Of a stretch of 64,000 nucleotides of DNA, positions 1 to 64,000 are shown piece by piece. The position numbers and the translations under genes were made by a program. The DNA lies in assembly GCF_945952365.1 (NCBI RefSeq), contig NZ_CAMFHX010000002.1, positions 1 through 64,000 on the forward strand, in the 5' to 3' direction. How positions within the stretch are numbered: the stretch's first letter is position 1; each line of letters opens with the position of its first letter. The notes below the pieces were generated by a model. That model was not told the DNA's origin and made no database searches. It saw only the letters and a list, made by a program, of their open reading frames with translations. Origin of the DNA: an uncultured Cetobacterium sp. (GTDB lineage: Bacteria; Fusobacteriota; Fusobacteriia; Fusobacteriales; Fusobacteriaceae).

Positions 1-81
1 ATTATACCTCAAAGGATTGGAGTAGTTTCAATAAATTTTAAGTTAACAGAAACAGCTTTTAGAGGAGGGGGAAAAGAATGA
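1..81 (+). CDS. sbcD: SbcD nuclease subunit, C-terminal end only
   Basis: The window opens inside a reading frame of 26 codons that closes with TGA at 79-81. Its stop overlaps the ATG of the next gene as ATGA, so the two are translationally coupled. The last residues (ending FRGGGKE) do not identify a family by themselves. The call rests on context: sbcC is nearly always preceded by sbcD, the Mn-dependent nuclease subunit of the SbcCD double-strand-end and hairpin nuclease. The frame holds a purine-rich GAGGAGGGGG stretch that also serves as the ribosome site of sbcC. Confidence 0.6.
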   Translation: MIPQRIGVVSINFKLTETAFRGGGKE

Positions 82-3000
82 AACCAATTAAATTAGAAAT
101 TACTGGTCTGCAAAGCTTTTCTAAAAAACAAACAATAGATTTTAATGAGCTAACTTCTCTTGGTCTTTTTGGGATATTTGGAGAAACTGGAAGTGGAAAA
201 TCAACAATCTTAGATGCTATGATTTTTGCTATATTTGATGAAATACCGAGAACTATGGGAAGTAAGGGGAAAAATATCAGACCATGTTTAAACCAAGATA
301 GTCAAAACATCGAGGTTTATTTCAAATTCTCTTTAGGTGAAGATATATTTGAAATAGATAGATGCTATAAGAAAAAGTATAATAGAAAAGGTGAGGAAAA
401 ATTTGAGCAAAGCAATCCTATTTTAAAAATAAATGGTGATGTTATTGCAGATACAGTCACAAATGTTCAAAGTAAAATAAATGAGCACTTTGGAATAAGT
501 GTAAGTGATTTTACAAGATCAGTTGTTCTTCCTCAAGGAAAATTTAGTGAATTTTTGAAACTTAAAGGCTCTGATAAAATGAGTATGCTTGAAAATATAT
601 TTGATTTAGAAAAATATGGTACGAAGATGTCTGATAAGATAAGTGGTCGTTTAAATATTTTAAAAGAGAGTATTAACTCTCTCCAAAATCAGATTAAAGG
701 AAAGGGAGATTTCTCTTTAGAGCTTATAGATACTTTAAAATCTAATTTAGAGGTTAAAAATGTTGAACATATTAATTTAATTGATGAAAAAAAGAGTTTA
801 ACATCTGAATTTTTAGAATTGACCGAGGTAAAGAACCTTTTTCAAAAACTAGAGTTTTATAACTTTGAGATTTCAAAATTAGAAGAGATAAAAGAAAAAA
901 TAGCTCAAAATAAAGATAAAATTTCAAAACATGAAGTTGCAAGCTCATTGAAAAGTTTAATTGAAGAGTTAGAGTTACTTCAAAAAGATATTACTCAAAA
1001 TAGTTTTGATTTAAAAAATCTTGAAATAGATTTATCTAAAGAGAGTGAATCTTTAAATCTTGAAAAAATAAACGAGGCAACTCTTGAAAAAAATATAGAA
1101 AAAATAAACCAACAGCTTTTAGAGAAAAAGATAGATTACGATACTCTTGATTCTCTTAGAAAAGCCGTAGGATATCTTCAAACTATAAAATTAAAAGAAA
1201 ATCTTTTAAAAGAGGTTTTAGAATACAATAAGAGCATAGACGAAGAGATAAACTCATTTAAAGAGAGGTTTAAAAATTCTGAAGCTGAATTAGATACAAC
1301 GCAAAAAGAGTTAGATTCTTTAATCAAAATAGATCCTATTTTAATTTATACTTTTGAAAAAGAGATTTCAGATATTAAAACAACACTTCGAATTGAAAGT
1401 GAAAAGATTTTAAATAAATCCAATCTAGAAAAAGAGTTGGAGAAATATTTGGAAAATAAAAACTCTTTATTGGATGATTTCTCTAAAATAAATGAAGTAG
1501 TTTCAGAATTACAAAAGCAAACTCTTCAAAATCAAGCTTTTGAATTAGCTCAACATCTAAAGCATGGAGACAACTGCCCTGTTTGCGGCTCAAAAGAGCA
1601 TCCAACTTTAGCTCAAAGTACACATAGTATAGATATCTCAGTTCTTCAAGAAAATATAGATGAGAGAAACAACTTAGAGAAAAAATTGATAGCAATTGAT
1701 ACTAAAATAGAGTATACAACTAAGGCTATATTCAGTATTGAAGTTATTGAAAATATTGATTTGTTAGAAGAGAGTTTAATACAAAAAGAGATTGAACTGA
1801 AATCTCTAAAAGAAAAAGATAATGAGTTTTCTATAAAAGAGCGTAATATCTCTAAATCTTTAGCTACTTTAACTTCTATATTATCTAACTTAAAGGAAAA
1901 TATATCACATAGAGAAGAGATTTTAAAAAGTTCCCTAGATAAAGCTTCACTATATGAAAATGAAGTTTTGAAGGAGAAAGAGAGCCTATCTCATTTAAAC
2001 CTTTGTAATATACTTAATAATTCTTTAGAGATAACTTTAGATTCGGTTTTAAAAGAGAAGGAGATTTTAGAAAGTATGGATAAAGAGCATCGAGCTATGC
2101 TTTCTTCTAAAGAACTATCTGAAAAAGATTTAAAGCAGATAAGGAATAATATACTTTCGGTTTTAGATAAAGTTCAATCTATTAATTTAGAGATTGTTAC
2201 ATTGAAAGAGAAAATATCTAATTCTGAAAATAGTTTCCAAGAAAAAAATAAACATTTACATGAAATCTCACTCTCTAAAGGATTTAATTCAAAAGAGGAG
2301 ATTCTTTTATATCTTTTAAACGAAAGCCATTATCTATCTTTAAAAGATGGAATTTCAGAATTTGAAAATAATTATGTAAAATACAATCATCTAAAAGATG
2401 AATTACTTTCTGAAATTAACAATAGAGAGTTGAACTCTGAAAGATGGGAGAGTATTAACTTATCTTTAGAAGATTTAGCTAAAAAAGAGAGTTCTTTAGT
2501 TAAAGAGATTACAGAGTTAAATAGTGACTTAACTAGAATTGAGCTTTTAGCTGAAGAAGCTAAAGAGTTATTGAAAGAGATTGAAACGTTAACTTTAAAA
2601 CAAGATGATCTTTTACTTCTTCAAAAGAGATTCAAAGGAAGAAAATTTGTTAACTTCCTTGCTAGAAAACGTTTAGATTATATAACTTACGAAGCTTCAA
2701 AAAGATTACAAAAGATTACTATGGGAAGATACCTTTTAAAAGTTGATAACAATTGTGACTTTATAATAATAGATACTTTTAATAGTAACCACTCTAGAGA
2801 TTGTTCAACACTTTCTGGTGGAGAAACATTTATAGTCTCTCTTGTGTTAGCTTTAGCTTTATCTGGGCAATTGCAACTGAAGGGAAAAATCCAATTGGAG
2901 TTCTTCTTCTTAGATGAAGGGTTTGGAACGCTTGACAGTGTGCTTTTAGATAGAGTTATTGAAATACTTGAAGAGATTGGTTGGAAGGAAAAAATGAAAA

Positions 3001-3107
3001 TAGGTATTATAAGTCACGTTGAGGATTTAAAAATAAGAATACCTAGAAGACTTGAGGTTTCACCTGCAATTCCTGGTGAAATAGGAAGTACAATAAAATT
3101 AATATAA
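78..3107 (+). CDS. sbcC: SbcC, SMC-like ATPase subunit of the SbcCD nuclease
   Basis: This 1009-residue protein is the ATPase and DNA-tethering subunit of SbcCD (the bacterial Rad50), which trims hairpins and blocked DNA ends in the cytoplasm. The N-terminal ATPase half has a Walker A motif GETGSGKST near residue 36. Long Lys/Glu-rich coiled coils follow on both sides of a zinc hook, CPVCGSKEHP, near residue 500. The C-terminal half has the ABC signature LSGGE near residue 913 and Walker B FFFLDEGFGTLD near residue 950. Length and order match the family. The strong GGAGGGGG site and the ATGA overlap with the upstream frame fix the start. murI follows after 29 nt. Confidence 0.95.
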   Translation: MKPIKLEITGLQSFSKKQTIDFNELTSLGLFGIFGETGSGKSTILDAMIFAIFDEIPRTMGSKGKNIRPCLNQDSQNIEVYFKFSLGEDIFEIDRCYKKKYNRKGEEKFEQSNPILKINGDVIADTVTNVQSKINEHFGISVSDFTRSVVLPQGKFSEFLKLKGSDKMSMLENIFDLEKYGTKMSDKISGRLNILKESINSLQNQIKGKGDFSLELIDTLKSNLEVKNVEHINLIDEKKSLTSEFLELTEVKNLFQKLEFYNFEISKLEEIKEKIAQNKDKISKHEVASSLKSLIEELELLQKDITQNSFDLKNLEIDLSKESESLNLEKINEATLEKNIEKINQQLLEKKIDYDTLDSLRKAVGYLQTIKLKENLLKEVLEYNKSIDEEINSFKERFKNSEAELDTTQKELDSLIKIDPILIYTFEKEISDIKTTLRIESEKILNKSNLEKELEKYLENKNSLLDDFSKINEVVSELQKQTLQNQAFELAQHLKHGDNCPVCGSKEHPTLAQSTHSIDISVLQENIDERNNLEKKLIAIDTKIEYTTKAIFSIEVIENIDLLEESLIQKEIELKSLKEKDNEFSIKERNISKSLATLTSILSNLKENISHREEILKSSLDKASLYENEVLKEKESLSHLNLCNILNNSLEITLDSVLKEKEILESMDKEHRAMLSSKELSEKDLKQIRNNILSVLDKVQSINLEIVTLKEKISNSENSFQEKNKHLHEISLSKGFNSKEEILLYLLNESHYLSLKDGISEFENNYVKYNHLKDELLSEINNRELNSERWESINLSLEDLAKKESSLVKEITELNSDLTRIELLAEEAKELLKEIETLTLKQDDLLLLQKRFKGRKFVNFLARKRLDYITYEASKRLQKITMGRYLLKVDNNCDFIIIDTFNSNHSRDCSTLSGGETFIVSLVLALALSGQLQLKGKIQLEFFFLDEGFGTLDSVLLDRVIEILEEIGWKEKMKIGIISHVEDLKIRIPRRLEVSPAIPGEIGSTIKLI

Positions 3108-3136
3108 AAATATATAATAAAGAATGCGAGGTTTTA

Positions 3137-3910
3137 ATGAGAACAATTGGAGTATTTGATTCTGGAGTAGGGGGAGTTTCAGTTTTAAAAGAGGTGTTAA
3201 GAAAATTTCCTGCGGATAATATCATCTATTTTGGTGATAGTTTACATGCTCCTTACGGAGAAAAAGAGATTGATGAAATTCGTTCTCTATGTTTAAAGGT
3301 CTCAGATTTCTTGGTATATGAAAAAAAAGTTGATGCTCTTGTTATTGCTTGTAATACAGCAACTGGAGCAGCAATGGATATAATGCAAAAGAGATATGGT
3401 ATACCTGTGGTTGGGGTAGTTGAAAATGGAGCTGCTGAAGGTGTGAAACATACACATAACAAAAATATAGGAGTTATAGCTACTCCAGCCACAATAAAAA
3501 TGGATTTATATAAAAAATCTATAGCTAAAATAGATTCATCTATTAAGACATATAGTGTTAAGTGCCCTCTTTTTGTTGGTATGATTGAAAAAGGATGGGA
3601 GGATACCCTTGAAAATGATGAGCTGATTAAAAGTTATTTAAATGAGTTTTCAGTTGAGATTGATACTTTAATTTTAGGATGTACTCACTACCCTTTAATT
3701 AGAAAGTATATTGCTAGACATTTTAACGGAAATATTATTGATCCTGCAGAAGAAACTGCAAAATCTCTGAAAAAAATAATAGGAGAGGGAGAGTACCTTC
3801 AAAAACCTTATCTTAAATTTTATGCGAGTGGGGATCCTGAAAAATTTAAAAAAGTTGCTCAAGAGTTTTTAGGTCAAGAGATTTGTGAAGTAGAAAAAAT
3901 TATTTTATAG
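3137..3910 (+). CDS. murI: Glutamate racemase
   Basis: This cytoplasmic cofactor-independent racemase converts L-glutamate to D-glutamate for peptidoglycan. At 257 residues it has normal length. The N-terminal GVFDSGVGG motif carries the first catalytic acid, IACNTATG contains the first catalytic Cys (near residue 75), and ILGCTHYPL contains the second Cys (near residue 183) with its His partner. It lies 29 nt after sbcC and 9 nt before the peptide-binding protein, on the same strand, so it probably shares their transcript. The start has a GAGG site 6 nt upstream. Confidence 0.95.
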   Translation: MRTIGVFDSGVGGVSVLKEVLRKFPADNIIYFGDSLHAPYGEKEIDEIRSLCLKVSDFLVYEKKVDALVIACNTATGAAMDIMQKRYGIPVVGVVENGAAEGVKHTHNKNIGVIATPATIKMDLYKKSIAKIDSSIKTYSVKCPLFVGMIEKGWEDTLENDELIKSYLNEFSVEIDTLILGCTHYPLIRKYIARHFNGNIIDPAEETAKSLKKIIGEGEYLQKPYLKFYASGDPEKFKKVAQEFLGQEICEVEKIIL

Positions 3911-3919
3911 GAGATTTTT

Positions 3920-5395
3920 ATGAAAAGAGTTAAACTACTTTTATTTTTTATGTTACTGTTCACTATAAATATATTTTCAGCGAGTATAAATGTTATTCAA
4001 GAAGGAGACCCTAGAACATTTGATCCTCATTTTGGAAACGATGGATTCTCTTTAAGAGTAAATCGTCTTCTATATTCTAGACTTCTTGAAAAAAATTCTG
4101 AGATGGAAACAGTGTTAGGAGTTGCTAAAAGTTATAGATTTATTGACAATCAAAAAATTGAATTTACTTTGAAAGATAATATCTTTTTCCAAAATGGGGA
4201 TAAACTTACATCAGAAGATGTTAAGTTTTCATTCCATAGAATGAAAAACTCTCCAAGGATAGCTGGAGTATTACCACCAATAAAAGAGATTATAATAAAA
4301 GATGATTACAACTTCGAAATGATACTAGAAAAGCCATTTTCAGCTATTTTAGACCAGCTGACACATCCTGCGCTAAGTATTGTAAGTAAAAATTATCTAA
4401 CAAAAAATTCTAAAGCTTTGATTGAGCACCCTATGGGAAGTGGAAAATATATTTTAGAAAGTTGGAACCCAGGAGAGGGATTGGTTTTAGAAAGATTTGA
4501 AAACTATTTTGATCCTAAACCAACATATAAAAAAATAAATATAAAGACAATTCCATTGGCTACCAATAGAACAATCGCTCTTGAAACAGGCGAAGCTGAT
4601 ATGGCTTTTTCTCTTCCACCACAAGATAAAGTTACGATTGAGAAAAATAAAAATCTTCAGTTTTTATCAATACCATCTTACTCTTATACATATATGGGGT
4701 TAAATATGAAAAATGAAGTTTTTAGCGATGCAAATATCAGAAAAGGAATTAACTTAGCAATCGATAAAGAAGCCATCGTAGAAACTGTATTAAATGGAGA
4801 GGGAGTTATTGCCAACTCTCCTGTTGCAAAAGGTGTTCAAGGACACAATCCTAATACTAAAAATCTTGAATATAATAAAGAGGAAGCAAGTACTTTATTA
4901 AAACCTTTAAAAGGAAAAACTTTGACATTAGCTACTATGAGTTCAAATCTAGATATTCAAACTGCTGAAATAATTGCCGCATACTTAAAAGAAGTTGAGA
5001 TTAATGTTTCAATAGTTATTCTTGAACCTAGTGTTTATTGGATAAAAACAAATAGTGGGGAGTTCGATATGTTTATAGGGTCTTGGGGAAGTGTAACAGG
5101 AGACTCTGACTACGCTCTTTATCCAACTCATCATAGTAATTCATTTGGAGCTTCAGGAAATAGAACTTTCTTTAGTGATAAAAAAGTCGATACTCTTTTA
5201 GAAGAAGCCAGAGAAACTCTTGATAAAAATAAAAGAGACAAAATTTATAAAGAGATTCAAGAGATAATTGTAAATAATAATAGTGAAGTTATGTTATTCT
5301 ATAGAGATTTAAATGGTGCACTTAATAAAAAAATAAAAGACTTCCACATGTATCCTATCCCTATACATGACTATTCTTTAGGAACTATTTATTAG
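3920..5395 (+). CDS. Peptide ABC transporter substrate-binding protein (family 5)
   Basis: This 491-residue protein should be the periplasmic receptor of a di- or oligopeptide ABC importer. A signal peptide occupies about residues 1-20 (MKR, then a hydrophobic core, then FSA). The mature start matches family 5 (SBP_bac_5), with an early GDPRTFDPHF segment and the later DVKFSFHRM segment typical of OppA/DppA proteins. No permease or ATPase gene is adjacent, so it is either an orphan receptor or works with components encoded elsewhere. The start follows a TAGGAG site closely after murI. Peptide, nickel and heme specificity cannot be told apart from the sequence. Confidence 0.85.
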   Translation: MKRVKLLLFFMLLFTINIFSASINVIQEGDPRTFDPHFGNDGFSLRVNRLLYSRLLEKNSEMETVLGVAKSYRFIDNQKIEFTLKDNIFFQNGDKLTSEDVKFSFHRMKNSPRIAGVLPPIKEIIIKDDYNFEMILEKPFSAILDQLTHPALSIVSKNYLTKNSKALIEHPMGSGKYILESWNPGEGLVLERFENYFDPKPTYKKINIKTIPLATNRTIALETGEADMAFSLPPQDKVTIEKNKNLQFLSIPSYSYTYMGLNMKNEVFSDANIRKGINLAIDKEAIVETVLNGEGVIANSPVAKGVQGHNPNTKNLEYNKEEASTLLKPLKGKTLTLATMSSNLDIQTAEIIAAYLKEVEINVSIVILEPSVYWIKTNSGEFDMFIGSWGSVTGDSDYALYPTHHSNSFGASGNRTFFSDKKVDTLLEEARETLDKNKRDKIYKEIQEIIVNNNSEVMLFYRDLNGALNKKIKDFHMYPIPIHDYSLGTIY

Positions 5396-5423
5396 ACTGA
5401 TGATTCAAATTGAAGGAAAGCAT

Positions 5424-5452
5424 TTGACTTTAGAGTATATATGAGGTAATAA
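5424..5452 (+). promoter_or_regulatory. Sigma-70-type promoter for the 5488 gene
   Basis: TTGACT at 5424-5429 and TAATAA at 5447-5452 are separated by 17 nt. They lie in the gap after the peptide-binding protein and about 35 nt upstream of the small gene's start. Confidence 0.55.
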
Positions 5453-5487
5453 ATATAACAATTAAGATGATAGAAGGGGTTGATACC

Positions 5488-5853
5488 ATGATAATAGCTT
5501 ATGAAAAATTAACTAACTCTTACAGAAATATTGTAAAGGAAAATATGTTTCATATTGGAGAGGGACTTATTTTAGACCGAGAAAATAATGTTCTTCATAG
5601 ATTTGAAAACATAAACGATATTACCTTAGATACTTTAAAAATGCTTAATAAGTTAAAAGAAGAGATTGTAGTTGTTTATCCTTGTAACTTGAGAGAAAGA
5701 AAAACTACTTTAGATGTCTGTGTTGAATCTTATATTGTTAGACACTACAACTTAGAGACTATATTCCACTCTATCCACGGATGCGAATGTACAAAGAGAA
5801 ATATTAAATTATTATGGAATGTCGATTTAAGACATTGTAACGTTTTCTTTTAA
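5488..5853 (+). CDS. Hypothetical small cysteine-rich protein
   Basis: I do not recognise this 121-residue protein. It looks cytoplasmic, with no signal peptide or membrane segment. Cys and His residues cluster at the C-terminus, including a GCEC motif and a final HCNVFF, after an earlier CNLRE and a CVESYIVRHY segment. The cluster could bind metal, but no known spacing is met. A longer frame opens at 5467, but the GAAGGGG site sits 8 nt before the ATG at 5488, which is the better start. It has its own promoter and is closed by the terminator at 5913, so it looks monocistronic. Confidence 0.6.
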   Translation: MIIAYEKLTNSYRNIVKENMFHIGEGLILDRENNVLHRFENINDITLDTLKMLNKLKEEIVVVYPCNLRERKTTLDVCVESYIVRHYNLETIFHSIHGCECTKRNIKLLWNVDLRHCNVFF

Positions 5854-5912
5854 AGAGTATAGTTGGATTACATTTTAATCCATAAAAAATCTTTTTTTAC
5901 TCAAAACAAAAT

Positions 5913-5943
5913 GGTGTGATTATAATCACACCTAATTTTTTTT
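5913..5943 (+). terminator. Rho-independent terminator
   Basis: A perfect GGTGTGAT / ATCACACC stem with a TATA loop is followed by a T-rich tail. It ends the small gene upstream. Confidence 0.8.
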
Positions 5944-5989
5944 ATTCTAGTATAAAATGCTAGTATATTATTTATTTTAGGAGGATTCT

Positions 5990-6766
5990 ATGTTTTTAGA
6001 AACAATTGAAAAAGTTGCAAATGCAGGAGTGGCTAAAAGTAATTTTTTAAAAAATAGCTTAGGAAAATACTTCGTATTATCAACTTTCGCTGGATTTTTT
6101 GTTGGATTAGGAATTTTATTAATTTTCTCTCTTGGTGGATTAGCTGCACCAGTTATTGGACCATTAGGTGCTAGAACACTTATGGGAGCTTGCTTTGGAG
6201 TTGCACTTAGTTTAGTTATTATGTGTGGAAGTGAACTATTTACTGGAAACAACTTTGTTATGACTATATCTACACTGTCAAAGAAAACTACTTGGGCAGA
6301 TACTATAAAACTTTGGGTTGTATGTTACTTTGGAAATTTATTTGGTTCGATTCTTTGTGGATGGTTCTTCTCAATGACTAACTTAACTGTTCACTTTGTT
6401 CCTGGGGCAGAAAGCGTTGGAAAGTTCATGGTAACTATAGCTACTTTAAAAGCTACAGCACCATTCATGGATTTATTCTATAGAGGAGTTCTTTGTAACA
6501 TTCTTGTTTGTTTAGCAGTTTGGTGTTCAATCAAAATGACATCTGAATCTGGAAAATTAATCATGATCTGGTGGTGTCTATTTGTATTCATTACTGTTGG
6601 ATTAGAGCATAGTATTGCAAACATGACTCTTTTCTCTGCTTTAATGTTTAAAGACCCTCAATTCTTTATGGGAATGATTACTAACTTAATTCCAGTAACT
6701 CTTGGAAATATTCTTGGTGGAGTAGGTTTAGCAGCAGCATACTTCTATGTATCTAAAAAAGATTAA
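5990..6766 (+). CDS. Formate/nitrite channel (FocA/NirC family)
   Basis: This 258-residue inner-membrane protein belongs to the formate/nitrite transporter family, pentameric channels for small monovalent anions. It shows about six hydrophobic segments. Family features include SELFTGNN near residue 82, the RGVLCNILVCLAVW segment near residue 164, and GLEHSIANM near residue 204, which carries the conserved pore His. Formate export would suit mixed-acid fermentation and nitrite uptake is equally possible, as no pfl or nir gene is adjacent. It stands alone between two terminators, with a GGAGG site before the ATG. Confidence 0.88.
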   Translation: MFLETIEKVANAGVAKSNFLKNSLGKYFVLSTFAGFFVGLGILLIFSLGGLAAPVIGPLGARTLMGACFGVALSLVIMCGSELFTGNNFVMTISTLSKKTTWADTIKLWVVCYFGNLFGSILCGWFFSMTNLTVHFVPGAESVGKFMVTIATLKATAPFMDLFYRGVLCNILVCLAVWCSIKMTSESGKLIMIWWCLFVFITVGLEHSIANMTLFSALMFKDPQFFMGMITNLIPVTLGNILGGVGLAAAYFYVSKKD

Positions 6767-6774
6767 TTTATTGA

Positions 6775-6805
6775 AATGGAGATTTTGAAAGTCTCCATTT
6801 TTTTT
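6775..6805 (+). terminator. Rho-independent terminator of the formate/nitrite channel gene
   Basis: AATGGAGA and TCTCCATT form an 8-bp stem followed by a run of T. Confidence 0.85.
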
Positions 6806-6816
6806 ATGAATTTTTA

Positions 6817-6847
6817 TTGACTTAGAGTTAAGTCTAAGTGATATAAT
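6817..6847 (+). promoter_or_regulatory. Promoter with embedded inverted repeat upstream of the phosphoesterase gene
   Basis: TTGACT at 6817-6822 and a perfect TATAAT at 6842-6847 are 19 nt apart. Inside lies the inverted repeat ACTTAGA-N6-TCTAAGT (6820-6839), overlapping the -35 box and spacer, the usual place for a repressor or activator site. The cognate regulator is unknown. Confidence 0.55.
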
Positions 6848-6890
6848 ACTTTTATATTTAAAATATTTAAATTACAAAATGGAGGCATAA

Positions 6891-7973
6891 ATGATTTTTA
6901 TTTTACAAAGGCTACTTCCAGTAGTTTTATTTATAATGACAGCAGCATATTTTTTTTCTAAAGTTTACAGTAGTTTATGGTTCTTTTTAATTGTTCCATT
7001 AATAAGTTTTTCACCATTTATTTTCTTTTATTTTTTAAGAGAAAATAGAAGTGATATTTTTGAAATAGCACTTGGACACTATCTATTTTATTTAAATTAT
7101 ATTTTGATTGGAGCGGTATCGATAGTTTTAATATCTTTTATTTTAAAATTATTTTCACTAGATCTATTAGGATTGATTTCACAGAAAAAAATATTTTTCC
7201 ATATTTTTATATTACTATCTTTTATAGGTCTTAGTTATATTGGTAATAGAAACTTTCAAAATATACTCGTTGAGAATTATGAAGTTCCTTCACAAAATAT
7301 TAATTTAGATAAAGATTTAAAATTTGCTTTTATCAGTGATATCCATTTAAATGGAAAATTTGATGGAAGTAAACTTAGAGAATCATTTAAAAAAATGGAA
7401 GATGAAGGTGTTGAATTAGTTCTTATCGGCGGAGATTTTTTAGACAACAGTTATAAAACTGTTACCAATGATATCAAAAGTATAATAGATGCTACATCTT
7501 TTAAACATGGAATCTATTTAGCTTTAGGGAACCATGAATACTATGGTGGAATTGATGAGAATATAAATTATATAAAAACTCTTGGAATAAATATCTTAAG
7601 AGATGAATCTGTAGAAATTGAAGGTGTCACTATTATTGGAAGAGATGATAGACATAATAAAAACAGAAAATCTTTAGATGAGCTCTTAAAAAATGTAGAA
7701 TCTGAGAATACTGTTATCGTTGTAGACCATAACCCTGAATCTTTAAAAGAGTTAAAAGGTGAAAAAGTTGATTTGTATCTTTCGGGTCATACACATAGAG
7801 GTCAAATTTTCCCTTTCAATCTTTTAGTAGATTATATGTATGAAAACTCTAGAGGTTATAAAAAAATAAATAATACGCACTCTTATGTTAGTTCAGGTCT
7901 CGGTACTTGGATGATTCCATACAGAATTGGAAGCCAAAGTGAGATGTTTATTTTGAATTTGATGGCAAAATAG
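6891..7973 (+). CDS. Membrane-anchored metallophosphoesterase (YkuE/YaeI-like)
   Basis: The 360-residue protein has about four N-terminal membrane helices (residues 1-130) followed by a calcineurin-like metallophosphoesterase domain. The domain shows the metal-binding signatures in order: ISDIHLNG near residue 152, GGDFLD near 183, GNHEYYGG near 214, a HNPE segment near 280, and GHTHRGQ near 300. Related proteins hydrolyse phosphodiester or pyrophosphate bonds of lipid precursors at the membrane. The exact substrate here is unknown. It is transcribed alone, from a promoter that carries an inverted repeat, and ends at a terminator. Confidence 0.85.
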   Translation: MIFILQRLLPVVLFIMTAAYFFSKVYSSLWFFLIVPLISFSPFIFFYFLRENRSDIFEIALGHYLFYLNYILIGAVSIVLISFILKLFSLDLLGLISQKKIFFHIFILLSFIGLSYIGNRNFQNILVENYEVPSQNINLDKDLKFAFISDIHLNGKFDGSKLRESFKKMEDEGVELVLIGGDFLDNSYKTVTNDIKSIIDATSFKHGIYLALGNHEYYGGIDENINYIKTLGINILRDESVEIEGVTIIGRDDRHNKNRKSLDELLKNVESENTVIVVDHNPESLKELKGEKVDLYLSGHTHRGQIFPFNLLVDYMYENSRGYKKINNTHSYVSSGLGTWMIPYRIGSQSEMFILNLMAK

Positions 7974-7989
7974 ATTACAGTTTTATCTG

Positions 7990-8018
7990 AGAGAGAAAGT
8001 AAAATTTCTCTCTTTTTT
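7990..8018 (+). terminator. Rho-independent terminator of the phosphoesterase gene
   Basis: AGAGAGAAA and TTTCTCTCT form a 9-bp stem followed by T6. Confidence 0.85.
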
Positions 8019-8033
8019 AATACAAAAAAGGGA

Positions 8034-8119
8034 GGAACCTCTGCGGGGGGAACAGAGGTTCTTGGGGGATTAAATCTATATATTATTAGCCTTTTATATA
8101 ATAATTAGACATAGATTTT
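8034..8119. other. Two-hairpin intergenic element, possible structured RNA
   Basis: Hairpin one pairs GAACCTCTG (8035-8043) with CAGAGGTTC (8053-8061) around a G-rich loop, and a GGGGGATT run follows. Hairpin two pairs AAATCTAT (8072-8079) with ATAGATTT (8111-8118), with an inner ATTATTA/TAATAAT pairing, and ends in T5. The G-rich stretches stand out in AT-rich surroundings. No clear promoter was seen, so it may be a small RNA, a leader without its gene, or a terminator-like structure. Confidence 0.3.
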
Positions 8120-8145
8120 TAGAAAAAAGTTTTAAAAATTTCTAT

Positions 8146-8430
8146 TTAAATAACATCTTTATATTTTTCAGGATATTTATTAAAAAGAAATTTAACAAAA
8201 GAACATTCAGGTATAATCTTAAAACTATTTTTTCGAACAAATACAACAGCTTCATCCATTAAGAGATTTCCAATTCCTTTTCCCTTATAAGATTCATCAA
8301 CTAATGTGTGTTCAATTATTATAGTATGGTCATCTTTTTTTCGATAAGACATTCTACCTATAGTTTTGTTAGCGTTATCTTCATCTTTTATATAAAACAA
8401 CTCTTTATTTTCATCATGAAAAATTTTCAT
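8146..8430 (-). CDS. Small GNAT-like N-acetyltransferase (YjdJ/COG2388 type)
   Basis: This 94-residue protein is a minimal GNAT fold of the kind found in YjdJ and related short acetyltransferase-like proteins. The acetyl-CoA-binding loop is visible as YKGKGIGNLL near residues 49-58, and a conserved IIPECSFVKFLF segment with a Cys follows near residue 72. The substrate is unknown. Its start has a GGAG site. Upstream of it lies one of two copies of a 50-nt element that also precedes the next minus-strand gene, which suggests a shared promoter or regulator. Confidence 0.75.
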   Translation of the reverse strand: MKIFHDENKELFYIKDEDNANKTIGRMSYRKKDDHTIIIEHTLVDESYKGKGIGNLLMDEAVVFVRKNSFKIIPECSFVKFLFNKYPEKYKDVI

Positions 8431-8530
8431 TTGTGACCATCTCCTTTTAACTATAGTATTAATATACCAAAATTTAGGAAGAATCTTTTTTTATTTGTTA
8501 AACTCTTTCAATAGCCAACCTAAAAGATTT

Positions 8531-8580
8531 AATTTACTATGTCTTTAGAATAATACAAATAAATTATAAACGCAATTAGG
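8531..8580 (-). repeat. 50-nt duplicated upstream element, copy A
   Basis: It matches 9502-9551 at 44 of 50 positions, including a 27-nt identical core. Read on the minus strand it holds a TA-rich block with a TATTCT-like -10 region and lies about 100 nt upstream of the GNAT gene, so it could be a duplicated promoter region. Confidence 0.6.
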
Positions 8581-8615
8581 TAGCATTTTTTTACGTGAGG
8601 AAATATTTCTTATAT

Positions 8616-9428
8616 TTATATATTAGATAAAAATTTTAAAAGTTGTTTATTCACAAAAATTGGATTTTCCAAGTTTGATATATGACCTGCGTTTGGAATA
8701 ATAATAAATTTTGAATTTTTAACTAATTTATGCATTTTTAAACTTTCTTCTTGAGGTCTTGGAATATCTTCATCACCAACCATAAATAAAATTTCATTTT
8801 TAATTTCTTCCATTTTATCTAAAATATCTTCTCTTCCAAAAATACCTTTTCCTAAATTTACAATAGTTTTTATTTTGATGTTTTCTTTATTTAATAACTC
8901 TTTTTTAAAGTTTCTATAAAGCTCTCCGTTATTTATAACTTCTTTTTTTGTGAAAAACATTGGTGCTATTATATTTGCTAACTCTTCAGGTATATATCCT
9001 AACTCCTCTATAGAATTAAGCATTAAGAAATATTTACTTTGAGTTTCTTTAGGTTCTATTCCAGAGTAACCATCCATTAATACTAATTTATTTATACTCT
9101 CTTTATAATTTAAAGCAAGATATGTCCCTATCATTGCTCCAACTGATAGTCCAACATAATTGAATTTACTAATATTTAAAGATTTTGCTACATCAATTAT
9201 ATCCTTACTAAGGCTTGCAAGAGAATAGCAGTCTTTCTCATTTAAAATGTCTGATTCTCCATGACCCCACAAATCGATTGAAATACATTTAAAATATTTC
9301 GAGAGCTCTTCTAATTGAGGCTGCCACATATTTTTATCCCAAAGGTATGAATGAACAAAAATTATAGGCTCACCTTCTCCTAAAATATTTATTTTCATTT
9401 TTTTATTTTCTCTTAATACCACGTACAT
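8616..9428 (-). CDS. Alpha/beta-fold hydrolase
   Basis: This is a cytoplasmic alpha/beta hydrolase of about 270 residues. Its oxyanion-hole region is FVHSYLWD, the nucleophile elbow is GLSVGAM (Ser near residue 95), the acid is probably in GDEDIPRP, and the catalytic His is in NAGHISNLENP near the C-terminus. A DLWGHGES segment is typical of esterase and C-C hydrolase relatives. The substrate is unknown. The frame can be extended to 9443, but the ATG at 9428 is as well placed relative to the AGGATG site. Copy B of the duplicated element and a long palindrome lie upstream. Confidence 0.8.
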   Translation of the reverse strand: MYVVLRENKKMKINILGEGEPIIFVHSYLWDKNMWQPQLEELSKYFKCISIDLWGHGESDILNEKDCYSLASLSKDIIDVAKSLNISKFNYVGLSVGAMIGTYLALNYKESINKLVLMDGYSGIEPKETQSKYFLMLNSIEELGYIPEELANIIAPMFFTKKEVINNGELYRNFKKELLNKENIKIKTIVNLGKGIFGREDILDKMEEIKNEILFMVGDEDIPRPQEESLKMHKLVKNSKFIIIPNAGHISNLENPIFVNKQLLKFLSNI

Positions 9429-9501
9429 ATGAATTGTCACCATCCTATTTTAATAAAAGTTGTTCTAATATAAATTTCACTTCTCCTCGACTTAAACTTT
9501 T

Positions 9502-9551
9502 AATTTGTTATGCTTTTAGAATAATACAAATAAATTATAAAAACAATTAGG
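9502..9551 (-). repeat. 50-nt duplicated upstream element, copy B
   Basis: Second copy of the element at 8531-8580, 88% identical, about 75 nt upstream of the hydrolase gene. Its distal end (AATTAGG) runs into the palindrome at 9545-9588. Confidence 0.6.
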
Positions 9552-9588
9552 CACTATTTTGTAACTAGTCACAAAATAGTGCCTAATT
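9545..9588. repeat. 44-nt palindrome with 18-bp perfect arms
   Basis: AATTAGGCACTATTTTGT (9545-9562) is exactly complementary to 9571-9588. The 8-nt centre contains ACTAGT, itself a palindrome. No T tract follows on either strand, so it is not an ordinary terminator. It lies between divergent genes and could be an operator, a cruciform, or a relic of a mobile element. Confidence 0.7.
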
Positions 9589-9732
9589 TACAATCATATT
9601 TAGTATATGATATCCTTTGTTAAATTAAAAATAATTGATTTATATGAACTATTGTATCACGATATCTTTAAAATAAAAATATATTAAATTTATACAAAAA
9701 TTATATAAAATTTGAATGAAGAGGTGTTTAGA

Positions 9733-9954
9733 ATGACTTTAGAAAATGAAAAAAATTATGGTTTTTTATCTTTTTTAGCCTTAACTCCGTATGATGGTGG
9801 AATGCTTATAATAACAGGTTTAAGTAATGTTTCTCCACTAGAAGTTTTAAAATATTCTTTCTATATTTTTTCACTTCTAATTGTAACTTCAGTTAATATA
9901 TATTTTAATAAAAATAAAAAAGTATTAAATAATGGTTTAAGTGCTAAAAAATAA
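9733..9954 (+). CDS. Small membrane protein or transporter C-terminal remnant
   Basis: The 73-codon frame starts at an ATG preceded by an AGAGG site; an in-frame TTG lies at 9712. It has one clear membrane segment (about residues 38-57) and a Lys-rich tail. The part around DGGMLIITGLSNVSPLEVLKY looks to me like the end of a multi-pass carrier, so this could be a decayed transporter fragment. I cannot name the family. It is followed by a large hairpin shared with sstT. Codon use resembles its neighbours. Confidence 0.35.
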   Translation: MTLENEKNYGFLSFLALTPYDGGMLIITGLSNVSPLEVLKYSFYIFSLLIVTSVNIYFNKNKKVLNNGLSAKK

Positions 9955-10015
9955 GAGTCCCGTCGGGAAAATACGTTTTTACAGTTAGTATTACGTATTT
10001 TCCTAATAGAACTCT
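9954..10015 (-). terminator. Long hairpin, probable terminator of sstT
   Basis: A GGAAAATACG / CGTATTTTCC 10-bp stem is nested within an outer AGAGT / ACTCT pairing. Reading leftward it is followed by TATTTTTTAG, which fits sstT on the minus strand; the tail lies in the 3' end of the small frame. Confidence 0.55.
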
Positions 10016-10042
10016 ATCATCCTAATTTCATTTTTTAATACT

Positions 10043-11281
10043 CTAATTTAACAAGAAATCTTTATCCAATTTCCCCTCTTTTCTCCATTGAGAATATTCT
10101 GCTATACTTGTGAATAAAACATCTGTTGAAGAGTTCAAAGCTGTTTCACAAGAATCCTGAACAACCCCAATTACAAACCCCACACCTACAACTTGCATAG
10201 CTATATCATTTGATATTCCAAATAAGCTACATGCTAGCGGTATTAATAATAGTGATCCACCTGCAACTCCAGAAGCACCACAAGCACTTATAGCCGCCAC
10301 TAAACTTAAAATAACTGCTGAAAGAAAGTCAACTTCAACTCCCAATGTATGAGCTGCACTCAATGCAAAAACAGATATTGTTACAGCTGCACCAGCCATA
10401 TTTATTGTTGCTCCTAAAGGAATTGATACAGAGTACATATCTTTTTCCAATCCTATCTTCTCACACAAGTTCATATTCACAGGTATATTAGCAGCTGAAC
10501 TTCTTGTAAAGAAAGCTGTCAATCCACTTTCTCTTAAACAAGTCAGTACCAATGGATATGGATTTTTTCCCATCATTAAAAATGCAATTAATGGATTAAC
10601 TATAAAAGCCACAACTCCCATGCATCCTAAAAGTAATACTAAGATTTTCCCATAAGATAGCAATCCGCTACTTCCACTTTCTATAATCGAAGAGAAAACT
10701 AATCCCATAACTCCAAATGGTGTAAATTCAATTATAACTTTAACAACTTTTAAAAGAGCTTCTGAAGTATCAATTACTACAACTTTTGTAGTATCACTAA
10801 CCTCTTTTAAAAATATTCCTAGCAGAGAACTCCAAAATAATATTCCAATATAGTTACCATTTAAAATTGCTTTTAGTGGATTATCAATCAAATTCAGTAG
10901 TAGTGTTTTTAGTACTCCTCCAATATTTTGAGGAGCTGAACTCATATTAACATTTGAAACTAAAGATAAGTTTACTGGGAATATAAAACTACCTATCACT
11001 GCAACTAAACTTGCTAAAAAAGTTCCCAAAATATAAAGAGTTACTATTGATTTGATATTTGTTTTCTGCCCTTTCTTATGTTGAACTATAGCTGCCAATA
11101 CTAAAAAGAATACTAATACAGGTGCAACAGCTTTTAAGGCTCCTACAAAAATATCTCCAAATATTGTTATCCAACTCATCATATTAGGCGTGATATAAGC
11201 AAATATAATACCTATAACCAAGCCACCTAAAACTCTTTTTACCAATCCTATACTACACCAATCTTTAAAAACTTTCTCCAT
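10043..11281 (-). CDS. sstT: Serine/threonine:Na+ symporter
   Basis: This 412-residue inner-membrane carrier belongs to the dicarboxylate/amino acid:cation symporter (DAACS) family and matches SstT, which takes up serine and threonine with Na+. It has about eight membrane segments and re-entrant loops. The segment near residue 258, [14 protein letters not shown], contains the serine-rich hairpin loop. The [16 protein letters not shown] stretch near residue 290 is the conserved substrate- and Na+-binding helix. Serine is a likely fermentation substrate. The gene is transcribed alone from a promoter with an inverted repeat and has a GGAGGAG site. Confidence 0.9.
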
Positions 11282-11296
11282 CTCGACTCTCCTCCT

Positions 11297-11363
11297 GTCT
11301 CTATTTTAAAAACAATTGTTTCTATTTAAGAGACAATATAACATATAATTTTTTAGAATACAA
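11297..11363 (-). promoter_or_regulatory. sstT promoter and start-site inverted repeat
   Basis: On the minus strand TTGTAT (11363-11358) and TATATT (11340-11335) are 17 nt apart. Directly downstream, GTCTCT and AGAGAC (11297-11334) bracket a central AAACAATTGTTT palindrome. It could act as an operator at the start site or as a hairpin near the ribosome site. Confidence 0.5.
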
Positions 11364-11434
11364 GATTTTTTTTATAGACATATTTTTTTTTAAACGTTAT
11401 ACTATGTTAAATGTATATAAACCGGGAGGCTTTT

Positions 11435-11872
11435 ATGAATGGAAAGTTTTTAGTAGTAGATAAATCTATTCTTCCAGATTATCTAGAAAAAGTAATTGCT
11501 GTAAGGAATCTTCTTGAAGAAGGAAAATTACAAAGTGTTAGTGAAGCCGTGAAAATTGTTGGTATAAGTCGTAGTACTTATTATAAATATAAAGATTTTG
11601 TTTTTCTTCCATCTGATAATGCTCTTGGAAAAAAAGCTTTAATCTCTCTTATGGTTTCTCATAAAAAGGGAGCTCTTTCAGAAATTTTAAATTTTTTATC
11701 ATCAGTTAATTGCAACATTATCACAATAAATCAAAATATTCCTATAAATAATGTCGCATCTGTTGTTATCTCATTTGAAATCGCTTCAGCTACTCTTCCA
11801 CCTGAAGATATTGTTATAGAGTTAAAAAAAATAGATTGTGTTAAAATGTCTAGACTTTTAGCCTTTGAATAA
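11435..11872 (+). CDS. ACT-domain regulatory protein (PheB/UPF0735 family)
   Basis: This 145-residue cytoplasmic protein has an N-terminal helix-turn-helix-like region (VSEAVKIVGISRSTYYKYKD, residues 34-53) and a C-terminal ACT domain (about 70-145) that would bind an amino acid. It fits the UPF0735/PheB family, whose function is poorly known. An upstream ATG at 11411 is in frame, but the GGGAGG site lies just before 11435, which I take as the start. It is divergent from sstT and may sense an amino acid, but nothing shows that it controls sstT. Confidence 0.85.
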   Translation: MNGKFLVVDKSILPDYLEKVIAVRNLLEEGKLQSVSEAVKIVGISRSTYYKYKDFVFLPSDNALGKKALISLMVSHKKGALSEILNFLSSVNCNIITINQNIPINNVASVVISFEIASATLPPEDIVIELKKIDCVKMSRLLAFE

Positions 11873-11876
11873 TTCC

Positions 11877-11917
11877 AAAATGTCAACTTTGTTCCACGAC
11901 GAATGTTGACATTTTTT
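11877..11917 (+). terminator. Rho-independent terminator of the ACT gene
   Basis: AAAATGTCAAC and GTTGACATTTT form an 11-bp stem followed by T residues. Confidence 0.85.
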
Positions 11918-11961
11918 TATTTTAATTATAAAATATAATAAAAAATTTTAAAGGAGAAGTT

Positions 11962-12924
11962 GTGTCAACTAAAGAACTTATTATCTCAATTTTAGAAGAA
12001 AACAAAGGCCAATATCTTTCTGGTGAAGATATCGGTAAAAAATTAAATATTTCTAGAGCCGCTGTTTCTAAAGCTATTAAAGAGTTGAAAAATAATGGTT
12101 ATACAATCCTTTCAGTAAATAAAAGAGGTCATTGCATTCCAAGTGAAAGCAATACTCTTTCAGCTATTGAAATAAAAAAGAATCTGAAATATAATAACCA
12201 AATTATAATAAAAAATAGTATTGATTCTACTAATACAGATGGAAAACGTTTACTTATTGAAAATCCATCACATGGAACTACTATTATTAGTAACGAACAA
12301 ACTAATGGTCGAGGACGAAAAGGTAGATACTTCTTTTCACCCAAAGATACAGGAATATATATGAGTATTCTTTTGAAACCAGAACTTTTATCTTTAGAAA
12401 ATCCATTAAAAATTACAATTGCGACAGCAGTTGCACTTACTAAAAGCATCGATGAACTTTGTAAAAAAAACACACTCATCAAATGGGTAAATGATATTTA
12501 TATCGATAATAAAAAAATAGCTGGAATCTTAACCGAAGCTACGACTGACTTTGAAAGTGGATCTATTCAAAATATTATTATTGGAATTGGAATAAATTTT
12601 AATACCTCTATTTTTCCCGAAGAGTTGTCTTCAATAGCTGGGGCAATTTTTTCAGAAAAAGATTCTGTTGTTAATAGAAATGAATTGATTGCTCGTATCA
12701 TAAATGAGATTATGGATACTATAAATGATTTAAATAACGAAAATATAATAAAAAAATATAGAGAGAAATCTTTCTTAATTGGAAGAGATATAGTGTTTTA
12801 TGAAAAGAATATTGAAAGTTCTGGAAGAGTTAGCGATATTGATGATAATGGATACCTTTTAGTTCAAACTGATTCAGGTTCTAAGAAAACATTATATGCA
12901 GGGGAGGTTAATATTAAATGGTAG
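11962..12924 (+). CDS. birA: Bifunctional biotin-protein ligase and biotin repressor
   Basis: BirA activates biotin with ATP and attaches it to carboxylase subunits. The N-terminal winged helix (residues 1-60, with LSGEDIGKKLNISRAAVSKAIKEL) also makes it a DNA-binding repressor of biotin genes. The ligase core contains SNEQTNGRGRKGR near residue 110 for biotinyl-AMP binding and KWVNDIYIDNKKIAGIL near residue 174. Start codon is GTG, with an AAGGAG site. The final codons overlap the ATG of the following sodium symporter gene by 7 nt, so the two are translationally coupled. I saw no clear BirA operator upstream. Confidence 0.93.
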   Translation: MSTKELIISILEENKGQYLSGEDIGKKLNISRAAVSKAIKELKNNGYTILSVNKRGHCIPSESNTLSAIEIKKNLKYNNQIIIKNSIDSTNTDGKRLLIENPSHGTTIISNEQTNGRGRKGRYFFSPKDTGIYMSILLKPELLSLENPLKITIATAVALTKSIDELCKKNTLIKWVNDIYIDNKKIAGILTEATTDFESGSIQNIIIGIGINFNTSIFPEELSSIAGAIFSEKDSVVNRNELIARIINEIMDTINDLNNENIIKKYREKSFLIGRDIVFYEKNIESSGRVSDIDDNGYLLVQTDSGSKKTLYAGEVNIKW

Positions 12925-14228
12925 AAAATGTTTTTCTAAACTTATATTTTATCGGAATTTTAGCTATAGGATACAACTCTTTTAAAAAAGTTAAAAGTAG
13001 TTCACATTTTTTTATAGCTAATCGTGAAGCAAATGTTTTCCAAGTGACTGGAAGTTTACTCGCAACAGTTCTTGGAAGTTCGGCAATCCTTGGAAATATT
13101 GCCTCAACATATCATATTGGATGGGCAGGTATATGGCTCTTACTATGTGCAGCATTTGGTTTGTCTATGCTGTTGCCTCTTATTAAAAAATTTGAAAAAT
13201 TTAAAGGTTATAATCTTCCCGAAATGCTAGGTGGATTTCATGGAGAAGAGGTTAGGATTTTAAGCTCTTTTATCATCTCTATTGCATGGATTGGAATTGT
13301 TGCTGCTCAAATTATGGGTGCTGCTCAAATCATGGGAATTATTAGTAATTTTTCTTATTTTGAAAGTGTTATTCTGAGTGGAACAGTTTTTATAATATAT
13401 ACAATTTTAGGTGGACAACTTTCTATAATAAAAACTGATTGTATTCAACTAATCTTTATTTTATTTGGAATACTTTTATGTTTCTTATTTTTACCTAATT
13501 TCAACCTAAACTATGTTCCATTAAATGTTATTAATGAAAAGTTTAATACTCTTGATTTATTAGTTTTAATTTTAACATATTCATCAACTTTTTTAGTTGG
13601 TCCTGACATATATTCTAGAATTTTTTGTGCAAAAAGTACTGAAGTAGCTAAAAAATCAATTATTATCAGTATCAGTATTTTAATACCTTTAGCATTTGTT
13701 TTAACAAAAATTGGAATATATGCAGCTGGAGCTTACCCTAATTTATCTAGTGGACAATCTCCATTACTACATGTAGCTGCTCATACTTTACCTAAAGGAA
13801 TTAGCTTGTTACTTTATTTTGGATTGTTATCTGCTATTATTTCTACAGCGGATACTTGTCTACTGACATCAGCCTCTATCTTTACAGAGATTTTTACAAA
13901 AAATTTAGAAAATAAAAAATCGATTAAATTAACAAGAATTTCAATAGCTATTTTTGGAGTTTTCAGTATCTTAGTTGCTTTGAAATTAAAGTTTATTTTA
14001 AGCTCTCTTTTATTAGCTCTTTCAGTTTATTCTGGAGCTCTTATTATTCCTGTTTTCGCTGGAATTTTAGGGTTTAGATTTAAAAAAGAATTTGTTATTA
14101 GTGCTATTATTTTAGGCGGTGGAACAGCTGCACTTGGAAAAATTTATGGGGGTAATAATGCAAACTATATTTTAATCTTTGCATTTTTTATAAATTCATT
14201 AACTTTATTTCTTGGAAGAAAAAAATAA
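12918..14228 (+). CDS. Sodium:solute symporter coupled to birA
   Basis: This 436-residue inner-membrane protein belongs to the sodium:solute symporter (SSS) family, with about 12-13 membrane segments. The first helices contain the family's Na+-site region (TGSLLATVLGSSAILGN, near residue 43), and STADTCLLTSASIF near residue 312 is the conserved helix of the second Na+-site region. Substrate is not evident. The 7-nt overlap with birA suggests a role in biotin or a related vitamin, because SSS carriers include pantothenate (PanF) and animal multivitamin transporters. That link is inference. It is followed by a strong promoter for an independent transcript. Confidence 0.82.
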   Translation: MVENVFLNLYFIGILAIGYNSFKKVKSSSHFFIANREANVFQVTGSLLATVLGSSAILGNIASTYHIGWAGIWLLLCAAFGLSMLLPLIKKFEKFKGYNLPEMLGGFHGEEVRILSSFIISIAWIGIVAAQIMGAAQIMGIISNFSYFESVILSGTVFIIYTILGGQLSIIKTDCIQLIFILFGILLCFLFLPNFNLNYVPLNVINEKFNTLDLLVLILTYSSTFLVGPDIYSRIFCAKSTEVAKKSIIISISILIPLAFVLTKIGIYAAGAYPNLSSGQSPLLHVAAHTLPKGISLLLYFGLLSAIISTADTCLLTSASIFTEIFTKNLENKKSIKLTRISIAIFGVFSILVALKLKFILSSLLLALSVYSGALIIPVFAGILGFRFKKEFVISAIILGGGTAALGKIYGGNNANYILIFAFFINSLTLFLGRKK

Positions 14229-14237
14229 AAAATTATT

Positions 14238-14266
14238 TTGACAAATATTTTTTTATATGTTATCAT
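14238..14266 (+). promoter_or_regulatory. Strong promoter for the leader/binding-protein transcript
   Basis: A perfect TTGACA (14238-14243) and TATCAT (14261-14266) are 17 nt apart, which predicts a start near 14273, about 25 nt before the leader peptide. Confidence 0.75.
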
Positions 14267-14298
14267 TCTTTAAAATAAATTTTCAAGGAGGGTGTAGA

Positions 14299-14376
14299 AT
14301 GATTTTAAGGAACAAAAGGGCGTTTTCAAAATATAATAATTTAGAAAAACTATCTCTTTTGTTGTGGAAATTTTGA
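14299..14376 (+). CDS. 25-residue leader peptide
   Basis: A 25-codon frame starts with ATG 7 nt after a strong AAGGAGGG site and ends with TGA before a terminator. Its product has six Leu, including a Leu-Leu-Leu-Trp run near the end, two AGG Arg codons and a paired Asn. The mRNA can fold within the frame: AACAAAAG pairs with CTTTTGTT and an inner GTTTT with AAAAC. Past the stop, GACTA/TAGTC and TTAA/TTAA can form another hairpin before the terminator. This is the layout of ribosome-controlled attenuation. The sensed amino acid is unclear, since no residue dominates. Confidence 0.55.
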   Translation: MILRNKRAFSKYNNLEKLSLLLWKF

Positions 14377-14410
14377 CTATTAACCTTTTAATATTTTAGT
14401 CTATTATTTG

Positions 14411-14443
14411 CCGAACTAATTTTGAGTTAGTTCGGTTTTTTTT
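14411..14443 (+). terminator. Attenuator terminator before the amino-acid-binding protein gene
   Basis: CCGAACTAA and TTAGTTCGG form a 9-bp stem followed by T8. It lies between the leader frame and the downstream gene, so it must be read through for that gene to be expressed from the promoter at 14238. Confidence 0.85.
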
Positions 14444-14485
14444 ATACAAAAATTTTATAAATATATAAAAATGGGAGGAATTATT

Positions 14486-15211
14486 ATGAAAAAATTTTTA
14501 TTTTTACTTATGTCTGGAGTTATATCTACATCAATTTTAGCTGAAAAACTTTATGTTGGTACAAATGCAGAATTTGTTCCGTATGAATATTTGGAAAATG
14601 GAAAATTAACTGGATTTGATATTGAACTAATGGAAATAGTTGCTCAAAAATCTGGCTATGAAATCGTTTGGAAAGACATGTCTTTTGATGGTCTAATACC
14701 AGCTTTACAAACTGGAAAAATAGATGCTGTCATAGCAGGAATGGCACAAACTCCTGAGAGACAAAAAGCTGTCGATTTTTCTAATCCATATCTTTATTTT
14801 GATTCTGAGCATTTAGTTTTAGTTAATGAAAAAAGTATTTTAAAGAACAAAGGTGATTTAAAAGATAAAATTGTTGGAGTTCAGTTAGGTTCAATGCAAG
14901 AGGAATTTGCTAAAAATCTTGGGTCTAATGTGCGGCCATACAACTCTTTTTTAGGGGCTCTTATGGATTTAGAAAACAATAAAATTGATGGAGTTATCAT
15001 CGCAGATAAAACTGGTTACGAATACTTAAAATCTATGAAAACTTTAAAAATTTTAGATAAAGTTGTTGACCAATACCCTGGAGCTTCTATTGCATTTAAA
15101 AAAGGTAGCCAAGATAAAGTTAATAAAATTAACAAAGCTTTAAATGAACTGAAAGATACTTCTGAATACAATAATCTTGTTTTTAAATATTTCCCTGAAA
15201 AAAAGAAATAA
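14486..15211 (+). CDS. Amino-acid ABC transporter substrate-binding protein (family 3)
   Basis: This is a periplasmic receptor of about 241 residues for a polar amino acid importer (SBP_bac_3). A signal peptide covers roughly residues 1-18 and ends in LA before EKLYVGTN. Family features are the early TNAEFVPYEYLENGKLTGFD segment, GLIPALQTGKIDAVIAGM near residue 66, and PERQKAVDFSNPY near residue 88. A frame opens at 14471, but that codon lies in the GGGAGG ribosome site of the ATG at 14486. No permease or ATPase gene is adjacent. Ligand (Arg, His, Gln or other) cannot be read from the sequence. Confidence 0.87.
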   Translation: MKKFLFLLMSGVISTSILAEKLYVGTNAEFVPYEYLENGKLTGFDIELMEIVAQKSGYEIVWKDMSFDGLIPALQTGKIDAVIAGMAQTPERQKAVDFSNPYLYFDSEHLVLVNEKSILKNKGDLKDKIVGVQLGSMQEEFAKNLGSNVRPYNSFLGALMDLENNKIDGVIIADKTGYEYLKSMKTLKILDKVVDQYPGASIAFKKGSQDKVNKINKALNELKDTSEYNNLVFKYFPEKKK

Positions 15212-15234
15212 CTCTATAATTTTATAAATAATAT

Positions 15235-15272
15235 AAAATGGCGTGAGGGTTAAAAACTTTCACGCCATTTTT
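15235..15272. terminator. Bidirectional terminator between convergent genes
   Basis: AAAATGGCGTGA and TCACGCCATTTT form a 12-bp stem with A/T tracts on both sides, serving the binding-protein gene and the HAD gene. Confidence 0.88.
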
Positions 15273-15275
15273 GAT

Positions 15276-16052
15276 TTATATATCCTTTATAGTTTCTAAT
15301 ATATATGTAGGTTTAAAGTCTGTTTTTTCCTGCCCAGTTGCTTCTCCTGTTAATACAAGAATCGTATCACAATTATTTAAAGTTCCACAAGCTATATCTG
15401 TGTAAAGTCTATCTCCCACTATAGCAATCTCCTCTTTATCTAAATCAATTCTTTCAAGAGCATAACTCAACATAATAGAATTTGGTTTTCCAAAATAGAT
15501 TGGTACTTTCCCTGTACAAAGCTCTAACATATTGCAAATAGCTTTACAATCTGGAAGATATACCTTATCCTCTACTGGATATACTAGATCCTCATTTGCA
15601 GCAAAATATTTCACATCATTTTTTAATAATCTACACGCCATTTCTAATTTTTGAAAATTTAGCTCTGGATCCAAAGCCACTATTACTATATCTACATTTG
15701 GATTTTTAAAATCGGTAATATTTTCTACAACTTCAACTCCAATTTCACGGTATAGATTTTTATACTCCTCAGTTCCTATTATAAAAACCTTTTTATCCTT
15801 ATAATTTTTTTTAATATGATTCAGAAGAACTATTCCAGCAGTAATAATATCTTCTACAACAACATCTATCCCCACAGATCTAAATTTTTCAACATATCTC
15901 TGTGGATTTTTAGAAGAGTTATTTGTAAAAAATGCTACTTTTTTTCCAGATTTTTTCAACTCATCTATTTTCTCTTTTGCTCCTGGAATTAATGTATCTC
16001 CAAGTAAAATTGTTCCATCGATATCAAAAAGATATCCTTTATATTGTTTCAT
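15276..16052 (-). CDS. HAD-superfamily phosphatase (NagD-like)
   Basis: This cytoplasmic HAD hydrolase of about 258 residues resembles the NagD/4-nitrophenylphosphatase subfamily. Motif I is LFDIDGTIL near residue 8, motif II is FFTNNSS near residue 43, and motif III/IV is VGDRLYTDIACG near residue 200, with a lysine in YFGKPNS. The substrate is unknown, as usual for this group. An in-frame ATG at 16079 exists, but the GAGGAG site falls just before the ATG at 16052. Confidence 0.85.
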   Translation of the reverse strand: MKQYKGYLFDIDGTILLGDTLIPGAKEKIDELKKSGKKVAFFTNNSSKNPQRYVEKFRSVGIDVVVEDIITAGIVLLNHIKKNYKDKKVFIIGTEEYKNLYREIGVEVVENITDFKNPNVDIVIVALDPELNFQKLEMACRLLKNDVKYFAANEDLVYPVEDKVYLPDCKAICNMLELCTGKVPIYFGKPNSIMLSYALERIDLDKEEIAIVGDRLYTDIACGTLNNCDTILVLTGEATGQEKTDFKPTYILETIKDI

Positions 16053-16193
16053 TAAGCTATAATCTCCTCTATTTTTCAAACTTCAAAATATAATATCAGA
16101 TGAATGTTAATCTAAAATTAATTTAAAGTTAAAAATTATTTGAATTTGTAAAAGATTAGTAAATTTCTATTTTTATTTAGAATCAAAAAAAAG

Positions 16194-16222
16194 CCCACAA
16201 GATTTTTTTAATCCTGTGAACT
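16194..16222 (-). terminator. Terminator of the flavin reductase gene
   Basis: On the minus strand a 13-bp stem with three G-U pairs is followed by T8. Confidence 0.75.
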
Positions 16223-16233
16223 TTTCTATCAAT

Positions 16234-17928
16234 CTATTTTATAATTTTTGCAGCGTTTTCACCAGCAACTTTACCAAATACTATTATATCAGTTACTGCA
16301 TTTCCACCGATTCTATTTCCTCCGTGTACTCCTCCAGTTATCTCTCCTGCAGCATAAAGCCCCTCTATTTTCTTTCCATTTTTATCCAGCACTTCTGCGT
16401 TATCATTTATTCTAACTCCTCCCATTGTATGGTGGATAGCTGGTGAAACTTCTATTGCATAGAAAGGTTTTTGTAATATTACTCTTGGTAACCCTTTTTT
16501 TCCAAACTCTAAATCTTTTCCGTTCTTTACAAATTCATTGTATTTTCCTACTGTTTTTTCTAACTCTTTAGAATCTACACCTATTATTTTCCCTAATTCA
16601 ACTATTGAATCTGCTTCTTTCGTTAACCCTTTACTTACATACCCATTTATAGCAGATAAATTATTTCTTGTTTCTTGGTCAAATATAAGGAATGCTGATC
16701 CACCTTTTTGTTCTAATTCAGCTTTAGAAACAACATCTCTTGTTTCTAACTCGTTTATAAATCTTTTTCCATCTCTATTAACAAGAATAGCTCCCTCTCC
16801 TCTTACGCTTTCTGTTATTAAATTCGATGTTTTATGAGCTACAGTTGGATGAGTTTGTATTTGAGTCATATCTACAACATCTCCTCCTACAGCTTGAATA
16901 AGTTGAATTCCCTCTCCTGTAATTGCTGGGTTATTTGTTGTTCCAAACCCTTCTAGTTTTGGATTATACTGCTTTATCATCTCAGCATTAGCACCAAATC
17001 CTCCAGTAGCCATTACAACTGCTTTTGCATTAACCTTATATTTTTTACCATTAGTTTCAACTTCTACTCCACTAATTTTATTATTTTCCATTAAAAGATT
17101 TACAACTTTACTATTAGTTCTTGTCTCAACACCCATATTTTCAAGAGTTGAGTTTAAAGCATCTACGATTACTGGTCCAACAGCTTTTCCACCTGTAGGT
17201 CTGTGAATTCTTTTCACACTTTGTCCTCCAGAGAAAGAAACCTCTGTTAAATCAGTACCCTTTGATATTAGCCAATCAATAGCATATTTTGATTCTTGCG
17301 TTAGTTTTTTTACAAGAGAAACATCATTAAGGTTTTTTCCACCTTTCATAGTATCATTATAGTATAACTCTGCTGAATCCTCTATTCCTAACTTCTTTTG
17401 AACTGAAGTATCTGCTGCATTAATTCCACCTGTTGCATAGTTTGTATTTCCACCAACCATTGGCATCTTCTCTAACAGAATTACTCTAGCTCCATTTTCT
17501 TTTGCAGCTATAGCTGCAGCTAGTCCAGCTCCTCCTCCTCCAACTACTACTACATCTGTATCTATATCTTTATATTCAGAAATCATTTTATTTTTTACTG
17601 CAACTTTTTTTAATATTATCCCCGAAGAAGCGATTGCTTTAGCTACTGCCTCTTTAAGTCCTTCACTTGTGTATGTAGCTCCTGCTATATTATCAACATC
17701 TAAAGATTGAGTTGTTATTATTTCATCACTTATCTTTTTCATTGCCCTTCTTGTAAATCCAGATTCTTCATGCTTAATAACCTCAATCTCTTTTATTTGA
17801 TTATTTTCCCCAGATACTTTAACTTTAATTTCACCATTATATCCTTTTCCACTTCCTATAAATTCACCTTTTGACGCTACTGCTATACTTGATACCAGTG
17901 CCGACATACATAAAACTTTTTTTATCAT
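16234..17928 (-). CDS. Exported FMN/FAD fumarate-reductase-like flavoprotein
   Basis: This 564-residue protein has a signal peptide (about 1-18), an FMN-binding domain (about 22-95, with the GATYTS flavinylation-type motif) and a flavocytochrome-c-type FAD domain starting at VVVVGGGGAGLAAA. Catalytic residues of soluble fumarate reductases appear conserved: QTHPT, ITESVRGEG, the Arg in ELETRD, HHTMGG, and GGVHGGNRIGGNAVTD. There is no heme domain. It likely reduces fumarate or a similar enoate (urocanate, methacrylate) outside the cytoplasmic membrane as an electron sink. The residue ten after the conserved His of QTHPT is Leu, not the Tyr I recall for urocanate reductase. A LysR gene is divergent. 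Confidence 0.82.
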   Translation of the reverse strand: MIKKVLCMSALVSSIAVASKGEFIGSGKGYNGEIKVKVSGENNQIKEIEVIKHEESGFTRRAMKKISDEIITTQSLDVDNIAGATYTSEGLKEAVAKAIASSGIILKKVAVKNKMISEYKDIDTDVVVVGGGGAGLAAAIAAKENGARVILLEKMPMVGGNTNYATGGINAADTSVQKKLGIEDSAELYYNDTMKGGKNLNDVSLVKKLTQESKYAIDWLISKGTDLTEVSFSGGQSVKRIHRPTGGKAVGPVIVDALNSTLENMGVETRTNSKVVNLLMENNKISGVEVETNGKKYKVNAKAVVMATGGFGANAEMIKQYNPKLEGFGTTNNPAITGEGIQLIQAVGGDVVDMTQIQTHPTVAHKTSNLITESVRGEGAILVNRDGKRFINELETRDVVSKAELEQKGGSAFLIFDQETRNNLSAINGYVSKGLTKEADSIVELGKIIGVDSKELEKTVGKYNEFVKNGKDLEFGKKGLPRVILQKPFYAIEVSPAIHHTMGGVRINDNAEVLDKNGKKIEGLYAAGEITGGVHGGNRIGGNAVTDIIVFGKVAGENAAKIIK

Positions 17929-18033
17929 TACCCGATTCTCCCTTTATTTTATTAAAACTTGCTCTATATTATATACTTTATTTTCTTGATTATCCAATAC
18001 GAAATAGTATATAATCTTTATAAAATATTTGAA

Positions 18034-18066
18034 TATAGTTTATAATACTTATTTAAGCAAACTATA
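18034..18066. promoter_or_regulatory. Candidate LysR-regulator binding dyad
   Basis: TATAGTTT (18034-18041) and AAACTATA (18059-18066) form an 8-bp inverted repeat just upstream of the LysR gene, in the divergent gap shared with the flavin reductase gene. A second small dyad, ATAC-N6-GTAT, lies near 17997-18010. Confidence 0.45.
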
Positions 18067-18080
18067 AAAATGGAGTGAAT

Positions 18081-18989
18081 ATGGATTTAAATAAATTAGG
18101 TTATCTTCTTGTAATTTCAGAAGAAAAAAGCTTTTCTAAAGCAGCAAAAAAACTTTTTATATCTCAACCATCTTTAAGTCAATATGTATCAAATCTTGAA
18201 GCTGAATTAGGTATAAAAATTTTTGATAGAAATAAATACCCCATTACTTTGACATCCAGCGGTAAAATTTTTATTAAAAATATAAAAGAGATGTTGAATT
18301 TAAAAGGAAAAATGTTAAGAGATATTAATAATCACTCTACAAAAAAAGTAGACTCTTTAAAATTAGGAATATCTCCTTTTCGTAGCCCTTATATTTTACC
18401 TTTAATTCTTCCAGAAATAAAAAAATTCTATCCAAATATAAAGTTAATCATTATTGAAAAGAATGCAAAAGAATTAGAAAAGCTTCTAGAAAAAGAAGAG
18501 ATTGATATAGCTTTAATGTCTCTACCCTTAACAAAGAAAAATTTAAATTTTATTAAATTTTATACTGAAGAAACGTTTTTAATCACCCCGAAAAATGATT
18601 ATTATTCTACTCTTTCAGTAAAGAATGAAATATCTTTAAAAAATCTAAAAACCGAAAGTTTTATATTACCATCAAAAGGTATAAAAATTCGTGAAAAAAT
18701 AAATTCTTTATTCTATAACAATCATTTCTTTCCACAAATTTATTTAGAGATAGAAACACAAGAAACTATTTTGTCTCTTATAAAAATAGGATTGGGGATT
18801 GGTTTTACTTCTAATATGAGCTTAATACATAAAGATTGGAAAAATGATTTCTATATTTTCTCATTAAAAGAGGAAAATATAATTAGAGATTTTGCAATTG
18901 TTTATAAAAAAAATCGATTATTAAATGAAGTTGAAAATACATTAGTAGAAATACTTTTAAAAATATTTAAAAGTGAGGAGTTCTCATGA
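18081..18989 (+). CDS. LysR-family transcriptional regulator
   Basis: This 302-residue DNA-binding protein has the LysR winged helix at its N-terminus (SFSKAAKKLFISQPSLSQYV, residues 19-38) and a periplasmic-binding-protein-like effector domain (about 90-290). Members usually control the divergent gene, here the exported flavin reductase, in response to a small ligand. An inverted repeat lies in the shared promoter region. The frame extends to a GTG at 18075, but the TGGAG site spaces best to the ATG at 18081. Confidence 0.9.
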   Translation: MDLNKLGYLLVISEEKSFSKAAKKLFISQPSLSQYVSNLEAELGIKIFDRNKYPITLTSSGKIFIKNIKEMLNLKGKMLRDINNHSTKKVDSLKLGISPFRSPYILPLILPEIKKFYPNIKLIIIEKNAKELEKLLEKEEIDIALMSLPLTKKNLNFIKFYTEETFLITPKNDYYSTLSVKNEISLKNLKTESFILPSKGIKIREKINSLFYNNHFFPQIYLEIETQETILSLIKIGLGIGFTSNMSLIHKDWKNDFYIFSLKEENIIRDFAIVYKKNRLLNEVENTLVEILLKIFKSEEFS

Positions 18990-19014
18990 ATTGGAATTGA
19001 CGTTTAGTAAAAAG

Positions 19015-19050
19015 AAAAGATTAAGCTTTTTATCACTTAATCTTTTTTTT
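19015..19050. terminator. Bidirectional terminator
   Basis: AAAAGATTAAG and CTTAATCTTTT form an 11-bp stem between the convergent LysR and esterase genes, with T runs on the plus strand and, reading leftward, on the minus strand. Confidence 0.8.
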
Positions 19051-19051
19051 A

Positions 19052-21010
19052 TTAAAATAGTATTTCTAATATATCTTTTGTTAGGATATATAAATCTTCT
19101 CCATCAACATATGGAGCTTTTGAGAACCTAGGTGTAAAATCAAGTTTATCTTCATCTTTCGTTCTCGAATTTGAATCCTCTTTATAACGCTCAAAGTTTT
19201 TTCTGTATTTTAACTCTCCTGGAACTAAATTAATACAAAAATTTTTATAAATAATTGTTATATAATCAAGAGCTTCCTCTGGTTTATTGTCATATGAGTT
19301 TACGTTATAGTATTTAAAATCATCTCCTAAAACTTTCTTTAACTCTTTTAAAGAAACAAACTCTTTATTTTCTAAAGATTTTATATCTGGAATACTTTCT
19401 TTATTTTTTTCCTTTAAATTTTCCTCGAAAAATTCAAAAATAATATCTAAAATACTTCCCCAATTTTGTGAGTGATTACCTCTTTCTACTGCTAAATATT
19501 TTGCATTCGATAGTACTGGAACAACGTCTTTTGTTAACCAACCTAACTCCTCTTTATTTCCTATTTCGGTTTTAAATGAGAATGTCTTATCTAAAGTTCC
19601 TATTCCAATTAAACTAGGTAACTCTTTAATATCTTGAACTGAATATTTTGATTGTTTCCATTGACTATGCTCTTTAACTCCCCAAGCTGGTGCTGTAGAA
19701 ACCATTGCTTTAAATAAAGTTGGATAACGCATTGTTATATCAAAGGCTCCTCTTCCTCCCAATGAATTCCCCATAATAAAAATCTTATTTTTATCTACAG
19801 GATATTCTTCCATAATTGAATCGAAAGATTTTTCAAATGAATACAGTGCCTGTCTATGCATCCACATCGGATTTTGAGTCCATCCATTCGGAGAAACAAA
19901 AATATAGTTATACTTCTCTGCATAAACATCTAAATTTTTACCTCTATCCATTGTTCTATACAATGAAGCATTTTCATTTCCTGTTCCACCGTGTAATATA
20001 TAAACTAAACGACTCTCTTTCTTTGTATAATTTTTAGGTATATACATAGTATATGGAACTATTCTATTTGCTTCTAAGGTAATTTCATTTCCATCAGCAT
20101 CTTTAAAATGACTTCCCGAAGGTATATATATTCCCTTCCATTTCCATCCATAATCTCTTTTATTGGCGATTATATCATTCATGTAATCAGCCCAAGTATA
20201 ATTATTTAATTTCTCTACATTTCCACTTCTCCATAAATTTGAAGCTCTTGGTATAATTGTTTTAGATACTACACCTTCTCTTTCTATATTTTCTGTAACA
20301 TCGGCAAGATTCTTTATTTGAATAGCTATATAGCCATTCTCTTTAATCGTTTTTATATTAGTTAATCCCATGATTTCAGATACAGAAATATAGTATTTAT
20401 TATCTTTTATCTCTATACTATCAGCATTTAATTTAAATTTAATATTTTTAAAACCTTTATCCTCTGCTATTTCAACATTGTTATCAAAAGGTTTATTTCT
20501 TCCTCCGAATGCAGGTTGATATTCAGTATAACTATACTTTCCAGATATTTTAGTTTTATTTTTTTTAGAATCTACCATTATATTCCAAGTTTTCTTTATA
20601 TACTCTATCGATGTTGATCTTTTCCCAAAACCTTGAACTATTTTTTTGTCATAATAAGTATACTTTATTTCTAAAGTATCTTTCAAAATTTTATAGTCAA
20701 AATAAGGGTCATAAATTTTCTTTAAGTCACTTATTTCAACCATTAAATTTCCATTAGAATTAAAATAATAGTTATTTTCTAATTCAAAAGATACTAATGG
20801 ATCGAAATATTCAACTTTTACAGTTGGGTCAAACGGAGAGAAAAAATCTGAAAAAATAATCTTATTATTTTTTAAATCAGATTTGAAAAACCATGTTGAA
20901 CGATCCGTTGAAAAATCTATATAATTATGCTTCGGAAAATTTTGAGCAGAAACAACATTATACAAATTTAAAATAAAATATAAAATGTAAATCCAATATT
21001 TTTTTAACAC
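19052..21010 (-). CDS. Exported alpha/beta-hydrolase esterase with copper-amine-oxidase-like N-domain
   Basis: This 652-residue protein has a signal peptide (about 1-22, ending VVSAQ). Residues 60-230 resemble the beta-rich stalk domain found at the N-terminus of copper amine oxidases and several Gram-positive surface proteins. A PHB-depolymerase/feruloyl-esterase-like hydrolase follows: YILHGGTGN near residue 337 (oxyanion region), GNSLGGRGAF near residue 413 (Ser nucleophile), an acid probably in GTLDKTF, and the His in RGNHSQNWG near residue 512. It probably cleaves esters outside the cell membrane. The start is GTG with an AGGAG site. Its substrate is unknown and it is monocistronic. Confidence 0.75.
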   Translation of the reverse strand: MLKKYWIYILYFILNLYNVVSAQNFPKHNYIDFSTDRSTWFFKSDLKNNKIIFSDFFSPFDPTVKVEYFDPLVSFELENNYYFNSNGNLMVEISDLKKIYDPYFDYKILKDTLEIKYTYYDKKIVQGFGKRSTSIEYIKKTWNIMVDSKKNKTKISGKYSYTEYQPAFGGRNKPFDNNVEIAEDKGFKNIKFKLNADSIEIKDNKYYISVSEIMGLTNIKTIKENGYIAIQIKNLADVTENIEREGVVSKTIIPRASNLWRSGNVEKLNNYTWADYMNDIIANKRDYGWKWKGIYIPSGSHFKDADGNEITLEANRIVPYTMYIPKNYTKKESRLVYILHGGTGNENASLYRTMDRGKNLDVYAEKYNYIFVSPNGWTQNPMWMHRQALYSFEKSFDSIMEEYPVDKNKIFIMGNSLGGRGAFDITMRYPTLFKAMVSTAPAWGVKEHSQWKQSKYSVQDIKELPSLIGIGTLDKTFSFKTEIGNKEELGWLTKDVVPVLSNAKYLAVERGNHSQNWGSILDIIFEFFEENLKEKNKESIPDIKSLENKEFVSLKELKKVLGDDFKYYNVNSYDNKPEEALDYITIIYKNFCINLVPGELKYRKNFERYKEDSNSRTKDEDKLDFTPRFSKAPYVDGEDLYILTKDILEILF

Positions 21011-21142
21011 TCACACACACTCCTAATATATTTTTTAAAATTATATTACCATATTCTTGTTAAAAAATAAACATTTTTATAATCAAAATATTAACTTGAC
21101 TTTTTTATATTAAAAATATATACTAAAACCCTAGTTTATAAA

Positions 21143-21162
21143 GTTGTTAATTTATTAACAAC
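21143..21162 (+). promoter_or_regulatory. Operator-like inverted repeat before the TonB receptor gene
   Basis: GTTGTTAA-TTTA-TTAACAAC is a perfect 8-bp inverted repeat that ends about 18 nt before the receptor's ATG. It could bind a repressor such as a metal- or MarR-type regulator. Confidence 0.5.
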
Positions 21163-21180
21163 AGTTAGAGGAGGAATTTT

Positions 21181-23217
21181 ATGAAGTTAAAGTTTGCAGC
21201 TATCGGAACACTTTTATTCTCACAAATTTATGCATCGGAATCTTTTTTTGTAGATAATTTTGAATTTGATGAGAATTCTGCTGTAAAATTAGAGGAATCA
21301 GTTATAACAACAACAGGATTTGAAACAAGTGTTAGAAACACTACTTCAAATATAGCAGTTATAAATAGTACTGAGATTCAGGAGAAAGGTTATAAATCTG
21401 TTGAAGAGATTTTACAAAGTCAACCTACAATAAATCTTACAAAAGATGCCTTTGGAAGCAGAGTTGATTTAAGAGGACAAGGTGGAAACAAAGCTAGAAG
21501 TAACGTTAAAATTTTGGTTGATGGTGTCTCTATTGTTCCATTAAACAAAAGTCACTCAAGTCTTCCTCTTGATATGATTAATGTAGATAATATTGAAGCA
21601 ATTGAAGTTATTCCTGGTGGTGGAGCTGTTTTATATGGAAGCGGAACTTCAGGTGGAGTAATCAATATAATTACTAAAACTGGGGCAGCAATGAATCCTG
21701 TTAATAAAGTTAATTTTGAAATTGGCTCATATAATAGAGGAAAAACATCTCTTTCTACCGGTGCATTGATTAATCCAAATACATTAATTCAAACAAATAT
21801 TGTCTACGAAAAATCTGATTCCTATTTAGATGAAAAAGATAGTAAAGTAGTAAGTGCTGATATTCTTACTAAATACAAAATTTCTAACGATTCTGATATC
21901 AGTTTTAAATATGAAAAATATAATAATAAATCTCATGATCCTGGAGCTTTATTAACAGCAGAAGAGTATGAAGAAGATAGAACTCAAGTTGGAAGTAATG
22001 CTGATGAAAATCAATTTACTAAAACAAATAAAGATTTAATTAATACAACATATAATAAAAAAATAAATGATAGTTTAAAATTTAGTATACAAGGAACTTA
22101 TCAATTAAAAAAAGATGAGTTTGATTCTGATAATGGAAATAGATTAAAAGAGTTTACAAATAATAATGTTAGAGAAGAACAGATTGATTTCAAACCTAAA
22201 TTACAACTAAAATATGGAAATGATAATGTATTAGTTGTGGGATACGACTATAACTATGTGACATCTTCAAGAGATGTATTTTCACTAACTCCTAAAAAAA
22301 CTCAAAATAGTAAAGATAATAGATCTGTTGAAAGTCACTCTATATATGCTTTAAATACATATAAGATTAACAAATTAGAATTAACTCAAGGAATTAGATA
22401 CAATCACACTGAAAATAATTATGAAACAAAAGATAATATTTCTTCTTCAAACAGTACTCCAAAAACTACAGGAAAGATGGATAACTTTGCATATGAATTA
22501 GCTGCTAATTATCTTTATTCTGATACTGGAAATATTTATTCAAAGTGGGAAAGAGGATTTAACACACCTAATCCAACAAGTTTATTTAATAACCCTGATG
22601 ATACACAAATTGCAAATGGATATACTTACGGTTTATCAGATGTAAAAGAAGAAACTTATAACTCATTTGAAGTTGGGGTAAGAGACTTTGTTTTAGGGTC
22701 TTATATTAGCTTATCAACATTCTATAGTAAAACTGACAATGAAATCTACAGAGATGGAACATCTAAAAATTGGGTTTCATACAATGTTGATGAAACTGAA
22801 AGAAAAGGAGTTGAGCTTTATTTAGAACAATATTTTGGAAAATTAACTCTATCGGAAAGCTATTCTTATATTGATGCTGAAATAACAAAAGGAAAATACG
22901 AAGGTAGTAAAGTTCCTGATGTTTCTCAAAATAGCTTTACTCTAGGAGTAAAATATGAGTTTACATCTAACTTTAATGCTATTGCTACTACAATTTATAA
23001 AGATGCCGTATATATTGATAATGAAAATGATGGTGGTAAGATTAATGAGCATGTTGTTACAAATCTAGTTTTCAATTATAATATAAAGGAAAATATAAGG
23101 GTATACGCCGGAATTAACAATCTATTCAATGAAATCTATGCCAGCCAATACAGAACTAATATGTACAGAGCTGCTAACGAAAGAAACTATTTTGCTGGTT
23201 TAAATTATACTTTTTAA
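21181..23217 (+). CDS. TonB-dependent outer-membrane receptor
   Basis: This 678-residue protein is a ligand-gated outer-membrane channel driven by TonB. It has a signal peptide (about 1-18), a TonB-box-like region near ESVITTTG, a plug domain (about 45-165, with VDLRGQGG and VEVIPGGGAVLYGSG-like segments) and a 22-strand-type barrel ending with a terminal Phe (LNYTF). The closest type is the siderophore/colicin I receptor group. No uptake ABC genes are adjacent. A strong AGAGGAGG site precedes the ATG. A MarR gene follows after 77 nt. Confidence 0.9.
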   Translation: MKLKFAAIGTLLFSQIYASESFFVDNFEFDENSAVKLEESVITTTGFETSVRNTTSNIAVINSTEIQEKGYKSVEEILQSQPTINLTKDAFGSRVDLRGQGGNKARSNVKILVDGVSIVPLNKSHSSLPLDMINVDNIEAIEVIPGGGAVLYGSGTSGGVINIITKTGAAMNPVNKVNFEIGSYNRGKTSLSTGALINPNTLIQTNIVYEKSDSYLDEKDSKVVSADILTKYKISNDSDISFKYEKYNNKSHDPGALLTAEEYEEDRTQVGSNADENQFTKTNKDLINTTYNKKINDSLKFSIQGTYQLKKDEFDSDNGNRLKEFTNNNVREEQIDFKPKLQLKYGNDNVLVVGYDYNYVTSSRDVFSLTPKKTQNSKDNRSVESHSIYALNTYKINKLELTQGIRYNHTENNYETKDNISSSNSTPKTTGKMDNFAYELAANYLYSDTGNIYSKWERGFNTPNPTSLFNNPDDTQIANGYTYGLSDVKEETYNSFEVGVRDFVLGSYISLSTFYSKTDNEIYRDGTSKNWVSYNVDETERKGVELYLEQYFGKLTLSESYSYIDAEITKGKYEGSKVPDVSQNSFTLGVKYEFTSNFNAIATTIYKDAVYIDNENDGGKINEHVVTNLVFNYNIKENIRVYAGINNLFNEIYASQYRTNMYRAANERNYFAGLNYTF

Positions 23218-23222
23218 AATAC

Positions 23223-23270
23223 TTGACTTTTATTTTAATCCGATATTACAATATATATCCAGATTAAAAT
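23223..23270 (+). promoter_or_regulatory. MarR-gene promoter with spanning inverted repeat
   Basis: TTGACT (23223-23228) and TACAAT (23247-23252) are 18 nt apart. ATTTTAATC (23232-23240) and GATTAAAAT (23262-23270) form a 9-bp inverted repeat on both sides of the -10 box, a typical layout for autoregulation. Confidence 0.55.
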
Positions 23271-23294
23271 ATTAAATTAACACAGGAGTTTTAA

Positions 23295-23720
23295 ATGAAC
23301 ATAGGTAAAATAATTTCAATTATCCATAGAAAAAGACAGCAATTTATAAAAAAACAGATAAAAGATTTAAATTTAGATATCGCTATAAGCGATTACCCTA
23401 TTGTTTTAATAGTAAATGCTAAAGGTAAAACGGGGACAACAGAAATTGCTCACGACTATGCAATGACTAAAGCTCAAGTTTCTCAAAGTACAAAAAAATT
23501 AGAAGAATTAGGTTATATCACTCAAAGTCGTAATGAAAATTTGAGAAACAGAGTTGATATCGATATTACTCCAAAAGGAAAAATTTTAGCAGAAAAACTT
23601 AGAGCTATTCAGAAAGAATGGCAAGAAAATAATGTTAAAAATTTAGATACTGAAACAATTTCTAATCTTTATCAAGTTTTAGAATCGATAGCTTTAGCTA
23701 CCGAGAGTGAAGATATTTAA
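23295..23720 (+). CDS. MarR-family transcriptional regulator
   Basis: This 141-residue protein is a winged-helix repressor of the MarR family. The recognition region is TTEIAHDYAMTKAQVSQSTKKLEELGYI (shortened here to its core, residues about 53-80), followed by the wing with conserved Asp and Arg (RNRVDIDITPKGK). It probably regulates itself through the inverted repeat in its promoter and may control the TonB receptor gene upstream. The ligand is unknown. Confidence 0.88.
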   Translation: MNIGKIISIIHRKRQQFIKKQIKDLNLDIAISDYPIVLIVNAKGKTGTTEIAHDYAMTKAQVSQSTKKLEELGYITQSRNENLRNRVDIDITPKGKILAEKLRAIQKEWQENNVKNLDTETISNLYQVLESIALATESEDI

Positions 23721-23731
23721 ATAGCAATTCT

Positions 23732-23762
23732 AAAAATAGCCTCAATCTACGAGGCTATTTTT
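23732..23762. terminator. Bidirectional terminator
   Basis: AAAAATAGCCTC and GAGGCTATTTTT form a 12-bp stem that overlaps the 3' end of the convergent hydrolase gene. Confidence 0.85.
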
Positions 23763-25166
23763 TAACTCTTCTTTTATATCATTTTCTATATATTCAAATA
23801 ATTCATTATATCTAATTCTATAAAGAAGATTTGGAGATAGATATAACGAATTATTTTCCCCTTTCAATCTCAAATCACCTAAAATAGAGTTTTGACCATA
23901 TATTGAATTATTTGGAGATATTGGAATTGAAACATGTGAAAGAGAAAAATTAGATTCATTCCATTTTAAATTTGTATTTCTCTCTTCACTAAATTTACCG
24001 CTACTATAGTTTAATACCTCTACAGCATCATCTTTTTTTGTATTATAATTTGAAACAAACGAAACGTTAAATTTAAAATCTAAGTCTAAAGCTTCATCTC
24101 TTAGATTTAAATTAATCACATTAGGTTTAAAAAACTCTTCAAACTTTCTATTTACATCAAATATAACCAATTTATTTTCAGGATTCTCCATCTTAAAGAA
24201 AATATCATAAAGATCTTTATCTAAAACTGTTGAATCAACGAGTGAGGTATAACTATATATTGGTGGCAACTCCTCTTTCTCTTTTTTACTTAACTTCATA
24301 AAATTAATTTTAGCTTTTTTTATTAAATAATAAACTTGGATTCCAGAATTTTTCGGAAACGAGTTATATTTTGCTGGATCATACTCTGGATTTATATCTA
24401 ACCACTGAAACTTTTTAAAAGTAGGAATTAAACTCACCCAAGAATCTAAAAAACCAAACTTCGCCGCTGGTGACACTCCCATAGCGGGAGATAACCAGAA
24501 TATCTTTTTAGGCTTTAATAAATCTTTATCTTTTCTTATACTACTACTTATATACTGAAGAGTCGCTGCTGCTCCTGTTGAAAATCCAACCATATAAAAT
24601 TCTGGATTTTTTATATCCTTTAACTTTTCCTTTATCATTTTCGAACCAAAAACAGCCGCATCTTCAAAATCTTTTTGAGAAACTTTTACAAGCTCTCCAG
24701 GATATGTTCCATGATACTTATATCTTAATCCAAGTACATAATAACCATTTTCATAAAATATTTTGGCAGTATCTCTCATCATAAAAGGAGAATCAGTTAA
24801 GCCATGAAGAAGTAAAACTCCACCCTTTATATTTTCTGGTATCATTTGAAAAGATGCATTTATATTATTTCCATCTTTATCTAAAGAGGATAAAATTCCA
24901 CTCTTTGAAAACCTTGTCAAATTATCTTTAGAATCTATCTCAACCTCTTTAAATACTTCATCTAAAAATATTTTTTCAGCTATTAAATATTCATCTATTG
25001 TTTTAAACTTTTTATAATCTGGTTCTTTAAACGAACTTTTTTCATGCCATTTTTTTAGCTCAGGTGCAATTTTATTGTAAACATAAGCTCTTACAAATTG
25101 AATAGAGATTATTATAACTATTAAAAAAACAATTATCTTTTTTAAAACTCCAACAATCTTCCTCAT
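23742..25166 (-). CDS. Membrane-anchored alpha/beta hydrolase (lipase/serine aminopeptidase-like)
   Basis: The 474-residue protein begins with a membrane anchor or signal sequence (about residues 8-28). The hydrolase core has LLLHGLTDSP near residue 136, the nucleophile elbow GFSTGAA near residue 198, and the catalytic His probably in the late SHVSIPISP segment near residue 407. Between them lies a long insertion. It may act on lipids or esters at the cell surface or in the periplasm, but the substrate is unknown. The gene is monocistronic between two terminators and has a GGAGAG site. Confidence 0.72.
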   Translation of the reverse strand: MRKIVGVLKKIIVFLIVIIISIQFVRAYVYNKIAPELKKWHEKSSFKEPDYKKFKTIDEYLIAEKIFLDEVFKEVEIDSKDNLTRFSKSGILSSLDKDGNNINASFQMIPENIKGGVLLLHGLTDSPFMMRDTAKIFYENGYYVLGLRYKYHGTYPGELVKVSQKDFEDAAVFGSKMIKEKLKDIKNPEFYMVGFSTGAAATLQYISSSIRKDKDLLKPKKIFWLSPAMGVSPAAKFGFLDSWVSLIPTFKKFQWLDINPEYDPAKYNSFPKNSGIQVYYLIKKAKINFMKLSKKEKEELPPIYSYTSLVDSTVLDKDLYDIFFKMENPENKLVIFDVNRKFEEFFKPNVINLNLRDEALDLDFKFNVSFVSNYNTKKDDAVEVLNYSSGKFSEERNTNLKWNESNFSLSHVSIPISPNNSIYGQNSILGDLRLKGENNSLYLSPNLLYRIRYNELFEYIENDIKEELKNSLVD

Positions 25167-25197
25167 CTATCTCTCCTCGTTATTTTTTTATAAAAAT

Positions 25198-25240
25198 AAA
25201 GGCTACCTCCAAACTTTTTATAAATTTGTTAGTAGCCTTT
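25198..25240 (-). terminator. Terminator after the TSCPD gene
   Basis: AAAGGCTAC and GTAGCCTTT form a 9-bp stem that is followed by a T-rich tail on the minus strand. Confidence 0.7.
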
Positions 25241-25251
25241 TACTTCTATTT

Positions 25252-25491
25252 TTAAATTAACTCTCTCAATAATTTAGCTAATTGATCTGGGCAAGATGTT
25301 CCTCTTGATGAACAATCAATTCCCTCTAGTCTTTTTATAACTTCCCCAATAGACATTCCTTCAACTAATTTTTCAATAGCAACAGTATTCCCGTCACATC
25401 CTCCAAAAAACTCTATTTTCTCAACAATATCCCCATTTAATTCTATTCCAATCTCTTTTGCACAAACACCCTTTGTTTTTAAAATTTTCAT
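25252..25491 (-). CDS. Small TSCPD-domain protein (TIGR03905-like)
   Basis: This 79-residue cytoplasmic protein carries the GTSCPDQLAKLL motif that names the TSCPD family, the C-terminal domain of some ribonucleotide reductases. It also has the GGCDGN segment with a Cys near residue 32, so metal or Fe-S binding is possible. Stand-alone members have no well-established function. It lies 44 nt downstream of the Rrf2 regulator gene, whose product also has a Cys cluster, so the two may form an iron- or redox-linked operon. Confidence 0.82.
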   Translation of the reverse strand: MKILKTKGVCAKEIGIELNGDIVEKIEFFGGCDGNTVAIEKLVEGMSIGEVIKRLEGIDCSSRGTSCPDQLAKLLRELI

Positions 25492-25534
25492 TCCTAAAAT
25501 CTCCCTTTTCTATTCTTCTTAATACCCGTATAAC

Positions 25535-25954
25535 CTATATTGTTGTATATCCTGAACAATTATCTAATTTATCCATTGTTATTTTCTTTAACTCTTCTTT
25601 AATTTTTAAATTTACTTCTTCTAATTTACATCTTAATCCACATAAAGCCATTTTAGATCCTGTACAACTCGTCTTATCTTCAAAGCAACCATTAACTTTT
25701 ATTCCGCCTTCTAAAACTTTTACTATATCGTACACACTTATCTCTTCAGGTTTTTTTGCTGCTACATAACCGCCTTTAGCACCACGAAACGATTCTACTA
25801 AATCAGATGAAGTTAATTTCCCAAGAATTTTTAGTGTAAATCTTATAGATACACCTGAAATTTCAGAAATCTCCTTTGCATCCATTTTTCTATTTGCTTC
25901 ACACAGTAAAAGTACAATTCTTATACCATAGTCAACTTCTCTACTAATTAACAT
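25535..25954 (-). CDS. Rrf2-family transcriptional regulator with four-cysteine cluster
   Basis: This 139-residue protein begins MLISREVDYGIRIVLLL, typical of Rrf2 proteins, with a winged helix (residues 25-47) and the GAKGGYVAAKKPEEISVYDI segment conserved in the family. Four cysteines lie between about residues 87 and 108 (GC, SC, LC, RC), a number and place that suit an Fe-S cluster as in IscR or RsrR relatives. The longer frame from 25999 lacks a ribosome site; the TGGAGG before 25954 fixes the start. The TSCPD gene is downstream. Confidence 0.86.
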   Translation of the reverse strand: MLISREVDYGIRIVLLLCEANRKMDAKEISEISGVSIRFTLKILGKLTSSDLVESFRGAKGGYVAAKKPEEISVYDIVKVLEGGIKVNGCFEDKTSCTGSKMALCGLRCKLEEVNLKIKEELKKITMDKLDNCSGYTTI

Positions 25955-26048
25955 TATTCCTCCAAATTTTAAAATTTCAATATTAATATTGTAGACCATT
26001 TCTCATTATAAATCAATACATATTTTATATAAATTCAACTAAAACCAT

Positions 26049-26255
26049 CTAATTAAACAATATAAAAAAAAGTACAACTATGAAATCAACTATAAAAATT
26101 TTAGTCAGCAAACTCTTTCTATACATAGGATTACTAAATAATCTTATATAGTCATTTATTTTCAAATATCCTCTATATTTTTCATTCATAAAAAAATATG
26201 TAAATGCATCGAAAGTTAGCACTATTAAGTTATAGATTATCAACCTTTGTACCAT
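26049..26255 (-). CDS. Hypothetical small membrane protein
   Basis: A 68-codon frame encodes a protein with one hydrophobic segment at each end (about residues 4-21 and 50-67) and a basic middle. A GAGGAGGGGA site precedes the ATG, which supports translation. I do not recognise it. It stands alone between the Rrf2 gene and the 26433 operon, which is on the other strand. Confidence 0.5.
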   Translation of the reverse strand: MVQRLIIYNLIVLTFDAFTYFFMNEKYRGYLKINDYIRLFSNPMYRKSLLTKIFIVDFIVVLFFILFN

Positions 26256-26343
26256 GTTCCCCTCCTCAAGTTTTCTTATTATAATAATATATTACTTTAT
26301 GTATCATATAATGTCAAATATTTGAAGAATCCTATATTTTAAA

Positions 26344-26372
26344 TTGAATTTTTAATTAAAATGAATTATAAT
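26344..26372 (+). promoter_or_regulatory. Promoter of the coiled-coil/HhH gene pair
   Basis: TTGAAT (26344-26349) and a perfect TATAAT (26367-26372) are 17 nt apart, about 60 nt upstream of the first gene of the pair. Confidence 0.6.
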
Positions 26373-26432
26373 GTTAGCAGTTAGTATAATATCTATATAT
26401 AAATAATCTATTAATATATAAGGGGGAGAGAA

Positions 26433-27125
26433 ATGAGTTTTTTATCTAAACTTTTTAACAATAAGAATATCAAGGAACTCGAAAAAATTAATCTAACTTT
26501 AAATGAGCAGTTATTAAATCTTCAAAAAGAGTTACAAGAAAAAGAGATTCTTATTAATAACTACTCTTCTTTGCAATCTAAGCCAAATACTGACTATTCT
26601 AAACAATGGCAACTTATGGAAAAAAATCTTAGAAATTTACAAGAGGAAAATAAAGTTTTAAAAGAGCATCTTATGAAACTAAATAAAATTATTCCTACGC
26701 AGCAGTGGCAATACTCCTTTTTAGTTGATTTACACCACTTCTACTCTACTAATAAGTTCATTGGTATAAGAGAGAAATTAAATGAATGTGGTATTAAGTA
26801 TATTCAAGAGATCACAGAGGAGCTTTTTTCTACAGTTTTAAAAGAGGATCGCTATGTTCAAGAGGGACTTCAAAAATTTTTAGATTATAAAAATGGAACT
26901 ATTGATTGGGATGTGAAAACTTTCTTATTAAAAGGTGATAAAGTAACAAAAATATATCAAAAGTCTAGAAAGTTTTTAAATATATTAGCTGAAAAAAATA
27001 TCGAATTCATGATCGACTTAGAAGCATTCAACTTTAGCTCTCTAAAAGAGTATGGATTCTCTGATGAAGATATAAGTAACTTTAAAGAAAAATACGAATC
27101 GTACAATACCGAAAGAAAAATATAA
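26433..27125 (+). CDS. Unknown coiled-coil protein with helical repeat domain
   Basis: This 230-residue protein is not one I recognise. Residues about 12-90 form a coiled coil rich in Lys, Glu, Leu and Asn. Residues about 100-225 hold two similar helical segments; the first includes GIKYIQEITEELFS and the second FMIDLEAFNFSSLKEYGF. The first resembles YLSEIDEELLS in the N-terminal domain of the next gene's product, which is followed there by a helix-hairpin-helix, so the two proteins may share a DNA-binding-type fold. It has no signal peptide. A GGGGGAGAG site precedes the ATG. It probably forms a two-gene operon with the 27177 gene. Confidence 0.7.
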   Translation: MSFLSKLFNNKNIKELEKINLTLNEQLLNLQKELQEKEILINNYSSLQSKPNTDYSKQWQLMEKNLRNLQEENKVLKEHLMKLNKIIPTQQWQYSFLVDLHHFYSTNKFIGIREKLNECGIKYIQEITEELFSTVLKEDRYVQEGLQKFLDYKNGTIDWDVKTFLLKGDKVTKIYQKSRKFLNILAEKNIEFMIDLEAFNFSSLKEYGFSDEDISNFKEKYESYNTERKI

Positions 27126-27176
27126 TAGCTTTTACCTAGTTACATATTAGGCTAGAGTTTTGGGGAGGGAATTTTG

Positions 27177-29009
27177 ATGAGTACATACAAATTATGGTGC
27201 AACTACCTTAGAATTGATAGATTTATATATCCTGATGAAAAAAAATTAAAATTTTTAAATTTTTGTGAGGAAAATAATGTAACCTATCTTTCTGAAATAG
27301 ATGAGGAGTTATTATCCAAATACTCTAAAGTACCTGGTGTTGGTCCTGGAAGAATTGCAGACATCAAAAATGATCTGTCTGAAATTATTGAGAGATTTTC
27401 AAAACAAAAAACCTACAAAAAGATTGTTGATTGTCATTTAGATAAAATTATATTTAATATAAAACATATCGAAGGGATAAGTATTGGAGAGTTTTTAAGT
27501 TATACTCAAGATGAGATTGATTCTCTAACTCTTTCAAATAATGAGCTCGAAAGAATTTACGAAATTTGTACTACAACCCTTCCTTTAAAAGAAACTTTAA
27601 AGAAAATTAAAGATACTCTGTCTATTGATGATATTCAGCTTTTAATCGACAGACTTGAAAATAACAAAACATTAGAAGAGATTGGTAGCCTAAGAAATAT
27701 TAGTCGTGAAAGAACTAGGCAGATTGAAATTAAATTAAAACAAATTATTGCAAATATATTCAAAAATACAAATTTAAATATTGCATTAAAAATAGAAGCT
27801 GATTTTAAAGATGAGATATCTTTAGATGAGATGTTTGAACTTTTTGGTGATGACTATCGTTTTTTAGTTAGTTTTTTAAAAAGAAATGAGATTTTCTCAA
27901 GACCTTTTTATATCGACTTCCTAGATCTTTTCCTTTTTGATAGAAGAGAAAGATTCTTTAAAATATTTTACTCGTTAGAGTTTACAAATATTTTGACTAC
28001 TGAAAACGTTAAAACTATTAGAAGTAGTTTCAAAAGCTTCAAATGGATTACACAAGATGAAATCGAAAAAATTATAACTAAATTAGGATATGAAAAGCAT
28101 GGCAAGTACTACGTCCAAAATAGTGGATATAAAGATATTCTAGAACTTTACTTTGTTAAATTAGTTTCTCATCCTTTAAGAGTTGATGAGAATACAATTA
28201 AGTTAATTATTGAAGATATTAACTCTAAACTAGACTATAACCTTTATGCTGAGGAGATCAAAAATATAACTGATAATACAACTGTATACTTAGCTCGTAG
28301 ATTAGAGGGTTTACTTTCTAGAATTGATGGGATTATTATGACAGATTCTAGAACTTATATTCATATAAATAAAATAAAATATAATATTGAAGAGTTTTTA
28401 AGTTTAAAAGATACCATATTATCATTTAATGAAAATTATATTGATAGTATTGCCGTTTATAAAAACTTAGAAAAAGAGTTAAATAGTATCGGAATATACT
28501 CTGACCATGTATTTTACTCTCTTTTCAAACACCATTTTGCTGCAGAGCTAAATCTAAGTACTAATGGTAACAGTAGAGTATTAACAATTGGAGAGCAAGG
28601 ATTTAATAGAGTTGAAGAACTTGAGAAATTTATCGAAGGTGAATCTAAAATCCTTGAAAAGAGTTATATACAAGAGAAACTTAACTATTCAAATGTTTCT
28701 TTAAATAATGCTATTGATAACTCAAACAAAATCATCAGTTTTGATAGATCTTTCATCGGTCTTATCAACTTTGTCAATATGACTAAAACTGAAATTGAGT
28801 TATTTAAATCTATGGTAATTTCAAATGATGATGATGGAAACATATCTATTCCAGAACTTATCAGTAGAATTAACTTAAATAAAGGATTTAAAACTTTTAT
28901 TAAAAGAAATGAAATAAATAAATACTTTATTGCATCTTTAGTTAGATACTATTTCCCTGAATACAAAGGTGGATGTAATTTATTAAGTAAAAAAAATATT
29001 ATAAAATAA
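27177..29009 (+). CDS. HhH and sigma-region-4-like DNA-binding protein, unknown function
   Basis: This 610-residue protein combines two DNA-binding signatures. A helix-hairpin-helix lies at residues about 50-67 (VPGVGPGRIADI), and a sigma-70 region 4.2-like helix-turn-helix lies at about 165-192 (LEEIG, then NISRERTRQIEIKLKQI). The remaining 400 residues are mostly helical and include several winged-helix-like stretches I could not assign. It lacks the core-polymerase-binding part of a sigma factor, so it is better viewed as a DNA-binding or regulatory protein. The start is the ATG after a GGGGAGGG site. The gene lies 51 nt after the coiled-coil gene and ends in a strong terminator. Confidence 0.72.
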   Translation: MSTYKLWCNYLRIDRFIYPDEKKLKFLNFCEENNVTYLSEIDEELLSKYSKVPGVGPGRIADIKNDLSEIIERFSKQKTYKKIVDCHLDKIIFNIKHIEGISIGEFLSYTQDEIDSLTLSNNELERIYEICTTTLPLKETLKKIKDTLSIDDIQLLIDRLENNKTLEEIGSLRNISRERTRQIEIKLKQIIANIFKNTNLNIALKIEADFKDEISLDEMFELFGDDYRFLVSFLKRNEIFSRPFYIDFLDLFLFDRRERFFKIFYSLEFTNILTTENVKTIRSSFKSFKWITQDEIEKIITKLGYEKHGKYYVQNSGYKDILELYFVKLVSHPLRVDENTIKLIIEDINSKLDYNLYAEEIKNITDNTTVYLARRLEGLLSRIDGIIMTDSRTYIHINKIKYNIEEFLSLKDTILSFNENYIDSIAVYKNLEKELNSIGIYSDHVFYSLFKHHFAAELNLSTNGNSRVLTIGEQGFNRVEELEKFIEGESKILEKSYIQEKLNYSNVSLNNAIDNSNKIISFDRSFIGLINFVNMTKTEIELFKSMVISNDDDGNISIPELISRINLNKGFKTFIKRNEINKYFIASLVRYYFPEYKGGCNLLSKKNIIK

Positions 29010-29011
29010 TT

Positions 29012-29040
29012 AGAACCTGGTTAAATCCAGGTTCTTTTTT
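29012..29040 (+). terminator. Rho-independent terminator of the two-gene operon
   Basis: AGAACCTGG and CCAGGTTCT form a 9-bp stem with a TTAAAT loop and a T6 tail. It separates the HhH gene from the helicase gene. Confidence 0.92.
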
Positions 29041-29119
29041 GTCAATTATAGCTAAATAACTTGAAAATTTAACTAAAATAATATAATATCTAATTAAGTC
29101 TAATTTTAGGAGCATATCT

Positions 29120-31981
29120 ATGAAATTTTTAATTACAGATTACTTTTTCAAAAGTATTCCTTTAGAGAAAAGTGAAAAAATTCTTAATAAATTATATTTT
29201 TTTTATAGCTTAATAAAAAGCAATAATAGTTTATCTGGAAAGCTTCCTAGTGGATTTTGGATAAAAAAGATAAATGGTGCTAACTCTCTTTATGAATTTA
29301 GAGTTGACAATGGCGATCGGATTTTTTTCTTATTCAACACTATTTCTAGAGAAAGCTCAGAGGGTGTCATTGTATTTTTAATCTATTCTTCTCATGATAT
29401 GGCTATAAAAAAAGCTAAACGAAAAGAGGTTTTCGAAAGCAATTTAAAAGATTTTATCGTATTTGACCAAGAGGATAATATTGAAAATATTGATGAAAAC
29501 TTCTTTAATTATAATAATTTAATTACATATGAGATTCTAAGTGATTCTGATTTTATCAGTAACTTTCATAATAAAAAATATAAATATTACTATTTAAATG
29601 ATGAACAATACTCATGCTTAATTGATATTCCTCCACATTTTATTGCAGGAAGTGCAGGAAGTGGAAAAAGTACAATAACTCTTAGAAAACTTTTAAATTT
29701 AGAGGAGAACTCTGATTTTTACGGTTTTTCAAATATTTTATATCTTACTTCAAATAGATATTTAAAAGATAACTCATTCCAACAATATAACGAGTTTCGA
29801 AAAAGCTCTGAAAAAATAGCAAACTTTTTTACTTTAAAAGAGTTCTTATGTAAATACTTAGCTATTTCTCCTAAAGATATTGTTGATTTTAATCGTTTTA
29901 AAGAGTTTTTTAGATTTTCTTATCCAAATAGAAAAAAATTCAATCTTTCTATCGAAGAGATTTATTCTGAAATAAATGGACTTATTAAAGGTTTAATGAT
30001 AAAAGAAAATGCAGATAATTGGAACAGAAATCTTTCTAGGAATATAATTCCTTTATCAGATTACTTAAACTTAAGTACCAAATATTCAACTCTTGATAGT
30101 GTTACACGTAAATCAATCTACGAAGTTACTGAAAACTATAACTCTTGGCTTAAAAATAATAGTCTATATGATTTAAATGATCTTTCTATAGCTCTTATTG
30201 AAAAAAATCTACCTTTTGATTATATAATTATAGATGAAGTTCAAGACTTAACTGAAGTACAGATATTCGTATTGACATCACTTGTTAAAAATAAAGAAAA
30301 CCTATTTTTAGCTGGAGATATTCATCAAATGATCAATGCAACCTACTTCAATTTTGAAAGGATGAAAAATCTTTTTTACACAAAATATAATCAAAGAGTA
30401 AATCTTAAAATTTTATCAAAAAATTACCGAAGTTGTAAAAAAATTGTCGATTTAGCCAACTATTTTGCAGAGCTTAGAAGCTCATATATTGGAAACCTAG
30501 GAAGTGATGATTATAAAGAGGTTGCTATTCAAAAAGAAGGTGAAGTAAATTTAACATCTATAAACCTTTCTCTTTTGGAAAAAGCTCAAGAGAGTGCTAA
30601 TTCAGCCATTGTTGTTCCTAACGATTTTGTAAAATCAGAACTTCTTGATAAACTGCAAAATAAACATAGAGTTTTTACTATCAGTGAGATTAAAGGTCTA
30701 GAATATAGCAACATAATTTGTTATAATCTTTCCTCTAATTATGAGGAACAATGGAATAAAATTTTTAAAAAAGAAACAAAACATGACCAACGTTATAGAA
30801 AATACTTCAACATATTTTATGTTGGTATAACACGAGCTCAAGAAAATCTTATAATCATGGAAAGTAATATAGATAATAACAAAGTTTTAAAAGAGCTCGA
30901 AAACTTCTTAATACCAAATGATAATATCACTATAAATAAAAAAAGTGAAAATTTAGAACTAGAAAAAGAGGATTGGCTAAAAGAAGGGATCAAGCTTTAC
31001 AAATTAGAGCAACTTGAAGAAGCTCAATATGCCTTTGAAAAAGCTGGTGAGCCAACTTGGATTTTAGAAAAAGAATTACAACAAGACATAACAGCTCTTG
31101 ATTTTAAAAGTGCTATTTCTAAAGTCTCTTTAAAAGTATTGAAAAGTAAAGAGGTCTACTATAGAAAATTAATAATTGATACCGCTATTGAGCACAAGCT
31201 ATATTTTATAGCCACTGAGTGCAATCATATTTTCGGAATAGCGTACAAAGATAAAGAGATCAAAGAAGGAATTAAAGAGGGAATATCTGAAAATATCTTC
31301 ACTCAAAAAGAACTACAAAAAATTATTCAGTTCTATAAAGAAAAAAAGGATTCAAAGTTTGTAGGAGATCTTCTTTTAAAAATGAAACGTTTCAATGAAG
31401 CTTTAGTATTTTATCAAAATTTAAATGATGCTATCGGTGTTAGATTAGCTCGTTCTGGTATCTTAGAACATAACTTTAAAAATATATCTAACTTCAAAGA
31501 AAAAGTAGCAGAACTTGACGATATAATAAAAAATAAAAATATAAATACCTTTGATAAAAAAGATAAGCTTACACCACTGCATAGAGCACTTCTAATCAAA
31601 AAAGACCCTGTTCTTTTTGAAATGATTCTATATCTTGGTGGAAATCTAAACACCTATGTCAAAGGAAAAGAGTTCGTTCCATTTTACATACTTTCTTTCA
31701 TGAACGAATCTGATGATTTAATAAAAAAATTCCTCGATGTTTGTATCAAACATAATTTTGACTTTAATGTTGAAGAAAACTTCGATTTATACCTAGATAA
31801 AATAAAATATTTTAAGCATCTTGTAAACAAAGATGCTTTAACTTATGAATTCGCAGATAAAACTCTAGACAAATTCTTTAAAGTTGTATCGTTTGTGTCT
31901 GAAAGTGAAATAGAAAAAAGAAAATTAACTTTGTGTAAGAATATAATTAAAAACTATAAGAAGAAAAAGGAGAGTTTATGA
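29120..31981 (+). CDS. RelE-like / UvrD-like SF1 helicase / TPR / ankyrin fusion protein
   Basis: The 953-residue protein starts with a domain (about 1-100) with RelE/ParE toxin-fold features: [18 protein letters not shown], then GDRIFFLF, then FLIYSSHD. A superfamily 1 helicase core follows, with Walker [10 protein letters not shown] near residue 178, Walker [10 protein letters not shown] near 370, LAGDIHQ near 394, LSKNYRS near 435 and [10 protein letters not shown] near 570. Residues about 645-800 look like TPR-type helices and about 805-900 like degenerate ankyrin repeats (TPLHRAL). This order recalls animal TRANK1. Its last four bases overlap the hydrogenase ATG. Its role in repair, defence or RNA control is unknown. 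Confidence 0.78.
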
Positions 31982-33909
31982 ACAAGAAACAAAATTTACT
32001 TAGAACATCTTTAGGTTCAGTCTTTAGTGAAAGTGACCTTATGGGAGGACTTATTGGAGAAAACAGACTTATCACTATTTCAGGAAAAATCAATAAACCT
32101 GGAATATATGAAATTCCTGAAAATGCAACTCTTAAAGATATCCTAGATATCGCTGGTGGAATGAAAGGTGGAAAAGATTTTAAGGCTGCACAATTTGGAC
32201 TTCCATTTGGTGGATTTGCTACAAAAGAATCTCTGAATGAAATCGTTGATTTCAATCACTTCTTTGATTCAAACCATCCAAAAGCTTTAATTATTTTATC
32301 TGGTGAAAGCTGTATTGTACAGTTTGCTAAATATTATATAGAATTTATTCTTGGAAAACTTTCTAAAGGAGAGTACAGAGAGTATCTAATAGCAAAGTTT
32401 GAAATTGAAAGATCTTGGAGAGTTTTAGATAGAATCTCAAAAGGAAAAGGTAATATGAGAGACCTTTATCTTTTAAGACAACTTTCTCAAAACGTAAAAG
32501 AAAGTACTGGACAAAAGCACAATCTTATTGATGAAGCTATCGAAGCTTTCTATCACGAGTTTGAAGAGCATATTGAAGAGCACAGATGTTATACTGGAGA
32601 GTGTCCTCAACTTGTTAAATTTAGAATAACAAGCAAATGTATTGGATGTACTGCTTGTGCTAGAGTTTGCCCTGTTCACTGTATCGAAGGAAAAATTAAA
32701 GAGAGACATCATATCGACATTGAAAGATGTACTCACTGTGGTCAATGTGTTGCTGCCTGCCCTGTCAACGCAATCAACGAAGGAGATAATAGTTTTAAAT
32801 TCCTAAGAGACCTAGGAACGCCTGGTAAAATTGTTATCACTCAAATGGCTCCTGCTGTTAGAGTTGCTCTTGGAGAAGCTTTTGGATTTGAAGCTGGAAC
32901 TAATATAGAAAAGAAAATTAATGGAGCTCTTAGAATGCTTGGTGTAGATTATGTTTTCGATACAGCTTGGGCTGCTGATTTAACAATCATGGAAGAAGCT
33001 ACTGAGTTCCAACATAGACTAGAAGCTTTCTTTAAAGGTGATGACAATGTTAGATTACCTATTCTAACTTCATGTTGTCCTGCTTGGGTTAAATTTATTG
33101 AGCAAAGCTACCCTGATATGTTAGATGTTCCATCGACAGTTAAATCTCCTATGCAAATCTTCTCTACTATAGCTAAAGATATCTGGGCTAAAGAAAAAGG
33201 TTATAAAAGAGACCAAGTTACTGCTGTTGCTATCATGCCTTGTTTAGCTAAAAAATATGAAGCTGCAAGAGAGGAGTTTTCAAGAGGAGATAACTATGAT
33301 ACAGATTACGTTATAACTACTAGAGAACTTATAAAAATTCTAAAAGAAACAGAGATTGATTTAAATAATGTAGAAGAGGAAGAATTTGACAATCCTTTAG
33401 GAGAATACTCTGGAGCTGGTATTATATTTGGTAGAACTGGAGGAGTTATTGAAGCTGCAACTAGATCTACTGTTGAAATGATAACTGGTGAAAGAATAGA
33501 AAATATCGAATTTGAAGCTTTAAGAGGATGGGATGGATTTAGAAGTTGTGACCTAACTATCGGACATATCGAACTTAGAATCGGAATTGCTCACGGTCTT
33601 GAAGAAGCAAAGAAAATGCTAGATAAAATAAGAAGTGGCGAAGAGTTCTATCATGCTATCGAAATCATGGCTTGTAAAGGTGGATGTATCGGTGGTGGTG
33701 GTCAGCCAAAAGCCATCAAAAAACAGGAAACTCTTGAAAAAAGAGCAGAAGGACTAAATAATATTGATAAGATATCTGAAATTAGAAGATCACATGAGAA
33801 TCCTCAAGTTCAAGCTATCTATGATAAATATTTAGATTACCCTCTAAGTAGAAAAGCCCATGAGCTTTTACATACTAAGTATTTCCCAAAAATTAAAACA
33901 CACAGATAA
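31978..33909 (+). CDS. Monomeric [FeFe]-hydrogenase with N-terminal SLBB domain
   Basis: This 643-residue cytoplasmic enzyme interconverts protons and H2. An SLBB-type domain occupies about residues 30-105, followed by a helical linker, two [4Fe-4S] ferredoxin motifs ([12 protein letters not shown] near residue 220 and [12 protein letters not shown] near 246) and the H-cluster domain. The three H-cluster signatures are TSCCPAW (364-370), MPCLAKKYE (near 420) and [12 protein letters not shown] (564-575). The layout matches Clostridium beijerinckii CbA5H. Residues L363, C366, P385 and A560 fit its reported oxygen-protective set at an offset of one. The AAGGAG site lies within the helicase gene, whose stop overlaps the ATG. 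Maturases HydEFG are encoded 7 kb away. Confidence 0.93.
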
Positions 33910-33921
33910 TTTTACTCAATG

Positions 33922-33955
33922 TAGAAGCCTTTAATGGCTTCTATATTTTTTATTC
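33922..33955 (+). terminator. Rho-independent terminator of the hydrogenase gene
   Basis: TAGAAGCC and GGCTTCTA form an 8-bp stem with a TTTAAT loop followed by a T-rich tail. Confidence 0.85.
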
Positions 33956-33983
33956 TATTACACCCTGTATTATGGAGGTTTTT

Positions 33984-35429
33984 ATGAAACTTAATAAAAT
34001 TATAATATCTGTTATTGCCTTAAATATTATCAGTAGTAATTCAACATATTCAGAAGAGAGTTTATCAAAGTTAGATATCAATATATCTTTAAAAAAATCA
34101 ATAGTAGAAAACATTATCAATTCTCAGCTTCCTTACACTATTGAAGATACTGGCTCTGGTACTGAAATTTTTAATAGCAACAAAAATAATATTCTTGGAA
34201 CAGGATTAAATCTTTTAGGAGCTATTGATAAAAAATTTGCTCAATCATCAGAATCATTTATATGGGCATATAAAATAAATCGTTCTCCAATTGTCTTTAA
34301 TGCCAATGGTCAAGAAGTTGGAGCCACAACAAATATTGATGGTCAGTTCAAAGCTAGTTGGAATAGAGACAAACAAGGAACTGAAATGAAATTAAATGGA
34401 ACTGCGGGAATAAAAAGTATTGTAAGTGTTTCTCCAGATTGGAAATTAGTTGCAAATAGCTCTCCTTTTTTAAATATTTCAAATGACAATATTCCTCTTG
34501 ATTTAAATCTTTATGGTTTAAAATTCAAAACGGATATAAACATTGGAAGTAGCTTAGAGAAAAGTATCTCTTCTAAACTTCAAAAGGCGACAAAAGAGAT
34601 TGATTCTAAAATAGAGTCCTTCAATCTGAGAGAGATTATTGAAAAATATTGGAGTAATTTAAAAGAACCTATATTAGTTAATAAAGATTACAATTTATGG
34701 TTAACGATAAATCCTAAATCAGCTCGTTATTCTGATTTGATAAGCTTTAATGAGGATTTAGGAATTAAGGTTGGAGCAGATGCAAATCTTCATCTATATA
34801 TTGGAGAAAAACCTGCTAACCAAAATTTAAACTCTCTACCCGAAATGAATTTTGGTTTTGTTGATGACTCTTTCAATATAAACCTACCGATTTCTACAAC
34901 TTATAATAACTTAAATGAACTGATTAATAAAAATATATCTGATAAAGAGTTCAATCTATACTCTAGTATAAAATACAGTGCTCAAAATGTAGCTTTAAGT
35001 TCTGATAACTCAAACTTAAACTTCGAAACTAATTTTAAACTCTCTGTATTTGGTTTCTTAAATCCTACTGGAGTTATCAAAGGTAGTTTAAAACCAAATC
35101 TCAATAAAGAAAACGGTGTATTCGTTGGTGAAAACTTTGACTACTCTTTAGAAAGTAACAGTATTATTTTAAATGTTATAAATAAAATCTTTAAAAGCAG
35201 TATAAAAAATAGTATTATTAAAAACTACCTCTCTTTTGATCCAAATAAAGAGATTGATTTAGTAAAAGTTTTTATTCAGTCTAAAGTTAATGATATCGAA
35301 TTGGATAAAAATATACATCTTCAATCTGAAATCAATACTTTCAAATTGGTAGATTTAAAGGTAGATACTAACGTCATCTCTTTAACTGTAAATACAACTG
35401 GAAAATCTACAATTCAAATAACAGAATAA
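33984..35429 (+). CDS. Exported DUF4403-like protein
   Basis: The 481-residue protein has a signal peptide (about 1-24, ending TYSEE), so it is periplasmic or attached to the outer membrane. The body is beta-rich with repeated alternating hydrophobic stretches, an EPILVNKDYNLWLTINPK segment near residue 230, and LPISTTYNNLNELINK near 303, which resemble DUF4403. That family has no established function; a lipid-binding or barrel-like fold is a possibility only. A frame opens at 33972, but that ATG lies in the GGAGG site used by 33984. It is monocistronic. Confidence 0.65.
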   Translation: MKLNKIIISVIALNIISSNSTYSEESLSKLDINISLKKSIVENIINSQLPYTIEDTGSGTEIFNSNKNNILGTGLNLLGAIDKKFAQSSESFIWAYKINRSPIVFNANGQEVGATTNIDGQFKASWNRDKQGTEMKLNGTAGIKSIVSVSPDWKLVANSSPFLNISNDNIPLDLNLYGLKFKTDINIGSSLEKSISSKLQKATKEIDSKIESFNLREIIEKYWSNLKEPILVNKDYNLWLTINPKSARYSDLISFNEDLGIKVGADANLHLYIGEKPANQNLNSLPEMNFGFVDDSFNINLPISTTYNNLNELINKNISDKEFNLYSSIKYSAQNVALSSDNSNLNFETNFKLSVFGFLNPTGVIKGSLKPNLNKENGVFVGENFDYSLESNSIILNVINKIFKSSIKNSIIKNYLSFDPNKEIDLVKVFIQSKVNDIELDKNIHLQSEINTFKLVDLKVDTNVISLTVNTTGKSTIQITE

Positions 35430-35432
35430 AAA

Positions 35433-35453
35433 TGAGGGCCAAATAGGCCCTCA
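35433..35453 (-). terminator. Terminator of the histidine operon
   Basis: TGAGGGCC and GGCCCTCA form an 8-bp stem; reading leftward it is followed by the T-rich tail ATTTTTATTC. It also touches the end of the convergent DUF4403-like gene. Confidence 0.75.
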
Positions 35454-35456
35454 AAC

Positions 35457-36095
35457 TTATAAATAACTATTTACACTTTCTAGGATTTCATCTCTTTCAA
35501 GTTTTGATTTTTTTAAAATTTCATCTAAAGTCTCTAAAGTTTCATTTTTAAATTTATCGTCACTTAAACCACCTAAATTTACTTTAACATTTAAAACTCC
35601 ACCTTCAATTCCAGAGTATAATAAAATTGCAGCTACTCCTAAATCGGTAATAGCATTTTTATTCCCATGCTTTAAAATCTCTTTTAATAACATCAACACT
35701 TTTGCTGAAATGTTACAAATCCCCATCGGTGTTTCTATTGCTAACTTTAAATTTTTTTCAATATTTTCTTTTCTTACTAGCTTTTCCTCTTCTGTTTCTT
35801 TTGGAAGCTTATATGCAGCCATAACTAGATTATAAGCCTCTGTATCTTTATCCACTAACTCTTCTAAAAGATATCTATACTTTTCGATTTCTTCAAAACT
35901 ATTTTTAAATTTTTCCTGATCCTCTAATGGTAACTCTTTATATTTTTTCTTATCAAAAGTTAAATGGGCTACCATTCTTCCTAAAGTACACCCCAAAGAT
36001 GAAACTAATGCTGAAACTGATCCTCCTCCAGGTGCTGGACTTTTAGAATCAACTATATTTAAAAAATCTTTGACTGATAAATCGACTAATTTCAT
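35457..36095 (-). CDS. fchA: Formiminotetrahydrofolate cyclodeaminase
   Basis: This 212-residue cytoplasmic enzyme converts 5-formimino-tetrahydrofolate to 5,10-methenyl-tetrahydrofolate with release of ammonia. The family signature SPAPGGGSVSALV lies at residues 18-30, and the length matches stand-alone cyclodeaminases. It is the last gene of the histidine operon, 8 nt after hutI, and uses the product of the upstream FtcD enzyme. The ammonia and one-carbon unit gained here link histidine breakdown to folate metabolism. Confidence 0.92.
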   Translation of the reverse strand: MKLVDLSVKDFLNIVDSKSPAPGGGSVSALVSSLGCTLGRMVAHLTFDKKKYKELPLEDQEKFKNSFEEIEKYRYLLEELVDKDTEAYNLVMAAYKLPKETEEEKLVRKENIEKNLKLAIETPMGICNISAKVLMLLKEILKHGNKNAITDLGVAAILLYSGIEGGVLNVKVNLGGLSDDKFKNETLETLDEILKKSKLERDEILESVNSYL

Positions 36096-36103
36096 TATAC
36101 CTC

Positions 36104-37351
36104 CTATTTTTTATAAACCAAACATCCATTTTTAAAAACTTTGCTTGTATGATTTATTCCAAAATGATATAAAATATACTCTATATTTTTAGAGTCAAAA
36201 AATACAAAGTCTGCTTTTTTCCCCTCTTCTATAGATCCCACTCTTTTGTCTCTTCCTAAAGATTTTGCAGCATTAATTGTAACTGCTTTAAATATCTCCT
36301 TTGGTTTCATTTTTAACTTTAAAGCTGCTATCTGCATTATAAGTTGTAAATTTTCAGTTGGACAAGACCCTGGATTGTAATCTGTTGAAAGAGCCACTTG
36401 CACTCCCTCATCAATCATCTTTCGAGCTGGAGCATAATCTTTTCCTAAACTAAACGATGTTCCAGGTAAAAGATTTGCAATAACATCACTATTCTTCAAC
36501 GCTTTAATTCCATCTTCACTTATAGCCATCAAATGATCCGCCGAATACATTTGCAACTCTTTTGCTAGCTCTGCTCCTTTAGTATTTTCAATCTCATCTG
36601 CATGAATTCTCAACTTAAAACCATATTTTTGTGCTTCAATATACATTTTTCTGCTCTCTTCATTTGAAAAGACTCCCTCTTCACAAAATACATCAAAGAA
36701 TTCTGCGAGCTCTCTCTCTTTTATTACTGGCAATAACTCTATAACTTTTTGAATAAATCCCTCTCGATTATCTTTATACTCCTCAGGCAGTGCATGAGCT
36801 CCCATAAAAGTTGAAACTATATCAACCTCTTGCTCTAATTTCAATCTTTCATTTACTCTAAGCTGTTTTAATTCAGTTTCACTGTCTAAGCCATATCCAC
36901 TCTTCGATTCAACTGTTGTAACTCCATAAGATAGCATTCTTCTCAAACTTTTTTTTGCTGCATTTACTAATTCATCTTCTGTAGCTTCTACAGTAGCTTT
37001 TACACTACTCAAAATACCGCCACCTCTTTTTAAAATCTCTATATATGGAACACCTGCGATTTTATCTAAAAACTCATTCTCTCTAGAACCACCATGAACA
37101 AGATGAGTATGAGAGTCAATCATTCCAGGAGTCACCACACACCCCTCTGCATCTATCAATTTTGTTGTAAATTTTATCAACTTTGATGGAACTTCTCCAG
37201 ATCCCACTGCCATTATTTCACTTCCCGAGACTGCAATATATCCGTTATTTAAAACCTCTATATTCTCCATCCTAGTTTCTCCATCTTTCACTGGTAACTC
37301 TTTTCCTGTAACTAATTGCCCAATGTTGTAAATTATTAAATCTGCATTCAT
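36104..37351 (-). CDS. hutI: Imidazolonepropionase
   Basis: HutI hydrolyses 4-imidazolone-5-propionate to N-formimino-L-glutamate. The 415-residue protein is an amidohydrolase with the metal-binding DSHTHLVHGG motif near residue 79, the lone His in RIHADEIENT near residue 250, SADHLMAIS near 272, and STDYNPGSCPTENL near 323 carrying the catalytic Asp. It lies between ftcD and fchA with gaps of 19 and 8 nt. Its substrate must come from urocanase, whose gene is not in this window. Confidence 0.95.
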   Translation of the reverse strand: MNADLIIYNIGQLVTGKELPVKDGETRMENIEVLNNGYIAVSGSEIMAVGSGEVPSKLIKFTTKLIDAEGCVVTPGMIDSHTHLVHGGSRENEFLDKIAGVPYIEILKRGGGILSSVKATVEATEDELVNAAKKSLRRMLSYGVTTVESKSGYGLDSETELKQLRVNERLKLEQEVDIVSTFMGAHALPEEYKDNREGFIQKVIELLPVIKERELAEFFDVFCEEGVFSNEESRKMYIEAQKYGFKLRIHADEIENTKGAELAKELQMYSADHLMAISEDGIKALKNSDVIANLLPGTSFSLGKDYAPARKMIDEGVQVALSTDYNPGSCPTENLQLIMQIAALKLKMKPKEIFKAVTINAAKSLGRDKRVGSIEEGKKADFVFFDSKNIEYILYHFGINHTSKVFKNGCLVYKK

Positions 37352-37370
37352 ACTCTCACCTCATAAAAAT

Positions 37371-38267
37371 CTACTTTAGTAACTCATTTTCAATTATTTT
37401 TTCTACACTAAACCCTTCTAAACCTAAATAGTACTCTATTGAATCCGAAAGTGCTTCCATAGGTACTGCTCCTATAATCTCACTTCCTATAACATTGACA
37501 CCATACCTTTTAGCTTCCATTTTTACTGTTTCAAAAACTCTATAGATGGGATTCTTTTTAAAATCTTTTATATTCATAGTAACTTGAACAAAGCCTTTTT
37601 CTTTTATCTCAGCTGGTCCAGCTTGAATAAACTTGAATCCACCACTTGAAAATCTAATAGCTTTTGAAATCTCTTTAGCTATATTAATATTAGTTGTGTC
37701 TAGATTAATATTATACGCAATAAGTGGCATTCTTCCTCCTACTGCTGTAACACCTGCTGTGGGATGTGGTACTCTCTCTCCAAAGTCTGGTGCCCACTCC
37801 TCTAATTTCAACTTTTCTATCATCCCTTCAAACTCACCTTTTCTTATACTCGGCAACGACAATCTATTTGCAGCTGTTGCTGACTCTTCATATAAGAAAA
37901 TAGGGATATTAAATTTTGAAGATATTTTTTCTGCTACAACTTTTGAAATCTCAACACACTCTGCCATTGTAATCCCTTTTATTGGAATAAACGGAACTAC
38001 ATCAGTAGCTCCCATTCTCAAATGCTCTCCTCTTTGAACATTCATATCAATTAATTCTGCAGCTATTCCAACTGATTCTACTACAGCTTCTATAATATCC
38101 TCTGGCTCTCCTATAACTGTTATAACCGTTCTATTATAATCAGCATCTGGCTCACATCCCATAAATTTTATATTTTTATTTTTTTTAAATGGTGCTGCTA
38201 TTTTTTCTATTTTTTCTAAATCTTTTCCTTCACTATAATTTGGAACACACTGAACTAACTTTTTCAT
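37371..38267 (-). CDS. ftcD: Glutamate formimidoyltransferase
   Basis: This 298-residue cytoplasmic enzyme moves the formimino group from N-formimino-L-glutamate to tetrahydrofolate and releases glutamate. The N-terminus (QCVPNYSEGKD) and the DYNRTVITVIGEP segment near residue 43 match the family, as do HLRMGATDVVPFIP near residue 82 and the GFKFIQAGPAEI segment near 212. It corresponds to the transferase half of the animal bifunctional protein; the cyclodeaminase half is separate here (fchA). It lies 14 nt after hutH. Confidence 0.95.
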   Translation of the reverse strand: MKKLVQCVPNYSEGKDLEKIEKIAAPFKKNKNIKFMGCEPDADYNRTVITVIGEPEDIIEAVVESVGIAAELIDMNVQRGEHLRMGATDVVPFIPIKGITMAECVEISKVVAEKISSKFNIPIFLYEESATAANRLSLPSIRKGEFEGMIEKLKLEEWAPDFGERVPHPTAGVTAVGGRMPLIAYNINLDTTNINIAKEISKAIRFSSGGFKFIQAGPAEIKEKGFVQVTMNIKDFKKNPIYRVFETVKMEAKRYGVNVIGSEIIGAVPMEALSDSIEYYLGLEGFSVEKIIENELLK

Positions 38268-38281
38268 CTTTATTCCCCCAA

Positions 38282-39814
38282 TTACATTTTTAATTTACCA
38301 ACATTTTCCTCTACTTTTTCAATAATTTTATTAGTTTTAATTAACTCCTCTACTTTTTCAATATCTATATACATCACTCTATCTTTATCATAAAACTCTA
38401 CAACTTCACGGACTAATGTATGAGCTTCGTTTGTTCCTTTTCCTAATTTCTGAACATCTCTTAAATCTATTCCTTGACATGCTGCTAGAATCTCCATAGC
38501 CACAACTTTTCTAACATTTCCCAATATCTCCGCAGCTTTTCTTGCAGCTATTGTTCCCATTGATACATGATCCTCTTGGTTTGCAGAGGATGGGATTGAA
38601 TCTACAGATGCTGGATGAGCTAAAACTTTATTTTCTGAAACTAAAGACGCCGCGCTGTATTGAACTATCATAAATCCAGAATTAACACCTCCATTCTCTA
38701 CTAAAAATGCAGGTAATCCATTATTTAACGATGGGTTAACTAATCTTTCTAATCTTCTTTCAGATATATTTGCCATCTCTGCAAGAGCTATTCCTAAAAA
38801 ATCAAATGGTAAAGCCATCGGTTGACCATGGAAATTTCCTCCTGATAAAACTTCATTTTCCATTGGGAAAATAATTGGATTATCTGTTACTGCATTCATC
38901 TCTATCTCAACTTTTTCTCTTATATAGTTTAAAGCATCTTTACTTGCACCATGAACCTGTGGAGTACATCTAAGAGCATAAGGATCTTGAACTCTTAACT
39001 CTCCTTGCTTAGTTATTGATGAACTATTTTTCAAAATTTTATTTATATTTTTAGCAGTACTAATTTGACCTAGGTGCCCTCTTACCTCTTGAATTTTTGG
39101 ATCAAAAGCACAGATTATTCCTCTTAAAGCTTCCATTGATAAACTTGCTGCTACATCTAAATGTTTCATTAAATTTATTGCGTCATATGTCGCATGTGCT
39201 CCTACAGATGTCATCACTTGAGTTCCATTTATTAAAGCTAGTCCCTCTTTTGATGACAACTCTTTTATTGGTTTTAATTTAGCTTTTTTCAAAGCCATCT
39301 CCCCATCGTAAAGAACATCTTTATAGTATGCTTTTCCAAGCCCTAACATAACTAAAACCATATGAGATAGTGGAGCTAAATCTCCAGATGCTCCTAAAGA
39401 ACCTTTTTCAGGTATATATGGAGTTACACCCTTATTTATCATATTCACCAATAAATCAATAACCTCTTGACGTATTCCCGAATGACCTTGAATCAAGTTA
39501 TTTACTCTCAATAACATAATTCCTCTAGCTGCATCAATTGGTAATGGATTTCCAACTCCACAAGCGTGACTAATTATTAAATTTCTTTGTAAAGTTGCTG
39601 TTTCCTCTTTAGAAATAACTTGATCTGAAAATTTTCCAAATCCCGTTGTTATTCCGTAAGATACTCTTCCCTCTTCAACATAATCATCTACCAACTTTCT
39701 AGCTATAGCTATTTTCTCTTTAGCCTCTTCTGAAATTTTTACCTCACAACCATTTCTTGTTACATTGATTAAATCCTCTAAAGTTAGTTTTCTGTTCCCC
39801 ATTAGTAGTTCCAA
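38282..39814 (-). CDS. hutH: Histidine ammonia-lyase
   Basis: HutH removes ammonia from L-histidine to give urocanate, the first step of histidine breakdown. The 510-residue protein contains GSLGASGDLAPLSH near residue 143, whose Ala-Ser-Gly forms the MIO prosthetic group, and INGTQVMTSVG near residue 194. The frame starts with TTG at 39814, which sits 10 nt after an AGGAGG site. An ATG at 39802 is also possible but lies too far from it. It is the second gene of the operon, 17 nt after the transporter gene. Confidence 0.95.
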   Translation of the reverse strand: MELLMGNRKLTLEDLINVTRNGCEVKISEEAKEKIAIARKLVDDYVEEGRVSYGITTGFGKFSDQVISKEETATLQRNLIISHACGVGNPLPIDAARGIMLLRVNNLIQGHSGIRQEVIDLLVNMINKGVTPYIPEKGSLGASGDLAPLSHMVLVMLGLGKAYYKDVLYDGEMALKKAKLKPIKELSSKEGLALINGTQVMTSVGAHATYDAINLMKHLDVAASLSMEALRGIICAFDPKIQEVRGHLGQISTAKNINKILKNSSSITKQGELRVQDPYALRCTPQVHGASKDALNYIREKVEIEMNAVTDNPIIFPMENEVLSGGNFHGQPMALPFDFLGIALAEMANISERRLERLVNPSLNNGLPAFLVENGGVNSGFMIVQYSAASLVSENKVLAHPASVDSIPSSANQEDHVSMGTIAARKAAEILGNVRKVVAMEILAACQGIDLRDVQKLGKGTNEAHTLVREVVEFYDKDRVMYIDIEKVEELIKTNKIIEKVEENVGKLKM

Positions 39815-39831
39815 ATTAATCCTGCCTCCTT

Positions 39832-41130
39832 TTAGAATAGTACTCCCCCAATAACACCTGCTATTATCAGAGGTATATTATAGTGTATGAATGTTGGAAT
39901 ACATGTATCCCTTATATGATCATGCTGTCCGTCAGCATTTAATCCAGCTGTTGGTCCTAAAGTTGAGTCTGATGCTGGTGACCCTGCATCTCCTAGAGCT
40001 CCTGCACAAGCTATTAAAGCTATTGTACCTAAAGGTGAAATACCAAGTTCTATACATAGTGGTACGTATATTGCCGCTAATATAGGCACTGTTCCAAATG
40101 ATGTTCCTATTCCCATCGTTACAAAAAGTCCAACTAAAAGCATCATAAACGACCCCAATAGTTTACTTCCACCTACAACTCCTACAACTCCTTGAACTAG
40201 TGGAGCAATTGCCCCAGTTTGTCTAATTACACTTCCATATCCTGCTGCCACAAGCATAATAAAAGCTATAAGCCCCATTATTCCTATGCCACCACTTACT
40301 AGTCCATCTATATCATTCCATTTGATAACTTTTGTTGCAACCATAAAAGCTATTGCCACAATTGCTCCAAGTGGCAAAGAACCTGTATAAAGTTGAATTC
40401 CAAAGGCTATAATTGCCGAAACCAAAGTGTACCAATGTTTTAACTCCATTTTCTCAGGGATATCCTCTACCATTCCTCCAACGGTCAAATTCTTATACTC
40501 TCTTGGCTTGTTGTATGTAAAGAATACTGCAATTAGAAGTCCAATAAACATTGCTATTCCTAAAATCCAAGTCGATTGCCAAACTTGACTTAACTCAACA
40601 TTTAATCCATTACTTACAATCTGGTCTCTTATTATCCCATGGAAAATCAATCCAAATCCAACAGGAAGAACAATATAGGGCATTTTTAATCCAAACGTCA
40701 GGGAGCACGCCATCGCTCTTCTATCCATTTTTAACTCATCCATTAACTTTAATAGTGGAGGAATCAAAATTGGAATAAATGCTATATGAACTGGAATTAA
40801 ATTTTGAGAAAACGATGCAATTACCGCTACAATAAGTGCTAAAATCCACTTTTTCCCACTAACTATTTTTGATATTTTTTTTGAAAGTAGAGCTGCTACC
40901 CCAGTACTATTTATAGCAACAGCCAAAGTTCCTAAAAGAATGTAGCTCAAAGCTGTCTCTGAGTTGCCTCCCATTCCACCTATCAATGTTTTCATTGTCT
41001 CATTGATACCTATTCCCGAACTTACACCTGCCACCAAAGCTGCGACTAATATTGCTAGAATTACATTTAACTTTAATAAACTAAGTAGGATCATCGTAGT
41101 AACTGAAAGTATTACTGGATTAAAAATCAT
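39832..41130 (-). CDS. NhaC-type carrier, probable histidine permease
   Basis: This 432-residue inner-membrane protein has about 11-12 membrane segments and belongs to the NhaC-like Na+/H+ antiporter superfamily, close in type to Bacillus YuiF. Features include GGMGGNSETALSYILLG near residue 51 and GALGDAGSPASDSTLGPTAG near residue 386. As first gene of the operon with hutH, it most likely imports histidine. That function comes from context only. A good promoter lies upstream, and the GGGAGGG site fixes the start. Confidence 0.82.
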   Translation of the reverse strand: MIFNPVILSVTTMILLSLLKLNVILAILVAALVAGVSSGIGINETMKTLIGGMGGNSETALSYILLGTLAVAINSTGVAALLSKKISKIVSGKKWILALIVAVIASFSQNLIPVHIAFIPILIPPLLKLMDELKMDRRAMACSLTFGLKMPYIVLPVGFGLIFHGIIRDQIVSNGLNVELSQVWQSTWILGIAMFIGLLIAVFFTYNKPREYKNLTVGGMVEDIPEKMELKHWYTLVSAIIAFGIQLYTGSLPLGAIVAIAFMVATKVIKWNDIDGLVSGGIGIMGLIAFIMLVAAGYGSVIRQTGAIAPLVQGVVGVVGGSKLLGSFMMLLVGLFVTMGIGTSFGTVPILAAIYVPLCIELGISPLGTIALIACAGALGDAGSPASDSTLGPTAGLNADGQHDHIRDTCIPTFIHYNIPLIIAGVIGGVLF

Positions 41131-41185
41131 AATTGCCCTCCCATTTAATTTTTTAACTTCAATTTTAATATTCTAAGTGGTACTA

Positions 41186-41214
41186 ATATTACCTCACAGA
41201 TATAATGAAGTCAA
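41186..41214 (-). promoter_or_regulatory. Histidine operon promoter
   Basis: On the minus strand TTGACT (41214-41209) and TAATAT (41191-41186) are 17 nt apart. A GGTA-N7-TACC dyad covers the -10 region and could be an operator. Confidence 0.65.
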
Positions 41215-41231
41215 TAGCAATATAAAAAAAA

Positions 41232-41264
41232 TCCCTCACCAATATGTAAAATATTAGTAAGGGA
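41232..41264 (-). terminator. Terminator of the asnA-hydEGF transcription unit
   Basis: A 14-bp stem (TCCCT...AGGGA, with two G-U pairs) and a TTTAC loop are followed by a T8 tail on the minus strand. It separates hydF from the histidine operon promoter region. Confidence 0.85.
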
Positions 41265-41272
41265 ATATAAAA

Positions 41273-42460
41273 TTATTTAAATATCTCTAGAGATTTATCT
41301 AAAATCCCTGTAACTTCTGCTATAACTAAACCATAATTTGTAATTGGCACATTTAAACTCATAGATTCATCTATTCTACTTTGCATAAGTTTTTTATTTA
41401 TCATGCAAGCACCACAGTGAATAACTAAAGAGTATTTTGATAAATCCTCTGGGAAATCTTTTCCACCCATAAAATCGAACTCAATCTCTTTGCCACAATA
41501 GTTTCTTACTAACTTTGGAATCTTTACTCTTCCAATGTCCTCATGAGATGTATTGTGTGTACAAGTTTCTGCTATCAGTATTCTATCTCCATGGTTTAAA
41601 CTTTTTAACTTTTTAACTCCTCTAACCAAATCTTCTAAGTCTCCCTTCTGTCTTGCAAAAAGTATTGAGAAACTTGTCAACTTAGCTCGATTATTTAAAA
41701 TTTTATCTACATTTTTAAAAGCTTGAGAATCAGTTACAACCAAATCTATATTTTTTATATCTTCTAATGCACTTTCAAGCTCTGTGTCTCTAACTACATA
41801 ACTTTTTATTCCATGATCAAGACACTCTCTTATCACTTGAACTTGTGGTAAAATCAATCTACCTTTTGGTGCTTCAGAATCCACTGGAACTACCATTAAA
41901 ACTTTTCCATTATATGAAACTAAATCTCCTAAAAGTTTTGGTTCCTCTGTTTCCTTTTGAATCTCTTTCAAAATTTCATTTTTTAAATTCAAAATACTAC
42001 TTCTATCTTTTGTCGAAACAAAAATAGATTTAGGAAAAATCTTTTTTATTGTGCTTCTTGTTTCATCTGTTAATAGATCTGATTTATTTAATATCAATTG
42101 AAATGGAATATTATATTTTCTAAATTGAATCTCTTGGTCTTTATAAAATGCCATATCAATTTTTGTAGCATCCATAACTAATAAAGCAAAATCTGTTCTT
42201 TTCAACTCTTCTAAACTTTTTTTTACTCTCAATCTACCTAATGGAGTATTATCCTCTAATCCAGCTGTATCAATAAATAAAACTGGACCAAATGGTAAAA
42301 ACTCCATAGCTTTTGTTACAGAATCTGTGGTTGTTCCCTCTATATCTGAAACTATAGATATATTCTGCTCTGTTATAGCATTTAATAATGAAGACTTTCC
42401 AGAGTTTGTTTTACCAAAAATTCCTATATGTAACCTATTTGAGTTGGGTGTATTTTTCAT
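41273..42460 (-). CDS. hydF: [FeFe]-hydrogenase maturation GTPase HydF
   Basis: HydF is the scaffold on which the 2Fe subcluster is built and from which it is delivered to apo-hydrogenase. The protein of about 395 residues has an N-terminal GTPase domain (GKTNSGKSSLLNAI near residue 17, DTAGLED near 64, NKSDL near 124), a dimerisation domain, and a C-terminal cluster-binding domain with the CTHNTSHEDIG and HCGACM motifs that supply the [4Fe-4S] ligands. The frame extends to 42499 but the AAGGAG site spaces to the ATG at 42460. It lies 13 nt after hydG. Confidence 0.95.
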   Translation of the reverse strand: MKNTPNSNRLHIGIFGKTNSGKSSLLNAITEQNISIVSDIEGTTTDSVTKAMEFLPFGPVLFIDTAGLEDNTPLGRLRVKKSLEELKRTDFALLVMDATKIDMAFYKDQEIQFRKYNIPFQLILNKSDLLTDETRSTIKKIFPKSIFVSTKDRSSILNLKNEILKEIQKETEEPKLLGDLVSYNGKVLMVVPVDSEAPKGRLILPQVQVIRECLDHGIKSYVVRDTELESALEDIKNIDLVVTDSQAFKNVDKILNNRAKLTSFSILFARQKGDLEDLVRGVKKLKSLNHGDRILIAETCTHNTSHEDIGRVKIPKLVRNYCGKEIEFDFMGGKDFPEDLSKYSLVIHCGACMINKKLMQSRIDESMSLNVPITNYGLVIAEVTGILDKSLEIFK

Positions 42461-42473
42461 AGTAAACTCCTTC

Positions 42474-43865
42474 TTAAAGATATAAATCTCTCTCTCCATT
42501 TTTTATTTTTTCTAATTTTTCTATTGTCAGCTTTTTTATATCATCTCTAACAATATTTTGAAGCTCTCTCTCTATAACCTCTTCAACCTTTTCTGTTAAC
42601 TCATCATCACCATAATCCATAGCATACTCCATTAAAGTTAGAAGTGCATTTGGTGAGCAGACATTTTGAATATTTCCACTTTTAGCTAGCTGCATGAACC
42701 TATCACCAGTTCTCCCCATTCTATAACAAGCTGTACAGTAACTTGGTATACAATCCTGCTCTAAAAGCTCTTTTAAAACCTCTAAAGGTGTTCTGTGGTC
42801 TGCTAATTCAAATTGAGTTCTAGTTTTTCCCTCTTCTCTATCTGTATACCCTCCAACATCAGCTGATGATCCTGCACTTATTTGTGAGATACCATATTTT
42901 ATAAGCTCTCTTCTAAGTTCAGCTGTTTCTCTAGTTGATAAAATCATTCCTGTAAAAGGTACAGCCAATCTTATAATGGCAACTATATTTCTAAAAGTAT
43001 CATCATCTATTTGATGAGGATACTCTTCTAAACTCATTCCCTCGGCTTTTTTGATTCTTGGAACAGAGATTGTATGGAACCCAACTCCATACTCTTTTTC
43101 TAAATACTCATTATGTAACATAAGTGCTATTATCTCATACTTATAATCTGCTAGTCCAAATAAAACTCCAGCTCCTACGTCATCTATTCCTGCTTCCATA
43201 GCTCTATTAAAAGCAGTCAAATGGTATTCATAATTTCCTTTTAAACTTTTAGGATGAACTCTTTCGTATGTTGGTTTGTGATAAGTCTCTTGGAAAAGAA
43301 TATACGTTCCAATCTCTGCATCTTTTAGTTTTTTGTAATTTTCTACTGTTGTTGCAGCTATATTGACATTTATTCTTCTAATTGACCCATTCTCAAACTT
43401 TGTACTGTAAACAGCATCTATTGCATCTAATGTATATTCGATTGGAACGTTTACAGGGTCCTCTCCTAGCTCTAAAGCGAGTCTTTTATGACCCATCTTT
43501 TCTAAAAGTCTAACTTCATTTTGAATCTGTTCTCTTGAAAGTTTTTTTCTTTCAAATTTATTGTCTCTTTTATACCCACAATAAGTACAGTTATTTACGC
43601 AGTAATCACTCACATAAAGCGGTGCAAAAACAACAATTCTATTTCCATAGATAGATTTTTTTAACTCTCCTGCAATTTCATAGAGTTCTCTTTTTTGCTT
43701 CTCATCTTTTATCTCTAAAAGTGAAGCCACCTCATCATGAGTTAATCCCTCTTTATTTTTTGCTTTATTTAAAACTCTTTCTATCTCTTCATAACTACTA
43801 TTTTTAGATTTTTTTAATAGATTTTCAATATACTCCTGATTTATAAAATTTATTTCCTTTTCCAT
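42474..43865 (-). CDS. hydG: [FeFe]-hydrogenase maturase HydG
   Basis: HydG is a radical SAM enzyme that splits tyrosine to make the CO and CN ligands of the H-cluster on an Fe(Cys) synthon. The 463-residue protein has the radical SAM cluster motif CVNNCTYCGY near residue 91, and a C-terminal second-cluster region (CTACYRMGRTGDRF near residue 381, then a further Cys in VCSPNALL). Its start overlaps the end of hydE by 16 nt, so the pair is coupled. Confidence 0.95.
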   Translation of the reverse strand: MEKEINFINQEYIENLLKKSKNSSYEEIERVLNKAKNKEGLTHDEVASLLEIKDEKQKRELYEIAGELKKSIYGNRIVVFAPLYVSDYCVNNCTYCGYKRDNKFERKKLSREQIQNEVRLLEKMGHKRLALELGEDPVNVPIEYTLDAIDAVYSTKFENGSIRRINVNIAATTVENYKKLKDAEIGTYILFQETYHKPTYERVHPKSLKGNYEYHLTAFNRAMEAGIDDVGAGVLFGLADYKYEIIALMLHNEYLEKEYGVGFHTISVPRIKKAEGMSLEEYPHQIDDDTFRNIVAIIRLAVPFTGMILSTRETAELRRELIKYGISQISAGSSADVGGYTDREEGKTRTQFELADHRTPLEVLKELLEQDCIPSYCTACYRMGRTGDRFMQLAKSGNIQNVCSPNALLTLMEYAMDYGDDELTEKVEEVIERELQNIVRDDIKKLTIEKLEKIKNGERDLYL

Positions 43866-44896
43866 CTGATATTATCTCCTCTTGTTAGTATTGGTTCAAA
43901 TCCTGCTTCTATAACTCCATTTTCTATTTTTAGCTTCTCCTCTGCTGATTCCTTTCCAGAAAAAACTTTTCCATTATAAAGAGCGTATTTTTTTCTGTAT
44001 TCCATCGGAGATAAATTTGGCATAATAACATTTGCTCCAGCTTTAAATCCCTTTTCTCGTCCTTTAGGATCAATTGTTCCTAAAGCTGTTGTTGCTGGTA
44101 ATAATACATCTGGTAGCAGTAATCTTATTATTGCTAAAAGTGTAATTGTATCATATGCAGTTCCACCCTTTTCACCCTTTAAAGGCGTGTCTTCATGTGG
44201 TATAAAAGGTCCAATCCCTACCATGTGAGGTTTTAGCTCTTTTAGGAAAACTAAATCCTTTGCATAATCTTTCATTTTCAAACCAGGTAATCCTATTAAA
44301 AATCCACTTCCTACTTGATAGCCAATCTCTTTAAGAGTTCTCAAGCATTTTTTTCTATTCTCTAAAGACATCTTTGGATGTAAGCTCTCGTAAAGTTTTT
44401 CATTCACAGTTTCATGTCTTAAAAGATATCTATCAGCTCCAGCTTCATAAAGTCTTCTAAAAGATTTTTCGCCTCTCTCTCCTAAAGAAAGAGTAATAGC
44501 TATATCAGAATATTCTTTTTTTAGAGTTTTTATTATCTCTTCTAAAAGTTCATCGGTAAAGTAACTATCCTCTCCTCCTTGAAAAACAAAAGTTCTATAT
44601 CCTAACAAATATCCTCTGTGACAAGAGTCTAATATCTCATCTTTAGATAATCTATATCTACTAGCTTTGCAGTTAGATGCCCTAATCCCACAGTAAAAAC
44701 AATCACATTTACAAATATTAGATATCTCTATCAATCCTCTAAAAAAAACTGTCTTACCATAATTTTTCTGTCTAACTTCGTAAGCTTTATCTATTAGATA
44801 GTCTCTATTCTCCTCATTCAAATTGCAAAGTAACTCCTCTAACTCAAATTGAGTTAAGTCATTATTCTTATACAATTTATCTATTAAATACCTCAT
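43850..44896 (-). CDS. hydE: [FeFe]-hydrogenase maturase HydE
   Basis: HydE is a radical SAM enzyme of the H-cluster assembly pathway that acts on the HydG product. The 348-residue protein has the radical SAM cluster motif CKCDCFYCGIR near residue 62, followed by FQGGEDSYFTDE near 102 and GSGFLIGLPG near 196 as expected for the SAM-binding barrel. It begins 91 nt after asnA. No clear terminator was seen in that gap, so it may be partly transcribed from the asnA promoter; a TATAAT box lies there without a good -35. Confidence 0.94.
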   Translation of the reverse strand: MRYLIDKLYKNNDLTQFELEELLCNLNEENRDYLIDKAYEVRQKNYGKTVFFRGLIEISNICKCDCFYCGIRASNCKASRYRLSKDEILDSCHRGYLLGYRTFVFQGGEDSYFTDELLEEIIKTLKKEYSDIAITLSLGERGEKSFRRLYEAGADRYLLRHETVNEKLYESLHPKMSLENRKKCLRTLKEIGYQVGSGFLIGLPGLKMKDYAKDLVFLKELKPHMVGIGPFIPHEDTPLKGEKGGTAYDTITLLAIIRLLLPDVLLPATTALGTIDPKGREKGFKAGANVIMPNLSPMEYRKKYALYNGKVFSGKESAEEKLKIENGVIEAGFEPILTRGDNIRWKRK

Positions 44897-44987
44897 CTCC
44901 CACCTCCAAAAGTATATAACAAATTTAATTATATACCTTTTTGCTCCAGAAATGAAGTTATATTTTAGGTTTTTATACTCTCTATTT

Positions 44988-45968
44988 CTATAGCAATGGA
45001 ATATCTTTTGCTCTACACTCTTCTAAAACTTGCTCTGGCCATAAAGATGCTTGAACCTCTCCTATATGAAGTTTGTCTAAGAAGAATAAGCAAAGTCTCG
45101 ATTGCCCTATTCCTCCACCTATTGTATAAGGTAACTCTCCTGCTAGCAATTTTTTATGGAAATCTAAAGTTTTTCTATCCTCTGCTCCTGCAATCTCTAA
45201 CTGCTTAGCTAAAGATTCCTCAGATACACGAATCCCCATCGAAGACAGTTCTAATCCTATTTTTAAAGGTTCGTAGTAAACGATTATATCTCCGTTTAAA
45301 TCCCAATCATCATAATCAGGTGCTCTTCCATCATGCTTTTCTCCTGAAGCTAAAACTTTTCCTATTTGACTTATAAATATAGCTCCATGCTTCTCTGCAT
45401 GTTTGTGTTCTCTCTCCTTTGAAGACAGTTCTGGGTAAAGAGTTTCTAACTCTTGAGAAGTTACAAATGAAATCTCATCAGGTAATTTTTTTGATAATTG
45501 AGGATAAGCCTCTCTTATATGATTCTCTGTATCCTTTAAAGATGTATATATTTTTTTTACAGTTTCATGTAATTTATCTGTTGTTCTATCTGATTTATCC
45601 AAAACTTTTTCCCAATCCCATTGATCAACATAGTATGAGTGTATTGGACTCAAGTCTTCATCTCTTCTTATAGCGTTCATATCTGTATAAAGACCTTTTC
45701 CAGAGTTAAATCCATATTTATGAAGTGCCATTCTTTTCCACTTTGCTAACGAATGAACAATCACAGCATCCTGTTTACATTTGGTATCAAAAGATACAGC
45801 TCTTTCAACTCCATTTAGATCATCATTTAACCCACTTTCTGGTGTCACAAATAGTGGTGCTGAAACTCTTGTTAAATCCAATTTTTTAGCTAAATCTCTT
45901 TCGAAGAAATCCTTTACTTTTTTAATTGCTACCTCTGTTTCTATAATATCTAATTTTGCTTTATACAT
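44988..45968 (-). CDS. asnA: Aspartate-ammonia ligase (ammonia-dependent asparagine synthetase)
   Basis: AsnA makes asparagine from aspartate, ammonia and ATP in the cytoplasm. The 326-residue protein matches the family throughout, with LTRVSAPLFVTPESGLNDDLNG near residue 36 (shown only in part: the ligand-binding SGLNDDL), GLYTDMNAIRRDED near 97, and the terminal GGGIGQSRLCLFFL near 289, like class II tRNA-synthetase motif 3. The frame extends to 45983, but that codon is part of the GGAGG site used by the ATG at 45968. A poly-asparagine leader and terminator lie upstream, which predicts control by charged tRNA-Asn. Confidence 0.96.
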   Translation of the reverse strand: MYKAKLDIIETEVAIKKVKDFFERDLAKKLDLTRVSAPLFVTPESGLNDDLNGVERAVSFDTKCKQDAVIVHSLAKWKRMALHKYGFNSGKGLYTDMNAIRRDEDLSPIHSYYVDQWDWEKVLDKSDRTTDKLHETVKKIYTSLKDTENHIREAYPQLSKKLPDEISFVTSQELETLYPELSSKEREHKHAEKHGAIFISQIGKVLASGEKHDGRAPDYDDWDLNGDIIVYYEPLKIGLELSSMGIRVSEESLAKQLEIAGAEDRKTLDFHKKLLAGELPYTIGGGIGQSRLCLFFLDKLHIGEVQASLWPEQVLEECRAKDIPLL

Positions 45969-45994
45969 ATACTCTACCTCCATATTTTTTATAA

Positions 45995-46043
45995 AATAAA
46001 AAAGCTCTTAACACTTCCATAAACGGAAATAGTTAAGAGCTTT
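45995..46043 (-). terminator. Attenuator terminator upstream of asnA
   Basis: On the minus strand AAAGCTCTTAAC (46043-46032) pairs perfectly with GTTAAGAGCTTT (46012-46001); TTTCC and GGAAG-like bases pair inside. The tail reads TTTATTTTAT. It lies 54 nt after the leader peptide stop and 30 nt before the asnA ATG. Confidence 0.88.
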
Positions 46044-46097
46044 AATCTAACAAAATATAATATACCTATTTTTAGATATACTTATACTAATTTATTT

Positions 46098-46244
46098 TCA
46101 GTTAAATTTAAATTCTTTCTTATTTTCAGGATAATGGAAATTACACAATACAAATTTCAATAGATTATTATTATTGTTGTTATTATTATTATTATTCATA
46201 TTATTAACACAATTATAATTATTATTATTGAAATTTATAAACAT
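46098..46244 (-). CDS. Poly-asparagine leader peptide of asnA
   Basis: A 48-codon frame starts with ATG 6 nt after a perfect GGAGG site and ends with TGA before the attenuator. Twenty-two codons are Asn, including eleven in a row (codons 17-27; AAT with two AAC) and four at codons 6-9. It is preceded by its own promoter and followed by asnA. In the classical leader-peptide mechanism, ribosomes stalling at Asn codons when charged tRNA-Asn is low would prevent terminator formation and switch asnA on. Between stop and terminator the mRNA can form alternative small hairpins (TTAGTATA with TATATCTAA, or ATCTAA with TTAGAT). It is too short to be found by routine gene callers. Confidence 0.85.
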   Translation of the reverse strand: MFINFNNNNYNCVNNMNNNNNNNNNNNLLKFVLCNFHYPENKKEFKFN

Positions 46245-46284
46245 AACTTCCTCCTTTTTAAAAATTTATTTTTACTATGGGGTA

Positions 46285-46313
46285 ATAATAAAACTTTTTT
46301 ATATAAAAGTCAA
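46285..46313 (-). promoter_or_regulatory. Promoter of the asnA leader
   Basis: TTGACT (46313-46308) and TATTAT (46290-46285) are 17 nt apart on the minus strand, predicting a start about 35 nt before the leader ATG. The -35 box lies just past the stop of the upstream phosphatase gene. Confidence 0.75.
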
Positions 46314-46321
46314 GATTTTTT

Positions 46322-47038
46322 TTATAAAATCTCTACATCAGATGAAATTTTATAAATTACATCCTTTCTTTCAACAAAAATTTCTGTCTTATCTCTCAGA
46401 TGTTCCTCTGTTTTTATTTTTAGCAGTAACTCTCTTGAAGGATTGATAGCTCTAGGGTTTCCAACTAAAGTTAGCATGCTGTAATCTCCATTTGTATCTC
46501 CATATGCATAGCTTTCATTTAAATCTATATCATATTTTTCACAGAAATTATTTATTGCTTTCATTTTATTTTTTGAATCCCACATTGGCGAAATATCTCC
46601 AGATAACTTTCCATCTTCATAGTGATATATAGAACCACAATAATCATCAGCACCCCATTTTTTAGCCATTCTAGAAACTAAAAAATCTGGACTTCCAGAA
46701 ATAAATATAACTTTATGCCCTTGCTCTTTATGCCATTTGATCATATCTCTTGTAAATTTATAAACTCTGTTTCCTTTAAGCTCTAAAACTTGATCTGAAA
46801 TAAAATCATTATATTGCAGCGATAACCCTTTTATAGCTTCAACATATGTTGTTGTTATATCTTCTAGGTATTTATCATAATCTCCTACTCTTTCATCCCA
46901 CTCTTTAAAAGCATCCTTTACTTTTAGCTCATACTCTCTAATATCTAAAAGTTCGTATTTTATAAGCTTTTTAAAATGCTCTGTCAATAATGAATTTCTA
47001 TAAATTGTTCCATCAATATCAAAAAATGCTGCCTTCAT
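46322..47038 (-). CDS. HAD-IB phosphatase (SerB-like)
   Basis: This 238-residue cytoplasmic HAD enzyme belongs to subfamily IB, which includes phosphoserine phosphatase and related enzymes. Motif I is FFDIDGTIYRN near residue 5, motif II is FISGSPDFL near residue 112, and motif III/IV is YAYGDTNGDYSML near residue 177. The alpha-helical cap is about residues 20-85. The substrate may be phosphoserine or another small phosphomonoester. A CAGGAGG site precedes the start. It follows the nucleoside phosphorylase gene by 23 nt. Confidence 0.82.
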   Translation of the reverse strand: MKAAFFDIDGTIYRNSLLTEHFKKLIKYELLDIREYELKVKDAFKEWDERVGDYDKYLEDITTTYVEAIKGLSLQYNDFISDQVLELKGNRVYKFTRDMIKWHKEQGHKVIFISGSPDFLVSRMAKKWGADDYCGSIYHYEDGKLSGDISPMWDSKNKMKAINNFCEKYDIDLNESYAYGDTNGDYSMLTLVGNPRAINPSRELLLKIKTEEHLRDKTEIFVERKDVIYKISSDVEIL

Positions 47039-47061
47039 AAATCACTACCTCCTGTGAGTTA

Positions 47062-47874
47062 TTATAACTCTTTTACTGTTTCAGCAATCCACTTACAGAA
47101 TCTCTCTCCTGTTGCGTTTGCTATCTCTACAACCTCTTCATGTGAATGTGGCTTTGTTGCAATTCCTGTAGCCATATTAGTTATACAAGATATTCCTAAT
47201 ATTTTCATTCCAAGATAGTTTGCCACGATTGACTCTGGAACTGTTGACATACCAACTGCTGATGCTCCCATTCCCATCATCATACTTACTTCTGCTGCTG
47301 TTTCATAAGTTGGACCAGATGACCCTAAGTAAATTCCCTCTTCAAACTCTATATTTAATCTATTTGCAACAGACTTAGCTTTTTCTATTAAAGCCTTACT
47401 ATAAGTTTCTGACATATCTGGGAATCTTGGTCCAAATCTCTCATCATTTTTTCCAATTAAAGGATTTGTTCCAAAGAAGTTGATATGATCATTTATAATC
47501 ATAAGTGTCCCTGGCTTAAAACTTCTATTAGCTCCACCAGCAGCATTACTTACAATCATAGTTTCTATTCCAAATTTCTTAAATACATATTGAGGGTAAG
47601 TTACCTCTTTCATATTATACCCTTCGTAATAGTGGAATCTTCCCTTCATAACTAAAACTTCAACACCATTTATTGTTCCAAATACAAGTTCACCAGCATG
47701 ACCAGCTACTGTTGAAACTGGAAAGTTTGGTATCTCCTCATATGGTATAACTATTTTATTCTCTACATAATCAACTAACCCACCAAGACCAGAACCTAAT
47801 ATTATAGCTATCTTCGGCCTATTAGTCACTTTTAAATTTAAAAACTCTACAGTTTCCATCACTTTATTGTACAT
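47062..47874 (-). CDS. punA: Purine nucleoside phosphorylase (trimeric type)
   Basis: This cytoplasmic enzyme cleaves purine nucleosides with phosphate to free base and pentose-1-phosphate. At 270 residues it fits the trimeric PNP-I family. Phosphate-binding GSGLGG is near residue 28, GRFHYYEGY near 80, SNAAGGAN near 110, and the purine-site segments YETAAEV near 187 and SCITNMATG near 230 are all present. It follows fabK after a terminator-like hairpin. The neighbouring nucleoside-gate membrane protein supports a purine-salvage setting. Confidence 0.92.
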   Translation of the reverse strand: MYNKVMETVEFLNLKVTNRPKIAIILGSGLGGLVDYVENKIVIPYEEIPNFPVSTVAGHAGELVFGTINGVEVLVMKGRFHYYEGYNMKEVTYPQYVFKKFGIETMIVSNAAGGANRSFKPGTLMIINDHINFFGTNPLIGKNDERFGPRFPDMSETYSKALIEKAKSVANRLNIEFEEGIYLGSSGPTYETAAEVSMMMGMGASAVGMSTVPESIVANYLGMKILGISCITNMATGIATKPHSHEEVVEIANATGERFCKWIAETVKEL

Positions 47875-47899
47875 AACACTTCTCCCTTATTTTTTTAGA

Positions 47900-47925
47900 T
47901 AAAAAGGGTAGATTACTCTACCCTT
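47900..47925 (-). terminator. Terminator between fabK and punA
   Basis: AAGGGTAG and CTACCCTT form an 8-bp stem with an AGTAAT-type loop followed, on the minus strand, by TTTATCTAAAAAAATAAGG. The tail is short, so termination may be partial. Confidence 0.65.
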
Positions 47926-47931
47926 CCATTG

Positions 47932-48888
47932 TTAAAAAGTTATTGTTGAAAATCTTTGATCTAGTTTTACTTTTTCCTCTTTTAACTCGTTCATTAACTT
48001 ATCTACAATCTCTTGGCAGCTTAAAGCTTCTTTAACTAATCCTGCAACTTGTCCTGACATTACACTTCCATTTTGAACGTCTCCATCTACAACTGCTAGT
48101 CTTAATTTTCCTTTTCCTAACTCTTCGATCTCCTCTTTTGGAGCTCCTTTTTCCTCTAATTCTAAGATAGTCTTAGAGAACTTGTTATTTAAAACTCTAA
48201 CTGGATGCCCTGTATAGTTTCCAGTAGTAACTGTTGATCTATCCTTTGCTTTTAACACTAAGTTTTTATAATTCTCATGTACATCACACTCGTGAGCAAC
48301 TATGAATATAGTTCCTACTTGAATAGCTTCTCCACCTAGTGCTAACGCTGCTAAGAATTGCTCTCCTGAAGCTATTCCTCCAGCAACGATAACAGGAACT
48401 GAAACCTCTCTTGCAACTTGAGTAGCAAGTGCCATTGTTGTGATTTCTCCGATATGCCCTCCAGCTTCTAATCCTTCAGCTATAATTGCATCTGCTCCTA
48501 TTTTTTCCATTCTCTTTGCTAATGCAACTGATGCAACTACAGGTATAACTTTTATTCCTGCAGCTTTTAATTTTTCCATGTATATTCCTGGATTTCCTGC
48601 TCCAGTTGTAACAACTTTTACTCCCTCTTCTATACATACATCTATTTGCTCGGCAACACTTTCCATCATTAACATTAAGTTAACTCCAAATGGATTTTCC
48701 GTGATTGACTTTGCCTTTTTAATCTCTGCTCTTAAAATTTCAGGTGGCATTCCTCCACCAGCGATTATTCCTAATCCACCAGCTTTAGATACATGTCCTG
48801 CTAAGTTTCCATTTGATATCCATGCCATCGCACCTTGGATAATTGGATATTTAACTCCTAATAATTCACAAATTCTATTTTTTTGCAT
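47932..48888 (-). CDS. fabK: Enoyl-ACP reductase, flavin type
   Basis: FabK reduces trans-2-enoyl-ACP in the last step of each fatty-acid elongation round, with FMN and NADH. The 318-residue protein is related to nitronate monooxygenases. It has [15 protein letters not shown] near residue 16, GLGIIAGGG near 38, GAGNP near 97, [11 protein letters not shown] near 137 and AGGIASGEQ near 169, as in FabK. The start follows a GGGAGGAAAAG site. The upstream PHP gene is 19 nt away, so they likely share a transcript. Confidence 0.9.
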
Positions 48889-48907
48889 TTTTCTTTTCCT
48901 CCCAAAA

Positions 48908-49657
48908 TTAAGAGTCTACTTTTTTACTTCTCAACTCTTGTCTCAGTTTTAAAAATTCTTCAAAAGCTTCTTTTGAACTATTTATAATTAGCTCTTCTGG
49001 ATAATCAACTTCATTTAAAAGCTCAATTGCCCTTTGAAACTCTCCTATATGACCAGAATAGTGTGCATCTGTCCCTAAAGCTATAAAACATCTCTCTTCT
49101 TTGGCTAATTCTAACATTGTTTTACAATTTTTTCTAGAACCAACTCTTGTGATTGTTCCTAGAGATGTATTATTCACCTCTAAAGCCACTTTATTTTCTT
49201 TTGCGATTTTTACTATTCTTTTATAATCTACTGGAAAGATTGGATTTCCCAGATGAACTATTATATCAGCTTTTTGCTTTTTTATCAAACTCAATATAGC
49301 TGTCGTATTTTTCTCAATATCATCTATTGCTCCATACTCATCAACTACATGAAATCCAGCTAAAACTAATTCTATATGATCATATACTCTTTGGTTAATA
49401 TCTAACTTTCCATTTGTATCAAGTATATTAGCTTCTACACCTTTAACAACTCTAACTCCATCAATAATTTCTGGTAAAATTGCTATATTTACTAAATGCC
49501 ACCAATGAGGAGTATCTTGTAAAGCAGGACCGTGATTTGTAATCGCTATCACTTCCATTCCTTTTTTTGCCGCTGCAGATATATTTTCCTCTAATGTACT
49601 AAAAGCGTGTGGATTTACATTTGTATGAATATGTAAATCAATTTTATACTCTTTCAT
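48908..49657 (-). CDS. PHP-domain metal-dependent phosphatase (YcdX-like)
   Basis: This protein of about 249 residues has the PHP fold, a trinuclear-metal hydrolase related to YcdX phosphatase. Metal-binding segments appear in order: [16 protein letters not shown] near residue 5, AITNHGPAL near 39, [10 protein letters not shown] near 95, HLGNPIFP near 130, and [13 protein letters not shown] near 190. Its natural substrate is unknown. The frame extends to 49669 but a TGGGGG site fits the ATG at 49657. It lies between fabK and the membrane protein gene. Confidence 0.83.
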
Positions 49658-49691
49658 TTTTACCCCCATAAATTTATATAATTTTATTTAA

Positions 49692-50852
49692 TTACATGAA
49701 AAGTGTATATAAAATATTTGTTACTACTCCTGCTACAATCCCACCAATTGTATGGCTAAATATAGCTTTTCCTGTCAGCTTTCTATAACCTAGACTATCC
49801 ATCATCGCAACGTGTGTACTTAAATATCCACTCCAAGTCATTCCCATAGCTGTGAATACAGCAATCTCTCTTGAGGTAATTGCTTTATCTGCTATAAATT
49901 GTGGTACAAGACCTAATGCTGCTCCTACTGCTCCTAAAGATGTTATTGGAAACGCCAATGCTTTTGCACTTGTAAATCCAAATAGTGGTTTTAAAATAAA
50001 TTGTAATTTTTCACCTACATATGGTAAAAGAGCAATTCCTTCATAAGCTGCTCCTGTATATCCATTTTCTCCAGCTCCATTTGTTAATAGTAAAACTGTC
50101 GTACATATTATAAGAACTCCAGGAATAATCTCCATTCCCATCTGAACTCCATTTTTCCCACCTTCTAAAAGAGCTTCTAACAATCTCTCTAAAACATTTC
50201 CATCTCTTATATCTCTATACTCAAAAAAACTTACTGTTGAGTCATCCTTCTCTACTAAATCACCCTTTTCATGGAAAATCTTTTTAGTAAAATTAATCAT
50301 CAGATTAACACTGACAATACTTCCTATAAACGCCCCTAAATTTCCTAAAACAACTGGAAATACAAGATTTTCATTCATACTTCCACTCTGAGCAATCATA
50401 AATGTCGATACTATAAATCCCATTCCAAATGATGTCCCTAAATTTGTTAATGCTGGTAATTGATACTTTTTAAAATATTTTGTAAACCCTTTATCTGCAG
50501 ATAAGCTAAGTATTGCTGGATTATCAGATATATACGTTGTTAAAACTCCTAGTGCTGCTGCTCCAGGTAGTCTGTATAACGGCTTCATAAGTGGCGATAA
50601 TAACTTATTTAAAATTGCTATCACTCCAAACTCAGATAAAATTCCTGCAAATGCTCCCGCTATAACTGAAACTCCCATTATAAAAAATACCGTATTTAAT
50701 AGTAAATCATGTGCAGTTTTTATAATTGTATTTATCATATTTATTCCACCCATTTTACTAGATAAAAGATAGATTAATGTTGATAATATCGCTATGCAAA
50801 CTATTCCTTCTAGTCCCATAGCTTTTTTTCTTCTTGAATGATTCGTATTCAT
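49692..50852 (-). CDS. Nucleoside-recognition (Gate) domain membrane protein, CD0519/CD1768 type
   Basis: This 386-residue inner-membrane protein has about eight to nine membrane segments and contains the nucleoside-recognition Gate domain also found in spore maturation proteins SpmA/SpmB and concentrative nucleoside carriers. Typical parts are GVSVIAGAFAGILSEFGV near residue 60 and the TTYISDNPAILSLSADKG segment near residue 105. The substrate is not established for the family. The nearby purine nucleoside phosphorylase gene makes a nucleoside or base plausible. It is probably the first gene of the run down to the phosphatase. Confidence 0.75.
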   Translation of the reverse strand: MNTNHSRRKKAMGLEGIVCIAILSTLIYLLSSKMGGINMINTIIKTAHDLLLNTVFFIMGVSVIAGAFAGILSEFGVIAILNKLLSPLMKPLYRLPGAAALGVLTTYISDNPAILSLSADKGFTKYFKKYQLPALTNLGTSFGMGFIVSTFMIAQSGSMNENLVFPVVLGNLGAFIGSIVSVNLMINFTKKIFHEKGDLVEKDDSTVSFFEYRDIRDGNVLERLLEALLEGGKNGVQMGMEIIPGVLIICTTVLLLTNGAGENGYTGAAYEGIALLPYVGEKLQFILKPLFGFTSAKALAFPITSLGAVGAALGLVPQFIADKAITSREIAVFTAMGMTWSGYLSTHVAMMDSLGYRKLTGKAIFSHTIGGIVAGVVTNILYTLFM

Positions 50853-50904
50853 ATTTTCTATTTCTCCTTTTTCTATAATACTACACTATAGAGTATCCTA
50901 ATTT

Positions 50905-51729
50905 TTAAAATTTTTCAATTTTTTTTACAGGAATATATATATCAACGATTCCTCCAAATCCATTTTCAAGAGGAACAACCACTTCGTTTCCAATCTCTAT
51001 CGAATCTCCAATAATCTCAAAATTGTTCTCTTTAATAAATCTATGTAAATTTTCATAGGTTAATTTTATCATATCAAAAGTCGCTTTATGTCTTAACATA
51101 ATACAATGCTTACTTTCGATAAGCTCTTCTCCTAAAATACTATGCTCTTCTGGAACTAACAATCCTATTTCACTTATAGGAATCTCTGAATTTTCATATA
51201 TATCCTTTTGCTTTACTTTGGTAATATATAAAATATCTTTTATTTTATTTTTATTTCCTAATCGTTGAAGCTTATCATATGTTTCAGCTATCTCTTTTTC
51301 ATCTAAAGGATTTTTTATTTTTATAAAGTAAACCTTCATACTTTTTAACTCTATCACTTGAACTTTTTCCTCTAAATTTGAAGACATCTCTTTAAAACAC
51401 AAAATTTTCTCTTGAATAGTGTCTCGACTTTTTCTTAACTCCTCTATTTTTTTATTGATATCAGCTACTTTTTCCTCTAAAAATTCTAAACTTTTTGAAG
51501 GAGTTTTTACTTTACTGTATTCTTTTATTTCTTCTAATGAAAATCCAGCTTCTTTTAAAGTTATAATAAAAAACAAATCCCATATTTGAGAATTAGAATA
51601 AAATCTATATCCATTGCTCTCATCAATATATTCTGGAACTAAAATCCCTTTTTTATGGTAAAAAATCAATGTCTGTTTCGAAATATCCCCTATTTTTGCT
51701 AATTCTGAAATTTTATATCTATTTTTCAT
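50905..51729 (-). CDS. MerR-family regulator with effector-binding domain
   Basis: The 274-residue protein has an N-terminal MerR winged helix (YKISELAKIGDISKQTLIFY, residues 4-23), a coiled-coil dimer helix (about 75-120) and a C-terminal GyrI-like multidrug-binding domain like BmrR/BltR. It is divergent from a MATE efflux gene whose promoter has a 20-bp spacer, the spacing MerR activators need. It therefore probably switches the pump on when it binds a toxic organic compound. The start has an AGGAG site. Confidence 0.88.
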   Translation of the reverse strand: MKNRYKISELAKIGDISKQTLIFYHKKGILVPEYIDESNGYRFYSNSQIWDLFFIITLKEAGFSLEEIKEYSKVKTPSKSLEFLEEKVADINKKIEELRKSRDTIQEKILCFKEMSSNLEEKVQVIELKSMKVYFIKIKNPLDEKEIAETYDKLQRLGNKNKIKDILYITKVKQKDIYENSEIPISEIGLLVPEEHSILGEELIESKHCIMLRHKATFDMIKLTYENLHRFIKENNFEIIGDSIEIGNEVVVPLENGFGGIVDIYIPVKKIEKF

Positions 51730-51738
51730 AATTTCTCC

Positions 51739-51770
51739 TTGACATTATAGTTAAGTATATAGTTTATAAT
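51739..51770 (+). promoter_or_regulatory. MerR-type promoter of the MATE gene
   Basis: A perfect TTGACA (51739-51744) and a perfect TATAAT (51765-51770) are 20 nt apart, an overlong spacer typical of MerR-activated promoters. The spacer holds TATAGTTAAGTATATA, a partial dyad. Confidence 0.7.
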
Positions 51771-51820
51771 ACCACATATGACTAATTTAATAAAATTTTA
51801 ATTTAATAGAGGAGAGGAAA

Positions 51821-53137
51821 ATGTCACAAAATATTACCCTTGAAAATGGGTGCGTAAAAAAACTATTTTTTAAATTTGCAATACCTAGTATCTTAGGAAT
51901 GCTTATTGTATCACTACAAATTATGGTCGATGGATTATTCTTGAGTAAGGGCGTTGGACCATTGGGACTAGCTGCTGTTAATCTATCTATGCCTCTTATC
52001 AATCTTTTACTGAGTATAGCTTTGATGATTTGTATTGGAGGAGGAGTCTTAGTAGGAATTGCTTCTGGAAATGGAGAGAAAGAAAGAGCAAAAAGTCTTA
52101 CAAGTTTAACTTTAATCCTACTTCTAGGAGTTCTTCTTTTTATATCAATATTTTTACTTCTTAATTTTGATGCTGTGATGAAACTTTTAGGTACAAACTT
52201 AGAAACATATGATCTTGTTAAGAAATATTTAGCTATTCTAATTCCAGGTTCTATATTCTTCAGTATGCCTATTTTTACTGAAACATTCGTTAGAATTATT
52301 GGTAAACCTAATCAGGTTTTCGTGAGTGGAGCAATCTGCTTTTTAACAAATGTATTTTTAGATTATATCTTTGTTATTAAACTTGGTATGGGAATGGAAG
52401 GAGCTGCTGTTGCATCGTGTTTTGCTAATATGTTTGGTGCTCTTAGCTTATTTTATCACGTACAATTTGGCAAAATATCTGGAACATTAAAAGATATTAA
52501 AGATATTTTCTACAATGGTAGTTCAGAGATGCTAACTGTTATTTCTAGTGCTGTTACAACTTATATTTTCAATATCATCATTATGAAAAACATTGGTGTT
52601 TTAGGAGTTTCAGCATTAACAATCGTATTCTATATTAACTCTATTGTTAATATCTCTCTATATGGTTTATCTCAAGCATTACAACCTATTATTTCTTACA
52701 ACTTAGGAGCTAAAAGAGGAGACAAAATCAAAGATGTTTTAAAAGTTGCTTTAAAATCTGGAGCTGCGATTGGAATAATTACTTTTATATCTATGCATCT
52801 TTTCGGAGATAAAATTATTGCTCTTTTCTCAAATGGAAATAAGGAACTTCAAGATTTAACAAATAGAGCAATATTCTTCTTTACTTTTGCTTACTTATTG
52901 TCGTTTATCAATATTATATCAAGTAGTTTCCATACATCTATTGAAAAACCTTTTGAGTCTGCTTTTATATCTTGTGGAAGAGCTATAATATTTGTATTGA
53001 TTCCACTATTTACATTGCCAATGATAATTGGAGAAACTGGAATTTGGTTAGCTATTCCGTTAGCAGAACTTATCTGTCTTTCAGTAAGTATTCCACTTAT
53101 GAGAAAATCTTTAAAAAAACTTCCTCTTAATATTTAA
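51821..53137 (+). CDS. MATE-family multidrug efflux pump
   Basis: This 438-residue inner-membrane antiporter exports cationic drugs or metabolites using a Na+ or H+ gradient. It has twelve membrane segments in two homologous halves; the first carries IPSILGMLIVSLQIMVDGLF near residue 25 (start of the MATE fold) and the second the matching GLSQALQPIISYNLGAK near residue 286. Its divergent MerR-type gene and 20-bp-spaced promoter point to drug-inducible expression. A GAGGAG site precedes the ATG and a terminator overlaps its end. Confidence 0.9.
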   Translation: MSQNITLENGCVKKLFFKFAIPSILGMLIVSLQIMVDGLFLSKGVGPLGLAAVNLSMPLINLLLSIALMICIGGGVLVGIASGNGEKERAKSLTSLTLILLLGVLLFISIFLLLNFDAVMKLLGTNLETYDLVKKYLAILIPGSIFFSMPIFTETFVRIIGKPNQVFVSGAICFLTNVFLDYIFVIKLGMGMEGAAVASCFANMFGALSLFYHVQFGKISGTLKDIKDIFYNGSSEMLTVISSAVTTYIFNIIIMKNIGVLGVSALTIVFYINSIVNISLYGLSQALQPIISYNLGAKRGDKIKDVLKVALKSGAAIGIITFISMHLFGDKIIALFSNGNKELQDLTNRAIFFFTFAYLLSFINIISSSFHTSIEKPFESAFISCGRAIIFVLIPLFTLPMIIGETGIWLAIPLAELICLSVSIPLMRKSLKKLPLNI

Positions 53138-53151
53138 GGGAAGTTTTTTTA
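53117..53151 (+). terminator. Rho-independent terminator of the MATE gene
   Basis: AAACTTCC and GGAAGTTT form an 8-bp stem, overlapping the last codons, followed by T residues. Confidence 0.75.
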
Positions 53152-53237
53152 TTTAAACAAAATATTTATTTTGTAATTTACTACATTATATGGTAATAAT
53201 AATAACAATACTATTTAGAAAAAAGGGGTGTTTTAAA

Positions 53238-54293
53238 ATGAGTCGAGACGGTTTCAAGGTAAAGATTGATAAAAATAACATTATACATAACTTTAATTAT
53301 ATTAAAGATTCTACAAAAAAAGAGATTATCTCAGTTGTAAAAGCTAACGCTTATGGACACGGTTTAAAAGAGGTCGTTCCTATTCTCGTTGAGGGTGGGT
53401 GCAAATACTTCGCTGTCGCTAGGAAATCTGAAGCTCTTGAACTTTTATCTTTAAATCTGCCCGATATAAAAATACTTATTTTTGAGACGATTGAGGATTT
53501 CTCTCTTTTAAAAACTCATAATAATTTAGAGATGTGTATAAACAGTCTTTCTGAATTTAAAGAGTTAATTCAAAAAGATATAAACTTTTCTCAACTTCAT
53601 CTAAAATTTGATTTTGGTTTTGCTAGAAATGGATTTACAAAAGATGAGTTAAACGAAATTAAAAATATTATTGTAACAAATAATATTTATTTTAAAGGTG
53701 CTATGACACATTTTTTTAGTTCAAATCCAGAAGAGGTTATTTCGATTCAAAAGGATTTTATTTCTTGGATTAATTTCTTAGGAAAGGAGCGTTTTGAAAT
53801 TATTCATTCACAAAACAGTGCTGCTACAATTCTTGGATTAGGGGAGGGCTCAACTCACGTAAGATGTGGTATAAGTCTTCTCGGCATGCTTGATCCTGGA
53901 ATTGAAAATGAAAACATTAAACGTTCTTGGACTCTATCAGGACCTATTTATAACATCAAAGATTTTTCTGATTTAGATTTTATTGGGTATACTAGAAAAA
54001 ATGATCTTGATACAAAAAGTTATAACAGAGTTGGAAAAATTAAAATCGGTTATGGGGATGGATTCGCTAAAAATAATACCAATCTTCTTTGCCATATAAA
54101 TGATAAAGAGTTTCCAATAGTTCATATCAGTATGGATACATCTTTTGTGCTTATTGACGACTCTATAGAACTTGGAGATTCTGTTGAGATTTACCGTGAT
54201 TTTGAGAAGTGTAACTCATTTCTTAATATGGACCACTACGAATACACAACTTTATTAAATTCAAGAATTCCTAGAATTATTAATGAAGAATAA
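53238..54293 (+). CDS. alr: Alanine racemase
   Basis: This PLP enzyme interconverts L- and D-alanine for peptidoglycan. The protein of about 351 residues has the PLP lysine in VVKANAYGHGL near residue 36, RCGISLLG near 212 and the catalytic Tyr in IGYGDGFAKN near 267. The stretch around RCGISLLG differs from the usual RPGIALYG, so it is a slightly divergent or short form. The frame extends to 53190, but the AAGGGGTG site spaces to 53238. It is monocistronic. Confidence 0.88.
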   Translation: MSRDGFKVKIDKNNIIHNFNYIKDSTKKEIISVVKANAYGHGLKEVVPILVEGGCKYFAVARKSEALELLSLNLPDIKILIFETIEDFSLLKTHNNLEMCINSLSEFKELIQKDINFSQLHLKFDFGFARNGFTKDELNEIKNIIVTNNIYFKGAMTHFFSSNPEEVISIQKDFISWINFLGKERFEIIHSQNSAATILGLGEGSTHVRCGISLLGMLDPGIENENIKRSWTLSGPIYNIKDFSDLDFIGYTRKNDLDTKSYNRVGKIKIGYGDGFAKNNTNLLCHINDKEFPIVHISMDTSFVLIDDSIELGDSVEIYRDFEKCNSFLNMDHYEYTTLLNSRIPRIINEE

Positions 54294-54349
54294 AAGGTTT
54301 TTTACATCTTTTAAGTATAATACTTGTAGTATATTTTGGAGGTGTTTAT

Positions 54350-54961
54350 ATGAATTTTAAAGATGTTGTATCTAATAGACGAAGTGTGAATTTTTTTGAC
54401 CAGAATAAAGATTTAGATTTAAAACTTTTTAAAGAGATTATCAATGAAGCTATCCTAGCTCCGTCTGCTTTTAATTTACAACCTTGGCAAATTATTGCTG
54501 TTCATTCTTCTGAAGCAAAAGAAAAACTTTTCACTGCTTGTACTCAGCCTAAGATAAAAGAAGCCGCTATGACTCTTATCATGGTCGGAGACACTTTTGG
54601 ATATGGTCGTGACAATCCTATGTGGAATGCAAAAATTGAGTTGGGAATGAGCGAAGAAAAAGTTAACCAACTTATTAATATGTGTGAAACTGTTTTATAT
54701 CCAACGGAGGTTAAAAGAAATGCTATGGCTGTTAGAGATGTCTCTCTTTTAGCTATGAATATAATGCTTTGTGCTAAGAATGTTGGAGTTGATACTCATC
54801 CAATGATTGGTTTTAATGAGGATAAAGTTAAAGAACTCTTTGAAATTGATGAAGATAAAACTGTTGTAATGTTACTTTCTATAGGATATTTTGATGAAAG
54901 TAAAACTCTTAATCCAAGAGAAAAAAGACTTAAATTTGATGAAATCTGTAATATAGTTTAA
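54350..54961 (+). CDS. Nitroreductase-family oxidoreductase
   Basis: This 203-residue cytoplasmic flavoprotein belongs to the nitroreductase family (FMN, NAD(P)H). The N-terminus NRRSVNFFDQNKD has the FMN-phosphate-binding Arg pair near residue 9, LAPSAFNLQPWQI near residue 35 is the core FMN-binding segment, and the late GYFDESKTLNPREKRL region matches the family's C-terminal tail. The natural substrate is unknown. A TGGAGG site lies before the ATG and a terminator follows directly. Confidence 0.87.
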   Translation: MNFKDVVSNRRSVNFFDQNKDLDLKLFKEIINEAILAPSAFNLQPWQIIAVHSSEAKEKLFTACTQPKIKEAAMTLIMVGDTFGYGRDNPMWNAKIELGMSEEKVNQLINMCETVLYPTEVKRNAMAVRDVSLLAMNIMLCAKNVGVDTHPMIGFNEDKVKELFEIDEDKTVVMLLSIGYFDESKTLNPREKRLKFDEICNIV

Positions 54962-54967
54962 ATAAAA

Positions 54968-54993
54968 AAACGCAAGATAACTTGCGTTTTTTT
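54968..54993. terminator. Bidirectional terminator
   Basis: AAACGCAAG and CTTGCGTTT form a 9-bp stem with a 4-nt loop and A/T tracts on both sides, between the convergent nitroreductase and acetyltransferase genes. Confidence 0.9.
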
Positions 54994-54995
54994 AT

Positions 54996-55571
54996 TTAGT
55001 TTATTCCAAACTCTGGTGCATATTGAACTGTTCCACTTATATTTTCTAAAGCTCCTGGATAAAGCTCAATCGCCATAAAGTTTTCATCTGGTACCTCTAT
55101 TGGGCACTTTATATTCCACTTAGATGCAGGTACATAACCAAACTTTTTATAATATTCAGCGTGACCCAATACAACTATACCTTTATAACCTAAATCTTTT
55201 GCAACTTTATGTCCTTTTTCTATTAAACTCTTTCCAATTCCTTTTTTCTGAAATCTTGGTAATACTGCTAATGGTGCAAGCGTTAAAAGAGTTTCCTCTC
55301 CCACTCTTACTTTAGTAAATAGAATATATCCAACTATCATCCCTTTAAACTTTGCAGTTAGTGACAAATCTTTTATAAAATCATCACTTTTTAATAGTGC
55401 TCTAACTAAGTTATGCTCATTATGGTCTGATTGTGTCTCTTTTAAAAAAGCTTTTTGAACAACTTCACAAACAAAATCTTCCTCAGTCATTTTTTTGAAT
55501 CTCTTTTTTTGGAATATATAAACAGCTAAACTTCCTAGTATAAAAAATGATACTCCTAATATTGCGTTCAT
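54996..55571 (-). CDS. Membrane-anchored GNAT N-acetyltransferase
   Basis: The protein of about 191 residues starts with a membrane helix (about residues 3-20), which is unusual for this family, and continues with a GNAT domain. Acetyl-CoA-binding motif A is LPRFQKKGIGKSLIEKG near residue 107, followed by VVLGHAEYYKKFGYVPA near residue 135, like YhbS-type acetyltransferases. The substrate is unknown; tethering to the membrane could favour a cell-envelope substrate. The frame extends to 55640, but a GAGGAGGGGG site lies directly before the ATG at 55571. Confidence 0.8.
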   Translation of the reverse strand: MNAILGVSFFILGSLAVYIFQKKRFKKMTEEDFVCEVVQKAFLKETQSDHNEHNLVRALLKSDDFIKDLSLTAKFKGMIVGYILFTKVRVGEETLLTLAPLAVLPRFQKKGIGKSLIEKGHKVAKDLGYKGIVVLGHAEYYKKFGYVPASKWNIKCPIEVPDENFMAIELYPGALENISGTVQYAPEFGIN

Positions 55572-55710
55572 TTTCCCCCTCCTCACATCTTTTTTCATAT
55601 CTATATATACAATAATATCAAATACAATTCCTTTTTCCAAGCTGTTTTTAATTTACATTTTATTTTTTAGCTGTTATACTATTCAAAATAAATTTATGCT
55701 GGAGGAAATT

Positions 55711-56328
55711 ATGAAAGCACTTATTGTAGTTGATATTCAAAATGATTTCTGTGACGGTGGAAGTTTAGCTGTGAAAAACGCTAATGAAATCATCCCTATA
55801 ACAAATAAAATTATACAGTTTTTTAATAAAAATAATCTTTTAATTGTTGGAACAAAAGATTGGCATCCTGACAACCATAAAAGTTTTGCTATTAATTCTG
55901 GTGGTGAAATTGGTGAAGTTGGACTTTTAAATCATCTTCCACAAGTTTGGTGGCCTAAGCACTGTGTTCAAAATAGTTTTGGTGCTGAATTTCATCCTGA
56001 ACTTTTAGAGATTAAGAATATTATTTATAAAGGAACTGATCCCGAAATTGATTCTTACAGTGGATTTTTTGATAATGGAAAGTTAAAAAAGACCGAACTA
56101 TTTGATATTTTAACAAAACATAATATCACTGAGCTCTTTATTTTGGGATTAGCTACAGATTACTGTGTTAAACATACTGTTTTAGATGCTCTGGATTTAA
56201 AATTTAAAGTGAATGTTATTTCAGACGCTTGTAAGGCGGTTAATTTATCTCCTGATGATTCAACTCTTGCACTCAACGAGATGAAACAAAAAGGAGCTTA
56301 TATAATTCAAAGTGAAGATCTTATATGA
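55711..56328 (+). CDS. pncA: Nicotinamidase
   Basis: PncA deamidates nicotinamide to nicotinate for NAD salvage. The protein of about 205 residues has the catalytic Asp in VVDIQNDFCDGGSL near residue 8, the metal-binding DWHPDNHKSF near 52, a Lys/Cys-type segment WPKHCVQ near 84, and the catalytic Cys in LATDYCVKHT near 147. The frame extends to 55696, but that codon lies in the GGAGG site used by 55711. Confidence 0.92.
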   Translation: MKALIVVDIQNDFCDGGSLAVKNANEIIPITNKIIQFFNKNNLLIVGTKDWHPDNHKSFAINSGGEIGEVGLLNHLPQVWWPKHCVQNSFGAEFHPELLEIKNIIYKGTDPEIDSYSGFFDNGKLKKTELFDILTKHNITELFILGLATDYCVKHTVLDALDLKFKVNVISDACKAVNLSPDDSTLALNEMKQKGAYIIQSEDLI

Positions 56329-56342
56329 TCTTCTTTTTTTTC
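56314..56342 (+). terminator. Rho-independent terminator of pncA
   Basis: GAAGATC and GATCTTC form a 7-bp stem that includes the stop codon, followed by T8. Confidence 0.8.
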
Positions 56343-56443
56343 ACATTTTATAAACTTTTATTTTATTTATCAAAAAAAATAAAGTTTGACTTTATTAAAA
56401 TTTTGTTGTATATTTCTATTAGAAATTCAATTGGAGGTTCAAA

Positions 56444-59286
<2,843 letters not shown>

Positions 59287-59301
59287 TTATTTTGATATTT
59301 G

Positions 59302-59330
59302 ATTATAGTACTATTTTAGTTTTTTGTCAA
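59302..59330 (-). promoter_or_regulatory. pyrG promoter
   Basis: A perfect TTGACA (59330-59325) and a perfect TATAAT (59307-59302) are 17 nt apart on the minus strand. The -35 box and spacer lie inside the 3' end of the lipoprotein gene. The predicted start does not begin with GGG, unlike Bacillus pyrG. Confidence 0.8.
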
Positions 59331-59721
59331 CCATTTTATTTTCTTTAAATTTCAAATTGCTTCCATCTTTTAAATTAAGTGTCAGTACATCATCTTCTAA
59401 AGTAAACGATTGAACTAAATCTAATTTTTCTAAGTATTCACTTTCCATCTTCATAACTTTATCTGAACCAGCCATCAATGTTGCTCCAAGCTTTTCAAAT
59501 TTTATTCTATTTCCTTTTTTCTCGTATCTTCCAAAATAATTATTTAACCCTGAGAATCCATAGAAGTTATGATCATCAAATCCTATTAAAACGTTAGGAA
59601 TAGAATTTTCTTGAATAAGTATATATTCCCTTCCTACCAATCTTCTACTTTTAGTTGTTAGACTTGAACACCCTCCAAATAAAACTGTAAACATCAATAG
59701 TATACCTAAGATTTTTTTCAT
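59311..59721 (-). CDS. META-domain lipoprotein
   Basis: This 136-residue protein has a lipoprotein signal peptide (about 1-17) with lipobox LFGGC at Cys 18, so it is a membrane-anchored lipoprotein. The rest resembles a META domain (HslJ-like), with the GFDDHNFYGFSGLNNYFGRY segment near residue 47 and a TLEDDVLTLNLKDGSNLKF end. META proteins are of uncertain function. Its start overlaps the lgt stop by one base (TAATG), and Lgt is the enzyme that would lipidate it. Confidence 0.78.
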   Translation of the reverse strand: MKKILGILLMFTVLFGGCSSLTTKSRRLVGREYILIQENSIPNVLIGFDDHNFYGFSGLNNYFGRYEKKGNRIKFEKLGATLMAGSDKVMKMESEYLEKLDLVQSFTLEDDVLTLNLKDGSNLKFKENKMVDKKLK

Positions 59722-60593
59722 TATTTATCACTCCCTGACTTTTTATTGATTACCACTATAATTATTGCTGCTATTAGTAACATTATAAAACTCACAACAT
59801 GTGGTGCACGAATTCCTAATAACATTAAATCCTCAGCTCTAAAAAAGCTTACTATTATTCTATTTATACTATAAATTATTATATATGTCCACCATATTGT
59901 TCCAGTTTTATAATTTTTATTTCTCATATAGAAATATAGAAATATAAAACCTATAAAGTTTAATCCCGCTTCATAAAGCATTGCTGGATGAAGTGGTAAA
60001 TTTGGAAACTCCTCTCCTGCTGGAGAGCTTGTTGGAAAAACTAATCCCCAAGGTACTAACTCTTTATAGTTCGCTTTATCAGTTAAACTTAAACTATTGT
60101 AATAGTCATACCAACCATAAAAACTCGGTTTTAATCTAAAAATAATATTTAACGGTGTAAATGTTGGAACTCCATGAACCTCTCCATTCGCTAAATTTCC
60201 AAATCTTCCTATTGCTTGTCCTAATAAAAGTAAAGGTGCTACCATATCTCCCAGTAAAAATGCATTTAGTTTTTTTCTATGAGCATATATTAATGTTCCT
60301 ATAAATCCTCCTAAAATTCCACCATGAATAGCCATTCCACCCTTCCAAACAGCTAAAATATCAGCAGGATGATTTAAATAGTATGAGAAATTAAATAAAA
60401 CATAATACAATCTTCCACCTAAAAGTCCTGAAAGCATAGCAACAAAAGCATAGTCCTCTATCAAGGCTTTAGAAATCCCTTTTTTGTCAGCTTCTTTTTT
60501 TAAGAGCTCTATTCCTACAAAAAAAGCTATAGCATAACATAATCCATAGTAGCTTAACTTAAAACTTCCTATCTGTAAAAATATTGGATTCAT
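59721..60593 (-). CDS. lgt: Prolipoprotein diacylglyceryl transferase
   Basis: Lgt attaches diacylglycerol to the lipobox Cys of prolipoproteins, the first step of lipoprotein maturation in the inner membrane. The 290-residue protein has about seven membrane segments and the Lgt signature GRFGNLANGEVHGVPT (near residue 133), with HGGILGGFIG near residue 90 and HPAMLYEAG near 202. The 1-nt overlap with the META lipoprotein gene suggests coupling. A start-proximal TAAGGAGG site is present. Confidence 0.94.
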   Translation of the reverse strand: MNPIFLQIGSFKLSYYGLCYAIAFFVGIELLKKEADKKGISKALIEDYAFVAMLSGLLGGRLYYVLFNFSYYLNHPADILAVWKGGMAIHGGILGGFIGTLIYAHRKKLNAFLLGDMVAPLLLLGQAIGRFGNLANGEVHGVPTFTPLNIIFRLKPSFYGWYDYYNSLSLTDKANYKELVPWGLVFPTSSPAGEEFPNLPLHPAMLYEAGLNFIGFIFLYFYMRNKNYKTGTIWWTYIIIYSINRIIVSFFRAEDLMLLGIRAPHVVSFIMLLIAAIIIVVINKKSGSDK

Positions 60594-60670
60594 TCAATCC
60601 TCCTTATGCCACATATTTATAAATATTTTTGGTTAACTTTTAAATTAATATTAACCCTAACTTTAAATTG

Positions 60671-60699
60671 ATTATATCACCACTTCTAATTTTCGTAAA
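60671..60699 (-). promoter_or_regulatory. Probable lgt promoter
   Basis: TTTACG (60699-60694) and a perfect TATAAT (60676-60671) are 17 nt apart on the minus strand. Downstream in the leader, GGTTAA (60656-60651) can pair with TTAACC (60636-60631). Confidence 0.5.
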
Positions 60700-60879
60700 A
60701 CTTTTTTTACTTTTTCTATTTTTTTAATATGTTTCTATGTACTTTTTATATTTTTTTTGTATAGTTTTTGTTAACCTATATTTAATTATTGTTTATTTTT
60801 ACAAATATAGTTGAATTTTTAGCATTTTTAGATTAGAATATAATCACTTAATATAGACTAAAATATCAAGGAGGAAAAT

Positions 60880-62091
60880 ATGCATTATCATGCGCCTATT
60901 ACAGAAAAAGTTTTCTGGATTGGAACTAACGATAGAAAAACTGAAAGATTTGAAAATTATTTGCCACTACCGCAAGGTGTTGCTTATAACTCATATCTAA
61001 TAAACGATGAAAAAACTTGTATTATTGATACAGTTGACTTTTCTACTGCTGGATTATTCATCGAAAAAATAAATGGAATTTTAAAAGGAAAAACACTTGA
61101 TTACATTATTGTTAATCATATGGAACCTGATCATTCAGGATCTTTAGGTGAAGTTATGGCACACTTCCCAGAAGCTAAAATCATTGGTAACGTAATAACT
61201 TTAAAAATGATTAAAGCTTTCATACCTGATTTTGATGAAGCAAAGTTCATCTGTATAAAAGAGGGAGATACTTTAAACTTAGGAAAACATGTTTTAACAT
61301 TTGCAATGGTTCCTATGGTTCACTGGCCTGAATCAATGGTAACTTATGATACAACTGATAAAATCTTATTCTCTAACGACGCTTTTGGAAGTTTCGGTAC
61401 TTTAGATGGCGGAATCTTTGACGATGAAATTAATTTCTCTTTCTATGAAGATGAAATGAGAAGATACTACGCTAACATTGTTGGTAAATATGGACCACAA
61501 GTTTTAAATGCAATAAAAAAATTAGGTGGACTTGAGATTAAATATATCTGTCCTTCTCATGGAATTTTATGGAGAAAAGATATCTCTGTAGTTATCAACC
61601 ATTTTGCTAACTGGGCTAGCTTTACTCCTGAAGAAGAGGGAGTAGTTATTGTTTACGGAACTCTTTATGGTACAACAGCTAAAATGGCAAACGTTATTGC
61701 TAGAGAACTTTCTTGGAACGGAATCAAAAATATAAAAATCTACGATGCTTCAAAAACTGATCACTCTTATATTATCAGCGATATTTGGAAGTACAAAGGG
61801 CTTATTATTGGATCTGCAGCACATAACAATGATGTTTATCCTGTTTTACAAGGACTTTTACATAAATTAAAAAACTACGGTTTAAAAAATAGATATCTTG
61901 GAATTTTCGGAAATATGTTATGGAGTGGTGGTGGAGTAAGAGGTATTCAATCTTTTGCTGACGCTCTTCCAGGACTGGAAATTATTGCTGAATCTGTAGA
62001 AGCTAAAGGAGAACCTACTCCAGAGGATCAAAAAAGATTAGAAAACATTGCAAAAGCTATGGCTGAAAAGTTAAAAAGCGAAAGACAATAG
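60880..62091 (+). CDS. fprA: Flavodiiron protein (A-type flavoprotein)
   Basis: FprA reduces O2 to water or NO to N2O in anaerobes. The 403-residue protein has a metallo-beta-lactamase-like diiron domain with ligands in NHMEPDHSG near residue 79, a His in VHWPES near 147, the Asp in SNDAFGSFG near 166, and the His in SPSHGILWR near 227. A flavodoxin domain (about 255-400) follows, with the FMN loop YGTLYGTTAKMA near residue 260. The GGAGGAAAA site fixes the start. It would protect cytoplasmic enzymes such as the hydrogenase from oxygen. Confidence 0.94.
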   Translation: MHYHAPITEKVFWIGTNDRKTERFENYLPLPQGVAYNSYLINDEKTCIIDTVDFSTAGLFIEKINGILKGKTLDYIIVNHMEPDHSGSLGEVMAHFPEAKIIGNVITLKMIKAFIPDFDEAKFICIKEGDTLNLGKHVLTFAMVPMVHWPESMVTYDTTDKILFSNDAFGSFGTLDGGIFDDEINFSFYEDEMRRYYANIVGKYGPQVLNAIKKLGGLEIKYICPSHGILWRKDISVVINHFANWASFTPEEEGVVIVYGTLYGTTAKMANVIARELSWNGIKNIKIYDASKTDHSYIISDIWKYKGLIIGSAAHNNDVYPVLQGLLHKLKNYGLKNRYLGIFGNMLWSGGGVRGIQSFADALPGLEIIAESVEAKGEPTPEDQKRLENIAKAMAEKLKSERQ

Positions 62092-62098
62092 TTAATCT

Positions 62099-62127
62099 AA
62101 AGAGAGCATTACTTGCTCTCTTTTTTT
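62099..62127 (+). terminator. Rho-independent terminator of fprA
   Basis: AAAGAGAGC and GCTCTCTTT form a 9-bp stem with a short loop followed by T7. Confidence 0.9.
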
Positions 62128-62160
62128 ATATTATTTATTTTTAATAGGGAGGTTTTTATA

Positions 62161-62394
62161 ATGAGAAAAAATATTAGACAAATTAATAAAGAAGCTCTTA
62201 TTACAGTTCTTCTTTATGCCTTTTATTTTTGCTGGTGGTATTATTTTGCTTACATCTACAAAGCAGAAAGCAATCAATTTATTTTAGGTTTACCTAGCTG
62301 GTTTTTTTATTCATGTGTTTTGGGGTTAGTTGTTATAAACATTTTAGTATTTATAGCAGTAAAATTATTTTTCAAAGATATCGATTTAGATTAG
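62161..62394 (+). CDS. yhdT: YhdT-family small membrane protein
   Basis: This 77-residue protein has two membrane segments (about residues 11-30 and 44-66) and Trp/Tyr-rich first-helix residues (FCWWYYF). It matches YhdT (DUF997), a small protein usually encoded just before panF and possibly part of the pantothenate symporter. The frame extends to 62113, but a GGGAGG site lies before the ATG at 62161. panF begins 9 nt later. Confidence 0.85.
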   Translation: MRKNIRQINKEALITVLLYAFYFCWWYYFAYIYKAESNQFILGLPSWFFYSCVLGLVVINILVFIAVKLFFKDIDLD

Positions 62395-62403
62395 GAGGAT
62401 TAA

Positions 62404-63852
62404 ATGCTTATACTTTTACCGATTATTTTATACCTTTGTTTAATGCTAGGAGTTGCTTGGAAAGTTAATAAAATCAAAAATAGTGGTAGTGTTGATTTTA
62501 TGGAAGAATATTTTATTGGAAGTAGAAATATGGGTGGATTTGTTTTAGCTATGACAATTATTGCTACTTACATCGGAGCAAGCTCATTTATTGGAGGTCC
62601 TGGAGTAGCTTATAAAATGGGACTTGGGTGGGTTCTTTTAGCGTGTATACAAACACCGACTGCCTTTTTAACTCTTGGAATCTTAGGAAAGCGTCTAGCT
62701 ATAATCTCAAGAAAAATTGGTGGTTTAACAATCACTGACCTTTTAAGAGCTAGATATAAAAATGATATAGTTGTTATTTTGGGATCTGTTATCATGCTTA
62801 TTTTTTTCATTGGAACAATTGTAGCTAACTTTGTTGGAGGCGCTAGATTATTTGAAAGTGTTACTGGCTTACCTTATATTGTTGGTTTAATTATATTTTC
62901 ATTTGTTATTATAACATATACAACGATTGGTGGATTTAGAGCTGTAGCTTTAACTGATGCCATTCAAGGTGGTGTTATGTTAGTCGCATCTGGAATATTA
63001 TTCTTTACAATGCTTAAAGTTGGAGGTGGTATGGAAAATATTATGAGATCTATAGAACAAACTAATCCATCACTTTTAACTCCAGACGCTGGTGGAGCTA
63101 TTGCTAAGCCATTTATTTTATCTTTCTGGATGCTGGTGGGAGTAGCCATTTTAGGTCTACCAGCTACATCTGTTAGATGCATGGGATTTAAAGATAGTAA
63201 ATCAATGCACAATGCTATGATTATTGGTACCTCAGTTGTGGGAATTCTTATGTTAGTTATGCATCTAATTGGTGTTATGGGAGTAGCTATCCTTCCAGGA
63301 GTAGAGATTGGTGATAAAATCATTCCAACTCTAGCAATTTCAAATTTACACCCTATTTTAGCTGGTGTATTTATTGGAGGACCTCTTGCTGCTATAATGT
63401 CTACTGTTGATTCATTCTTAATTCTTTCATCAGCAACTATTGTAAAAGATTTATATATCAACTATATCAATCCAAATCCAAGTGATACTAAAATTAAAAA
63501 GCTTTCACTATTCACATCGCTTTTTATTGGAATCATTGTATTTTTATTAGCACTTGATCCACCTAGCTTACTTGTTTGGATAAATCTATTTGCTTTAGCT
63601 GGTCAAGAAGCTGCATTTTTCTGTCCTATTATTATGGGATTATACTGGAAAAGAGCAAATGCAATCGGAGCTATTTCATCTATGATATTTGGTGTCGCTT
63701 CATTTATATATTTCTCTGTATTCAAAATTTCATTCTCAGGACTACATCAAATTGTTCCTGTAATTTTTATGAGTTTAATTGTTTTTGTAATAGGGTCATA
63801 TTTAGGAGAAAAACCTGATGATGAAACAATAGATACTTTTTTTAACATCTAA
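62404..63852 (+). CDS. panF: Sodium/pantothenate symporter
   Basis: PanF imports pantothenate, the precursor of coenzyme A, with Na+. The 482-residue inner-membrane protein belongs to the SSS family, with about 13 membrane segments. Features include EEYFIGSRNMGGFVLAMT near residue 36, TYIGASSFIGGPGVAY near 57 (Na+-site region) and STVDSFLILSSATIVKDLY near 333. The yhdT-panF pair, in the usual order, supports pantothenate rather than proline or another solute. It has an AGGAGG site overlapping the yhdT stop region. Confidence 0.92.
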   Translation: MLILLPIILYLCLMLGVAWKVNKIKNSGSVDFMEEYFIGSRNMGGFVLAMTIIATYIGASSFIGGPGVAYKMGLGWVLLACIQTPTAFLTLGILGKRLAIISRKIGGLTITDLLRARYKNDIVVILGSVIMLIFFIGTIVANFVGGARLFESVTGLPYIVGLIIFSFVIITYTTIGGFRAVALTDAIQGGVMLVASGILFFTMLKVGGGMENIMRSIEQTNPSLLTPDAGGAIAKPFILSFWMLVGVAILGLPATSVRCMGFKDSKSMHNAMIIGTSVVGILMLVMHLIGVMGVAILPGVEIGDKIIPTLAISNLHPILAGVFIGGPLAAIMSTVDSFLILSSATIVKDLYINYINPNPSDTKIKKLSLFTSLFIGIIVFLLALDPPSLLVWINLFALAGQEAAFFCPIIMGLYWKRANAIGAISSMIFGVASFIYFSVFKISFSGLHQIVPVIFMSLIVFVIGSYLGEKPDDETIDTFFNI

Positions 63853-63863
63853 TATTATTTTTT

Positions 63864-63898
63864 AAAATACCTCAGCAAAAAGTGAGGTATTTTTTTTA
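63864..63898 (+). terminator. Rho-independent terminator of panF
   Basis: AAAATACCTCA and TGAGGTATTTT form an 11-bp stem followed by T8. Confidence 0.9.
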
Positions 63899-63969
63899 TA
63901 TATTTTATTTTGATATTTTTCAATTTTTTATATATAATTTATGTAGAAACAATTGCAAGGGAGGAATTT

Positions 63970-64000
63970 ATGAAAACTTTTTTTAATTACAACATGGAAA
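63970..64000 (+). CDS. Start of a gene cut off by the window edge
   Basis: An ATG follows a GGGAGG site with good spacing and opens ten codons (MKTFFNYNME) before the window ends. The product cannot be identified from so short a stretch. Confidence 0.5.
   Translation, partial: MKTFFNYNME

Follow-up and report, generated by a model that had tools for sequence, protein, structure and literature searches.

Attenuators are listed for trp, his, leu, thr, ilv and pheA (PMC1183508), and in 2010 leader-peptide systems were unshown outside the Proteobacteria and Actinobacteria before the firmicute example presented in the respective paper (PMC2965389). In the trp and his attenuators, the biosynthetic gene is preceded by a terminator and by a short translated leader in which the regulated amino acid is abundant, and mutually exclusive pairings are set in such a way that a waiting ribosome favours read-through. 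A comparable candidate leader with cognate codons, ribosome stalling and read-through is uORFC-8-2 of the Rhodobacterales, which is, however, concerned with cysteine and located in front of the aminoacyl-tRNA synthetase gene cysS of alphaproteobacteria (PMC8632094).

The region upstream of the aspartate–ammonia ligase gene asnA in an uncultured Cetobacterium sp. shares the features of the trp and his attenuators, the pairings as predicted by folding, while it differs from trp and his in its specificity for asparagine, the gene asnA and the host family Fusobacteriaceae. As judged from sequence comparison and RNA folding, it very probably functions as a ribosome-mediated transcription attenuator sensing charged tRNA-Asn, an Asn-specific example of an already known mechanism class. 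Conservation of a leader does not by itself prove the mechanism, since mutation of the conserved Leu codons of an actinobacterial leader is reported to have left regulation unchanged (PMC1262725).

The leader region of asnA in Cetobacterium

A preliminary description of the window, the whole stretch of 64,000 nucleotides that was analysed, had listed a promoter, a ribosome site, a frame of 48 codons of which 22 are for Asn (11 consecutive), a terminator and asnA, all on the minus strand, and each of these elements is confirmed (Table 1). Thus, a short open reading frame with its own ribosome site, a cluster of Asn codons and a terminator between leader and asnA are present in a 353-bp intergenic gap, with a HAD-family phosphatase gene (stop 46322) on the other side of the leader from asnA.

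Table 1. Features of the asnA leader region in window coordinates
Feature	Position	Strand	Remark
Promoter TTGACT-17-TATTAT	46285..46313	(-)	10/12 consensus positions
Leader Shine–Dalgarno sequence (SD) AAGGAGG	46250..46256	(-)	3' part doubles as segment 1 of the no-translation hairpin
Leader ORF, 48 aa, 22 Asn	46098..46244	(-)	ATG 46244, stop TGA 46100-46098
Regulatory Asn block, codons 6-27	46164..46229	(-)	
Segment 1: GGAAGTTAT + ATAAATTTCAATA	46226..46251	(-)	predicted to pair with 46144-46136 and 46162-46150
Segment 2, predicted antiterminator arm, final third of leader frame	46101..46142	(-)	
Covarying hairpin GTATATC...GGTATAT, separating segments 2 and 3	46054..46088	(-)	
Segment 3: GTTAGATT + terminator rising arm and upper falling arm	46013..46051	(-)	predicted to pair with segment 2
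Intrinsic terminator (12 + 6 bp) + U tract	45996..46043	(-)	covariation and fold
asnA, aspartate–ammonia ligase	44988..45968	(-)	TIGR00669 (AsnA) 341.5 bits (cut-off 292.8); SD GGAGG just 5' of ATG 45968

The leader peptide reads MFINFNNNNYNCVNNMNNNNNNNNNNNLLKFVLCNFHYPENKKEFKFN, with the uninterrupted Asn run at codons 17-27. Twelve successive codons of the leader include 11 Asn, whereas 5,000 dinucleotide shuffles of the gap never gave more than 6, whether or not a ribosome site was demanded, and a run of seven AAY codons is found a single time in the 2.5-Mb genome, in the asnA leader. Compared with trp and his, this leader is long (48 codons, 22 of them regulatory) and has its own SD inside the predicted no-translation hairpin. 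A promoter-like TTGAC...TATTAT/TATAAT sequence is also found upstream of the leaders of relatives.

The terminator hairpin (46043-46001) consists of 12 bp, one unpaired base, 6 bp and a loop of 6, followed by the U tract; its energy of -22.2 kcal/mol (z -7.4) is reached by none of 200 shuffles. It had been overlooked by a simple terminator scan because the stem carries a bulge. A longer asnA reading frame starting at 45983 was rejected in favour of the ATG behind GGAGG.

On the 3' side of asnA lie hydE and hydG, encoding [FeFe] hydrogenase maturases (asnA to hydG, 42474-45968, minus strand), a gene order common to Cetobacterium and locus L094. The three genes are possibly co-transcribed, in which case the attenuator might extend control to hydrogenase maturation.

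The predicted switch of Cetobacterium

We infer that ribosome stalling, the sequence of steps and the asparagine response would be as follows. Transcription from the promoter would produce a leader RNA, and a ribosome following the polymerase would translate its small frame. With plentiful Asn-tRNA the ribosome would traverse the Asn block and the final third of the frame and thereby keep segment 2 open, so that the terminator would halt transcription ahead of asnA. With scarce Asn-tRNA the ribosome would wait within codons 6-27, and the free segment 2 would pair with segment 3 before the terminator falling arm exists, leading to read-through into asnA. Since segment 2 starts 21 nt past the Asn codon that closes the block, it would, given the usual ribosome footprint, be free with the ribosome at any of these codons. 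If no ribosome is present, segment 2 would pair with the leader SD and the first codons, upon which the terminator would form and re-initiation on the leader would be hard. The Cetobacterium genome encodes an asparaginyl-tRNA synthetase (AsnRS, 640 bits); charging of tRNA-Asn therefore depends on free asparagine, which AsnA makes, and an increase of asnA expression at low Asn-tRNA is the expected homeostatic direction.

The antiterminator, left unsettled in the preliminary description, could be placed by folding and alignment as the pairing of segments 2 and 3 around the covarying hairpin. With the terminator falling arm withheld, RNA folding predicts the same long 2:3 pairing in all ten Cetobacterium sequences, with 27-37 inter-segment pairs versus 12-18 after shuffling of segment 2 and with energy p values from 0.003 to 0.08, of which the window sequence has the weakest (0.08, marginal). 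Loci L088-L091 build the pairing with more mismatches. On the alignment, 89.4% of the cells are paired compared with 36-48% when the segments are slid against each other, and two-sided changes are seen in 8 pairs and 15 cells versus 4.3 and 6.0 in shuffles, whereby the shuffle numbers overstate the significance as the species are related. The pairing is visible in single-sequence folds and in an alignment of six sequences, in both cases only with the falling arm withheld; simple conserved-helix enumeration and RNAalifold, when run on all ten sequences of Cetobacterium, failed to reveal it, since the terminator or the inner stem of the terminator prevails there. A pairing confined to TTTCC of the leader and the terminator loop was discarded as a candidate antiterminator, as the lower 12-bp stem would stay intact.

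The Cetobacterium terminator, on the other side of the switch, is 96.7% paired with two-sided changes in 4 pairs and 13 cells, which provides the covariation expected in the preliminary description. Folding of the full-length RNA gives the terminator a higher stability than the antiterminator; the switch therefore depends on the order of folding, which is also a trait of known attenuators. Prediction and comparison point to a mutually exclusive antiterminator that a waiting ribosome would leave free. Folding also suggests that in the Cetobacterium type the terminator would be favoured without translation by superattenuation through a 1:2 hairpin (-31.7 kcal/mol, z -5.1), in which the segment 2 region, together with the LLKF codons, is predicted to pair with the leader SD and codons 3-7.

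Conservation, a second layout and alternative explanations

The asnA loci were collected from GTDB genomes and from all available Fusobacteriales genomes, 61 of which belong to the Fusobacteriaceae, and 47 of these 61 possess asnA. An Asn-rich leader with SD is located 5' of asnA in 33 of the 47, distributed over seven genera, which carry the labels of the tool used (g1-g27, where g1 is Cetobacterium, with the same loci under that name): 11/11 Cetobacterium, 1/2 g2, 6/12 g4, 7/7 g5, 1/3 g11, 1/1 g13 and 6/6 g14. Of the 33 leader genomes one, among the eleven of Cetobacterium, is cut by a contig end, one is without attenuator and one has extra DNA before asnA. The frame and ribosome site are therewith kept in all asnA-bearing Cetobacterium and in further genera, third-position AAT/AAC changes occur together with in-frame length changes, as had been anticipated, and loss in close relatives, named beforehand as refuting, is not seen within Cetobacterium, while across the asnA-bearing Fusobacteriaceae the leader is absent in 14 of 47. 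In those leaderless fusobacterial loci that were inspected the entire attenuator is missing and not just the frame; in the 14 loci asnA directly follows a promoter or the preceding gene. Among 28 asnA loci of Leptotrichiaceae no Asn leader was found.

Beyond the Asn run, which varies in length from about 4 to 12, the peptides display little conservation (MFINFNNNNYNCVNNMNNN... in Cetobacterium, MKKYIISAIINNNNNNGNMSGFELT in g5, MKTLIFGITAQFNNNNNMSRFGL in g4 and MFKLIITSNNNNNNNNMRGFVYR in g14); within Cetobacterium, Cys, Tyr and Phe residues flanking the Asn block are conserved as well. The Asn blocks contain 250 AAT, 29 AAC, one AAA and no AAG codons, and with 279 AAT/AAC versus a single AAA it is therefore asparagine itself that is kept rather than an AAT repeat. 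When 96 genomes were scanned for an SD followed by ATG and five AAY codons, most of those with a leader gave matches at asnA leaders; besides these, the in-frame Asn runs noted are only the leader of an amtB gene described below and the N-terminus of a 178-aa protein in genome G051, which was rejected as a leader.

Several loci deviate in detail. Locus L197 (G017:C8) has leader and attenuator intact with approximately 0.7 kb of extra, partly masked DNA before asnA. In L129 (G055:C38) the leader is shrunk to MFKLITIFNNNNNT directly 5' of asnA without attenuator, which is either a deletion or an assembly gap, the genome being 62% complete. The g5 genomes G030 and G033 harbour two asnA copies each (L110, L112, L113 and L119), every copy with its own Asn leader and attenuator, and one asnA copy (G030:C16) is reported with an internal TGA. 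A frame MKKIYIIII... with an Ile run behind an SD (L198, G056:C161:7591-7632) is perhaps an Ile-type leader or the start of a membrane protein.

While the Cetobacterium layout resembles trp (1:2, 2:3 and terminator), the leader-bearing genomes of g4 and g5, which we infer to be Fusobacterium-type, possess a five-segment chain that resembles his. Segment 1 (GGATTTG) is located right behind the Asn run and is followed by segment 2 (CAAATCC), segment 3 (GATTTGTACCCGA), segment 4, which is the terminator rising arm with TCGGGTAC, and segment 5. Pairing of 1:2 and 3:4 would lead to read-through, pairing of 2:3 and 4:5 to termination. The terminator covaries, and the 3:4 helix is paired in 93% of the cells with little two-sided covariation; the corresponding helix in g13 is TTAGCCCA:TGGGTTAA. 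In folds of the stalled state, the terminator rising arm is occupied in 14 of 14 Fusobacterium-type loci. When the RNA is begun past the stop codon, the arm is free (at most 2 nt blocked) in eight of the 14, and in the other six the released-state fold still pairs part of it. As one leader type is combined with two layouts, the RNA part seems to have been rebuilt while the Asn-leader sensor stayed; alternatively, the two layouts may be of independent origin.

Control of asnA translation or mRNA stability by the leader ribosome, instead of control of transcription, would have as its working part the hairpin hiding the leader SD or a TTTCC stretch facing the asnA SD. The strength of this hairpin (z -5.1) and a leader segment ATTTCC able to pair with both SDs speak for it, and yet we consider it unlikely, as a covarying terminator with U tract lies between leader and asnA in Cetobacterium and in the Fusobacterium-type, a conserved alternative pairing attacks this terminator, and the pairing with the asnA SD is short. 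Somewhat less likely still is that the ribosome is stalled by the nascent Asn-rich peptide, or by another signal such as ammonia or aspartate, and that tRNA charging is not the signal. This would fit the unusual run of 11 Asn and the Cys, Tyr and Phe kept in Cetobacterium, whereas the variable run length and flanks that are wholly different between genera are ill-suited to a specific arrest peptide, and the TGT codon of the kept Cys is paired with AAC codons in the predicted RNA hairpin.

The same lack of conservation between genera beyond the Asn run makes it very improbable that the small protein itself is the product and acts in trans; the frame has its own promoter and SD, but the leader is always located in cis to asnA or, once, to amtB. 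Finally, AAT repeats expand easily in a genome so rich in A+T, and the frame might be a functionless microsatellite that is open by chance. We give this reading hardly any weight, as the run is the sole one in 2.5 Mb, the codon usage is heavily skewed (279 AAY versus 1 AAR), and in seven genera the run has the same position, in frame, with an SD on its 5' side and a terminator on its 3' side; this conservation already refutes it.

Asparagine leaders, T-boxes and amtB-glnK

In the window, neither the T-box (RF00230) nor any other Rfam family, including amino-acid leaders and riboswitches, matches at gathering score, and the best sub-threshold matches at 45950-46330 have E values of at least 3.5. 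An Rfam search likewise detected no T-box in 13 leaderless fusobacterial asnA loci, and none was found in the two Fusobacteria/Thermotogae genomes of a previous survey (PMC2494555). Clostridial asnA, on the other hand, is preceded by a T-box at gathering score in five of 16 loci tested (L010, L022, L055, L060 and L062). This T-box is associated with the same gene, presumably responds to the same signal, tRNA-Asn charging, and also acts on a terminator; unlike the Asn leader, it binds uncharged tRNA directly without translation. Among the clostridial asnA loci within the best 80, no Asn-rich leader was found 5' of asnA; weak Asn-rich frames in some clostridial MAGs (L032 and L047) look like A+T richness only, without attenuator, and were rejected.

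In one genome of the Leptotrichiaceae (G089, locus L196), an Asn leader, MTIYKINKFDNNNNNNNYTRLGVF, at 566-634 (+) precedes amtB-glnK at 771-2395, where amtB (TIGR00836, 391 bits) is followed by a P-II gene. The attenuator comprises five segments of the second-layout type with 3:4 being CTTGTATC:GATATAAG, a pairing that was read by eye while the minimum-energy fold favours 2:3. The relative G087 (L195) has kept leader and attenuator with only the tail of a P-II gene behind them and no amt gene in the genome; besides G089, no amt gene of the order carries an Asn leader.

With respect to novelty, an Asn-specific leader of this kind is not known to have been described, and a search among openly licensed papers found no Asn leader, asnA attenuation or Fusobacterium leader peptide. 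To our knowledge, and with respect to the openly licensed literature, this would be the first asparagine-specific leader peptide and the first classical attenuator in Fusobacteriota. According to theory, the sensitivity of an attenuator is determined by how many regulatory codons it has and what fraction they make up (PMC1183508), and the natural series of about 4 to 12 Asn codons is usable for testing this relationship. Asparagine is common in A+T-rich genomes, where long runs may be needed.

The gene asnA would be under the control of two sensors of the same signal, a T-box in the case of Clostridia and, in Fusobacteriaceae, a leader that is translated. More tentatively, and with somewhat less than even confidence, we propose that Asn-leader attenuation constitutes a separate regulatory class of Fusobacteriota where Clostridia use the T-box, that its attenuator was rebuilt two or more times, with unrelated layouts beneath one kind of leader, and that it extends beyond asnA to ammonium uptake (amtB-glnK), such that the charging of Asn-tRNA may serve as a nitrogen signal in these bacteria.
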